From the IMG/VR virus record IMGVR_UViG_3300008266_000337, positions 1-38,769 of that record: a stretch of DNA of 38,769 bases; one strand, given 5' to 3'. The position numbers were made by a program, and so were the translations under genes. Under the pieces are notes generated by a model. The model was given only the letters and a program-made list of their open reading frames with translations, did no database searches and was not told the DNA's origin. Positions 1-38,769 of this stretch are shown here, piece after piece (within the stretch, counting starts at the first letter, position 1; every line of letters starts with the position of its first letter). Origin of the DNA: a virus.

Positions 1-3000
1 TTTATTATATATATAAAAATCATCACTAGCATATAAAACAGAATTTGATGTATCCTCATCAGAATTGTATAAAACATATCTTAACCAATATTCATTGTAT
101 CCTGGAGTTATATCTAAATCACTCAATATAGAGGAATTACTACCTGTGGTAAAATAAGTATTATAAGGAAGACTACCGACTATAGGAAAATTATTTCCAT
201 AAAGAATACCAAATGATGTTCCATTACCACTTACTGAACCAGATAAGGTAAATATGGTTTGGAAATTAGCACCTCCATCAAAAATAGTAACTTGAGGGTT
301 TATATTTCCTGCTGAATATACTGCCGGTAAAATATTGGCTTTTAATCCTGGAGGGAAAATATTAGATACTTCACTAACATAATTATTATCTCCTGTTAAA
401 GGAATAGCTTGTCCTTCAGTAGTAATTAAATATACACTATGAATATTACCTCCACCAGGTACTTCAGGATAAGAAGATTCAATATAGTCAAAATATACAA
501 AATAATTTGAATATCTTGAGGCATTAGGTACTTGAGATTGTGTAGATAAGGTTGTTAAACTACTATAAATAGGTTGGTTAAAACCAGGTGATGTTGTTCT
601 GCTTCCATTATATCTAGGATTTATACTACGAGCCATAGTATAATTTGAATCTGGAATTGAGAATTTAGTGGCACTACCACTTAATATAGCTTGTTGATTA
701 ACAGGTATTAAAGAATTGTTTGTATAATCAACATCCATATAAACAGTACTTAATCTATTATCAGATATATTATTATCTAAAGGAAGAAAAGTATCATTTG
801 AATTATCTTCATTTAAATCCCCATCAGTAACTGTTAATATAGAACCACTAAACTGACCATTAAAAAACTCTGATTCATTATTTTGGATAAAAGGTACAGA
901 ACCACTTGGTGAAGGAATAGTACCTGTCCAACTTTGGGTTACAATAGAGGTAATATTTAAAGCTCCACCATTTGAGCCCGAAATCTCATACATATCAATT
1001 GATCCTGTATATAAAGACTGAGTATATTCTAATTGAGGAACAGGGTATTTGTTTCTTTCTAATAAATGTTGCTTAATTACAACCCCAGAAGCTAATGAAG
1101 TTCTAACAGGAGTCCAATCTTGTAACATTTTAAATAAAGAATTATCAAAATATTTAATAAGTCTTATATAATCCCAAATGTTATAATTACTAATATATTT
1201 TAAAAAATATTGGTTTCTTAAAGCATCTAAATCAGGATAAGATTCTGCAGATGAGGATACTTGTCTTGGGTCACCAATATAATCTCCTATATTAAAAAAC
1301 CCTAAAGTTGACATTATGTCCTCATTTATTTCATTTTGAGGAGAGAAAGCAACCTCTACATAATCAACATCTCTAGTATAAGAAGAACTTATTGATGGAT
1401 TTTGTTGGATTGAAATTTGAGAAGATAAAACTTTACTGTTAGGAATATTTGAATCAATACTTGTTGTAGTAGGTAAAACTAAATTTGAAGTTTTTATCTT
1501 ATTAGAAACTATATTTTGAATACCTACTGCAGGTTGATCATAAAAATAAGTTTCAGTATTTGCCGAATAGGTTGGGTTAGAACTTGTATAAAAATTACTT
1601 GTTCCTGTAAATGAAGATGTTGATGTCCAAGATCCTGTTACTTTAGGATGAATAGATGTTGAACCAGTATATAATTCACCTCCTAAAGCAGCTCTAAAAG
1701 CCAAATATTGACTTTGTTCAATAGATGAAGGATTCATTACATAAGCATCAAAGCTACTTTCAGAAATAGGTTGAGTATAATATCTTATTTCTTGTAATGA
1801 ACCTGAAAATCCTACATGAGTGGCTGAAGAGCTAGCAAATAATATTTTTGCACTTGCACTCCATAAAGTAGGAATATTTAAGGAAGATGATGCTTGGAAT
1901 CCTATAAGATTTCCATCCTCACCATTATATATACTGTTTTTAGCATATAAATAATATCCGTTACTTCCACTATTAACTAAAACAGACCACCAATTATTAT
2001 CAAAGAAAGGTAAATAAACACTTGCAGAATCAGTTCCTGAAATGAATTTTAAAGTACCATACTGATAATAGGGATTTACTACAGCTCCTGCATATGATCC
2101 TGTTGTTAATCCTGAACCTGTATATTCTAGGAATACTCCTAAACCTTGATCTGTGGACCATAGACTTTGAGAATAATATGTTGGAGGAATAGATTCGGCT
2201 TTAAATCTAAATTCTACAGCCCCAGGAACATTATTTGGAGCACCCCAAGTAGAGTTTAAAGCAAAAGAAGAAGATAAGTAATATGAACCTGTTGATTTAT
2301 AAGCATAATTAAATTCATCTTGCCAAAAATCATAAGTGTTTGGATTTTTATCTTTGCCTCCAAATTCATTTACTCTTAAAACAGTATCAGGGATACCGTA
2401 AATAGTAATTAATGTTCTTAAACCCTCTACAGTACCTTTTTTCTTAAGTAAATAAGGTAAATTGTGGTATATGCGTTTATAAATTTCTTTATTAATGTCA
2501 TCTACAGGAGACAGGGAGGACGTTGAAGACGCGGTAACAAACGTACTAACGTATTCAAAACCTTGTGGGGTTGGTAATAAAGTAGATGCATCTGGAATGT
2601 TAAATAAACTACCTGATGGGGTAAAACCTAATAAAGCCGAATATAAATCATTAGATGAAAAATTATTTTGGTATATTTTAATACCTAAATCTCTTAATAC
2701 ATCCGCTACTAAATCTTTTGAAATACCATAATCTAATCTATTGTCAGCATTATATTTTTGTGTAACATTTTCAATATAAAGATAAATGTTATCAAACATT
2801 TGTGCTAACATTTCCACAAATAACTCATATTGAGTATTATTTGGGTCTTCTATAATGTATGAAGGAATAGCATTTACTAAAGCATTATCATTATTATCAT
2901 CATATAAAGAGGCACTTAGTGATTGGGTTGTTAAAAATGATAAACCTGCAGCTGAGGTAGTAGTAACATTTATGTAAGGAGGGGTTGAATTGGTTTTAGG

Positions 3001-4092
3001 CCATGCTTTTGAACCTGATTCATAATAAAGATAATATTCATAACCATCAAAATTAGTTATGATTTCATCTATTTTGTTTTGCCAAATAATATTACTTGAA
3101 GAAACATAGTAATTTGTTGTAGTACCAGATGATAAAGAGGCACTAGCTTGATATGTTTCTATTAATGAAAGTTTATAATAAAAATTTTCTAATCTTGTTT
3201 GTGCCGAGGACATATAAACAAAATCAGAGTAATCAGTATAATCTACATTTATTTCAATTCCTTTTTCAGCCAATAAACTATTTACTTGATATAAGTAACT
3301 TCCCGTACCTTGAGATTTATTAGTGGTTGATAAACTAGTATATGAATTATAAGGGGTTGAATTATTTATTTGATCTTTTAAACCAATATTAAAATTAGGT
3401 CCTTTTAACTGAATATTTTCGTCTATTAAATTAAACGAAATTAAAATATCAATGTTGTAAGCAAGAGGTTCTGCTATTTGTTCTACAACCCAACATTCAG
3501 TTTTTAATGCAAACTCAATAGGGAGTGGTTCATATAATTTTATTAATACTGTTGGGTCATTAGAATTTGAATTATCTAATAAAACATTATTAGCAATTAT
3601 TAATCTATTAGAACCAAAATTTAAATAAAAATCTAAATAACTACCTGTTGAATTTTGGATTTGAGAAGCAAAATCATTAGTAGTAGAGACTACTTCCTCA
3701 TTAGGAATAGATGTAGTATTTAATCTTATTTCTGTTCTATCAGCAGAAATTTCATCAATATAATATCTATTTAAAGCAGATGATCCTAATTTATTAGTAA
3801 AAAAGTTATATAAAACATTATATTGACCCTCTTCATATCCTTGAGATTTTAAATTTTCTAAAGGCTCTAAAGATAATTGATTATCTAAAATTGAGTAATT
3901 AGGATATCCAATTTCATTAGAATATAATATAGTATTATTTAAATCATATATGAAATATTCAATATGATCCGTTTGAGGATCAAATGTTGTTTCAAAAGTA
4001 TTTGAAGAAATCAGAGAAGTATCCTCAGAAGAATATTCCTGAAATTCAAAAGTATTAGGATTTAATGGTTGTATGTTAATTATTTCTTCCAT
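1..4092 (-). CDS. Giant phage tail/baseplate structural protein with LamG-like domain (partial)
   Basis: The reading frame is open from an ATG at 4092 to the window edge (1364 codons, no stop), so the C-terminus is missing. The start MEEIINIQPLNPN lies 3 nt after the stop of the 113-aa gene. The N-terminal 500 residues are Asn/Ser/Thr-rich and contain a tape- or wedge-like helical stretch (VEMLAQMFDNIYLYIENV). Residues about 585-790 read as a concanavalin A/LamG jelly-roll, with VEFRFKAE, a WWSVLVN strand and SLQEIRYYTQPIS, a pattern common in glycan-binding virion proteins. It follows the gp25 and gp6 baseplate genes and so is probably a peripheral baseplate or tail-fibre network protein that touches the host surface. 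The structural role is inferred from synteny; the LamG call comes from pattern recognition only. Confidence 0.8.
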   Translation of the reverse strand, partial: MEEIINIQPLNPNTFEFQEYSSEDTSLISSNTFETTFDPQTDHIEYFIYDLNNTILYSNEIGYPNYSILDNQLSLEPLENLKSQGYEEGQYNVLYNFFTNKLGSSALNRYYIDEISADRTEIRLNTTSIPNEEVVSTTNDFASQIQNSTGSYLDFYLNFGSNRLIIANNVLLDNSNSNDPTVLIKLYEPLPIEFALKTECWVVEQIAEPLAYNIDILISFNLIDENIQLKGPNFNIGLKDQINNSTPYNSYTSLSTTNKSQGTGSYLYQVNSLLAEKGIEINVDYTDYSDFVYMSSAQTRLENFYYKLSLIETYQASASLSSGTTTNYYVSSSNIIWQNKIDEIITNFDGYEYYLYYESGSKAWPKTNSTPPYINVTTTSAAGLSFLTTQSLSASLYDDNNDNALVNAIPSYIIEDPNNTQYELFVEMLAQMFDNIYLYIENVTQKYNADNRLDYGISKDLVADVLRDLGIKIYQNNFSSNDLYSALLGFTPSGSLFNIPDASTLLPTPQGFEYVSTFVTASSTSSLSPVDDINKEIYKRIYHNLPYLLKKKGTVEGLRTLITIYGIPDTVLRVNEFGGKDKNPNTYDFWQDEFNYAYKSTGSYYLSSSFALNSTWGAPNNVPGAVEFRFKAESIPPTYYSQSLWSTDQGLGVFLEYTGSGLTTGSYAGAVVNPYYQYGTLKFISGTDSASVYLPFFDNNWWSVLVNSGSNGYYLYAKNSIYNGEDGNLIGFQASSSLNIPTLWSASAKILFASSSATHVGFSGSLQEIRYYTQPISESSFDAYVMNPSSIEQSQYLAFRAALGGELYTGSTSIHPKVTGSWTSTSSFTGTSNFYTSSNPTYSANTETYFYDQPAVGIQNIVSNKIKTSNLVLPTTTSIDSNIPNSKVLSSQISIQQNPSISSSYTRDVDYVEVAFSPQNEINEDIMSTLGFFNIGDYIGDPRQVSSSAESYPDLDALRNQYFLKYISNYNIWDYIRLIKYFDNSLFKMLQDWTPVRTSLASGVVIKQHLLERNKYPVPQLEYTQSLYTGSIDMYEISGSNGGALNITSIVTQSWTGTIPSPSGSVPFIQNNESEFFNGQFSGSILTVTDGDLNEDNSNDTFLPLDNNISDNRLSTVYMDVDYTNNSLIPVNQQAILSGSATKFSIPDSNYTMARSINPRYNGSRTTSPGFNQPIYSSLTTLSTQSQVPNASRYSNYFVYFDYIESSYPEVPGGGNIHSVYLITTEGQAIPLTGDNNYVSEVSNIFPPGLKANILPAVYSAGNINPQVTIFDGGANFQTIFTLSGSVSGNGTSFGILYGNNFPIVGSLPYNTYFTTGSNSSILSDLDITPGYNEYWLRYVLYNSDEDTSNSVLYASDDFYIYNK

Positions 4093-4095
4093 TTA

Positions 4096-4437
4096 TTATA
4101 TACTTCCTGAAATTATTTGTTGTTGTAAATCAAAGTTTTCTTGTCTTAATTGGTTAATTTCATCAATTAGGGCTTGAATTGTATCATCTTGAATATTTGT
4201 AGATCCAACATATTCTTGACTTGTTTTTATAAGGTACTCATGAGAATTTGTTTCTCCAAGTTTAGGTATTTGAAAAAATATTTCCTGGTAATTAGAGAAA
4301 AATTCAGCTACTGAAATTGAGGGGATTGATTCGGGGGTTGGTGTTGGGGGTTGAACCAATTGAGTAAAAGAAGTATCAATTACCCTTTGGTATTGATTTT
4401 TATCATATGATTCTTTATTTAAGTTTACCTTAGCCAT
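4096..4437 (-). CDS. Small tail-region protein with C-terminal coiled coil
   Basis: A 113-aa protein that I do not recognise. It has a Pro/Thr-rich linker (QPPTPTPESIPS, about residues 30-41) and a C-terminal heptad-like helix (IDEINQLRQENFDLQQQI) that looks like a parallel coiled coil. Its start overlaps the end of the upstream 375-aa gene by 8 nt, and the giant structural gene starts 3 nt after it, so the three are translated from one message. A connector or oligomerisation peptide of the baseplate is a reasonable guess from position, but no family supports it. Confidence 0.75.
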   Translation of the reverse strand: MAKVNLNKESYDKNQYQRVIDTSFTQLVQPPTPTPESIPSISVAEFFSNYQEIFFQIPKLGETNSHEYLIKTSQEYVGSTNIQDDTIQALIDEINQLRQENFDLQQQIISGSI

Positions 4438-5557
4438 TAACTACTTTAAAATTGTAATTGTTATCAAATACTATAGTAGAACCATTGATTGTAGTTTGAA
4501 TTAAAATAGTATAATATCTTTCTGGTTCTAAACCATTCATATACATTGTGAAATAACTACCACTAGCATCACAACTTAGTTTTGTATAAGTAGAATCAAA
4601 ATCTATTACATATTCATTTGTATCTAAATCTTTTATAGCATAGTAAGATGCGGTAGGTAAAGCATAATTTGTTGTATAAAGAGATGCTGTTTGCCATACC
4701 CTAGCAGGATATAAAGGAGCAGCATTTACTCTAAATACATTAATACTACTAGAATAAAATACTCCTGGATTTTGGTCAAGGGCAATATTTGCAGGAATAG
4801 TATTTAATACTGTTAAACTACCTGTTGAATATGTAAAATCATTCCATTTAAACTCTAATTGAGGAGGATAAATAGTATGAGTATCTCTAGAAAAATATTT
4901 TAAAGTAACCTGTTGATTAGTATCATTTATAAATTCTTGAGATTGAGTTTGTCTAACTATAAATCCATAATTAGTAAAAGATCCTGATATCCATCTATTT
5001 ACAATAGAGGTTACATTAGAATTTAAATCTAAATCAGAATAATAGTTAAAAATTTGAGTAGCTTGAGAACCAGTATACCATACCCCACCTCCAGATGAAG
5101 AGGGATTTGTAGTTAAATTATAAGATCCTGTAGTACCTGAGGTAAAACTTGAGGTAGTCCATTTTGTACTTCCAGAATAATCTTTCCAAACCCAAGAGGA
5201 ACCATCACTATTTTGAGGTAAATCTAAATAACGACCAGTACCCATTGACCAATCTTCGGCTACAGCATTGATAGCTATAGAAGAGGTATTACTTAAACCA
5301 GTGGCATTAGCTATAAAAACTCTTAAATTAGATTGCCAAGTAGATCCTGATATTTTATTATTAATAATATCTGCTATTTCAGAGGAATCAAATTTGATTA
5401 AATATCTTGATGATTGAGGAAATTGTCCTACAACCTGTAATTCACCTGTGGTAAAGTTAGTTGATGCTTCTATTATTTCATCTAAACCTGTATTCATAGA
5501 AGGATATCCTGAATATAGGGTAGAATCGGCTATTGGGAATATTTTATATACTGCCAT
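4430..5557 (-). CDS. Virion structural protein, DNRLRE-like beta-sandwich
   Basis: A 375-aa protein with an N-terminal segment (ADSTLYSGYPSMNTGLDEII, then RYLIKFD) that resembles the DNRLRE/TGF-propeptide-like beta-sandwich found in surface proteins, where a metal or polymer stalk is often involved. The rest is rich in Ser, Thr, Asn and aromatic residues and predicted beta. There is no signal peptide. It lies 8 nt downstream of the gp6-like gene and overlaps the next gene, inside the baseplate operon, so it is likely a virion decoration or tail appendage protein. The domain name is tentative because the motif match is by eye. Confidence 0.7.
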   Translation of the reverse strand: MAVYKIFPIADSTLYSGYPSMNTGLDEIIEASTNFTTGELQVVGQFPQSSRYLIKFDSSEIADIINNKISGSTWQSNLRVFIANATGLSNTSSIAINAVAEDWSMGTGRYLDLPQNSDGSSWVWKDYSGSTKWTTSSFTSGTTGSYNLTTNPSSSGGGVWYTGSQATQIFNYYSDLDLNSNVTSIVNRWISGSFTNYGFIVRQTQSQEFINDTNQQVTLKYFSRDTHTIYPPQLEFKWNDFTYSTGSLTVLNTIPANIALDQNPGVFYSSSINVFRVNAAPLYPARVWQTASLYTTNYALPTASYYAIKDLDTNEYVIDFDSTYTKLSCDASGSYFTMYMNGLEPERYYTILIQTTINGSTIVFDNNYNFKVVNG

Positions 5558-5565
5558 TGTTTAAA

Positions 5566-7425
5566 TTATAAAGGTACTATTCTTCCTTGAATATCGGTAT
5601 TAGGATATTTAACTTCAAAAATCATAGGGTCTAAAGATGGATAAATTACATTATTAATAGTTGCTCCTTTTACATCATATGAATAAGGAGAATATCCTAA
5701 ATTTTCACCTGTTAAATTATTCATTTCTATATTTTTAACAGTTTGAACACCTTCAATTCTATCTAATAAAATATAAATATCTCTTAAAATAATTGGTTGA
5801 TTAATTTGCCATTTGTCTACAGCAAAATAATCTTGTAAAGCCAAAATACATTTAGTTAAAATTTCATTACTATTGTAATCAGGCAAAACAATTATATCAA
5901 AATTAACACCAATATTAATGATAAATCCGTCTTTAATACTTACAGCATCTCCTACCATTTTATATTGAGATAAATAGGTATTTAAATTTTGTTTTAAAGC
6001 GGGAGAAGCATTAACTAATTGATTAGATGAATTATAAGATAACACATATAAATCTAAAACAGATTGAGCCTCACCAGCAGATATTGAACTTACTTTTGTT
6101 GGTTCAACATATGCTTTAGCAATAACTCCATATTTAGAAGGCATTGAAAGAGCTCTTACTAAATAATCATCTTGGGTTACGTTACGTAATTGAGAAGCAA
6201 AGTTTGCTGATGAATTTTGTCTTATTTCCTCTATTGTATCTCCATCTCCTCCACCATCAGCTGCATCTGGATTTGTAACTGCTAATGAGTTAAATATAGT
6301 ATTAGCTGTAGTTGAGTTAAGATTTGAATTGATAAAATTAATGGTTCCGGACAATGTTGTTAAATCATTTGATGGAACATTTGATTCAACTCCCCCACCA
6401 GTTAAATATCTTACAGTTAATGTGGTATTAGAAGGTGTTATACCGTAAGTTTTAGTTAATAAAAAGTTATTAGGAGCAAAAGCTGTATTTAATTTTGTTT
6501 TTTCAAAAGGTAATCCTAAACCTACATTATTTGCATTAGGAATTATTTCCTCATCAGTATCTAAAGGATCTCCAGAACCAAATTGGATTTGAAGAGAACC
6601 AGAATTTACAAAACGAGTTGTAAATCTTCTTTGGATTTTTTCTAATTTTAATAAATAAGGAGTATTTGAGGAATCTGTTGAATAATTAGGATCATTTGGG
6701 TTAGTATTCTTAATAGAATTATAAACCATTTCTTGTCCTAAATAATCAACCTCATACCATTCATTTCCATCACTGTCTATAACATCTAAAATACCAATAA
6801 TGTTATCAGTATTAATATTAACAGTAGTATAAGGTTCTGGTAATCCAAATGTAAAAGTAGTTGTACTTATATTAGCTGATATTGCTTTTTTATTTTTTCT
6901 TAATAAGAAATATGTTGGGTTTCCACTTCCATCAACACTAAAAATAGATACTTCTGTGGGATCTAATGAGCTAGAATATGAGAAATCTACAGACTCTTCT
7001 ATTAAGAAACCAACACTAGGAGTATTTGATGAAATTATATTTGAATTTTCAGCTATTAAAAGAGAATAATCAAAGTCAGGAACATAAGTTGAGCCTGAAA
7101 GTTTAGCTGGAACTTGTTGGTAAAAATCAATATTAGTAACAGCCACTTGAGTTACATTTGGTTTATAACCAAACATATAAGCTAACTCATATAAGTTGTT
7201 TGTTTGACGAGCATATTGTAAAAATGTTTCTTGTATCTGATTATCTGTATAAAAAGATAAAACATCACCTACATAAGCGGCCATCTCCATAAACATCATA
7301 CCTGGTGATGTTGGAGAAAAATCATTATAAGTTGTTGGGAAATAAGTACGAGCATAATTAATTAAACTAGCTCTTAATTCCGTAAAATCTTTATTGATGT
7401 ATTGTATATTTCTTTTAATTGCCAT
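5566..7425 (-). CDS. Baseplate wedge protein, gp6/baseplate J-like
   Basis: A 619-aa protein starting with the hallmark of T4 gp6/baseplate-J proteins: an early INKDF-LR-SLI-YARTYFP segment, then SPGMMFMEMAAYVGDVLSFYTDNQIQE, an asparagine-rich loop and a YELAYMFGYKP motif. In myoviruses this subunit dimerises to form the inner baseplate ring that joins the wedges and triggers sheath contraction. The C-terminal part (ILRDIYILLDRIEGVQTV) is the conserved end domain of the family. Length agrees with gp6 (about 660 aa). The ATG at 7425 overlaps the last base of the gp25-like gene, as expected for the conserved gp25-gp6 pair. Confidence 0.92.
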   Translation of the reverse strand: MAIKRNIQYINKDFTELRASLINYARTYFPTTYNDFSPTSPGMMFMEMAAYVGDVLSFYTDNQIQETFLQYARQTNNLYELAYMFGYKPNVTQVAVTNIDFYQQVPAKLSGSTYVPDFDYSLLIAENSNIISSNTPSVGFLIEESVDFSYSSSLDPTEVSIFSVDGSGNPTYFLLRKNKKAISANISTTTFTFGLPEPYTTVNINTDNIIGILDVIDSDGNEWYEVDYLGQEMVYNSIKNTNPNDPNYSTDSSNTPYLLKLEKIQRRFTTRFVNSGSLQIQFGSGDPLDTDEEIIPNANNVGLGLPFEKTKLNTAFAPNNFLLTKTYGITPSNTTLTVRYLTGGGVESNVPSNDLTTLSGTINFINSNLNSTTANTIFNSLAVTNPDAADGGGDGDTIEEIRQNSSANFASQLRNVTQDDYLVRALSMPSKYGVIAKAYVEPTKVSSISAGEAQSVLDLYVLSYNSSNQLVNASPALKQNLNTYLSQYKMVGDAVSIKDGFIINIGVNFDIIVLPDYNSNEILTKCILALQDYFAVDKWQINQPIILRDIYILLDRIEGVQTVKNIEMNNLTGENLGYSPYSYDVKGATINNVIYPSLDPMIFEVKYPNTDIQGRIVPL

Positions 7426-7832
7426 TATATAAATGATATTGAAAGTTCATCGGTAATTCCTGTATTTGCTATACTATATTTAAAATCAACAATTATTTCA
7501 TTAGTATCAGGATTAGATAATATATCTAAAGAAGAAATAATAACATTAGGAAAATATAATCCCAATTGTGTTTGTATATCTTCTTTTAATCCTTCTAAAT
7601 TGTTGTTTGTTATTTGTTCAAAAATAAATGCTCTTAAGTTTCCTCCAAATATTGGATTTAAATATATTTCGTTTTGATTTGTTAGAAAAAAATTTAACAA
7701 ATTAACTTTTATAGCATCTTGAGTTAAGTAAGTAGATTTAAATACACCGGGAGCATTAAAAGGAATAGAAACACCAACACCAGTTCCTGGTTTGGTATCT
7801 ATGGGGAATATCTTTTTTGCTCCAAATGCCAT
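7425..7832 (-). CDS. Baseplate wedge protein, gp25/GPW family
   Basis: A 135-aa protein of the gp25/GPW family, which forms the sheath-proximal part of the baseplate wedge and sets the sheath polymerisation start. The family pattern is visible: a segment in which the chain enters the small domain (AIKVNLLNFFLTNQNEIYLNPIFGGNLRAFIFEQ, quoted here only by its ends) followed by an I-Q-L-FPNV-I block and a strand INTEIIVDF-like ending. Length equals the usual 130-140 aa. Its stop overlaps the gp6 start and its start overlaps the stop of the 115-aa gene upstream, so translation is coupled. Confidence 0.93.
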   Translation of the reverse strand: MAFGAKKIFPIDTKPGTGVGVSIPFNAPGVFKSTYLTQDAIKVNLLNFFLTNQNEIYLNPIFGGNLRAFIFEQITNNNLEGLKEDIQTQLGLYFPNVIISSLDILSNPDTNEIIVDFKYSIANTGITDELSISFI

Positions 7833-8179
7833 TATTTATTCATTAAAGCCATTATCTGGTCTAATCCAACTTGTCCTTCAGGTAAAGCACCATTAATAGT
7901 ATCTACTGGACCTGTTGGGTTTATAGTGCCTTGGTAAGAAGTATTTGCTACACCTCCATTTTGCATTCCCTCTAACATACCAGAAAACATATTTCTACGT
8001 TCTTCTGCGGTTAATTGTTTTGGTTGAGAAATATGAGGTTGAGCATAAGTATCTCTTATAGATTCATTTACAATTGTTTTAGGAGCTTTTACAGCCTCTA
8101 ATATAATTTCACGTAACTCTTCTTGGATTGCCTCTTTAACGGCTTCCTTGATCATTTTTTTAAATTCACTTGGTTTCAT
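7832..8179 (-). CDS. Unrecognised 115-aa tail-operon protein
   Basis: The first 35 residues form a highly charged amphipathic helix (KMIKEAVKEAIQEELREI) and the rest is low-complexity Gly/Asn/Pro/Gln. I do not recognise a family; such proteins are sometimes linkers or chaperones of baseplate assembly. It is the only member of this block with a clear intergenic leader: an AATATTTATAA box lies 5-15 nt before its ATG, the same box seen before other late genes, so it may begin a late transcript that reads through gp25 and gp6. Confidence 0.75.
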   Translation of the reverse strand: MKPSEFKKMIKEAVKEAIQEELREIILEAVKAPKTIVNESIRDTYAQPHISQPKQLTAEERRNMFSGMLEGMQNGGVANTSYQGTINPTGPVDTINGALPEGQVGLDQIMALMNK

Positions 8180-8197
8180 TTTTTATAAATATTAAAA

Positions 8198-9133
8198 TTA
8201 ATAAGCTTTTAGATTATCTCTATCAATTATTAGTTTAAGTTCATTGATTAATACCTGATCATCTGTAGTAAATGATAGTTCAGTTTGAATTAAACTTATT
8301 CCTTGAGAATTTTTACCAATAGCTCTTCTACGATTAACAGTAGGTGTATAAGGTAATTCCTCTATTTCAATTATAAACCCTTGATAGGTAATTTGATTTT
8401 GTGTTTGTTGGGCTTTATTTTGAGAATCAGCAATACTATTTATTTCATCTGAAATTGGGGTTAATTCTTTAGATAATTCAGGATTACAACTTTGTATGTA
8501 ACTGTCTATTTGATTTAATTGATTAACTACTTGTAAAACATAAACCCCAATAATAGAAATTACTAAAGAAGAACTATTTATAATAGATTGAATTTTAGAT
8601 AATTTAGAATTTCCAAATTGATCAAATGTAGTTTTTCTAATAAAAGTTTGTAAATCATTTAAAGTAGATGGAACAGCACCTGGAATTACAGGGACAGCTT
8701 TTGCAGCTAAAGATACAGCTATAGATGCTATTTCAATAGTTGTTATAATCCCTAAGGTTATATTTAAAAAATCAGAAACTCCAGTTATAGATGTTCCTAA
8801 TTTATTTATTCTAATTCCTATACTATTTAAAGAATTTACTATATTATTTCGTTGAATTAAAAGTTCATTTATATTATCCGAACATACTTGAGGGTTCGGA
8901 ATATAAGTTTGAATTAAATTATCTAAAGAAGGTTTAATAATTTGGGGGATTTGTGAACCTAATCCAAATATTATTAAGGGTAATTTAGAAGAACCTTTTG
9001 GTTTTTGGTTATCTGGAGTAGCATCTTGTATTAAAGAACTATCTACAGTTTTTTGACTTGTTAAAATAGTTTGTTTTTCTATTTTAGCTTGTTCTTCTTG
9101 TCTTTGTTGTTCTAATTCAAAAGGAGTAGCCAT
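8198..9133 (-). CDS. Tail-associated protein with two hydrophobic segments
   Basis: A 311-aa protein with a Gln/Glu-rich N-terminus (about 40 residues of polar coiled-coil type) and two hydrophobic stretches near residues 130-155 (IASIAVSLAAKAVPVIPGAV) and 190-210 (VISIIGVYVLQVV). The C-terminal domain has a YQGFIIEIEELPYTPTVNRR motif that looks globular. It has no signal peptide. Located between the spike and gp25 genes, it could be a tail-tube terminator, tape-like or membrane-interacting hub component; I cannot decide. Its start overlaps the spike gene stop by one base. Confidence 0.75.
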   Translation of the reverse strand: MATPFELEQQRQEEQAKIEKQTILTSQKTVDSSLIQDATPDNQKPKGSSKLPLIIFGLGSQIPQIIKPSLDNLIQTYIPNPQVCSDNINELLIQRNNIVNSLNSIGIRINKLGTSITGVSDFLNITLGIITTIEIASIAVSLAAKAVPVIPGAVPSTLNDLQTFIRKTTFDQFGNSKLSKIQSIINSSSLVISIIGVYVLQVVNQLNQIDSYIQSCNPELSKELTPISDEINSIADSQNKAQQTQNQITYQGFIIEIEELPYTPTVNRRRAIGKNSQGISLIQTELSFTTDDQVLINELKLIIDRDNLKAY

Positions 9134-10374
9134 TATACTGTGTAATTATATTTAGACTTTAAATTATTTAAATTAGATTGTAATGCATTTAAAGAACCTA
9201 TTAATTGAACAGATGCTACATTTAATGGTGCTATAGGGGTTCCTGGAGGGGTTGAAACTAAGGTACTACAAACCTCAGCAAACGAGGATAAATTACTGAT
9301 AAGTTGATTCAATAATTTTACTGTTTGATCTCCTAACAATAAAGGTTCTTTAGCACTTTTAGAACCTAAGTAAATATTTTGGGATTGGATAGTTACGATA
9401 TTAGTATCTATATTTACTCCTCCTAAAGAATTTAAGTTAATACTTTTATTTGATGATAATAATAAATGATCATCGGTTGTATTAAATATTAACCTTCCAG
9501 ATGATATAATAACTTGTTTACCTGAGTATTCTTTAGGTGATTCAGGGGGATTTGATTTATATGATGTATAATCTGAACTAGCGGGATTTAATGGTACTTG
9601 TTGAGTAGAGGTTAAATAAATTGATGATTCATCATTATTAATATCCTCTACAGTTGGTATCCATCCTTCTTTAGTTTGAGTACCTTGACCATTTCTTAAA
9701 ATTAAAATAGGATCACCTGCTGAACCTATTGATGACCAATTATTAGAAGTATTAGGTACTGTTGAACCTATTCTTATACTATTTCCCCATCTACCTTCAT
9801 AAATTGTATCTCCTTCAAAAGGTAAGAGGGGATGGATATTAGATTTTTCCTTAAAAGTATTACCTAAAAATATCTCTGTTGATTGGTCTGTTACTCTTCT
9901 AACACTACCTGCTTGGGTTTGAACATAATCTTTTTGTTGAGTTGGAGGTAGAGTATTAGGTTGAGTAGGATAAGCATTGTGATGTGGGTGATTCCAAAGT
10001 GCTACAGTTGTTAAATAATAATTATCATTTGATGTAGTAAATTGACCAATATTTGTATTAGGTAAACTGAATAAAAATACTATTTCATTGACTAAAGGTA
10101 ATGATTTTTGATTTGATAGTAAGGGACGAGCATAAGGTAAAGGTTCATTACTTGAAATAGGATTAGATACAGTTTCATATTCAATAATTCCTAATCCATT
10201 CCACTCACCTAATTCTTTAAATCTAGGATGAGATTCATTTAAAATAATACTTTTTACTCTAACGGGTTGGAAAATATTACCTACTTGTTGAGCAAGAAGA
10301 GAACTAAAAACATCTCCTACAGATGAATTAAAGGCATTATTTAAAGAAACTAATCCTGATTTAGTTATAGGCAT
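9133..10374 (-). CDS. Baseplate central spike protein, gp5/gpV-like
   Basis: A 413-aa protein with the layout of a contractile-tail spike. Residues about 35-110 form an OB-fold-like domain (FQPVRVKSIILNE, LGIIEYETV, LVNEIVFLF). A middle block contains GRWGNSIRIGST and GDPILILRNGQ, which mark the OB/gp5 type core. After residue 290 come beta-repeats (HLLLSSNKSINLNSLGGVNI, IVTIQSQNIYLGS) typical of the spike beta-helix. No lysozyme insert is present, unlike T4 gp5, so cell-wall cleavage during injection must come from elsewhere or not occur. It overlaps both neighbours by one base. Confidence 0.82.
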   Translation of the reverse strand: MPITKSGLVSLNNAFNSSVGDVFSSLLAQQVGNIFQPVRVKSIILNESHPRFKELGEWNGLGIIEYETVSNPISSNEPLPYARPLLSNQKSLPLVNEIVFLFSLPNTNIGQFTTSNDNYYLTTVALWNHPHHNAYPTQPNTLPPTQQKDYVQTQAGSVRRVTDQSTEIFLGNTFKEKSNIHPLLPFEGDTIYEGRWGNSIRIGSTVPNTSNNWSSIGSAGDPILILRNGQGTQTKEGWIPTVEDINNDESSIYLTSTQQVPLNPASSDYTSYKSNPPESPKEYSGKQVIISSGRLIFNTTDDHLLLSSNKSINLNSLGGVNIDTNIVTIQSQNIYLGSKSAKEPLLLGDQTVKLLNQLISNLSSFAEVCSTLVSTPPGTPIAPLNVASVQLIGSLNALQSNLNNLKSKYNYTV

Positions 10375-10712
10375 TATTTTTTCTCTCCAATATTTTTAGC
10401 TAAATCAAATAATTGTGCTTTTTCTTCTTCTGAGAAAGATAAATCATTAGCACCTGTTTGTGATTGTACTTGTAAAGCTCTTTGAACAATTGTAGCCATT
10501 TTAATTAATTGTTCATCATTTTTAACCCCAATTTCCATATACTCCTTAATTAAAGGTACAACCAGAGTCGCATCACCTATATCATTAATAAGTGGTTTTA
10601 ATTCACCTATTAAAGCAGAAATTTGTGATTCCTTTTTCTTTTGGTTCTCGTAAATTTCTTCTAAAATATCGGAAAATTTTTTCTTTTTAAATATTACAGC
10701 ATCTAGACTCAT
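10374..10712 (-). CDS. Unrecognised 112-aa helical protein of the baseplate operon
   Basis: A lysine- and glutamate-rich, probably all-helical protein (KKKFSDILEEIYENQKKKESQI) with no family I can name. It shares one base with the spike gene start, and an AATATTTATAA box lies 10-20 nt before its ATG, so it likely opens the late baseplate transcript. The gene before it encodes the late sigma factor. A role in baseplate or head assembly is possible on position alone. Confidence 0.75.
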   Translation of the reverse strand: MSLDAVIFKKKKFSDILEEIYENQKKKESQISALIGELKPLINDIGDATLVVPLIKEYMEIGVKNDEQLIKMATIVQRALQVQSQTGANDLSFSEEEKAQLFDLAKNIGEKK

Positions 10713-10738
10713 AAAGATTTTGATTATAAATATTTAAA

Positions 10739-11446
10739 TCAAAACTTTGTATATCCATGCTCTAAATAAAATACATAACCTTCTTTAAATATATCGTAAA
10801 GTTGATTTGCTATTTTAGTAATTTTAGGAGTTTTAACATCAATTATTTCACGAATGTAAATGTAAAGTGCTTTTTTATTAAATACATCTAAGTTTTCTCG
10901 TTTACGAAATAATTCTAAAATAGCATCAGCAATTTGAGCATCCTCACCTTTTGGAAATAATTCAAATATATTTTCAGTACAATATTCAGCAAATTCATCT
11001 ATATAATAAGATAATTTTTCAATGGGTTGATCATCTTCAATTTCATAAGAATGATTTTCATCTTCCTCTAATATAGAAACTGGGGCTGTATCTACTCTTT
11101 TTTTATAATTTTTCTGATTAGATAAAATTAAGTAACGTTTAGCAATAGTTCCAAAATAAGAATATGCTTTAGCTCCTTTTGCTGGATTGAATAAATGGAT
11201 TTTAGATAATAAAAATGAAATAACCTCAAATTGTAAATCCTCAATATTATCTACCTCAGTATAATAAAATTTAAAGGTATGGATAATATTTTCAGTTAAT
11301 TTAAAGAAGGCATAATGGATACGTTCATGATAAATTTTATTTTTTTCATCAAACGTAGTAGCATTATTATATAATACAATGGCATCCTCAGTATCTTGAG
11401 TAAAATACTGTACTCCCTTCTTTTTCTTTACTACTACCTCACTCAT
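10739..11446 (-). CDS. Late-transcription RNA polymerase sigma factor, gp55-like
   Basis: A 235-aa protein with a sigma-70 region 2-like core: a charged helix with DLQFEVISFLLSKI, then the diagnostic FNPAKGAKAYSYFGTIAKRYLI segment, which resembles the region 2 helix of gp55-type phage sigmas (NPxKGxxAxSYFxTI). A basic stretch NQKNYKKRV follows. No region 4 is evident, as in T4 gp55. In T4 this small sigma directs host RNA polymerase to late promoters. It overlaps the 91-aa membrane protein by 4 nt and precedes the baseplate genes, so it could control the AATATTTATAA-type late promoters proposed in this window. Family assignment is by motif and context. Confidence 0.75.
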   Translation of the reverse strand: MSEVVVKKKKGVQYFTQDTEDAIVLYNNATTFDEKNKIYHERIHYAFFKLTENIIHTFKFYYTEVDNIEDLQFEVISFLLSKIHLFNPAKGAKAYSYFGTIAKRYLILSNQKNYKKRVDTAPVSILEEDENHSYEIEDDQPIEKLSYYIDEFAEYCTENIFELFPKGEDAQIADAILELFRKRENLDVFNKKALYIYIREIIDVKTPKITKIANQLYDIFKEGYVFYLEHGYTKF

Positions 11447-11718
11447 AAATTTTTAATTCTAAATTGATTTAAAACATCTTGAATCATCTTAATATTTGTA
11501 AAGAAAAATCCTATCTCATCATCACTTTGAAAAGATCCTTTAATATCAATTTCATGAATTTTTTTATCTGACATTTCGATAATATCTGATATTTTGTTAA
11601 GGTAAGTTAAGTAAGAAGCTAAAATGTCTTCTTGTTTTTCGTTTTTTCGTAATAAGTTAAAGGTCGTATATCCTAAGATTACGACCATTATACCTAAAAT
11701 AATTGTTAATATAATCAT
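11443..11718 (-). CDS. Small single-pass membrane protein
   Basis: A 91-aa protein with an N-terminal hydrophobic segment (IILTIILGIMVVILGYTTF) followed by a cytoplasmic or periplasmic coiled-coil-like tail of acidic and basic heptads. It lacks a signal-peptide cleavage site and is probably membrane-anchored by its N-terminus. It overlaps the HD hydrolase stop and the sigma factor start by 4 nt each. No family is recognised. Confidence 0.75.
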   Translation of the reverse strand: MIILTIILGIMVVILGYTTFNLLRKNEKQEDILASYLTYLNKISDIIEMSDKKIHEIDIKGSFQSDDEIGFFFTNIKMIQDVLNQFRIKNL

Positions 11719-12503
11719 AAATTGTCTAACATGTTTTTAAGCCCCTCACTTTTCAAACTACCTAAAGCTTTAGCTTTTTTATCTGAAGTGACTGGAGCTG
11801 ATTTTTTATTAGTTTCCAATATAAATGATTTCTTTTGATTATCCACGTTACCCTGTAATTTAGGTAACCATTCTCTTTCAAATTCAATCCTAGCAGCCAT
11901 TAAATCCGCCTGATGTACAATAAAAGGTAATGATGTCCGAGGTTTTTGTTCTGGGAGGTAAGTCATTAAATACTTTTTATTTGCCTCATCATATAAACCA
12001 TCATGGGTTTGAATAGTAATCATTTCATTAAATGTATATTGAATACCATGAGACTGGAGTAAAAATAAACCACGGTCAGGAACAGAGGCAAATGCAACTT
12101 TAGTATTAAACATATAATCCTCTCCTAATTTTTCACGTCTCCAATTGTCAGTCTGGGGGATATATGAATCATTTTCTTCATCACCCATTTTACCCAGGTC
12201 ATGATTTAAAGCGGAAAATACAAGTTCTTCTTTAGTATAAGTAGTAGTATCACAACCCATTTGAGCCCATAATTCATGAAGATGAAGAGCACAAGTAATT
12301 ACTCTATTTACATGCTCTACATATCCTCCAGGAAATGCATTATGATATTCTTTTTTATGAGCAGCAGGCATCAACATTAGACGCTCACTATATCTTTCAT
12401 AAAATTCAATTAATTTAGTTTTACGAGGTTCAGAAATATGATCTTCAATAAAACCCATTAAACGTAACCAATTTTTAGAAATTTGTTCGGCAGTAAGATT
12501 CAT
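11715..12503 (-). CDS. HD-domain phosphohydrolase
   Basis: A 262-aa metal-dependent phosphohydrolase of the HD superfamily. It carries the expected ligands: a first histidine in HNAFPGGYVEH (residues 54-64), the HD doublet in NHDLGKMG (101-102), and later histidines (QSHGIQYT and IQTHDGLY) with an aspartate in HQADLMA. HD enzymes of this kind cleave nucleotides or cyclic nucleotides; the substrate cannot be told from sequence. Phage HD proteins may remodel nucleotide pools or counter nucleotide-signalling defences, which is inference here. The last 40 residues are lysine-rich and probably disordered. It overlaps the small membrane protein by 4 nt. Confidence 0.82.
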   Translation of the reverse strand: MNLTAEQISKNWLRLMGFIEDHISEPRKTKLIEFYERYSERLMLMPAAHKKEYHNAFPGGYVEHVNRVITCALHLHELWAQMGCDTTTYTKEELVFSALNHDLGKMGDEENDSYIPQTDNWRREKLGEDYMFNTKVAFASVPDRGLFLLQSHGIQYTFNEMITIQTHDGLYDEANKKYLMTYLPEQKPRTSLPFIVHQADLMAARIEFEREWLPKLQGNVDNQKKSFILETNKKSAPVTSDKKAKALGSLKSEGLKNMLDNL

Positions 12504-12506
12504 ATA

Positions 12507-12704
12507 TTAATATGGATTAATTTCGTTTGGACTTATTGGTTCTTGGTCAACAAACATTTTTGTTTCGGAAACCAATTCCCTCATTTCTTGTAAATTTTCC
12601 TCAAATTGGTCTCTAGTACCTTGACGTTGGAGGATTAGGTACATCTTCTCGATATTACCCTCTATTTTCTCCAACCTTCTTGTTATTATGTCTCTGTTTT
12701 TCAT
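12507..12704 (-). CDS. Small coiled-coil protein
   Basis: A 65-aa protein beginning at the ATG that reads MKNRDIITRRLEKIEGNI. An in-frame TTG at 12758 would add 18 residues, but the ATG starts a compact coiled-coil-like domain and is preferred. Heptads run over the central 45 residues and the end is acidic (VDQEPISPNEI). It sits 3 nt upstream of the HD gene. No function is recognised. Confidence 0.65.
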   Translation of the reverse strand: MKNRDIITRRLEKIEGNIEKMYLILQRQGTRDQFEENLQEMRELVSETKMFVDQEPISPNEINPY

Positions 12705-12765
12705 ATGTTTCTTTAAACCCCGTAATTGGAATATAATACTTAAAACATTACACTCCAAGTTTAGG

Positions 12766-13191
12766 TTAAAGAGTTTTTGTAAAATCTAATATTTTTTTGA
12801 TAAATGCACATTTTTCATATTCTTCATATTCCTGGAAGAATAAAATTGATTGTTCTAGTGCTTTTAATAATTGTTTATCTATATTTAAACTTATAGAGTC
12901 TTGATGCATTTTATCTGTAATATCAATCTTAGAAAGATAATAATAAGCTCTTTCATAGGAAACCCTATCACCCATTCCTTTTAAATTCTCTATATCTATT
13001 TCAGGATTAATTTTATCAAAAAATCCAACAATTTGAGAGGTAAATATATGATTATTTTGAATTAATTTTTTAAACATTCCTATCCAGTAAATAGGAGTAT
13101 TTTTAATATCAATAAACATAACATCCTCTTCCGATTTTTGTTCAGAACCAGATTCAAATAAATCGAATATTTTATTTATATTCACGGACAT
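12766..13191 (-). CDS. Unrecognised 141-aa protein
   Basis: The start is set at the ATG of MSVNINKIFDL because an ATG 15 nt upstream (MAPIF) lies within a 9-bp perfect hairpin that probably represents a structured leader. The chain is acidic, with a DVMFIDIKNTPIYW segment and a helical C-terminal half (LLKALEQSILFFQEYEEYEK). I see no conserved motif that names it. The next gene downstream is the small coiled-coil protein and both precede the HD hydrolase. Confidence 0.7.
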   Translation of the reverse strand: MSVNINKIFDLFESGSEQKSEEDVMFIDIKNTPIYWIGMFKKLIQNNHIFTSQIVGFFDKINPEIDIENLKGMGDRVSYERAYYYLSKIDITDKMHQDSISLNIDKQLLKALEQSILFFQEYEEYEKCAFIKKILDFTKTL

Positions 13192-13194
13192 AAA

Positions 13195-13228
13195 TATAGG
13201 CGCCATACACTTTTATATAGCGCCTATA
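13195..13228 (-). terminator. 9-bp perfect hairpin before the 141-aa gene
   Basis: The arms TATAGGCGC and GCGCCTATA pair over 9 bp around a 16-nt loop that holds an ATG. Past the 3' arm the minus strand reads TTTATG, so the T-tract is weak. It could terminate the lysis-region transcript, or sequester the first ATG and so select the second start at 13191. Confidence 0.5.
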
Positions 13229-13265
13229 ATGCATTATTTTATAATTTTCACCGATTGTGGTGATA

Positions 13266-13643
13266 TCAACCAATAACGTCGTCTAAATGGTCAGGAATAC
13301 CGTCTCCATCTACATCGGCTATTTCTTTATAACCAAAAGCCTCCATAAATTTAGCTACTCTTTCTTTTAGATCTCCATCAGTATCTTCAAACCAATCTTC
13401 TTTAAGTTGGTCATGATCTAAAATAGTAGTTAATGCTTTATACATTTTTTCAACATCATCAACCAAATAGATATCTGGTGTATGAAAGTCTAAACTAAAG
13501 GCATAATCATCGATTTGTGGTATTTTCATTAAATCATCTGTTGTACCTATTTTCTTTTCAGATGGAACATCTTTTCCAAACTTATGAAAATATTCTCCAA
13601 CGTAGATATATCCTTGTCCTGGTTTTAATTGAAACTCACTCAT
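13266..13643 (-). CDS. GIY-YIG/T5orf172-like protein with calcium-type motif
   Basis: A 125-aa acidic protein. The N-terminal half looks like a divergent T5orf172/MUG113 relative of the GIY-YIG nuclease fold: GYIYVGEY, then KKIGTTDDLMK, then DVEKMYKALTTIL and EDWFE, which line up with the usual Y-Y, KIG-T-D, E-LH and EWF positions, although the key Arg and His are not clear. The C-terminus ADVDGDGIPDHLDD matches a thrombospondin-3/EF-type calcium-binding loop. Its stop is 60 nt before the hairpin, and its start overlaps the endolysin stop by one base, placing it in the lysis operon. Confidence 0.6.
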   Translation of the reverse strand: MSEFQLKPGQGYIYVGEYFHKFGKDVPSEKKIGTTDDLMKIPQIDDYAFSLDFHTPDIYLVDDVEKMYKALTTILDHDQLKEDWFEDTDGDLKERVAKFMEAFGYKEIADVDGDGIPDHLDDVIG

Positions 13644-14473
13644 TACTTTAATAAATTATAATACTCGTTAAAATGTTTAATACGATCAGGCAAACCAATT
13701 GTTCCACCATTTACTCTTTTTGTAACAGCAGTTACAGTTCCTTGGTCAGCTCCTTTATCACATATTAACCAAAGTTTATTTTTGTCAAAAAACCAAGCAG
13801 CAGACATTAAAGGATATTTAGTAGCAACTAAATCAGGATTACCTAAAATATCTTCAGGAACAAACTTATCAAAAGCTGAATAGTTATCTTTACCAGTTAA
13901 TTGGATATAACCACGTCCTCTAAACTTATATCCTTCTTGAGTAGGTTCAGCACCATTCCCCATTCTACCTCCGTAAACACGAGAGGCAATAGCAATAGGT
14001 TTACGAGCATATTGTTCGGCTAAAGCTAAAGTAGGGAAATATTTTTTAAATATACCCATTAAACCTTTAGAAGAATAATTCAAATTTTCTGAAGTTGCTC
14101 TCCAACCTCCTGATTCATGACCACATTGAGCTAAGAAATGAGCTAATCTCATAGGATTAGTAATATTAAATTTAGCAGCAGTATCAGGGATCTGAGATAA
14201 TACAGAATCAGGAATATGTCCTTTTAATTTATCTAATTTAAAAGAACTAGGAGGAACTACTATAGCTGGAGCAACAGGTGCCGCAGGAGTAGAACCCATA
14301 ATTTTATCCCAAGTAGTAGGACCAACAATACCATCTGCTGTTAAACCATGTTTTGCTTGAAAAGCCTTTACAGCTTCTTCAGTCTTAGGACCAAAGTTAC
14401 CTACAGGATCAACCCCCAGTTTAACTTGAAGTTGTTTAACCTGTTCGTTATTATCACCTTTTTTTAGTAACAT
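13643..14473 (-). CDS. Endolysin: peptidoglycan-binding domain plus GH19 lysozyme
   Basis: A 276-aa cell-wall hydrolase. Residues 1-60 are a PG_binding_1 domain (LKKGDNNEQVKQLQVKLGV, NFGPKTEEAVKAFQ, GLTADGIVGPTTW). A short Ala/Pro linker follows (61-78). Residues 85-276 are a glycoside hydrolase family 19 (chitinase/lysozyme) domain, with the catalytic Glu in AQCGHESGGW (E120), a second Glu at 129, RVYGGRMGNG and YKFRGRGYIQLTGKDNY. It cleaves glycan strands of host peptidoglycan at the end of infection. No signal peptide, so export needs a holin; a two-TM holin-like gene is encoded just upstream, with a 2-nt gap. Confidence 0.93.
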   Translation of the reverse strand: MLLKKGDNNEQVKQLQVKLGVDPVGNFGPKTEEAVKAFQAKHGLTADGIVGPTTWDKIMGSTPAAPVAPAIVVPPSSFKLDKLKGHIPDSVLSQIPDTAAKFNITNPMRLAHFLAQCGHESGGWRATSENLNYSSKGLMGIFKKYFPTLALAEQYARKPIAIASRVYGGRMGNGAEPTQEGYKFRGRGYIQLTGKDNYSAFDKFVPEDILGNPDLVATKYPLMSAAWFFDKNKLWLICDKGADQGTVTAVTKRVNGGTIGLPDRIKHFNEYYNLLK

Positions 14474-14475
14474 AA

Positions 14476-14754
14476 TTATCCTTCTTCTTCAGTTGGTGTT
14501 TTATCTTTATCTTCCTCGTGTTTGTCTTTTTTGTTCATAAATTTATCTAAAGATGCTATACCAAAACATCCTAAGATAATTACCATAAATCCATCGAAGA
14601 TAAATTCGTTAATTACTAAAGCAGTTCCCATGTAACCAGTTACTAGGTCAACCATAAGTGCTAATACTAAACACAAAAAAGCGATAAAACCTACTACGGA
14701 TTTTTCGTTAATTGTGTTGTTGTCGTCAAATAAATTTTTAAAAAATTGTTTCAT
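14476..14754 (-). CDS. Holin-like small membrane protein
   Basis: A 92-aa protein with a charged N-terminus, two predicted membrane helices (VVGFIAFLCLVLALMVDLV and FDGFMVIILGCFGIASL) and a strongly charged C-terminal tail (KKDKHEEDKDKTPTEEEG). This is the class II holin layout, forming lesions that release the endolysin encoded immediately downstream. The call rests on topology and on the neighbouring endolysin; no holin family motif is visible. Confidence 0.7.
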   Translation of the reverse strand: MKQFFKNLFDDNNTINEKSVVGFIAFLCLVLALMVDLVTGYMGTALVINEFIFDGFMVIILGCFGIASLDKFMNKKDKHEEDKDKTPTEEEG

Positions 14755-14755
14755 A

Positions 14756-15202
14756 TCAAAATTGTTTAGTTGTGTTTTTCAAAGCTTCTTGCAACGCTTT
14801 CGAAAACGCCTTACGGTTTAACGGAACCTCATTATTTTCTACGTTTAAAAACATAGCAAAAATAAATGTTCTTCTTTCGCCAACTCCATTAAAACAACCT
14901 GATCCTATACAAACTGTGGTCTTGACAATATAATCTTTTCTTAACCATTGTAATCCTGCGATATTAAGTAACTGTTGAGGAGAATAAATACTATCTATTG
15001 ATACTTCAACATCAAATCCCTCTCCAGAATCAATAGGTGTATACCCTTTTTCAATTAATAATTCTTCTACTGTTTCTTTAACCCCAAATAAAGGGTCTCT
15101 ACCATCAATTTGTTGAATTTGGGTAGAATTATGTACATGAACCTTTACAAAAGTGGGGGAAGGTTGTAGTGCAAACAATATTGAAGTAAAAACACTTAAC
15201 AT
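14756..15202 (-). CDS. Secreted protein of unknown function
   Basis: A 148-aa protein with a short hydrophobic N-terminus (MLSVFTSILFAL) consistent with a signal peptide, followed by a compact alpha/beta domain (FGVKETVEELLIEKGYTPI, FDVEVSIDSIY, RRTFIFAMFLNV). Two cysteines at CIGSGC are close. It somewhat resembles small periplasmic domains of the DUF4136/CsgG type but I cannot assign it. It begins the lysis operon 1 nt before the holin-like gene. The AATATTTATAA box lies about 5 nt before its ATG, making it a likely late-transcript start. Confidence 0.7.
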   Translation of the reverse strand: MLSVFTSILFALQPSPTFVKVHVHNSTQIQQIDGRDPLFGVKETVEELLIEKGYTPIDSGEGFDVEVSIDSIYSPQQLLNIAGLQWLRKDYIVKTTVCIGSGCFNGVGERRTFIFAMFLNVENNEVPLNRKAFSKALQEALKNTTKQF

Positions 15203-15216
15203 TTGTTATAAATATA

Positions 15217-16290
15217 TTAATTTCTATAACCTGTGCGAAATAGATAATAATTTGAATTTCCTTTATTTGTGAGTCCTGATAAAGTAATAGATTGAGTTCC
15301 TGAATAAGTTGATTTGGGATTAGATGATGATATACTAATAGTATTCCATTCTATAGGTGTAAATATTCTATAATTAGGTACTCCTATCTTCCAACTTACC
15401 CCTATTATTTTAGCATATATTAAATATACATCTGTAATAGTTAAAGTATTATCATTATTAACATCCATTCTATAATAATCTCTGGCATTAAAGGATTGTT
15501 GTAATACTTTTTGATTAAATGATTGAGCATCACTTATTGATGGATTAGATATAGTTAAAGTATTAATTTGAAGTTGAAAATCATAAGTTGTAGCATCTTT
15601 AGTAGATGAAATAGTGTATTTACCGCTTGCATCTGTATTAATAGTACTCTCTAAATTATAGGTAGATGCTGATTTTAATTTAGAATAAAATTTAACAGGT
15701 ATATTTTGTATTCCTACCCCCTCAGAATTATAAATAAATCCAGTATAAGAAAAAGGATCTGTAGCACCAACAATTCTAGTTTTAAAGTCAAAAGTATTAC
15801 CATAAGGGTATGTTCCACAAATTACAGGTGAACCAGAATATTGCATTACAAATCTCATATAAACTTCTCCATTATAAACAGAGGTAGGAACAGTAAATGT
15901 AGCTGTGATTGTTTTGGTTCCTGTCCAAGCATAATTTGAACTGTGAACCAATTCCCCAGCATCTGTTAATACCCCATTTCCATTAAAATCAATCCATAAT
16001 TTAAAATATTCCATATAATTACCATTAGTAACTCCTGTATATGAAATAGAGATTGATTGACCTGCTCTAATTCTAGGAACAGTATCTTTTGTATAAGTGT
16101 AGTCATAATAACCAGCAGGACTACCTCCACTTGAAGAAGAAAACCCTGTTGAACCTTGAAATGATTTCCCATTTATAGTCACATTAGAAACATATTCACA
16201 ACAAAAGCTAGTAGGTCTACTAGCACATAAAGGAGATTGACTATAAAGATTTATATTAAATAAAAATAATATAATTATTATCCACCTCAT
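15217..16290 (-). CDS. Secreted GEVED-domain protein with dockerin-like module
   Basis: A 357-aa exported protein with a signal peptide (WIIIILFLFNINLYSQS, residues 1-18). Residues 35-175 look like the GEVED domain common in Bacteroidota secreted proteins (FKLWIDFNGNGVLTDAGELV). Residues 180-245 resemble a carboxypeptidase-regulatory-like beta domain. Residues 250-297 are dockerin-like: ISDAQSFNQKVL, then a calcium-loop YRMDVNNDNTLTITDVYLIYAKI. Its module order and the segment after the dockerin match the 629-aa protein of the same block, but this protein lacks the C-terminal sorting domain. It overlaps the 464-aa gene by 4 nt. How it is held at the surface is unknown; it could bind a cohesin of the partner protein. 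Confidence 0.8.
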   Translation of the reverse strand: MRWIIIILFLFNINLYSQSPLCASRPTSFCCEYVSNVTINGKSFQGSTGFSSSSGGSPAGYYDYTYTKDTVPRIRAGQSISISYTGVTNGNYMEYFKLWIDFNGNGVLTDAGELVHSSNYAWTGTKTITATFTVPTSVYNGEVYMRFVMQYSGSPVICGTYPYGNTFDFKTRIVGATDPFSYTGFIYNSEGVGIQNIPVKFYSKLKSASTYNLESTINTDASGKYTISSTKDATTYDFQLQINTLTISNPSISDAQSFNQKVLQQSFNARDYYRMDVNNDNTLTITDVYLIYAKIIGVSWKIGVPNYRIFTPIEWNTISISSSNPKSTYSGTQSITLSGLTNKGNSNYYLFRTGYRN

Positions 16291-17687
16291 AATCTTAATT
16301 TAGCTCCCATTAATATTTGATAATTTAAAACATCTTGTCCCGCTATATAAGTACCACCAGCTGTCAACCCCATTCCAAAAGTCTTAGTAATTTTATAATT
16401 AAGATTTAAAAAAGGAATAACAATTGGTTTAGATTCAAATAAAGATTCTGTATAAAATTTAGAATATGGAGAATAAATACCTGCAGCAATAATTGTAGCA
16501 TCTATAGCTTTAGTTAATTTACCTTTATACATAAAACCAGCAATTGCTATAGTTGAAATTAATTCTTCACCATATAATTGCCCATAAGTTCCTGCTACTC
16601 CATATAAAGCAGTAAATTTCTTAATTGAATTTACACGTACAAATAGAGCATTTCCAGTAGTAGATTTAGGTAAAATTCCCAATCCCCCAGATACTATATT
16701 AATATGTTTATGTCCTACTTTATTAGTACCAATCCAAGATTTAATACCTGAAATGTTTCCAATTTTGGCATTAAACATAAAATCAGCAGATAAACCTAAT
16801 GATGCTGTTCCATCACCTTTTACACGAGTAAAAGACATAGTTGCTCTAGCATCTTGAGCTCCATCTGCTCTAGTTTGAATACCTACAATATCTCCAGTAA
16901 GTAAAATTGCTGGTTTTTGGGTTTCTGTTTTAGCTTTAGAAGCAGCCTTAGCAGTAGACTGTGATTGAGTCTTTTGAGTTTCAGTCTTTTGTTCTTCTAC
17001 TTTTTGTTCTTCAGGTTGTTTTTCTTCTCCTTTACCATTACCACCACTCCCACTCCCAGAGCTACTCCCAGAATTATTCCCGCCATTGTTTGAACTACTA
17101 TTGCCTCCATTTACTCCTCCTCCTGATGAAGACCCACTTTGATTTTCTGATGAATTTCCTCCAGTTTGTTCTCCTTGTCCCTGGCTTTGGTTATCTGATG
17201 ATCCACTATTGGAACTAGAATTGCTAGAATTAGAATTGTTATTATCATCTTTTTTATTATTTGATTTTACATTTGTCCCGGAAGAAACATTTCCTCCTAC
17301 ATTATTTCCCACACCTCCAGAAACACCACTTGTTATGGAAGATAAATCTAAACTAACTAAACTAGTAATATTACCTATAATATTTGCTACTTGGTTGGTA
17401 GAGGTTGTAGTTGTAGTAGTAGTAAGAACGCCTTGACAAGGAGATATTGTCTTATATTTGTTATAAATATTATTAATCCATGCATCGAACGTACCATCAC
17501 TTAATTGAGCGTATGTAAACGTTTGTATTTGTCCATAATACGAGATTACAATAGGAGCAGACATGTCTGCGACTATATATTTACTTTCGTTAGTACACGG
17601 ATCTATATAACTATAGATAAAGGATTGCCCATATACATCCCCAACATATAAAAATAAAATAAATAATATCTTTTTTAAAATTCCCAT
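16287..17687 (-). CDS. Secreted protein with Ser/Gly/Asn-rich linker and barrel-like C-terminus
   Basis: The start is set at MGILKKILFILFLYVGDVY, which makes a good signal peptide; an ATG 14 codons upstream is in frame but adds a non-signal-like stretch. The protein is 466 aa. Residues about 30-90 are a small beta domain (DPCTNESKYIVADM). Residues about 110-260 are very low complexity (Thr, Ser, Asn, Gly, then Gln/Glu/Lys), probably disordered and flexible. The last 190 residues have alternating hydrophobic strands ending in a terminal LRL, as in outer-membrane barrels. It may be a membrane-anchored surface protein; no family is known to me. Confidence 0.72.
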   Translation of the reverse strand: MGILKKILFILFLYVGDVYGQSFIYSYIDPCTNESKYIVADMSAPIVISYYGQIQTFTYAQLSDGTFDAWINNIYNKYKTISPCQGVLTTTTTTTSTNQVANIIGNITSLVSLDLSSITSGVSGGVGNNVGGNVSSGTNVKSNNKKDDNNNSNSSNSSSNSGSSDNQSQGQGEQTGGNSSENQSGSSSGGGVNGGNSSSNNGGNNSGSSSGSGSGGNGKGEEKQPEEQKVEEQKTETQKTQSQSTAKAASKAKTETQKPAILLTGDIVGIQTRADGAQDARATMSFTRVKGDGTASLGLSADFMFNAKIGNISGIKSWIGTNKVGHKHINIVSGGLGILPKSTTGNALFVRVNSIKKFTALYGVAGTYGQLYGEELISTIAIAGFMYKGKLTKAIDATIIAAGIYSPYSKFYTESLFESKPIVIPFLNLNYKITKTFGMGLTAGGTYIAGQDVLNYQILMGAKLRL

Positions 17688-18019
17688 CTTATTACTACAA
17701 TAGTTATTCCTGCTCCAAAAATAGTACATAAAAAATCACTCTGAGAATCATCAATAGTCCAGTTGGGATTAGTTTTATAATCATATATTTCTTTCCCCAG
17801 GGCAGCTAAACTCGAAACAGTAATTGTAGCAATAAGGGTTTTCTTTTCATCGTTAGGAATAATATAAGTCTTACACATGTAATGGGTTATAGAAGCGGCT
17901 GTAAAACCTGCCCATATATGTAACTGTTTATCCTGAGGTATGATAATAGATTGGGCCTGAAGGTTTCCCAACAAGCCCAATAATAAAATTAATAATATTT
18001 TAGTTTTTAAAGATACCAT
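17675..18019 (-). CDS. YfiM/DUF2279-like small exported protein
   Basis: A 114-aa protein with a signal peptide (LLILLLGLLGNLQAQS). The mature part has DKQLHIWAGFTAAS near the front, then GKEIYDYKTN and DDSQSDFLCTIFGAG, matching the pattern (DK-LH-G-A, KE-YD, D-T-GA) of YfiM-type putative lipoproteins, a small all-helical periplasmic or membrane family of unknown function often in phage lysis regions. There is no lipobox cysteine. Its stop overlaps the start of the next gene by 13 nt and its start overlaps the stop of the CsgG-like gene by 20 nt. Confidence 0.72.
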   Translation of the reverse strand: MVSLKTKILLILLLGLLGNLQAQSIIIPQDKQLHIWAGFTAASITHYMCKTYIIPNDEKKTLIATITVSSLAALGKEIYDYKTNPNWTIDDSQSDFLCTIFGAGITIVVIRWEF

Positions 18020-18686
18020 TCTTGATTAAGTTTTCTACAACTTTAGCAGTTGCGGTTTCTAAAGATTTACGAGTTGCTTTACCAACAGTACTTTGAGAAA
18101 ACTTCATATCAAGAGATTTTAAGAATGATTCACCTGTTTTAGTAGATTCACCTTCACCCGAACCGATATAGATTTGTCCTGTTTTAGCGTCTACAAATCT
18201 TACTTGTAAACGGATAAAAGTAGTTACAACAACAGTTGCTTTACCTTTAACTACAGTTTCATCTTCATCTACAGCAAAATCAGCAACAGTCACATATACA
18301 AAATATTGAGCTGCTTTAATCTTACCTTTTCCATCAATAGGTTCTTCAAAGACACCTTTTTTAGATGCTTTAAATTGGGTTACCATCCTATCCTTGATTT
18401 CACCCTTCTCCTCACTAAATATAAAACGATTCGTTTCATCTAAATAATCTAATGTAGTTTCTGCAAAACCTAATCCAACATTTTTTTCAGCTAAAGCAGG
18501 ATACATAGCAAATAATTTACTCATATCCACATTGACTACCTGAACTACTTTTTTAATAGAATCAGTGTAGTTAGAAACCGTTGAAATGTCTTTAGTTTCA
18601 ATTACATCTTTTTCAGTAGTGGTTTTCATTGAACCACAACCTGCAATAAGTAATACTAATAAAAGACTACCAAGGTTCTTCTTCAT
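18000..18686 (-). CDS. CsgG-family outer-membrane lipoprotein
   Basis: The start is set at MKKNLGSLLLVLLIAGCGS, giving a clear lipoprotein signal peptide with lipobox LIAGC (Cys17); the longer open frame upstream of it is leucine/lysine-repeat sequence arising from the overlapping gene. The 228-aa product has the CsgG/curli-production core: VGLGFAETTLDYL, DETNRFIFSEEKG, VTQFKASKKG and repeated V-V beta strands (KGKATVVVTTFIRLQVRF). CsgG forms a nonameric secretion channel for curli in bacteria. Here it may help export or display the phage's secreted proteins, which is inference. It overlaps its neighbours on both sides. Confidence 0.82.
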   Translation of the reverse strand: MKKNLGSLLLVLLIAGCGSMKTTTEKDVIETKDISTVSNYTDSIKKVVQVVNVDMSKLFAMYPALAEKNVGLGFAETTLDYLDETNRFIFSEEKGEIKDRMVTQFKASKKGVFEEPIDGKGKIKAAQYFVYVTVADFAVDEDETVVKGKATVVVTTFIRLQVRFVDAKTGQIYIGSGEGESTKTGESFLKSLDMKFSQSTVGKATRKSLETATAKVVENLIKNGIFKN

Positions 18687-18990
18687 CTTTAGCGGGTTTA
18701 GAAGCCGGAGCAGCAGCAGGAGTAGTAGATGCGGGTGATGCTTTTTCTTTAATAATAACAGTGTTAGTACCACCTGCGGCCTGTTGTTTTTGACTGTTTT
18801 CATTACTGTTTGTAATGTTAATAACAGGAGCAGGAGCTGTAACAGCTGTTGGAGTTTCTGGTTTAGATTCTTCTCCTCCACCTAAGTGAGTAGCAAACCA
18901 TGCACCACCGGCAGTTACCGCAGTGGTAATAGCTCCGATGATGGCTTTTTTAACAGCGGACATTCCGCCTTCTTCTTTTTCTTCTGACAT
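18667..18990 (-). CDS. Single-TM protein with Ala/Pro/Thr-rich tail
   Basis: A 107-aa protein with a charged N-terminus, one hydrophobic helix (AIIGAITTAVTAGGAWFATHL, residues 17-37) and a low-complexity tail of Pro, Ala, Thr and Lys (PETPTAVTAPAPV). The tail probably spans periplasm. It has no clear family; topologically it could be a spanin-like or membrane scaffold element. It overlaps the CsgG-like gene by 20 nt and follows the two-TM protein with a 1-nt gap. Confidence 0.7.
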   Translation of the reverse strand: MSEEKEEGGMSAVKKAIIGAITTAVTAGGAWFATHLGGGEESKPETPTAVTAPAPVINITNSNENSQKQQAAGGTNTVIIKEKASPASTTPAAAPASKPAKDEEEPW

Positions 18991-18991
18991 A

Positions 18992-19336
18992 TTATTCGTT
19001 ATTTAAAGTGCTTGATAATGATTGTCCATCTTCTTCGTCAACCTTTTGGATTAACATTTTGTCTCTATCTTCAGAATTAAACCAATAGTCAACTACTTTG
19101 TTTAAGTTACCTACGAAGGCACCTAATAAAATTAAAAGTAATTCTTTCCAAGATTCAGCTATAGTAACATGAAAGAAAACAGCCGAGTTAATTCCTAAAA
19201 TAATAAAGAAAAATAAAAACAATACAACTAAAGTAATTTTCCAACGGTTAGATTGCATTTGTTGTAACATATAGTAGAAACGATTCTTATCGTCTACTTG
19301 TACAAATTCTTGTTTGAAAGCGTTTCCTAGTTTCAT
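18992..19336 (-). CDS. Two-TM membrane protein, holin-like
   Basis: A 114-aa protein whose middle has two predicted membrane helices (ITLVVLFLFFFIILGINSA and ELLLILLGAFVGNLNKV) and an acidic C-terminal tail with DRDKMLIQKVDEED. It resembles class II holins or antiholins in topology. Together with the other holin-like gene it could make up an inner-membrane lysis pair. It overlaps the 629-aa gene start by one base. Confidence 0.65.
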   Translation of the reverse strand: MKLGNAFKQEFVQVDDKNRFYYMLQQMQSNRWKITLVVLFLFFFIILGINSAVFFHVTIAESWKELLLILLGAFVGNLNKVVDYWFNSEDRDKMLIQKVDEEDGQSLSSTLNNE

Positions 19337-21225
19337 TACTTATTAATAAATATTTTATGAGATTTAGATGTTGTACTAGTTTGTAAAGACATTATGTACA
19401 TTCCGTTTGCTAATTGATCTAATTTTACTAAATATTTGTATTCACCAGCAGGCATGTTTTGGTTTAATACCTCTAATACTCTTTGACCAATTAAATTACT
19501 TACATTCAAAGCAACTTCTGAATCTACATCCACTTTAAATTCAACTACTACTTCTCCTTGATTAGGATTAGGAAATATAATTAATTTTTCAACACCAATT
19601 ACTTGAACGCCTTGTTTTGCTTTACGAACTTCAACAATACCCATTGCAGGAGTAACATTTAAGTCTTTGGCATTTACATCACCTACAAATTTAGGACCAG
19701 TCCAAATAGCGGCTGTACCCCATTCATCTTGAGGTTTTTTAGCAATAAATTGTAAATTCATTACTGTTTCTCCATCATTTAACCACTGACCACCTTTTAA
19801 ATCAGCTGAACCAAAAGCTATTACTCCATTATCAGGATTAGTAAATGAGGTCCAGTTCATCATTTTTTCAGTTAAGTCAATTTTCTTAAATTCTAATAAA
19901 GCGGTATCATATTTTAATTCTAATTGAAAAGCACCTAATTGTTTCCCATCAGTTAATACTTTAACAGGAACATTAACTAAGTTACCTTGGTCAACAGTTA
20001 CTTTAGGCATATTTACTTCAATTTTTTCAACTACATTATCATAAGAAACTGTATTATCAATAATATATTTGTTAGCATTAGCCTGATTAGTAATTTTGAT
20101 AGGAGTTAAACGAGCCATTTTAAATCCTGTTTCATTTGCATCACCTTTAACATTTACATAATATGTAATAGAATCTTTACCATCAATTGTATAATAGAAA
20201 TTAGTTACACCTGAAATTGTAGTTGCATAGTTGGTTGAAGACCCTTTAATAGTGTTATATTCGGCTACAGTAAAGAATAAAATATCTTTTTGTGAATTAG
20301 GCCATTTATTAAATCTACCTGCTAATCTACCATAAACTGAATAAACGTCTGCAATTGTAATATTACCATCAGCACCATTTACATCCATAGAATAAAAATC
20401 AAATCCTTTAGGAGTATAAGATGAAAGCATTACTTGATTAATCTTTTGAGCATCGGCTGTTGAAAAAACAGAACCAGCAGTCATAGTATCACCTTTAACA
20501 GCCATTCTTACATCCCAATAAGTTGTATCAATATTTTTAAAGAATACTACGTGACCATTAGAATTAGTAGATTTAGATTCTACTGTAGTCCAAGATCCAC
20601 CAGGTGATTTCTTTTCTAAAGATACCCATAAGTTTTTAGAATTAGTACCTGTAGTATTAATAAATTTACCTGCAAATCTTAACATCTTTTGATTCATTCT
20701 ACCACCATAAGAATAAACAGTTAAAGTAGTATCATTACCAAAATTAGTTGAAGCTAAATTAGGAAATGAACTTACACCTGAAATTTTTAATGACTTAATA
20801 GAATCTAAAGTGTTCCAAGTAGCTGCTGATGTATGAGTAAATGTCAAATCAAAAGTAGCACCATTTGAATAATTAAAAGTAGAATTAGTACCAGTATAAA
20901 CTACAGTAACTGTTAAATGACCACTTGTATTGTTATCTGTGTATTGAAGATATTGGTCTGTTGATGAAATTTTTAATGAAGGAATAACACCTGTAAAAGC
21001 AGTATTATCATAAAAAATTCTAAACTGCATACCTGTGATTTTTTCAGAGGTTGAAGTGTTGTAAAAATACAAAGGAGCAACCGTTTTACCAGTTGTGTAA
21101 GTTTCTACTTTGTAACCAGAGTCAATTACTACCCAGTGACCTGTTCCTGGTGATGTTGAAGCACTTTGAGCAAAAGCTCCAAAAGTTGCTAAAAGCGAGA
21201 TTAGGAATAATGTTATTTTTTTCAT
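19336..21225 (-). CDS. Surface protein: two cohesin-like domains, dockerin-like module, T9SS sorting domain
   Basis: A 629-aa secreted protein. Residues 1-20 are a signal peptide (LFLISLLATFGAFAQ). Residues about 45-170 look like a cohesin (GMQFRIFYDNTAFTG, GATFDLTFTHT). Residues 252-305 are dockerin-like: STADAQKINQVML, then a calcium loop in MDVNGADGNITIADVY. Residues about 402-535 form a second cohesin-like domain (VNVPVKVLTDG, GAFQLELKYDTALLEF, GETVMNLQFIA). Residues 548-629 match the T9SS type A sorting domain: LIIFPNPNQGEVVVEF, NLIGQRVLE, PAGEYKYLVKL, LANGMYIM, then SHKIFINK. In Bacteroidota such domains direct export by the type IX system and surface anchoring. The phage therefore appears to encode a cargo of the host secretion system. 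The AATATTTATTA box lies 5 nt upstream of the next gene's region. Confidence 0.88.
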   Translation of the reverse strand: MKKITLFLISLLATFGAFAQSASTSPGTGHWVVIDSGYKVETYTTGKTVAPLYFYNTSTSEKITGMQFRIFYDNTAFTGVIPSLKISSTDQYLQYTDNNTSGHLTVTVVYTGTNSTFNYSNGATFDLTFTHTSAATWNTLDSIKSLKISGVSSFPNLASTNFGNDTTLTVYSYGGRMNQKMLRFAGKFINTTGTNSKNLWVSLEKKSPGGSWTTVESKSTNSNGHVVFFKNIDTTYWDVRMAVKGDTMTAGSVFSTADAQKINQVMLSSYTPKGFDFYSMDVNGADGNITIADVYSVYGRLAGRFNKWPNSQKDILFFTVAEYNTIKGSSTNYATTISGVTNFYYTIDGKDSITYYVNVKGDANETGFKMARLTPIKITNQANANKYIIDNTVSYDNVVEKIEVNMPKVTVDQGNLVNVPVKVLTDGKQLGAFQLELKYDTALLEFKKIDLTEKMMNWTSFTNPDNGVIAFGSADLKGGQWLNDGETVMNLQFIAKKPQDEWGTAAIWTGPKFVGDVNAKDLNVTPAMGIVEVRKAKQGVQVIGVEKLIIFPNPNQGEVVVEFKVDVDSEVALNVSNLIGQRVLEVLNQNMPAGEYKYLVKLDQLANGMYIMSLQTSTTSKSHKIFINK

Positions 21226-21665
21226 TGTGTTGCTTGTATGTTCTTTAAAGCATGGTCAATTAACCATGGTTCTGGATTAGGCAACATTTTTAAAAACTCT
21301 AATTCATAGCGATAGCAGTAGTTTTCTTCTGCTCTCTCACTTAATCCATTTTTCCTGCCCATCAGGTATAAATGAAGACTTTCATGTACAAGAACGACAG
21401 CTAAATTGTTTATTGAATTCAATTTAACGTCACCTACTGAAACTAAAATGGTTTTAACACCATCATTAGAGGAAAAACTGTTACTCCAAAACTCTACTTT
21501 AGAACAAACATTAGTTAGCAACTTATATTTAGTAGAATCATATTGCTTAACAATACTTAAAGCAGAATCGATTTTTAAATCCCAACCATCACCTGCTTTA
21601 TCTATTTGGATTTGGGAATATAAAATACTTGGTAATAAAAATAGAATTAACCATAGTGATTTCAC
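21222..21665 (-). CDS. Secreted HExxH (zincin-like) protein
   Basis: A GTG at 21665 is chosen as start, giving a signal peptide (KSLWLILFLLPSILYSQ); the only in-frame ATG further upstream lies inside tRNA-Met(CAT). The 147-aa product has a HESLHLY motif (HExxH zinc-binding helix) in LVHESLHLYLMGRKNG, with a possible third ligand in the downstream ERAEENYCYRYELEFL helix. Zincin-type metalloproteases act on proteins or peptidoglycan peptides, so it may be a small surface or periplasmic protease. Enzymatic activity is inferred from one motif. Its stop overlaps the 629-aa gene start by 4 nt. Confidence 0.65.
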   Translation of the reverse strand: MKSLWLILFLLPSILYSQIQIDKAGDGWDLKIDSALSIVKQYDSTKYKLLTNVCSKVEFWSNSFSSNDGVKTILVSVGDVKLNSINNLAVVLVHESLHLYLMGRKNGLSERAEENYCYRYELEFLKMLPNPEPWLIDHALKNIQATQ

Positions 21666-21699
21666 ATTGATAAATATGAAACCTTTTTGAGAATTATTG

Positions 21700-21774
21700 T
21701 GGGCCATACAGGATTTGAACCTGTGATCTTCGCATTATGAGTGCGCTGCTTTCACCAGACTAAGCTAAAGGCCC
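21700..21774 (-). tRNA. tRNA with CAT anticodon (Met or lysidine-type Ile)
   Basis: Cloverleaf with acceptor GGGCCTT/ATGGCCC, anticodon loop CTCATAA, T-loop TTCAAAT. The elongator body resembles tRNA-Ile2 (CAT, lysidine-modified) as well as tRNA-Met; sequence alone does not decide. No CCA is encoded. It is the last tRNA of the array and lies at the 5' end of the HExxH gene. Confidence 0.9.
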
Positions 21775-21790
21775 TAATAAATGACTCTAA

Positions 21791-23167
21791 TTAAAGAGCC
21801 ATAATTTTTTCATATCTTTCACTCAATAGAGTTTCCAACATGATTCCTTTTGGAGTAAAATCTTTACCTGCCAAAACGTTTTTAACAATCGATGGAGAGG
21901 CTCCTGAAACTAATGCTACATCTTTAGTATCTGCTGATACTGGAACATTACCTTCCCGTCCGTTTACGTTCCAAAATGCTAATTTTGGCATTTTATAACC
22001 TGCGGCTTCAAACTTATCTTGAATTACTTCAAAATTAGTTCTACCACTACAAGCCTGATTAAACTCCATATCTGAAATAATCAAGATAGTTTCTGGTAAA
22101 TCTGATTGAGATAAGTTGTTTTCCTTTGCTTTATCTAACACTAGGTCAAATACGGATTGCAAATTAGTACTCATACCCCATTCGGCTCTTCTTAACTGAT
22201 TAAATCTTTCAATCACATTACCTTTTAAGTATTGTAATTTTGGAGATTCTGAGAAAGTAATAAAGGCATCTTTAAATACTGATTTATTTCTTTCCGACAA
22301 GTACACACCCAAAGAAACCGAAATTTCCATTGGCAATCCCAACATAGAACCAGATACATCACAAACTGGTAAAAATGAACCTTCTCCCACATAGTCAGGT
22401 AAATTCATCCATTGAGCTAACAATGTGTTTTTATCCATTCCTTTAGTAAAAGATTGATACAATTGATATGGAAATAAAGTACCTGAATTAACTTTAGCTT
22501 CTCCTTTTACAACAGCATTGATAAAACCACTGAATCTATACTCATCATTTCTAGCAAATGCTCTTTTGTATTTTTGGAAAGCTTGTGATGGAATTTTAGA
22601 ATACTCAATAGCATCCCATTCTTTATTACACATAGCAGTTTCAACTACTTTAGTTTTTTCAACAATCATTTTACGGAACTGTTTTGGAGTAATTCCTAAA
22701 TGCTTATGCATTGAAGAAAACCAAATACCTTTACGTGGGAACCATTTAGCTAACAAACCGCTATTTTCTTTTTCTAATTCACTTTTCATCCAATCCAAGT
22801 TAGTAGCATTTGGTGTTAAGATTGTGAAAACATCTTTCCAATAACCATATTCTGGAATTAAGCGAGCATTGAATTCAAAAACTGAAGGATAGTTTTTAAT
22901 AATATAATTTAAGATGATTTGGAAGAATCTACGTTCTCCTGCTCCACCTCTAACGTCACGAGCCCAAAACAGACACTTAACAGCCAAAGTAGGATCTTCA
23001 CTATATGCTTTTACAAACACATTAATTATATCTTGTTCTGACATTCTACGAGAAGCACCTGCTAAGAAAAACATATCTACAACTGCATTCAATGAAGTTG
23101 AGTTAGTCAAAGCCCCATTAGCAGTTAATGAATCTTTTTGTCTCATTGCGTTAATTAAATTGCTCAT
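21791..23167 (-). CDS. TROVE/DUF2828-family protein, Ro60-like
   Basis: A 458-aa protein with the DUF2828/TROVE signature: GALTNSTSLNAVVDMFF and SEDPTLAVKCLFWARDVRGGAGER (residues 18-79, quoted in parts), which in Ro60 form the HEAT-repeat ring, followed by a von Willebrand A-type domain with the MIDAS motif DVSGS (270-274) and ILIISDMEF. Ro60 binds Y RNAs through the ring and clamps misfolded RNAs; bacterial Rsr associates with RNases such as PNPase. Here the gene lies inside the tRNA array. Its 450-nt leader holds structured RNA that could be its ligand. RNA binding is inferred from family, not seen. It is preceded by its own weak promoter. Confidence 0.82.
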   Translation of the reverse strand: MSNLINAMRQKDSLTANGALTNSTSLNAVVDMFFLAGASRRMSEQDIINVFVKAYSEDPTLAVKCLFWARDVRGGAGERRFFQIILNYIIKNYPSVFEFNARLIPEYGYWKDVFTILTPNATNLDWMKSELEKENSGLLAKWFPRKGIWFSSMHKHLGITPKQFRKMIVEKTKVVETAMCNKEWDAIEYSKIPSQAFQKYKRAFARNDEYRFSGFINAVVKGEAKVNSGTLFPYQLYQSFTKGMDKNTLLAQWMNLPDYVGEGSFLPVCDVSGSMLGLPMEISVSLGVYLSERNKSVFKDAFITFSESPKLQYLKGNVIERFNQLRRAEWGMSTNLQSVFDLVLDKAKENNLSQSDLPETILIISDMEFNQACSGRTNFEVIQDKFEAAGYKMPKLAFWNVNGREGNVPVSADTKDVALVSGASPSIVKNVLAGKDFTPKGIMLETLLSERYEKIMAL

Positions 23168-23217
23168 ATCTTTTATTTTTTTCTTTTACGTTTTTTTTGC
23201 CTCTATCACGACCCGCA

Positions 23218-23340
23218 CCTAGCCAATGTTTTGAGGGGTTACTGAGTACGGCATCGGCTAGGGGAGTCGATGATTGAGGTGTTAGATTGTAATTATTATG
23301 TAGTTTATATAATAATTGCTGGTTGTACTCATTCCCTCAA
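23218..23340 (-). ncRNA. Structured leader RNA of the TROVE gene, pseudoknot-capable
   Basis: Read on the minus strand, a long helix joins TTGAGGG/CCCTCAA and GAGTAC/GTACTC (7 plus 6 bp). It encloses a 9-bp hairpin (AATTATTAT/ATAATAATT) and a smaller CATCG/CGATG hairpin. CCTAGCC and GGCTAGG can form a further 7-bp helix that crosses the outer one, giving a pseudoknot or a switch between states. It sits between the last hairpin element and the TROVE start. It may be a regulatory leader or a Ro-binding RNA; function is unknown. Confidence 0.6.
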
Positions 23341-23406
23341 GAAGTTACAGGATTCGTTGTTTTTTCTACCAATGAAAAGCTGAAAATTGCTGCGTGAATC
23401 CTTTTT
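23341..23406 (-). ncRNA. Hairpin RNA element, copy 1
   Basis: On the minus strand AGGATTC and GAATCCT pair (7 bp), preceded by the CACGCAGCAAT-type segment also in copy 3 and followed by GTAACTT. An inner helix (GAAAA/TTTTC) lies in the loop. It is one of three related elements in the TROVE leader region and is transcribed from the weak promoter next to it. Confidence 0.55.
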
Positions 23407-23421
23407 AATTTCTTTATGTCG

Positions 23422-23453
23422 TTAATATAATAACAATCTTTTAAACAGCCAAG
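23422..23453 (-). promoter_or_regulatory. Putative promoter for hairpin element 1 and the TROVE gene
   Basis: Minus-strand TTGGC, then 18-19 nt, then TATATTAA. It resembles the other promoters in this window but is degenerate in the -7 part. Confidence 0.45.
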
Positions 23454-23478
23454 CTATATTAAAAGAGATTTTTAAAAT

Positions 23479-23550
23479 TTACGGGCTTCCATTTTTTTCA
23501 GTCAATGTTTTCGGAATTGAGATAAAAATAGTTGCTGTTGAAAGCCCTTA
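23479..23550 (-). ncRNA. Hairpin RNA element, copy 2 (diverged)
   Basis: Outer helix GGGCTT(T)C with GAAGCCC and the trailing GTAAATT match the layout of copies 1 and 3, but the CACGCAGCAA segment has become CAACAGCAAC. The inner part differs in sequence, as expected for an RNA conserved in shape rather than base identity. Confidence 0.5.
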
Positions 23551-23552
23551 AT

Positions 23553-23620
23553 AAGTTACGGGATGCGATTTGTGTCAAAGTAAAAGTTTGATTTTGTAAA
23601 ATTGCTGCGTGCATCCCTTT
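23553..23620 (-). ncRNA. Hairpin RNA element, copy 3
   Basis: Helix GGGATGC/GCATCCC (7 bp), the shared CACGCAGCAATTTT segment and trailing GTAACTT match copy 1. A TCAAA/TTTGA inner hairpin lies within. It starts at the very next base after the CCA of tRNA-Arg(TCT), so its 5' end would be made by tRNA 3' processing. Confidence 0.55.
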
Positions 23621-23697
23621 TGGTATTCCCGATTGGATTCGAACCAATCACCTACGCATTAGAAGTGCGTTGCTCTATCCAAATGAGCTACGGGAAC
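23621..23697 (-). tRNA. tRNA-Arg(TCT)
   Basis: Acceptor GTTCCCG/CGGGAAT, D-arm GCTCATTTGGATAGAGC, anticodon loop CTTCTAA, T-loop TTCGAAT. CCA is encoded and is directly followed by hairpin element 3. Confidence 0.95.
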
Positions 23698-23702
23698 ATA
23701 TT

Positions 23703-23791
23703 TGGTGGAGAGAGAGGGATTCGAACCCCCGGTACCTTTCGGTACGCCGGTTTTCAAGACCGGTGCATTAAACCAACTCTGCCATCTGTCC
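23703..23791 (-). tRNA. tRNA-Ser(TGA)
   Basis: Class II tRNA with a long variable arm (GTACC..GGTAC), anticodon loop CTTGAAA, T-loop TTCGAAT, CCA encoded. The acceptor GGACAGA/TCTCTCC has one C-C mismatch. Confidence 0.92.
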
Positions 23792-23795
23792 AAAT

Positions 23796-23920
23796 AAGAA
23801 AAAGCTTCGGGTCTTTCGGGGTTTCTGATTAGGTGCAATGAGTGACGCCTACCTACTATAAACCCTTTTTCAGTAATTAATACACTCTACTTCCTAATTA
23901 CAGCTTCACTGCTTTTTCTT
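23796..23920 (-). ncRNA. Pseudoknotted RNA family, copy A
   Basis: A 10-bp outer helix (AAGAAAAAGC/GCTTTTTCTT) closes 125 nt. Inside, CTG-TA-ATTAG pairs with CTAATCAG and GGGTTT pairs with AAACCC; the two helices cross, forming an H-type pseudoknot. The conserved AAGACCCGAA lies after it. The element fills the gap between tRNA-Asp (CCA one base upstream) and tRNA-Ser. A diverged second copy lies at 32377-32510. Confidence 0.65.
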
Positions 23921-23921
23921 T

Positions 23922-23998
23922 TGGCGGCTCGTACGGGACTCGAACCCGTGACCTTCGCCGTGACAGGGCGACATTGTAACCATCTCTACTAACGAGCC
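23922..23998 (-). tRNA. tRNA-Asp(GTC)
   Basis: Acceptor GGCTCGT/ACGAGCC, anticodon loop CTGTCAC, T-loop TTCGAGT, discriminator G and encoded CCA. Its 3' end abuts pseudoknot RNA copy A. Confidence 0.94.
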
Positions 23999-24008
23999 AA
24001 TAAATTTG

Positions 24009-24082
24009 TGGACCAGGTGAGAATCGAACTCACCACACTCTCCTTGCAAGGGAGAATCGCCAGCCTTGGTACATGCCAGCCC
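24009..24082 (-). tRNA. tRNA-Ala(TGC)
   Basis: Anticodon stem CTCC/GGAG around CTTGCAA, T-loop TTCGATT, acceptor GGGCTGG/CTGGTCC with wobble pairs. The D-arm is weak (several wobble pairs). No CCA encoded. Confidence 0.85.
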
Positions 24083-24091
24083 ATTTATTTT

Positions 24092-24164
24092 GTTGTCCCT
24101 GGAGGATTCGAACCTCCACGCTCTGAGTCAAAGTCAGATGAACTGCCATTATTCTAAAGGACAA
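24092..24164 (-). tRNA. tRNA-Gln(TTG)
   Basis: Acceptor TTGTCCT/GGGACAA with the U1 start usual for tRNA-Gln, anticodon loop CTTTGAC, T-loop TTCGAAT. No CCA encoded. Confidence 0.92.
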
Positions 24165-24168
24165 GATA

Positions 24169-24346
24169 ATGAAACTATTTCTCCGGGTTTTACTTATGGT
24201 TTGTTCCCCATAACCTGTTGCCGTGCACAGCAGAGCAGGGACCTGAACATGATACCTTAGGTCATTTAATCTTCGTTGAGGTCATGACTCCTCTGAAGCT
24301 AAGGTTTCTTTCAATGAGTGCTTATCTCATCTTATGTTAGTTTCAT
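24169..24346 (-). ncRNA. Structured RNA between tRNA-Met and tRNA-Gln
   Basis: ATGAAACTA pairs with TAGTTTCAT (9 bp) at the ends of a 178-nt gap whose 5' end abuts the CCA of tRNA-Met. Inside are ACCTTAG/CTAAGGT (7 bp, enclosing CTTC/GAAG and GAGG/CCTC), ATGAG/CTCAT, TTATGG/CCATAA and a GTTC/GAAC helix. No ORF of length is present. It matches no family I know. Confidence 0.55.
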
Positions 24347-24423
24347 GGTTGCGGGAGTGGGAATCGAACCCACCTAGTCCGAGCTTATGAGACTCGTCAG
24401 TGCACCAGCTCTAGTTCCCCGCA
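24346..24423 (-). tRNA. tRNA-Met(CAT)
   Basis: Acceptor TGCGGGG/TCCCGCA, anticodon loop CTCATAA on a CGAGT/GCTCG stem, T-loop TTCGATT, CCA encoded. The acceptor looks initiator-like but the stem lacks the three G-C pairs, so the elongator role is preferred; not settled. Confidence 0.9.
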
Positions 24424-24428
24424 ATTTA

Positions 24429-24503
24429 TGGTAGCCCGTACGAGAATCGAACTCGTCTTTACAGGTTGAAAACCTGGTATCCTAACCGATAGATGAACGG
24501 GCC
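24429..24503 (-). tRNA. tRNA-Glu(TTC)
   Basis: Acceptor GGCCCGT/ACGGGCT, anticodon loop TTTTCAA-type with TTC, T-loop TTCGATT, CCA encoded. Confidence 0.93.
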
Positions 24504-24512
24504 ATTTATTAG

Positions 24513-24584
24513 CTCCCCGGATAGGATTTGAACCTATGACCTAGCGGTTAACAGCCGCTTGCTCTACCACTGAGCTACCGAGGA
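24513..24584 (-). tRNA. tRNA-Asn(GTT)
   Basis: Acceptor TCCTCGG/CCGGGGA, D-arm GCTCAGTGGTAGAGC, anticodon loop CTGTTAA, T-loop TTCAAAT, discriminator G. Confidence 0.95.
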
Positions 24585-24674
24585 ATAATTTGTTTGTCTT
24601 TCCAAACTGTCACCAATTTTGATGGGCTCATCTGATAGCAAAAGCTACCTAGCACTTGAGATTGAAACTCCTTG

Positions 24675-24756
24675 TACCTCGGGCGAGACTCGAACTCGCA
24701 AGCGATAAAGCCACGGTTTCTAAGACCGTTGTGTCTACCATTTCCACCACCAAGGC
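24675..24756 (-). tRNA. tRNA-Leu(TAG)
   Basis: Class II tRNA with anticodon loop CTTAGAA, a variable arm, T-loop TTCGAGT, acceptor GCCTTGG/CCGAGGT. It is directly preceded by a boxA-like GTTCTTTGACAT leader. Confidence 0.94.
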
Positions 24757-24769
24757 ATTTTCTTCTCGC

Positions 24770-24781
24770 ATGTCAAAGAAC
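24770..24781 (-). promoter_or_regulatory. boxA-like antitermination site before tRNA-Leu
   Basis: Minus-strand GTTCTTTGACAT, the form found in leaders of Bacteroidota rRNA operons and similar to bacterial boxA. A second copy (GTTCTTTGACG) precedes tRNA-Phe. In both cases it lies between a promoter and a tRNA. Confidence 0.6.
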
Positions 24782-24810
24782 AACTTTATTGTTTAACTTA
24801 ACAACTCGGT

Positions 24811-24841
24811 AAATATATGAACGATATTTCAAAATTCCAAA
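24811..24841 (-). promoter_or_regulatory. Bacteroidota-type promoter driving tRNA-Leu and downstream array
   Basis: TTTGG at -33, spacer about 20 nt, TATATTT at -7 on the minus strand. It is the only one here with TTTGGA instead of TTTGGC. A TTAGAA-N3-TTCTAA palindrome lies 22 nt upstream. Confidence 0.7.
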
Positions 24842-24863
24842 TTTATTTTAAAAATTTATTCAT

Positions 24864-24878
24864 TTAGAATCGTTCTAA
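24864..24878 (-). promoter_or_regulatory. Palindromic operator-like site (copy a)
   Basis: TTAGAA-CGA-TTCTAA followed by ATGA on the minus strand. It lies exactly 22 nt upstream of the promoter's -33 box, as do three other copies, and two bases from the tRNA-Trp CCA. Confidence 0.65.
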
Positions 24879-24879
24879 T

Positions 24880-24953
24880 TGGCACGAGTAGAAGGATTCG
24901 AACCCTCAACAACGGTTTTGGAGACCGGCATGATACCATTTCACCATACTCGT
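24880..24953 (-). tRNA. tRNA-Trp(CCA)
   Basis: Acceptor ACGAGTA/TACTCGT, anticodon loop CTCCAAA, T-loop TTCGAAT, discriminator G and CCA encoded. Confidence 0.94.
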
Positions 24954-24967
24954 GTATATATTTTTTG

Positions 24968-25038
24968 AGGTCAGTATTGGATTTGAACCAATATAAAAGC
25001 TTTTGCAGAGCCGTACCTTACCTGTCGGACAACTGACC
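24968..25038 (-). tRNA. tRNA-Cys(GCA)
   Basis: Acceptor GGTCAGT/ACTGACC with the U73 discriminator that identifies tRNA-Cys, anticodon loop CTGCAAA, T-loop TTCAAAT. Confidence 0.92.
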
Positions 25039-25047
25039 TTATATTTG

Positions 25048-25121
25048 TAGTTCCTATAGGACTCGAACCTATAACCCCTTCATTCGTAGTGAAGTGCTCT
25101 AATCCATTGAGCTAAGGAACC
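25048..25121 (-). tRNA. tRNA-Arg(ACG)
   Basis: Acceptor GGTTCCT/AGGAACT, D-arm GCTCAATGGATTAGAGC, anticodon loop CTACGAA, T-loop TTCGAGT. Reads CGN with inosine if the host adenosine deaminase acts on it. Confidence 0.95.
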
Positions 25122-25127
25122 AGTTAG

Positions 25128-25580
25128 TTATTTTACTAACATATCAGCAGCGTATGTTGCCATAACACCTAATGATTTGTATCTAACTTTATAACCCATA
25201 CCTTCAACTAAACCAACTGCTGCTCTTAACACTTCATTTGATTTGTATCTTTTATCTGGGTTAACATCTATGTCAATATACTTAACTTGAGGTAAACCTG
25301 CGTTTTTAAGTAATTCTGCTACTTCAACAGATTTCCAAACCTCATTCATTAAACGTACTTGTCTTACTCTTTCAACAGGTAAAACCTCTTTGTTGAATAA
25401 AACATGCGCACCGCCCTTCGGTTTATAAAGTGCAACTACAGTTGCATATGTTGTGTTATACGCATAGTTTTGCGAGTCACACCCAATTAACAATTCGGTG
25501 TCGGGATTCGCGTTTAAATACGATTTAACGTAGTCAACTAAGTCAACTGTTTTTCTGTTTGTTAGGGTCCTGAAGTTCAT
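25128..25580 (-). CDS. RNase H-fold protein of the YkuK/DUF458 family
   Basis: A 150-aa protein with an RNase H-like opening strand LIGCDSQNY (Asp in CDSQ), then VVALYKPKGGAHVLFNKE and a second acidic block YIDIDVNPD, ending in AAVGLVEGMGYKV. This is the layout of YkuK-type putative nucleases. An RNA-processing role would fit its site inside the tRNA array, but the activity is not established for the family. It stands alone between tRNA-Arg and tRNA-Ser and has an ATTATTTATAA box 10-20 nt before its ATG. Confidence 0.75.
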   Translation of the reverse strand: MNFRTLTNRKTVDLVDYVKSYLNANPDTELLIGCDSQNYAYNTTYATVVALYKPKGGAHVLFNKEVLPVERVRQVRLMNEVWKSVEVAELLKNAGLPQVKYIDIDVNPDKRYKSNEVLRAAVGLVEGMGYKVRYKSLGVMATYAADMLVK

Positions 25581-25609
25581 AATCTGTTTTTTATAAATAA
25601 TTTACATAG

Positions 25610-25693
25610 CGGAAAGAGTTGGAGTCGAACCAAATACCCGAAGGTACACATTGCTTAGCAGGCAAGCCCTATCGCCGTCAAGGGTCACTTTCC
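25610..25693 (-). tRNA. tRNA-Ser(GCT)
   Basis: Class II tRNA with anticodon loop CTGCTAA, variable arm GTACC/GGGTA, T-loop TTCGACT, acceptor GGAAAGT/TCTTTCC with one mismatch. Confidence 0.92.
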
Positions 25694-25751
25694 ATGGGGC
25701 CCGATATCCGTTTTTCATCTTACTCGAGCCGACATAAGCATTCACGGGTTG

Positions 25752-25824
25752 GGTGTTTAAGGAGTTTCGAAATCCCAACCTCTCCCGTCACAAGGGAGCG
25801 CTCTTCCTTTGAGCTATAAACACC
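25752..25824 (-). tRNA. tRNA-His(GTG)
   Basis: Acceptor GTGTTTA/TAAACAC plus an encoded G-1 opposite C73, the identity feature of tRNA-His. Anticodon loop TTGTGAC; the T-arm reads GGGATTTCGAAACTCC and is slightly irregular. Confidence 0.92.
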
Positions 25825-25831
25825 ATTTATT

Positions 25832-25908
25832 TGGTGGAGAAAATAGGACTCGAACCTATAACCTTCTACGTATCAGATAGATGCTCTAACCAATTGAGCT
25901 ATATCTCC
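25832..25908 (-). tRNA. tRNA-Ile(GAT)
   Basis: Acceptor GGAGATA/TTTCTCC, D-arm GCTCAATTGGTTAGAGC, anticodon loop CTGATAC, T-loop TTCGAGT, CCA encoded. Confidence 0.94.
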
Positions 25909-25918
25909 ATTTTATTTG

Positions 25919-26000
25919 TGCCTGCAGAAGGACTCGAACCTCCGAACTCAAATGAGAGCTGATTTACAGTCAGCTGCAATTGCCGCTATGCGATACAGGC
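25919..26000 (-). tRNA. tRNA-Tyr(GTA)
   Basis: Class II tRNA with a variable arm, anticodon loop CTGTAAA, T-loop TTCGAGT, acceptor GCCTGTA/TGCAGGC. Confidence 0.94.
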
Positions 26001-26010
26001 ATTTATTTTG

Positions 26011-26086
26011 TCTTTCCTGCTGGATTCGAACCAACGATCTTCTCCGTGTAAAAGAGACGCTTTAAAACCAACTAAGCGAAGGAAAG
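26011..26086 (-). tRNA. tRNA-Val(TAC)
   Basis: Acceptor CTTTCCT/AGGAAAG, anticodon loop TTTACAC, T-loop TTCGAAT. Confidence 0.94.
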
Positions 26087-26138
26087 TGGTCCAACTTTAT
26101 GATTCAAACTATCAACGGCATGTGACTCCTTAGTTTTG

Positions 26139-26212
26139 TGACCCCGTCGAGACTCGAACTCGAAACCCCCTCATTAAAAGTGAGGTGCTCTAACCTATTG
26201 AGCTACGAAGTC
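26139..26212 (-). tRNA. tRNA-Lys(TTT)
   Basis: Acceptor GACTTCG/CGGGGTC, anticodon loop CTTTTAA, D-arm GCTCAATAGGTTAGAGC, T-loop TTCGAGT. Confidence 0.95.
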
Positions 26213-26274
26213 AAATTTGCAGGATATCGCTTAACCTGCTGTGATTGGCCATTTCACATTTAACGATTTTTTTG

Positions 26275-26349
26275 TAGCGTAAGCCGGACTCGAACCGACA
26301 CCATGTCCTCATCCCAAATGAGGCGGCCTACCAATTGGCCGATTACGCT
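26275..26349 (-). tRNA. tRNA-Pro(TGG)
   Basis: Acceptor AGCGTAA/TTACGCT, anticodon loop TTTGGGA, T-loop TTCGAGT. Confidence 0.94.
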
Positions 26350-26357
26350 ATATATTG

Positions 26358-26430
26358 TGCGACGGGAAGGACTCGAACCTTCATGGCCGGATTTTCAGTC
26401 CGGTGCATTGACCATCTTTGCTACCGTCGC
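26358..26430 (-). tRNA. tRNA-Phe(GAA)
   Basis: Acceptor GCGACGG/CCGTCGC, anticodon loop CTGAAAA, T-loop TTCGAGT. A boxA-like site lies 15 nt upstream. Confidence 0.95.
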
Positions 26431-26444
26431 ATTTGCTTCTCATA

Positions 26445-26455
26445 CGTCAAAGAAC
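26445..26455 (-). promoter_or_regulatory. boxA-like site before tRNA-Phe
   Basis: Minus-strand GTTCTTTGACG, matching the site before tRNA-Leu(TAG). It lies just after the hairpin at 26462-26484 and could let polymerase read through it. Confidence 0.55.
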
Positions 26456-26461
26456 TAAAAG

Positions 26462-26484
26462 AGCCCGATCTTGTGAATCGGGCT
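26462..26484 (-). terminator. Hairpin between the 30-aa ORF and tRNA-Phe
   Basis: AGCCCGAT and ATCGGGCT pair over 8 bp with a 7-nt loop; on the minus strand CTTTTAG follows. It may attenuate transcription from the promoter above unless the boxA-like site acts. Confidence 0.5.
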
Positions 26485-26515
26485 TATTTTGTGTTTCAAT
26501 ATGTTTTAAAAAACA

Positions 26516-26608
26516 TCACATCATAAGCCCAATCAATCTAATATCCTCAGACACCGGATTCATCCAAGCGGCTTTAAGACTAAATTGATATGATTTACAA
26601 TGTTTCAT
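26516..26608 (-). CDS. 30-aa ORF downstream of a promoter
   Basis: A 30-residue peptide (MKHCKSYQFSLKAAW start) ends 30 nt before the hairpin. Its ATG follows a Bacteroidota-type promoter. It may be a leader peptide or a small regulatory peptide; it has no recognisable family, and it could be non-coding. Confidence 0.45.
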   Translation of the reverse strand: MKHCKSYQFSLKAAWMNPVSEDIRLIGLMM

Positions 26609-26630
26609 TTTTTATGTTTTAATATGTTAT

Positions 26631-26661
26631 AAATATATGTAAGGGATTTCAAAATGCCAAA
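26631..26661 (-). promoter_or_regulatory. Bacteroidota-type promoter before the 30-aa ORF and tRNA-Phe
   Basis: TTTGGC, about 20 nt, TATATTTA. It drives the small ORF and then the Phe-to-Trp part of the array. Confidence 0.65.
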
Positions 26662-26692
26662 CTATATTGAATTTTTTTTTTCTTTCTTTTTG

Positions 26693-26764
26693 AGCGGGTG
26701 GACAGAATCGAACTGACATCACAGGCTTGGAAGGCTAGTGTAATAACCATTATACGACACCCGC
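26693..26764 (-). tRNA. tRNA-Gly(TCC)
   Basis: Acceptor GCGGGTG/CACCCGC, U73 discriminator, anticodon loop CTTCCAA, D-arm GTATAATGGTTATTAC, T-loop TTCGATT. Confidence 0.93.
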
Positions 26765-26823
26765 TTGGGAGTAGCCTTCGAATAACATTTAAATTGGGGA
26801 GTTAATCAAAGACTACATTTTTG

Positions 26824-26896
26824 AGCGGTAGACAGGATTCGAACCTGCGACCCTAACCTTGGCAAGGTTATGCTCTACCAACTGAGCTACTACCGC
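26824..26896 (-). tRNA. tRNA-Gly(GCC)
   Basis: Acceptor GCGGTAG/CTACCGC, anticodon loop TTGCCAA, D-arm GCTCAGTTGGTAGAGC, U73. Confidence 0.95.
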
Positions 26897-27030
26897 AAAT
26901 AACCTTAACAGTTTCTATTGATCAGATAGGCTTATTAAGGGTTGTTAATACTTATGCCTTGGGCTATTCATATTAACTCGAAGACCTCTATGATGTGCTG
27001 ATCTTACGGGAAGCATCGAGGTACTTTTTG
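26897..27030 (-). ncRNA. Structured, pseudoknot-capable RNA between tRNA-Thr and tRNA-Gly
   Basis: ACCTC-GATG pairs with CATC-GAGGT-type arms (9 bp with a 3-nt bulge). The hairpin loop carries GATCAG, which pairs with CTGATC 75 nt downstream, crossing that helix. A perfect 7-bp GTTAATA/TATTAAC hairpin lies between them. It begins directly after tRNA-Thr. No coding frame is evident. Confidence 0.5.
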
Positions 27031-27103
27031 AGCCGCCTGACGGACTCGAACCGCCGACCCTCTCATTACAAGTGAGAAGCTCTACCAACTGAGCTAAGGA
27101 GGC
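27031..27103 (-). tRNA. tRNA-Thr(TGT)
   Basis: Acceptor GCCTCCT/AGGCGGC, D-arm GCTCAGTTGGTAGAGC, anticodon loop CTTGTAA, T-loop TTCGAGT. Confidence 0.95.
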
Positions 27104-27115
27104 TTTTATGGACAA

Positions 27116-27268
27116 TTAAAGGCTGTCCGTACCTGTGGTGTCTACTGAATTCGTATCAACGGTGATAGAATCAGCTGACAATGAATCAATGTTCGTTGAT
27201 TCGGTTGAGTTGTTAGCACAAGATGCTAAAACAAACATTACTGCGATTGCAAAAATAACTTTTTTCAT
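27116..27268 (-). CDS. Small Ser/Thr/Asp-rich lipoprotein
   Basis: A 50-aa protein with a lipoprotein signal peptide ending in a VLASC lipobox (Cys17) and a tail rich in Ser, Thr, Asp and Asn (TESTNIDSLSADSITVDT). It would sit in the outer membrane or periplasm and is unrelated in sequence to the 78-aa lipoprotein further up. An AATATATTTATA box lies 4-14 nt before its ATG, like the late genes. It lies between tRNA-Leu(TAA) and tRNA-Thr. Confidence 0.75.
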   Translation of the reverse strand: MKKVIFAIAVMFVLASCANNSTESTNIDSLSADSITVDTNSVDTTGTDSL

Positions 27269-27299
27269 TTTGTATAAATATATTAATTTTTCTTTTTTG

Positions 27300-27385
27300 T
27301 ACCGCGGGCCGGGGTCGAACCGGCACTCCCTTTTCAGGGAACAGGATTTTAAGTCCTGCGTGTCTACCTATTTCACCACCGCGGC
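27300..27385 (-). tRNA. tRNA-Leu(TAA)
   Basis: Class II tRNA with anticodon loop CTTAAAA, variable arm TCCCTGAAAAGGGA, T-loop TTCGACC, acceptor GCCGCGG/CCGCGGT. It is the first tRNA of the array. Confidence 0.95.
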
Positions 27386-27392
27386 ATATCTT

Positions 27393-27584
27393 TTAAACAT
27401 CCCACTCATCTGCTCCTACTTGTAGACATTCAAGTAGAGATGCTGTGGGAAATTCTTCTTTATGTTTAAATGCAGACCAAATTACCTCAAGTTGCAATCC
27501 ACGTTTATCTGCTTCTGCTAAAATAGCATCACATTTTTCATTAAAAATTGCTTCTTGTTTTGCTTGTTCTTCTAATTCGTTCAT
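27393..27584 (-). CDS. Small acidic protein of unknown function
   Basis: A 63-aa protein, rich in Glu and Lys with an EAKQEAIFNEK-type helix at the start and two Cys. I do not recognise it. A TATATATTTATATC box lies directly upstream of the ATG. The gene ends 8 nt before tRNA-Leu(TAA). Confidence 0.65.
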   Translation of the reverse strand: MNELEEQAKQEAIFNEKCDAILAEADKRGLQLEVIWSAFKHKEEFPTASLLECLQVGADEWDV

Positions 27585-27634
27585 GATATAAATATATAAA
27601 AAGATCTTTATATTTCCACGCTTAAATACGCTCC

Positions 27635-28432
27635 TTATGCAGGAACGTATTCAAGTGCTAAATCATACAAACGCTCATTCAAAACCATATCTTGTTGGAA
27701 GTTTTTGATTTTACGAGCTTTACGGGTTTTAGTTCCGTATTTGTAATTAAACATTCCATGAACCATTTTCTCTTGAACTACATTATAAACTGACCATAAA
27801 TCTGATCCTTTATCTTGTACACGAGTTGGGGTAAGTAAATCATGTAAATCGATTTCGATATTTTCAATATCATCACCAAAACGAACCTCAAGAGCTTTTT
27901 TAGCAAAATCAAGAGCTTGTTCTTGACCTAACTCAACAGCACGGAACTTATTCAAAGATTCAACAGTTAAAGGTAATTTTTCAACCATTGATTTAATGGT
28001 GTTTTGCAACTCATCAAATGAATAACCATAATGTCTGATTTTCATATTTTCAAACTCACGGCTTGAAACAACCAAACCATTTTCACAAACCATACGGAAC
28101 AAACCTGCTGTGAAGGTAAATGCATTTTTACCATCATGTGAATTGGTCAATAGGATTTGTGGAAACACATTATCACCATCTTCGGCAGTGATTTGAATAT
28201 CGTTATTACGGAATACAACCAAATGCTTCTGGAAACCAACACCTCTACGAGCACGAACTTCTTTAGCATCAACAACTCCCCAACCTAGGGCTGACATATC
28301 ATCAATGATTTTGTCGGTAGGAATGTGGGCATACTTTTCACTAGTTCCAGGAGCACTAGTAGCAGTAAAAATTGAAGGGGCCTGTTGGCGGATCTGACTT
28401 TTTGAAATGAATTCTTGATTAATGTTTAACAT
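27635..28432 (-). CDS. DUF932 (phage/plasmid-like) protein, copy 1
   Basis: A 265-aa protein of the DUF932/DUF945 type, seen in phages and plasmids. The diagnostic parts are present: HDGKNAFTFTAGLFRMVCENGLVV, a conserved NSHDG and GLFRMVC pattern that also occurs in the second copy, followed by RVQDKGSDLWSVYNVVQEKM. The biochemical role of the family is unknown. It has its own promoter with a 22-nt-spaced palindrome upstream. It shares family with the 260-aa gene at 29536-30318 but is clearly divergent. Confidence 0.82.
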   Translation of the reverse strand: MLNINQEFISKSQIRQQAPSIFTATSAPGTSEKYAHIPTDKIIDDMSALGWGVVDAKEVRARRGVGFQKHLVVFRNNDIQITAEDGDNVFPQILLTNSHDGKNAFTFTAGLFRMVCENGLVVSSREFENMKIRHYGYSFDELQNTIKSMVEKLPLTVESLNKFRAVELGQEQALDFAKKALEVRFGDDIENIEIDLHDLLTPTRVQDKGSDLWSVYNVVQEKMVHGMFNYKYGTKTRKARKIKNFQQDMVLNERLYDLALEYVPA

Positions 28433-28462
28433 AACTCTTATTATTATTTTTTTCTATGCCGT

Positions 28463-28493
28463 GAATATACGAAAGATGTCCTCGGGAGCCAAA
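28463..28493 (-). promoter_or_regulatory. Bacteroidota-type promoter for DUF932 copy 1
   Basis: TTTGGC, about 20 nt, TATATTCAC, leading to the 265-aa gene. A palindrome lies 22 nt upstream. Confidence 0.75.
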
Positions 28494-28515
28494 TTTACTG
28501 CAGAGGAAATGTCAT

Positions 28516-28530
28516 TTAGAATCATTCTAA
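28516..28530 (-). promoter_or_regulatory. Palindromic operator-like site (copy b)
   Basis: TTAGAA-TGA-TTCTAA then ATGA, 22 nt upstream of the -33 box. It overlaps the end of the 186-aa gene. Confidence 0.65.
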
Positions 28531-29087
28531 GCGACAGGTTTACCAAGTAATGTTTTGGTGTGTTTTTCACCACCAATAAATCTTTGGTAAGTTCCATCCT
28601 CGTTAAATTCTAGTTTTTTACCTTTAAGTACTTTTTGAATTAATTCTTGATCTTTTACTACAGGTGCACCTTTAGCCAATAAAATATCTTGTAATTTACC
28701 TGAAACCTCTAAATAGTAACCTGGTTCTTTAAGTAATGATGCCATTCTGTTTAATGATTTAGATTTAGAGATAGGTTCACCATCATGACCCATTGCTGTT
28801 AATTTTTTACCTGCTTCTTTTTCCTTATAAGATATTAAAGCATCAGGTTCAGGATCATCGTCTATATTAATTACCTCATAATCAGCATCGGCTTCCGCAC
28901 CTAACACGTCTGCTGCGCTTTTATAGTTTAAATTACCGCCTATAGGCGCATATGCTGTATTGATTAGGTCAAAGATATCCTTAGCATATTCTGATTTTTG
29001 GTCTGAAGAAAGATCTACCCATTTATCTCTAGGTAGTTCTTCAAGCAAAGGATTATTTTTTAAATATTCTAATAAATTAAAAGACAT
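28527..29087 (-). CDS. Conserved tailed-phage protein, GNAT-like (tentative)
   Basis: A 186-aa protein resembling a phage family I have seen, with a domain pattern AYAPIGGNLNYKSA, VINIDDDPEPDALISY, MGHDG, PGYYLEVSGKLQDILLAKGAPVV and a closing HTKTLLGKP. The first part resembles an acetyltransferase-like fold (ID-DPEPDA-I). No catalytic residue can be assigned. It shares its first bases with the end of the hydrolase gene and is translated with it. Confidence 0.65.
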   Translation of the reverse strand: MSFNLLEYLKNNPLLEELPRDKWVDLSSDQKSEYAKDIFDLINTAYAPIGGNLNYKSAADVLGAEADADYEVINIDDDPEPDALISYKEKEAGKKLTAMGHDGEPISKSKSLNRMASLLKEPGYYLEVSGKLQDILLAKGAPVVKDQELIQKVLKGKKLEFNEDGTYQRFIGGEKHTKTLLGKPVA

Positions 29088-29464
29088 TATTTCACGTATT
29101 TGTTATAAATATTAACAAACACATCAAATGGAATACGGTGACCTAAAATAAAACTAGGATTAATATCACTTGATATTAATTTATTCAAATTAGGTTCAAT
29201 TGGACGAGAGTGGATAGCAGGATTAAAAACTAAACAATCAATATTATAATGATTGGCAAGCAACATACCAACGAAACCACCCATTGAAGAACCAATAATC
29301 AAATCGGGTGAAAATGATTCAACCATATACATAAGCTCTTCTTCAATATTTGATTTACGATAATCAATAGAAGGAGCTAAAACTTCCGCACGTTCACGCA
29401 TAAAATCAACTTTATCACAAACGTTGGAACTCTCTAAACCGTGTAAATACATTATTTTTTTCAT
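29087..29464 (-). CDS. Truncated alpha/beta hydrolase (YqiA/UPF0227-like)
   Basis: A 125-aa protein with an esterase-like front end: YLHGLESS (oxyanion region) and the nucleophile motif GSSMGGFVG (GxSxG), then VFNPAIHSRPIEP. YqiA-type enzymes are about 190 aa and place the catalytic Asp and His in the last third; here the chain stops at IYNKYVK, so the acid and base of the triad are missing or lie elsewhere. It may be inactive, or need a partner. It has the conserved promoter and AAAGGTTATG leader. Confidence 0.75.
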   Translation of the reverse strand: MKKIMYLHGLESSNVCDKVDFMRERAEVLAPSIDYRKSNIEEELMYMVESFSPDLIIGSSMGGFVGMLLANHYNIDCLVFNPAIHSRPIEPNLNKLISSDINPSFILGHRIPFDVFVNIYNKYVK

Positions 29465-29484
29465 AACCTTTATTTCTGCGACAT

Positions 29485-29514
29485 GAATATACGAAAGAGG
29501 GGTTGGAAGGCCAA
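29485..29514 (-). promoter_or_regulatory. Bacteroidota-type promoter for the hydrolase gene
   Basis: TTGGCC, about 20 nt, TATATTCATG. The -33 half lies in the hairpin described next. Confidence 0.7.
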
Positions 29515-29518
29515 CCCC
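29499..29518 (-). terminator. Hairpin overlapping a promoter
   Basis: GGGGTTGG and CCAACCCC form an 8-bp hairpin with a 4-nt loop directly after the DUF932 copy 2 gene, with an A-rich tract upstream and TCTTTC downstream. It could end that transcript while part of it serves as the next promoter's -33 box. Confidence 0.5.
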
Positions 29519-29535
29519 TTTCTTTCTTTCTTTTT

Positions 29536-30318
29536 TTATCTTACTGCTACTAATTCAAATAACTCTTTATTAATACGAGTATCTTCCTCTATACTAGTAA
29601 CACCATTCATCATATTACCTAAATGATCTGTAATACGATGAGGTTGAGTTAGGTTTTCTTGTATTCTATTAAATACAGTCCAAACATCATCACCTTTATC
29701 TTCATCTCTTACTGTATTAAGTAATTGAGAAACCTCAATACGATGACCTTTACCAAAACGAACATCAGCAGCTCTAGTAGCTAATACCATTGCTTCAGCA
29801 GGTGATAAACTACGTTCTTTTAGTTTATTAAATTCTTCCATAACACCTTGAGTGCGAATACCTAAATCACAAAGAATCTCTTGTAAACTATACTGACCTT
29901 TTTCACTATGAGGAATTTTAGCACTACTATAAGAAGTATGTGCAATTAAACCATTTGAACAAACTAAACGATAAGTACCTAAATCTGCTTCCATAGGTTT
30001 AGAACCATCACATGAATTAGTAATATTCATAGTGGCAACAGCCTCTGTTTGACCTTTAGAATTTTTAATCTGAAAATCAGGATGTTCCATTTTAATAAAA
30101 TGGGAATTGATTTTACGGTTTTTGCCTCTTTTTTCATAAGCACCTGCAATATTCCATCCTTGTTTTTGGAGTTCTCTTACTGCATCTAATGATTCAACCA
30201 TAAATGGTTTTGATTTAATACGTTGATTTGCTCTCCAACTTGAATCCAATGAAGGAATAAAAGCGGATAATTTGTTAATGTCGTTGTTTAAAGGAATTAA
30301 ACTAATACTTTTTCTCAT
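29536..30318 (-). CDS. DUF932 (phage/plasmid-like) protein, copy 2
   Basis: A 260-aa paralog of the 265-aa gene, with the same marks: ITNSCDGSKPMEADLGTYRLVCSNGLIAHTS (conserved NS-DG and CSNGL), and RDEDKGDDVWTVFNRIQENL corresponding to KGSDLWSVYNVVQEKM. The function is unknown. Its promoter is the shortest of the set and the ATG lies very close to it (leader of about 5 nt). It ends by the 8-bp hairpin. Confidence 0.82.
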   Translation of the reverse strand: MRKSISLIPLNNDINKLSAFIPSLDSSWRANQRIKSKPFMVESLDAVRELQKQGWNIAGAYEKRGKNRKINSHFIKMEHPDFQIKNSKGQTEAVATMNITNSCDGSKPMEADLGTYRLVCSNGLIAHTSYSSAKIPHSEKGQYSLQEILCDLGIRTQGVMEEFNKLKERSLSPAEAMVLATRAADVRFGKGHRIEVSQLLNTVRDEDKGDDVWTVFNRIQENLTQPHRITDHLGNMMNGVTSIEEDTRINKELFELVAVR

Positions 30319-30323
30319 AACGT

Positions 30324-30354
30324 GAATATAATAAAAAAATTTTAAAAAGCCAAA
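30324..30354 (-). promoter_or_regulatory. Bacteroidota-type promoter for DUF932 copy 2
   Basis: TTTGGC, an AT-rich spacer of 20 nt, TATATTC then ACG. The leader is only about 6 nt, so translation may be nearly leaderless. Confidence 0.65.
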
Positions 30355-30365
30355 GAGAATATTCC

Positions 30366-31175
30366 TTATTCAGAAATACTCTCATAGGCATAAAATACTG
30401 AATCTTTATGAATTGTGAAGTAAATATCAAAATCTTTATCACAATCTCTGTTTTTACTAAAGAACATTTTACGTTGTAAACCATCTTTAGATCTTTCAAT
30501 ATGACACATTGCATCAGTCATATGTTTTAAACGGTTTGAACCAACGAAATCACCTTGTTTAGTAACTTGTTGGATATTAATAAAAGTGGTATAATATTTA
30601 CCTTTATTATTACCTTTTTTCATTCTATCTTGTAATTGTAAAAACCAAGATTCGGCCATGCTTTCAGTCATACGGTAATTATCTTTAACCATTTCCAAAA
30701 CTTCGGCAATTGAATCAACAGCAATAATATCATAACCTTCATTAAACACATACTCTAAAGTTTCTTTAACTTGTTCAGCATAGTTTTTCAAGAATAAGGT
30801 TTGAACACAAGAGAATTTAGGTAAACGCTTACAATATTTGTAATAACCAATTTCATCCATCTCACCAGAAATAAACAAACATTTATAACCTTGACGAGTA
30901 AAATTAGCTAACATATCTAAAACAACTGTTGATTTACCTGAACCAGGACCACCAGTAATAACCATATTAGTACCAGGCATAATACCACCTTCAGTACTCA
31001 AAATAACATCAACCTCAGAATTAGTTTTCATTGGTTGGAACAAAGCATCACTAAACTTAAGTTCAGAACCTCTTACTAATTTAACAATAGAGGAATCAAA
31101 TTCTTTAACTTCAACTTGTTTAGCAGGACGACCTCTTTTTACAACACTTACATTTTTAATTTCTACGTTTTGCAT
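30366..31175 (-). CDS. RecA/RadA-like ATPase
   Basis: The start is placed at MQNVEIKNVSVV because a conserved AAAGGTTATG-type leader and promoter stand just upstream; longer starts are not supported. The 269-aa product has Walker A GGPGSGKST (residues 75-83), FISGEMD, and Walker B IIAVDSI (150-156), with INIQQVTKQGDFVGS and the KHMTDAMCHIER region that recall RadA/Sms and UvsX-like strand-exchange or helicase-loader ATPases. It probably works in phage DNA recombination or repair. The exact subfamily is not resolved. A palindrome and promoter precede it. Confidence 0.82.
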   Translation of the reverse strand: MQNVEIKNVSVVKRGRPAKQVEVKEFDSSIVKLVRGSELKFSDALFQPMKTNSEVDVILSTEGGIMPGTNMVITGGPGSGKSTVVLDMLANFTRQGYKCLFISGEMDEIGYYKYCKRLPKFSCVQTLFLKNYAEQVKETLEYVFNEGYDIIAVDSIAEVLEMVKDNYRMTESMAESWFLQLQDRMKKGNNKGKYYTTFINIQQVTKQGDFVGSNRLKHMTDAMCHIERSKDGLQRKMFFSKNRDCDKDFDIYFTIHKDSVFYAYESISE

Positions 31176-31200
31176 AACCTTTATTTTATTTCTATGACAT

Positions 31201-31231
31201 GAATATACGAACCGGGATTGAGGGAGCCAAA
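31201..31231 (-). promoter_or_regulatory. Bacteroidota-type promoter for the RadA-like gene
   Basis: TTTGGC, about 20 nt, TATATTCATG, followed by the AAAGGTTATG leader. Confidence 0.8.
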
Positions 31232-31253
31232 AAGATGGTTCTTTTTTCTTCAT

Positions 31254-31268
31254 TTAGAATGGTTCTAA
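31254..31268 (-). promoter_or_regulatory. Palindromic operator-like site (copy c)
   Basis: TTAGAA-CCA-TTCTAA then ATGA, 22 nt upstream of the -33 box. Confidence 0.7.
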
Positions 31269-31318
31269 ATACCCCAATAATTGGCTTAACCATACCCAAT
31301 CCATCTATCCGTATATAC

Positions 31319-31834
31319 TTATATCGGGGAAAATATATTACCCATATCCTCTATTAATCTCACAACCTCTCCCGACGGTAAATCAAAAAACTCACGGTCA
31401 TTTCTATGACGACAATAGCTTAATTTAGAATGAAGAGCTTGTTCAAAATCATATGGACGGGCACATTTGTACCAATAGACTAATTCCCAATCAACAACCA
31501 CACCGGCATTATTTATTTGTTGTAGTCTTTTTTCCGGTTGATTAGTGGTCATACCTATCTTACACATATCCGGATATTGTCTATTAATTAAGACATACAC
31601 ATAGCCTCCAAGGCCATTTTTACGTGATTCATCAGTATTGTGAGATCCTATATAACGGAAATAGATGATAGATTCCCACCCATCGGAGGACGGATATCGT
31701 GGATCTAGAGAAGGTACTCGTGTATGGTGAGTAATATGGGTCATAATACTACCACCATATCCATCAGATTTAGCCTCTATCCGGATATACTCTGGATTAT
31801 TTAGGATTTCATCGGGGGAAAGGTAAATGCTCAT
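31319..31834 (-). CDS. GIY-YIG/T5orf172-type nuclease-like protein
   Basis: The start at MSIYLSPDEILNNPEYI is chosen because it lies 8 nt after the upstream gene. The 171-aa product has a MUG113/T5orf172-like C-terminal half: GYVYVLINRQYPDMCKIG, RLQQINNAG, VYWYKCARPYDFEQALHSKL and REFFDLPSG. These are the positions that correspond to the Y-Y, KIG, E-LH and EWF marks of the GIY-YIG fold. It ends the 32308-31319 operon. The substrate is unknown; homing or defence roles are possible. Confidence 0.75.
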   Translation of the reverse strand: MSIYLSPDEILNNPEYIRIEAKSDGYGGSIMTHITHHTRVPSLDPRYPSSDGWESIIYFRYIGSHNTDESRKNGLGGYVYVLINRQYPDMCKIGMTTNQPEKRLQQINNAGVVVDWELVYWYKCARPYDFEQALHSKLSYCRHRNDREFFDLPSGEVVRLIEDMGNIFSPI

Positions 31835-31842
31835 ATATTTGT

Positions 31843-32040
31843 TTATAATCGCGATTCTATGGCTTTCGCCACCTTCGTCCAATCAATAGCGCTCAACGTT
31901 ATTATACCACATTTAACGCGTATAAACGCACCAAACCGGGCCTCATAATCATAACAAGGTAAATTCCTAACAGATTCAATACAAGCGGGGGTAGATAAAA
32001 GCTTATCGATAGCTTGTTGGGTATATTTTTCGTTAATCAT
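31843..32040 (-). CDS. Small unrecognised protein (65 aa)
   Basis: An open frame with MINEKYTQQAIDKLLSTP and a helix-turn-helix-like spacing, two Cys and mostly charged ends. No family is recognised. Its ATG overlaps the stop of the 23-aa ORF in an ATGA junction. Confidence 0.6.
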   Translation of the reverse strand: MINEKYTQQAIDKLLSTPACIESVRNLPCYDYEARFGAFIRVKCGIITLSAIDWTKVAKAIESRL

Positions 32041-32108
32041 TTAGTAGTTTTTTTACCTAATTTGTAGCCTAGCCAAAGTCCTATTAATAAAGTTGTCAGT
32101 GGGTTCAT
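32037..32108 (-). CDS. 23-aa membrane peptide with coupled translation
   Basis: MNPLTTLLIGLWLGYKLGKK ends in a stop that overlaps the next ATG (ATGA) and starts inside the stop of the previous gene (ATGA). The hydrophobic middle could span a membrane. The tight coupling on both sides is good evidence for a real gene despite its size. Confidence 0.65.
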   Translation of the reverse strand: MNPLTTLLIGLWLGYKLGKKTTK

Positions 32109-32308
32109 TTTTTATCTCCTAATTTAAATTGTGTGTAAACAGCATCAACATCAATCTCAATATCGGTATCTGGAAACATATGAACCAAATACTTCACAAA
32201 ACGTAAACGTTCTTGGGCTTGTTCCATTAATCTTTGTGATTGTAAACATTGGGCTTCAATCATTGCATCACTTAAGTGACTTTGAATTGCTAAACTTACT
32301 CTTATCAT
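32105..32308 (-). CDS. Small helical protein (67 aa)
   Basis: A 67-aa protein that looks helical and Gln/Glu-rich (MIEAQCLQSQRLMEQAQERL). It heads the small operon behind its promoter and the AAAGGTTATG leader. No function is recognised. Confidence 0.65.
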   Translation of the reverse strand: MIRVSLAIQSHLSDAMIEAQCLQSQRLMEQAQERLRFVKYLVHMFPDTDIEIDVDAVYTQFKLGDKK

Positions 32309-32339
32309 AACCTTTATTATTAATTTCTTATTGCGATGG

Positions 32340-32370
32340 GAATATACGAACCCTCCCTCGGGAGGCCAAA
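32340..32370 (-). promoter_or_regulatory. Bacteroidota-type promoter for the 67-aa operon
   Basis: TTTGGCC, about 20 nt, TATATTCCC on the minus strand. CCTCCC/GGGAGG can pair within the spacer. Confidence 0.75.
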
Positions 32371-32376
32371 TAGGGG

Positions 32377-32510
32377 AAAAGAGAGGTTTCGGGTCTTACA
32401 AGGTTTCTGATTAGCCTGATTTTACCTATACTTAATCTAAACCTTTTTTCAGTATAGTCACCTTTATCAGTGGTGTGCTAACTACAGCTTAGCTTAACTG
32501 CCTCTCTTTT
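32377..32510 (-). ncRNA. Pseudoknotted RNA family, copy B
   Basis: An outer 10-bp helix AAAAGAGAGG/CCTCTCTTTT replaces the AAGAAAAAGC/GCTTTTTCTT of copy A. CTGTAGTTAGC pairs with GCTAATCAG, and AGGTTT with AAACCT (copy A: GGGTTT/AAACCC), so stems change with compensation. The conserved pieces TACTGAAAAA, TAGGTA, CTAATCAGAAACC and AAGACCCGAA are shared. It starts at the base after the tRNA-like CCA at 32511. Confidence 0.65.
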
Positions 32511-32614
32511 TGGTAGTTAGGGAAGGATTTGAACCTTCACGCCTTTGCGGTTTATCCGACCCTTCCGGCTACTCTATGGGATAAGTTAGCGTCTACCAAT
32601 TCCGCCACCTAACT
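32511..32614 (-). tRNA. tRNA-like RNA with expanded anticodon arm (Leu-type body)
   Basis: Acceptor AGTTAGG/CCTAACT, D-arm GCGGAATTGGTAGACGC, T-arm GAAGGTTCAAATCCTTC, CCA encoded, and a small CGC/GCG variable arm give a tRNA-Leu body. The anticodon arm is TTATCC/GGATAA with a 21-nt loop in place of 7, so no ordinary anticodon is presented. It might be a tRNA with an insert, or a tRNA-mimic. Confidence 0.55.
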
Positions 32615-32659
32615 ATATTGCCGTCTATTCCGAGCTGTCAACCACTTTTAGGATTTTGT

Positions 32660-32740
32660 AGTCAAGACAGGATTCGAACCTGTAACGATGCAACCATATA
32701 GGATGTGATAACCATTTTCACATTACGCATTACCTGACTA
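32660..32740 (-). ncRNA. tRNA-like RNA with rearranged centre (81 nt)
   Basis: Acceptor AGTCAGG/CTTGACT, T-arm ACAGGTTCGAATCCTGT and a D-arm-like ATGTGA-AAATGGTTA-TCACAT hairpin are present. Between these the chain has ATGC/GCAT pairing instead of a normal anticodon stem, so no anticodon can be placed. Shares its acceptor and T-arm with the RNAs at 34284 and 34478. Confidence 0.5.
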
Positions 32741-32745
32741 TATTT

Positions 32746-33294
32746 TTATTTCATTTCAAAACCATACCAAACAGATCTGTATAATCCGTGTTTATTTTCG
32801 TTTGTATTGCCATACAATACCCCATTTATAACAGCCACCGCATGACCTTGAACAATTAATACAAAACGACCTACTGGATTATTTTCCATAAATGATTTTA
32901 ATGTATATCCGGTTGGTTTTTTATATTGTCTGTTGATTAACACTTTGTTGCTACCAACTGAGTAACTCATATTGCGTGATGGATGAGCCCCTATAAAACT
33001 AATTTTGTAACCGTTTTTGGTTTTACCAATAATTTTCTTGGCATAAGCATTTGTAAATGTACCTTTACGGTCTTGACGTTTTAATTCCTTTTTAACCCAA
33101 GCGTGTGCTTTATCATATGGAATATTTAAGGCAGCCATAAATGCTCTAACTACACAATCGTTATCCTCTGTTTTAGATAATTCACTTTGTGAATCTGCTA
33201 ACTTCATAGTGTCAACGTAAAATTCGGACTTGATAGCCTCTATTTCTTTAACCCTAAAATAACCTGCTGGAACTTGAATTTTTTCTGTAATCAT
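32746..33294 (-). CDS. Papain-like fold protein (possible cysteine peptidase)
   Basis: A 182-aa protein with a candidate nucleophile in TEDNDCVVRAFMAALNI and a histidine block VLIVQGHAVAVINGVLY that fit the Cys...His order of papain-like (C39/NlpC type) enzymes. The N-terminus (IQVPAGYFRVKEI) has no known role. Phage proteins of this type may act in capsid processing or host-protein cleavage; activity is inferred only. It has its own promoter and AAAGGTTATG leader. Confidence 0.65.
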   Translation of the reverse strand: MITEKIQVPAGYFRVKEIEAIKSEFYVDTMKLADSQSELSKTEDNDCVVRAFMAALNIPYDKAHAWVKKELKRQDRKGTFTNAYAKKIIGKTKNGYKISFIGAHPSRNMSYSVGSNKVLINRQYKKPTGYTLKSFMENNPVGRFVLIVQGHAVAVINGVLYGNTNENKHGLYRSVWYGFEMK

Positions 33295-33317
33295 AACCTT
33301 TATTTCTTTAACACGGG

Positions 33318-33348
33318 GAATATATGAACAATTTCTGCGGGAGCCAAA
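33318..33348 (-). promoter_or_regulatory. Bacteroidota-type promoter for the papain-like gene
   Basis: TTTGGC, 20 nt, TATATTCCC and then the AAAGGTTATG leader. Confidence 0.75.
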
Positions 33349-33355
33349 TGGATTT

Positions 33356-33559
33356 TTAAAATATTGGACCTTTTTTCTCTAAGTTTTTTAAATCAAATTC
33401 CTCAATTGAAACATCACCATCTATACCCTCATTATTACTGTATGCGTATCTTAATGCCTCTTCTTTAGTACCGTTGTATAAGGTACTGATGTAGTGACCT
33501 GAACAATCGTATCCACTGTATTCTAACCAAGTAATTTTATATATAACCTTTATTTCCAT
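33356..33559 (-). CDS. Small acidic protein (67 aa), leaderless or ATA-start
   Basis: A 67-aa frame starting MEIKVIYKITWLEYSGYD. Its ATG is only about 5 nt after the -7 box, so translation from it would be leaderless. At the place where other genes carry AAAGGTTATG this one has AAAGGTTATA in frame, which would start at ATA (position 33544). Function is unknown; the C-terminus is acidic (DVSIEEFDL). Confidence 0.55.
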   Translation of the reverse strand: MEIKVIYKITWLEYSGYDCSGHYISTLYNGTKEEALRYAYSNNEGIDGDVSIEEFDLKNLEKKGPIF

Positions 33560-33564
33560 ATCGG

Positions 33565-33595
33565 GAATATACGTATATCCTTTGCGATAGCCAAA
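33565..33595 (-). promoter_or_regulatory. Bacteroidota-type promoter for the 67-aa gene
   Basis: TTTGGC, 20 nt, TATATTCCC. Confidence 0.7.
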
Positions 33596-33893
33596 TTTCT
33601 TTTTAAGAGATCTTTTTTTGGTCTTTTGGATTTTTGAAAATTTTGGCCATATGGACTTTGCGCGCGCATTGGGGGGATATATAAGGATATACCTTGTCGA
33701 GGCGTTATAGGTATATTATATCTAGGGTTACATCTAATACCTTTTCCCCACATATACACGCCCGATGGACTACTGCGCGCGTGGGTACCTAATACGGCTA
33801 TATACCGTATATATGCCGCCCGCCATACTACCATACAACGGGAGTACCCCCATCGGGGTACCCCACGTACTATATAATAATAAAATAAAGGTC
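33596..33893. other. 298-nt non-coding stretch with unusual GC-rich repeats
   Basis: No convincing gene in either strand. It holds GCGCGCGC-like repeats (two copies of GCGCGC), TATACC/GTATAT near-palindromes and a perfect GTACCCC/GGGGTAC hairpin (33844-33861). Its composition is unlike the AT-rich flanks. It may be an origin, a regulatory hub or a recent insertion; nothing decides this. Confidence 0.5.
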
Positions 33894-34067
33894 CTATTTA
33901 CCCTGCATTGATTGCAGTTCCGCGATAACGGCTTTAATTGTTCCAATATGCCATCCACATTCAAATGAGGTGCCACGTTCCAATCCATGTTTTGCCCCCT
34001 CGTCCAACTGGGCGATTAATGTTTTCTCCAGTGCCTTAAGGCGCTGTTGTATCTCTAGTTTACTCAT
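33894..34067 (-). CDS. Small helical protein (57 aa)
   Basis: The start at MSKLEIQQRLKALEKTLIAQ follows the previous stop by one base; an earlier in-frame ATG lies inside the upstream gene. The chain reads HGLERGTSFECGWHIGTIKAVI. No family is recognised. It is the second gene of a two-gene operon. Confidence 0.6.
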   Translation of the reverse strand: MSKLEIQQRLKALEKTLIAQLDEGAKHGLERGTSFECGWHIGTIKAVIAELQSMQGK

Positions 34068-34068
34068 A

Positions 34069-34176
34069 TTATTTTCCTGCTGCTGCATAAAGGGCAATTA
34101 CGGCTACAGCCAAAAATAACACCACCGCAGTAATAATAGCGGTTCCAATTAAACATTCTTTAATAAAATTTTTCAT
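34069..34176 (-). CDS. 35-aa membrane peptide
   Basis: MKNFIKECLIGTAIITAVVL begins a 35-residue chain with one hydrophobic helix ending in AAAGK. Its ATG follows a 40-nt leader behind a promoter; the usual AAAGGTTATG site is AAAGGTTATA there. It shares an operon with the 57-aa gene. Confidence 0.6.
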   Translation of the reverse strand: MKNFIKECLIGTAIITAVVLFLAVAVIALYAAAGK

Positions 34177-34219
34177 GATAAAAATATATTTTTATTTATA
34201 ACCTTTATTTCCATGATGT

Positions 34220-34250
34220 GAATATACGAAATGGATCTCGGGGAGCCAAA
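34220..34250 (-). promoter_or_regulatory. Bacteroidota-type promoter for the 35-aa operon
   Basis: TTTGGC, 20 nt, TATATTCAC. Confidence 0.75.
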
Positions 34251-34283
34251 TAAACTTGCAAGTTTATCTCAAATCTGTTTTTG

Positions 34284-34432
34284 TAGTCAGGACAGGATTC
34301 GAACCTGTATTAGTATTATAGAGACTCTTCACTAACCTGGCTTGACTAAGGGTAGAATAACGAAACATGCGGTTTACATTCTTTGCCTTGCCATCTCTGC
34401 GCCCAGTGCGTCTACCATTCCGCCACCTGACT
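34284..34432 (-). tRNA. tRNA-like RNA with about 59-nt insert in the anticodon arm (Leu-type body)
   Basis: Acceptor AGTCAGG/CCTGACT, D-arm GCGGAATGGTAGACGC, T-arm ACAGGTTCGAATCCTGT, and a variable-arm-like TTAGT/ACTAA. The anticodon stem CTGG/CCAG encloses about 66 nt with its own helices (AGAAT/ATTCT, AAAC/GTTT and AAGG/CCTT). It could be a tRNA with a large insert, or a tRNA-mimic bearing a Y-RNA-like arm. Confidence 0.5.
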
Positions 34433-34477
34433 ATATACACTTCCTCTATTCGTTGTATAGTGTGAACCAACCCATAG

Positions 34478-34598
34478 TAGTCAGGACAGGATTCGAACCT
34501 GCAAAGAAGGGTGTTTACCAACTTCTTTTATTATGGGGATTATTGCACTACCCCTAATCCATGTGCTTTGGATGCGTCAACCATTCCGCCACCTGACT
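34478..34598 (-). tRNA. tRNA-like RNA with expanded variable region
   Basis: Same acceptor and nearly the same T-arm and D-arm as the neighbouring RNA, and an intact 5-bp anticodon stem ATCCA/TGGAT. Its loop AAGCACA would present GCA but has A, not U, at position 33. Between anticodon arm and T-arm lie about 50 extra nt with two hairpins (GGGG/CCCC and AAAGAAG/CTTCTTT). It is directly transcribed from its own promoter. Confidence 0.5.
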
Positions 34599-34628
34599 AT
34601 TTATTATTTCAATGAACTCTAACACGGT

Positions 34629-34659
34629 GAATATACGAACCCTATTCCGGGGAGCCAAA
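34629..34659 (-). promoter_or_regulatory. Bacteroidota-type promoter for the tRNA-like RNAs
   Basis: TTTGGC, 20 nt, TATATTCAC with no CDS behind it before the tRNA-like RNA at 34598. It shows that these RNAs are made from a strong phage promoter. Confidence 0.75.
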
Positions 34660-34660
34660 T

Positions 34661-35043
34661 TTATTTTGACTCCTCTTCATTCATTACATAGGCTTTACAT
34701 GCCCATGACTTGGCGTTCACTGCCTGATACTGGTATTGATTATATAAGGCAGTGTTGTGTAGGTCCTGGTTGATATCACCAACAGTAACCTCTTACCCGC
34801 ACGAGCATACACGGTGATCGGGTAACCACTTTCCATCAAAAACGCAATCGATTGGATGGCTTTAGGTTTGTAATGACGGAATGCCTGGATAGCATTATTG
34901 GCTTCAACCTCACTAGTAACCATAAATCCAGCTTTACATTTAGTGATTACACGGTAAGTACCTTTACCTGCCTCAAATTTATCACCAAATGATAATAATT
35001 GTAAATCTCTGTTTTTAACCGCAATAATAATTTCTTGTTTCAT
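34661..35043 (-). pseudogene. Small protein gene with an apparent -1 frameshift
   Basis: The frame from the ATG runs through ITVYARAGK and then into a poor sequence that stops at 34717. If one A is added in the GGTAAGAGG region (about 34791-34795), the frame continues as GKEVTVGDINQDLHNTALYN and ends at a stop at 34661, giving a 127-aa protein of unknown function with good coding quality throughout. The gene may be broken, edited, or the base may be a sequencing error. It has a promoter, a 22-nt-spaced palindrome and the AAAGGTTATG leader. Confidence 0.6.
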
Positions 35044-35068
35044 AACCTTTATTTAACTTCTACCCCGT

Positions 35069-35098
35069 GAATATACGAACCGGGGTTCGGGGAGCCAA
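35069..35098 (-). promoter_or_regulatory. Bacteroidota-type promoter for the frameshifted gene
   Basis: GTTGGC, about 20 nt, TATATTCAC. Confidence 0.7.
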
Positions 35099-35121
35099 CC
35101 CTGCCACGAAATTTTTGTCAT

Positions 35122-35136
35122 TTAGAACGGTTCTAA
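35122..35136 (-). promoter_or_regulatory. Palindromic operator-like site (copy d)
   Basis: TTAGAA-CCG-TTCTAA then ATGA, 22 nt upstream of the -33 box. Confidence 0.7.
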
Positions 35137-35480
35137 ATAAGATAAGACACCGAAAGCCCTTACGGGCATATTTTTGTTTTTTAGTATGTGGTTTTGTACG
35201 CTGGTTTAGCCATGAGTACTCCACGATCGACATTCATATACGCACTCTGGCGGGTCAGGGGCTACAGGTTGTACCTTGTACGGTGATAAATATATGAAAA
35301 TCCAAAAAGATGTGAGGAATTTGTGAACATTTGCGCGGGACAGTATATATTTCTTTATCTGTACTAGAGGTTGGGGGAGCGATGAAAAGGGGTTAGACCC
35401 GCCTTGATTCCATACCATGTCCACATTCATCTGTTTTCCATATACAATACAAATATCACTATCTTTGGATATCCATATAG
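35137..35480. other. 344-nt non-coding interval with a small hairpin
   Basis: No gene I would support on either strand. It includes a GCCC-TTAC-GGGC hairpin (35156-35167) followed on the plus strand by a T-rich tract, and a patch of mixed GC/AT sequence. The hairpin might separate the two operons. Nothing else stands out. Confidence 0.5.
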
Positions 35481-35588
35481 TTATTGTTTTCCATCCACTC
35501 GTGCCTCGGTGATGTCACTAAAGCGCTCATATATCACTGTTACCTCGTCTATTAACGCATCCAACTCATCAATGGTCAAACCATGCAT
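35481..35588 (-). CDS. Possible 35-aa ORF
   Basis: A frame reading MHGLTIDELDALIDEVTVIY ends in a stop and has an acidic-helical coding look; it could extend upstream without an ATG to the stop of the previous gene. It may be a real small gene or a decayed end of the 96-aa gene. Confidence 0.4.
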   Translation of the reverse strand: MHGLTIDELDALIDEVTVIYERFSDITEARVDGKQ

Positions 35589-35617
35589 TAACGATCTAAC
35601 ATCGTCTATAAACTAAA

Positions 35618-35908
35618 CTAATGTTGTTTCTCAATTATCGCTACAGCCGGTCTACAATTCATCGAATCAATGTATTCAACGAAATCATTTAACACATTAA
35701 TTGCCTCCTCATGTTCACCCACTCTACCGTACGATTCGATATCGTTCAGGTATAAACTGATACACGTCCTGAGATCATCCATGTCGATTGATGTACCTGG
35801 ATTATGATTGTTTCTCTCCATCATTGTTTCTCCATTTCCGATGATTGGATTGCCGTATTGGTCCCAGCTAATGTCTAGCGGATTGTATTGTTCGTTATTG
35901 TTGTTCAT
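35618..35908 (-). CDS. Unrecognised 96-aa protein
   Basis: An acidic, Asn-rich chain (YNPLDISWDQYGNPIIGNG) with a helical C-terminal half (DLRTCISLYLNDIESYGRVG). It overlaps the 112-aa gene by 4 nt, as an operon member. No function is recognised. Confidence 0.65.
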   Translation of the reverse strand: MNNNNEQYNPLDISWDQYGNPIIGNGETMMERNNHNPGTSIDMDDLRTCISLYLNDIESYGRVGEHEEAINVLNDFVEYIDSMNCRPAVAIIEKQH

Positions 35909-36243
35909 TTGTTACGTCCCCACTTTTTTTCCGGTTCATCAAAGTATTCAGCATAAGTTTTTTTTAATTCATCCAAGGCATAAAATACATAATCGTCAGA
36001 AAATACCTTGTGAATATAACTTTCTTTATTGTCAAGTAAAGCACCAAATGCTCTTTTAATCTCAATTAACGCTAATACGCTAATTTCTACCTTATCGTTG
36101 TATAGGTCTCTTTTTTTATTGTTATCCATTTGTTCTATAAATTTAAGTACCTCCTCACACATTTTGGATGCCGAGTAGTCTCTACGTTCAATAATTTCAC
36201 CATACAGGAATTGTTTTATTTGTTCGATTTGTTTATTGTTCAT
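35905..36243 (-). CDS. Unrecognised 112-aa protein
   Basis: A charged helical protein (MNNKQIEQIKQFLYGEIIER), with an EKKWGRNK tail. It overlaps the neighbours on both sides by a few bases. No family is recognised. Confidence 0.65.
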   Translation of the reverse strand: MNNKQIEQIKQFLYGEIIERRDYSASKMCEEVLKFIEQMDNNKKRDLYNDKVEISVLALIEIKRAFGALLDNKESYIHKVFSDDYVFYALDELKKTYAEYFDEPEKKWGRNK

Positions 36244-36415
36244 TATCTTCTATATGATTATGAATTAACTCACACACCCAAGCATTTTCAAGTTCATAAA
36301 TACCACAATGCAATAATGCATCATCGTAATCATTGAATATCTTAACATTGCCATCAACATTTTTGAAAAATTCTTGGCTAACAATGTCTACAATTATGTA
36401 TTGTTTATTGCCCAT
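36233..36415 (-). CDS. Unrecognised acidic protein (60 aa)
   Basis: The second methionine (MGNKQYIIVDIVSQE) is chosen because the first would overlap the previous gene by 32 nt; the alternative start at 36436 adds 7 residues. The chain carries FNDYDDALLHCGIY and an acidic end. Function unknown. Confidence 0.6.
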   Translation of the reverse strand: MGNKQYIIVDIVSQEFFKNVDGNVKIFNDYDDALLHCGIYELENAWVCELIHNHIEDNEQ

Positions 36416-36641
36416 TGGTATGAATTCTAATTTCATCAGCTACAATAGGCATTGCCGCACCATTATTGTAGGTAATGACTTGTGTTTTACTTATCATTTT
36501 AAAGCTGTCACATCCAATTTCACTGTAGTTCATTCCGTTTTGCATCACAGCAATAAATGGTTTAGTTGTTTTCTTTGTTGGTTCGTTAGTGCAACTAGCC
36601 ATTCCGACTACAGCACATAATGTTATAATTAATTTTTTCAT
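36405..36641 (-). CDS. Small lipoprotein (78 aa)
   Basis: The start at MKKLIITLCAVVGMASC gives a lipoprotein signal with Cys17 in the lipobox; upstream in-frame methionines only lengthen a non-signal stretch. The mature part (EPTKKTTKPFIAVMQNGMNY) is a short beta-type domain. It lies within the operon behind the 38639 promoter and would be exported to the host outer membrane or periplasm. Confidence 0.75.
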   Translation of the reverse strand: MKKLIITLCAVVGMASCTNEPTKKTTKPFIAVMQNGMNYSEIGCDSFKMISKTQVITYNNGAAMPIVADEIRIHTNGQ

Positions 36642-36645
36642 ATTA

Positions 36646-37248
36646 TTACTCGTTTTCATAAACTTCATCCCACATTTTATCCCAGGCCAAATCATATTCC
36701 GCTTGTAGTTCTTTAGGCATTTTATGATACAAATTATCTGTTGTCCATTTATCCATTTTATATCCAAACTTTAAATCATTAAGATATGTTCCACAGTAGT
36801 GACCGTTAGGATCCTGTTTACAATTCATTGCCGAACAACAACCATCCTCACCACATCCACTACATACAGGACAATATGGTGAATCCGTTTTATCATCTGT
36901 TAGTTCCCAAAAGTTATCTTCAATAATTTGACCGTATTCTGGATCTAGATTTTGTTGGTTATTAATAAATTCTTCCATTGTAAGTCCATTATATCCTTCT
37001 GCTTCAATACTACTTATTTCCTGTTCAAACTGCTCTGTAGTAATATTATCAAGATGATTTTTTAATCTATCAGCCATTGATTGTCCTTTTTCCTCTAATT
37101 GTTGAGCATTAGGTAGATTGTCTATGTCACCAAACAAATTAGCTGCTCTCATGAATCCACTAATCCAGAACATTCTATCATTTTCATTACACCCATCACA
37201 TCCCTCCCATGAATCAGATGCTATTTTATATAGTTCCTCTTGTGTCAT
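36646..37248 (-). CDS. Cys-rich protein, possible zinc ribbon (200 aa)
   Basis: The acidic chain has a cluster YCPVCSGCGEDGCCSAMNC followed by HYCGTYLN in residues about 125-155, which looks like a zinc-ribbon or Cys-rich metal site. The N-terminal CDGCNEND adds two Cys. A DLAWDKMWDEVYENE acidic tail ends it. It overlaps the next gene in ATGA. Function unknown. Confidence 0.65.
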   Translation of the reverse strand: MTQEELYKIASDSWEGCDGCNENDRMFWISGFMRAANLFGDIDNLPNAQQLEEKGQSMADRLKNHLDNITTEQFEQEISSIEAEGYNGLTMEEFINNQQNLDPEYGQIIEDNFWELTDDKTDSPYCPVCSGCGEDGCCSAMNCKQDPNGHYCGTYLNDLKFGYKMDKWTTDNLYHKMPKELQAEYDLAWDKMWDEVYENE

Positions 37249-37550
37249 TTTTCTTTTGGTTTATATGCTATTGCGTCTTTAAAATAATAACCTGAACTTA
37301 ATTTACCACCTAATTCCCAATTCAAATCTGCTTCCCAATAATAAACTTGGGTTTTTTGATTGATACCTGTAATTGTAACATATTCAAGTCCATGTTCTTC
37401 CTTATGCCAATCAAGTGCCTCTAATTTATCTCCAAATGTAAATTTCATTTCTTCATTGTGAATCAACTTTTGTTGTTCATCATGGTAATGTTGTTTCACA
37501 CTTACTTCTTTTGGTAATTGATTTAATAGGTCTTCAATTTTTGGTTTCAT
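37245..37550 (-). CDS. Unrecognised 101-aa protein
   Basis: An acidic/aromatic chain (DKLEALDWHKEEHGLEYV) with TGINQKTQVYYWEADLNW. It overlaps both neighbours by 4 nt. No family is recognised; a small beta-rich domain is likely. Confidence 0.65.
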   Translation of the reverse strand: MKPKIEDLLNQLPKEVSVKQHYHDEQQKLIHNEEMKFTFGDKLEALDWHKEEHGLEYVTITGINQKTQVYYWEADLNWELGGKLSSGYYFKDAIAYKPKEK

Positions 37551-37780
37551 AACTTTTCAATTTCTTGTTTTACCTCTTGCCAATATTTCAAATGTAATTC
37601 TCTGTCTGAAAATATCAGTTTCATTTTTGATAATTCTTCGAGATGCAAATCAACCGCAATCAATGAATTTTTAATTGCTATTGAAGTACATAATATTTCA
37701 TTACCGCACTCCGTATCTTCACTCATTAAAATCATTCGGTATTGATTTACCAAATTCTCTGCTTTTTCTTTAGGTGTCAT
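37547..37780 (-). CDS. Small helical protein, tandem paralog 1 (77 aa)
   Basis: Starts MTPKEKAENLVNQY and ends YWQEVKQEIEKL, the same head and tail as the next gene, which points to a local duplication. The middle differs. No function is recognised. Confidence 0.65.
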   Translation of the reverse strand: MTPKEKAENLVNQYRMILMSEDTECGNEILCTSIAIKNSLIAVDLHLEELSKMKLIFSDRELHLKYWQEVKQEIEKL

Positions 37781-37992
37781 AGTTTTTTTATTTCACGTTT
37801 AACTTCCTCTAGGTATGCTGTAACTGCCCAAGGGATTGTTTTATCCTGAAGTAATTCTTTTTGTAGTTCATGTGTTGCTATCCAAGCCGCTTGCTTAACA
37901 ATATGTAGTGATGTTTTTTCATCAATGTCTTCATTAAAGTAAGCATACTTAATTTTATCAACTAGATTTGCTGCGTGTTCTTTTGGTGTCAT
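37777..37992 (-). CDS. Small helical protein, tandem paralog 2 (71 aa)
   Basis: Starts MTPKEHAANLVDKI and ends YLEEVKREIKKL. It overlaps paralog 1 in ATGA and shares its terminal motifs; the middle (AWIATHELQKELLQDK) is distinct. Confidence 0.65.
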   Translation of the reverse strand: MTPKEHAANLVDKIKYAYFNEDIDEKTSLHIVKQAAWIATHELQKELLQDKTIPWAVTAYLEEVKREIKKL

Positions 37993-38004
37993 AAGTTTAT
38001 CATA

Positions 38005-38421
38005 TTAATCCTCTATTTCAGCGTCCCACTCAGTTAGAACAAATTTTAAATCCAAAGCATCAACCTTGGTTTTATCTTCATTACAAAAAGCCATTGCCTG
38101 AAATCCACCAGTGGCACAAATAACACCTTGTTCCCAATGTGTGTCTTTATAATCACCTAATCTCAAATCGGCTGCCTCTCTAAGTAATCGCTTGGCTGTT
38201 TCTTTAAGCATGTCTATGGTAACATACTCACCAGCCCATCTCCAATTTAAATACTCCATTACTTCTTGAACTTTATCAAAATCAAATTCATCCATAATAT
38301 CGTCAATCATTTTATTGACAGGATCTAAATATAACTTAGGTTGTGGTTGAGTTGGATTCATTTTGTTAAGCAATATTTGTAATTGCTCTAATTCATTTTG
38401 ATTTAAATTCTGTATATTCAT
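38005..38421 (-). CDS. Unrecognised 138-aa protein
   Basis: The start at MNIQNLNQNELEQLQILLNK follows the AATAAAGTTATG leader. The chain is acidic and helical, with KVQEVMEYLNWRWAGEYV near the middle and a C-terminal FCNEDKTKVDALDLKF. It is the second gene of the operon from the 38639 promoter. Confidence 0.65.
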   Translation of the reverse strand: MNIQNLNQNELEQLQILLNKMNPTQPQPKLYLDPVNKMIDDIMDEFDFDKVQEVMEYLNWRWAGEYVTIDMLKETAKRLLREAADLRLGDYKDTHWEQGVICATGGFQAMAFCNEDKTKVDALDLKFVLTEWDAEIED

Positions 38422-38432
38422 AACTTTATTTA

Positions 38433-38618
38433 TTAATACCAATTTTCGTTTATTGTTACGTGACTGTATCTAATGTTATCCCATTTATCTCTACACCATA
38501 CTTTAACCTCATTATAAGTAACATTTTTACCATATTGATAACCAACTACCTCATACATGTCAGCAATTTGTTTCAATTGTTTCCACTTTTCTCTACTTAT
38601 TTTATTAAAATTTGCCAT
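38433..38618 (-). CDS. Small protein (61 aa), first gene of the operon
   Basis: MANFNKISREKWKQLKQIAD starts a 61-aa basic-aromatic chain with DKWDNIRYSHVTINENWY at the end. It directly follows the promoter and AAAGGTTATG leader. Function unknown. Confidence 0.65.
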   Translation of the reverse strand: MANFNKISREKWKQLKQIADMYEVVGYQYGKNVTYNEVKVWCRDKWDNIRYSHVTINENWY

Positions 38619-38638
38619 AACCTTTATTTCTATGTGGT

Positions 38639-38669
38639 GAATATACGAACCCTATCTTAAAAAGCCAAA
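38639..38669 (-). promoter_or_regulatory. Bacteroidota-type promoter for the 61-aa operon
   Basis: TTTGGC, 20 nt, TATATTCAC. Its -33 box lies inside the end of the partial gene upstream. Confidence 0.75.
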
Positions 38670-38769
38670 TCTTTATTTAAACGATCTACATTAGGAATAA
38701 TAACCCTATACAAATATTGTTCCATCTCAAATAAATCTGATTTGGTTTTCTCACTAGCCCAATTTAAAC
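38657..38769 (-). CDS. Partial CDS, C-terminal 36 residues
   Basis: The frame LNWASEKTKSDLFEMEQYLY runs to a stop inside the next promoter. The start lies outside the window. Function unknown. Confidence 0.6.
   Translation of the reverse strand, partial: LNWASEKTKSDLFEMEQYLYRVIIPNVDRLNKDLAF

What the first reader, a model, noticed from the sequence alone, without database searches (positions are those of the whole stretch)
32511..34598. Four tRNA-like RNAs that keep the ends but swap the centre
Seen: three (32660, 34284, 34478) carry the same AGTCAGG acceptor and CAGGTTCGAATCCTGT T-arm core, and three (32511, 34284, 34478) the same Leu-type GCGGAAT-GGT-GACGC D-arm. Their middles differ: a 21-nt anticodon loop, a rearranged centre, a ~59-nt insert in the anticodon arm, and ~50 extra nt in the variable region. 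None shows a normal anticodon with U33. Bacterial tRNA introns are usually group I and much longer, so these are unlikely to be simple introns. They may be tRNA mimics.
Basis: partly seen in the sequence, partly recalled or inferred. Interest (0 to 1): 0.85.

Follow-up and report, generated by a model that had tools for sequence, protein, structure and literature searches.

The report
Phage tRNA shells with swappable centres
Many uncultured phages carry small RNAs with an almost constant tRNA-like outer part but an interchangeable middle that related phages swap at the same genome position, which looks like a new, fast-changing kind of phage RNA rather than broken tRNAs.

Summary
Four minus-strand RNAs (T1 32515-32614, T2 32660-32739, T3 34285-34432, T4 34479-34598) keep tRNA acceptor, T-arm and mostly Leu-type D-arm, without a normal anticodon arm. 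They belong to a large phage-specific class. Of 270 elements, 245 have exactly that acceptor, but their centres form 190 unrelated families. Position 48 is U in 95%, as an A15-U48 tRNA core requires. T2's family shows strong covariation (13 of 24 pairs changed on both sides, 0/500 shuffles). T4-T3 have their own phage promoter and no ORF. The key new result is cassette exchange: at one locus with homologous flanks (median 90% identity over 500 bp), 18 contigs carry at least 10 unrelated centres, and the same centres recur at other loci. Ordinary tRNAs in these contigs do not behave so. Best reading: non-decoding, tRNA-scaffolded structured RNAs with horizontally exchanged centres, probably host-takeover or counter-defence effectors. 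Effector function is inferred; expression, charging and targets are untested.

The parts
32515..32614 (-). T1: tRNA-like RNA, acceptor AGUUAGG/CCUAACU, Leu-type D-arm, 21-nt loop in the anticodon arm, short variable arm; A73 at 32514 and encoded CCA at 32511-32513
   Evidence: sequence; Rfam tRNA 37.3 bits; no relative of its centre found in the loci held
32660..32739 (-). T2: tRNA-like RNA of a defined conserved family (80-nt and 120-nt classes); acceptor + T-arm, an extra AUGC/GCAU helix enclosing a D-arm-like hairpin (UGUGA...GG...UCACA) and a short CC/GG stem; A73 at 32659
   Evidence: 31 distinct relatives including itself; 99.0% of cells paired, 13 of 24 pairs with double changes, 0/500 shuffles
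34285..34432 (-). T3: tRNA-like RNA, AGUCAGG acceptor, Leu-type D-arm, 62-nt loop in place of the anticodon loop, variable arm UUAGU/ACUAA; A73 at 34284
   Evidence: Rfam tRNA 39.1 bits; sequence; centre without relatives in the loci held
34479..34598 (-). T4: tRNA-like RNA, AGUCAGG acceptor, Leu-type D-arm, 7-nt loop AAGCACA without U33, about 54-nt variable region with two hairpins; A73 at 34478
   Evidence: sequence; fold z -2.45; centre pattern absent from viral contigs
34629..34659 (-). Phage promoter of Bacteroidetes type (TTTGGCT-N17-TATATTC) that leads straight to T4-T3, with no ORF between
   Evidence: 8 copies in the window, all on the minus strand, 0.00 expected; the other copies precede ORFs
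32746..33294 (-). Gene of PHROG 3754 (182 aa, unknown function) directly upstream of T2; 4 of 10 relatives carry other AGTCAGG tRNA-likes about 0.5-1.8 kb upstream of the same gene

Best explanation
T1-T4 are members of a phage-specific class of non-decoding, tRNA-scaffolded RNAs. Part shown by sequence: a near-constant shell (7-bp acceptor AGUCAGG/CCUGACU, T-arm CAGG-UUCRANU-CCUG, usually a Leu-type D-arm, U48, A73) surrounds a centre that replaces the anticodon and variable arms, comes in hundreds of unrelated structured families, and is exchanged between phages at fixed loci while shell and flanks stay. Part inferred: the shell folds into a tRNA elbow and is matured and protected like a tRNA (RNase P or a start site at A1, 3' trimming, CCA addition), giving a stable RNA. 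The centre is an effector module, most likely a structured RNA that binds or sequesters a host or competitor factor (for example a defence component), so rivalry favours rapid replacement of one module by another. The short constant ends may also serve as the homology arms for that exchange.
For: (1) Large class: the 25-nt end pattern occurs in at least 120 viral contigs (scan cut off) but only 4 genome contigs; 23 of 25 large viral records hold the 3' shell, up to 14 copies on one strand, 0 in the reversed control. (2) Shell conserved, centre not: 245 of 270 non-canonical elements have AGTCAGG, U48 257/270, A73 238/270, C74 264/270; centres fall into 190 clusters, Chao1 about 560. Among the commonest acceptors of 30 Leu-type tRNAs with a canonical arm in the same loci AGTCAGG does not appear. 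(3) The acceptor is not merely the search bait: T2-family members found without specifying the acceptor are AGTCAGG in 18 of 31 and [AG]GT[CT][AG][AG]G in 29 of 31. (4) They fold: T2 covariation; compensatory pairs inside several centre families; centres exceed dinucleotide shuffles for helices and pseudoknots (31% in the best 10%). (5) Cassette exchange: 9 of 27 orthologous pairs have unrelated centres with flanks 83-99% identical; in a second set 148 of 163 pairs, with one locus holding at least 10 families in 18 contigs. Control: only 2 of 56 orthologous pairs of normal tRNAs have centre identity below 0.6, both with the same anticodon. (6) Own transcription: phage promoter before T4-T3; a TAnnTTTG box within 22 nt upstream in 23 of 269 elements against 2.6 expected.
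Against: No RNA has been seen; expression, processing, charging and effector function are all untested. Nested folding of T1, T2 and T3 is not better than shuffles. T1, T3 and T4 centres have no relatives at hand, so the exchange is shown in related loci, not for these four. About 12% lack A73, and T2 lacks the Leu D-arm, so one charging reaction for all is unlikely. A 10-contig variant has lost the T-loop. Centres show no excess complementarity to their own contigs, and no target is known.
Confidence: 0.6

Rival explanations
1. Degenerate tRNA-Leu pseudogenes or recombination scars: phage tRNA arrays decay, and the middles drift while the ends persist.
For: Leu-type D-arm; location in or near tRNA arrays; weak nested folding of T1-T3.
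Against: Covariation in T2's family; U48, A73 and C74 kept at 88-98%; centre families conserved across contigs with compensatory pairs; own promoters; ends stay AGTCAGG while ordinary tRNA acceptors in the same arrays differ from one another.
Confidence: 0.08
2. Unusual intron-bearing tRNAs: the centre, or part of it, is spliced out and a normal decoding tRNA results.
For: T3's long loop lies where tRNA introns sit; Leu-type shell.
Against: Total centres of 23-26 nt exist, too short for an intron plus an anticodon arm; the centre supplies U48; only 1 class member has a 5-bp/7-nt arm in place; no Rfam intron hit in the window; all centre families would need different splicing.
Confidence: 0.04
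3. tRNA decoys: the shell alone acts, sequestering LeuRS, a tRNA-cleaving defence nuclease or another tRNA-binding factor; the centre is only required not to decode.
For: Leu-type D-arm and A73 in most; LeuRS is known not to read the anticodon (established knowledge, not tested here); phages of this class carry large tRNA arrays.
Against: Centres are structured, conserved in families and exchanged as units, which an inert filler would not need; T2 lacks the Leu D-arm; 12% lack A73.
Confidence: 0.15
4. Antisense small RNAs in a tRNA scaffold: the centre base-pairs with mRNAs.
For: Stable scaffold with exposed loops; diversity fits many targets (inference).
Against: No enrichment of complementarity to the own contig (mean longest match 9.34 against 9.36 for shuffles); compact, pseudoknot-prone centres. 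Host targets could not be tested.
Confidence: 0.1
5. A purely DNA-level cassette: AGTCAGG/CCTGACT are ends of a small mobile or site-specifically exchanged element, and the RNA-like look is incidental.
For: Terminal inverted repeats; exact exchange between fixed ends.
Against: Ends fit tRNA D- and T-arm rules including U48; T2-family acceptors change by compensatory pairs; copies lie on one strand within each record; promoters point into them.
Confidence: 0.06

Closest known systems
Phage T4 stable RNAs C and D (rnaC 139 nt, rnaD 119 nt)
   Same: Phage-encoded stable RNAs at the edge of a phage tRNA cluster; rnaC has a tRNA T-arm CCGGGTTCGAATCCCGG near its 3' end; function unknown, expression shown (PMC9697503).
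   Different: No constant AGTCAGG shell, no multi-copy family, no known exchange of centres; the generic scan finds no shell spanning rnaC and nothing in rnaD.
Murine gammaherpesvirus 68 tRNA-like RNAs
   Same: A virus using a tRNA-like body (title cited in PMC6409571; pre-miRNA cargo from general knowledge).
   Different: Eukaryotic, Pol III transcribed, hairpins outside the tRNA body (general knowledge); here the cargo sits inside, in place of the anticodon arm. Not compared by sequence.
Bacterial Y RNAs of the YrlA type
   Same: Non-coding RNAs with a tRNA-like module (general knowledge); the window has a DUF2828/DUF7788 protein labelled RNA-binding by PHROGs.
   Different: No Y RNA family match in Rfam; the DUF2828 protein was not found in 44 other viral records, so it is not the general partner.
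tmRNA and GOLLD RNA in phage tRNA arrays
   Same: Large non-coding RNAs beside phage tRNAs; both occur in one array with this class (L261).
   Different: No tmRNA or GOLLD match in the window; these RNAs are about 72-200 nt with variable centres.
Engineered tRNA scaffolds
   Same: Man-made constructs put a foreign RNA into a tRNA body (for example the aptamer-tagged tRNAs of PMC7590224).
   Different: Here it appears in nature, without decoding and with swapped inserts.

Membership tests
Canonical elongator tRNA (tRNA-Leu) | Acceptor, D- and T-arms with tRNA consensus | tested here: met
   Rfam RF00005 hits T1 and T3; shell statistics. T2 keeps acceptor and T-arm; its D-arm-like hairpin is displaced.
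Canonical elongator tRNA (tRNA-Leu) | 5-bp anticodon stem, 7-nt loop with U33 | tested here: not met
   One AGTCAGG element of the 224 examined has a 5-bp/7-nt arm in place; none of T1-T4.
tRNA with group I or group II intron | Intron with catalytic core between two exons | tested here: not met
   No Rfam intron family in the window; shortest centres 23-26 nt.
tmRNA | tRNA-like domain plus tag ORF and pseudoknots | tested here: not met
   No RF00023 match at T1-T4, although it is found elsewhere in L261.
T4 RNA C/D | Sequence or structural homology | tested here: inconclusive
   rnaC shares a T-arm; no full shell in rnaC or rnaD. No covariance model of rnaC/D was built.
Bacterial Y RNA | Ro60-binding stem and Ro60 partner | tested here: inconclusive
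   No Rfam Y RNA hit; DUF2828 protein only in this window among 45 records; structure model too poor to use.
AGTCAGG tRNA-shell class (defined here) | Constant acceptor and T-arm, U48, non-canonical centre | tested here: met
   T2 and T3 carry acceptor, T-arm and U48 (T2 with one G-U in the acceptor); T4 has acceptor and T-arm; T1 with AGTTAGG is a near variant.
AGTCAGG tRNA-shell class (defined here) | Centre exchanged at a fixed locus | tested here: inconclusive
   Shown for other loci. For this window only synteny: 4 of 10 relatives have other tRNA-likes upstream of the same gene.

The most novel reading that the evidence does not exclude
Bacteroidetes phages run a hypervariable RNA system: hundreds of structured RNA effector modules carried in one tRNA shell and swapped between phages at dedicated loci, comparable in behaviour to exchange of anti-defence genes but made of RNA.
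Probability: 0.5. Interest if true: 0.95.

Novelty: categorically new. Interest (0 to 1): 0.88.

Why it matters
It would be a new kind of viral non-coding RNA: a natural tRNA scaffold with an interchangeable cargo, common in environmental phages and invisible or misnamed in annotation (ARAGORN misses most and calls others tRNA-Ile, tRNA-Glu and so on). Fast exchange at fixed loci marks a place where phages compete, so each centre family may point to an unknown host or phage factor, and the old question of what T4 RNA C and D do would gain hundreds of testable analogues.

Tried and rejected
Phage isolates and plasmids: no match covering the joined ends. Mimicry of a host tRNA sequence: rejected, 295 other phylum genomes empty. 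Ro60/Y RNA partner: DUF2828 absent from 44 other viral records by profile and by protein query, though the profile search rang in no control genome; the structure model was poor, pLDDT 43. Relatives of T4's centre: none; of T1 and T3: none in the loci held. Cis-antisense: no signal. The first pair count on T2 used a misaligned structure string and was discarded, then repeated. The first flank comparison included copies within one contig and was redone across contigs only. Sigma-70-type promoter hits in this A+T-rich region are not used as evidence; terminator-like sites are at chance number. Literature searches found no description, but only open-access PMC papers are covered.

Full report
What is in the window. 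The window is a 38.8-kb viral record with 23 ordinary tRNA genes covering every amino acid except Ala, all on the minus strand at 21.7-27.4 kb, and phage promoters of the Bacteroidetes form TTTGGCT-N17-TATATTC (8 copies, 0.00 expected; that this is the Bacteroidetes form is general knowledge). The four RNAs of the finding are on the minus strand. T4 and T3 form a unit of their own: a promoter at 34659-34629, T4, T3, and no ORF between. T2 follows the stop codon of a PHROG 3754 gene by a few bases and T1 follows T2. Rfam's tRNA model still recognises T1 and T3; ARAGORN recognises none.

The class. A DNA pattern for the acceptor and D-arm hit the 120-contig limit in viral contigs but only four genome contigs, which look like phage pieces in metagenome bins. 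Reading the DNA showed that nearly all hits close with the same T-arm and 3' acceptor, 72 to about 200 nt later. Over all loci then held, 270 distinct elements lack a canonical anticodon arm; 245 have exactly AGTCAGG, 257 have U before the T-stem (position 48, partner of A15 in Leu-type tRNAs), 238 have A73 and 264 have C74, but only 7 encode CCA. Their centres fall into 190 sequence clusters, with an estimate of about 560 in all. Records carry up to 14 copies, in and around tRNA arrays. Of 296 genomes drawn from the phylum of a Chitinophagaceae bin, only that bin itself, through a phage-like contig, has the 3' shell at up to two mismatches. So this is a phage signature, not a host tRNA.

Evidence that these are RNAs. 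T2's family was collected with a pattern that leaves the acceptor, T-arm and most of the hairpin free: 31 distinct sequences in an 80-nt and a 120-nt class. On a MAFFT alignment of 16 members of the short class, not fitted to structure, 99.0% of cells pair, 13 of 24 pairs have changes on both sides, and 0 of 500 shuffles reach any of the five measures; slid controls give 34-45%. Several centre families show compensatory changes, and centres as a set exceed dinucleotide shuffles for helices and for pseudoknots. Nested folding energies alone are weak, also for T1-T3, so structure is claimed from comparison, not from energy.

Evidence for exchange. For non-redundant elements with flanks, pairs on different contigs whose upstream and downstream DNA both align up to the element were taken as the same locus. 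In the first set 9 of 27 such pairs had unrelated centres (identity 0.44-0.60 against 0.42-0.51 for shuffles), with shells 92-100% and flanks 83-99% identical; L088/L188 and the two L088 pairs with L043 and L086 lie somewhat above their shuffles, the other six do not. In 56 such pairs of ordinary tRNAs only two had centre identity below 0.6, and those kept the same anticodon. A scan for a -7 box placed 5 nt before A1 gave 73 contigs, the whole set. One locus, between a 189-aa gene and a 215-aa gene downstream of a terminase gene, has 18 contigs with at least 10 centre families; 148 of 163 same-locus pairs differ, with flanks at a median of 90% over 500 bp on each side. Families recur at a second locus. 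Shell variants and centres are also reshuffled: L025 and L152 have the same centre with T-loop sequences GATTCC and CAAGTCC, while L017 has another centre with GATTCC. Breakpoints therefore lie at or inside the shell ends. Pairs within a locus are not independent, and a loose threshold merged some centres, so family counts are lower bounds.

Mechanism. Shown by sequence: constant shell, structured variable centre, exchange, phage specificity. Inferred: folding into a tRNA elbow, tRNA-type maturation and stability, and an effector role of the centre. A start site at or near A1 is suggested where the TAnnTTTG box sits just upstream (23 of 269 elements against 2.6 expected), so RNase P may not always be needed. 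Leucylation is possible for members with A73 and the Leu D-arm but cannot be general. Excess complementarity to the own contig is absent, so a cis-antisense role is unlikely; host targets were not testable. Rapid replacement with flanks intact is the pattern seen for genes under rivalry, which is why a host-takeover or counter-defence role is preferred; this step is not shown.

Comparison with what is known. The nearest precedent is T4's stable RNAs C and D, beside a phage tRNA cluster and of unknown function. They share at most the T-arm. No Rfam family other than tRNA matches T1-T4. The window class is therefore filed as a tRNA-like RNA by shell, not as a tRNA, tmRNA, Y RNA or intron-bearing tRNA.

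Limits. The four RNAs of the window are members by shell; their own exchange is only suggested by other tRNA-likes upstream of the same gene in 4 of 10 relatives. Most loci were fetched with the shell as bait, so the conservation of the shell is partly built in; the T2 family and the extra copies found beside fetched ones argue that it is real. No expression data were available. The literature search covered open-access papers only.

Noticed in passing
window 21699-27385: Near-complete phage tRNA set: 23 tRNAs for 19 amino acids, only Ala missing.
   Followed up: no
window 24188-24249 (-): freshwater-1 RNA (RF02979, 74.3 bits) inside the tRNA array; it may be part of the same RNA-rich region.
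   Followed up: no
window 21791-23167 (-): DUF2828/DUF7788 protein (PHROG 850, RNA-binding) beside the tRNA array; possible Ro60-like RNA-binding protein, not found in 44 other records with these RNAs or controls.
   Followed up: partly
L261 2075-2566 and 5866-6283: One phage array holds a tmRNA, a GOLLD RNA, many tRNAs and AGTCAGG tRNA-likes together.
   Followed up: no
L060, L101, L105, L113, L028, L030: Another 76-nt tRNA-like family (CGGCACATATACCCTCC...; L028 and L030 look like divergent members) with different, still complementary acceptors and no normal anticodon arm.
   Followed up: no
L017, L025, L034, L041, L187: A 67-nt tRNA-like (GGCTATGTGGTGG...) with a very short D-loop, just downstream of AGTCAGG elements in some contigs.
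   Followed up: no
L033, L072, L169, L178, L446: Shells with an extra hairpin inserted in the D-loop, in front of the GG pair that contacts the T-loop.
   Followed up: no
L399, L407, L418, L430, L437, L440, L449, L452, L454, L457: Allele with the constant acceptor ends but no T-loop (AGTCAGG...GGCCCTCCCCTGACT).
   Followed up: no
L061, L081, L097, L012: 140-150-nt tRNA-ended RNAs sharing GGGTAAATGA-type cores, apparently a further family.
   Followed up: no
window 31319-31882 (-): T5orf172 (GIY-YIG-type) domain protein near the tRNA-likes; a possible homing nuclease.
   Followed up: no
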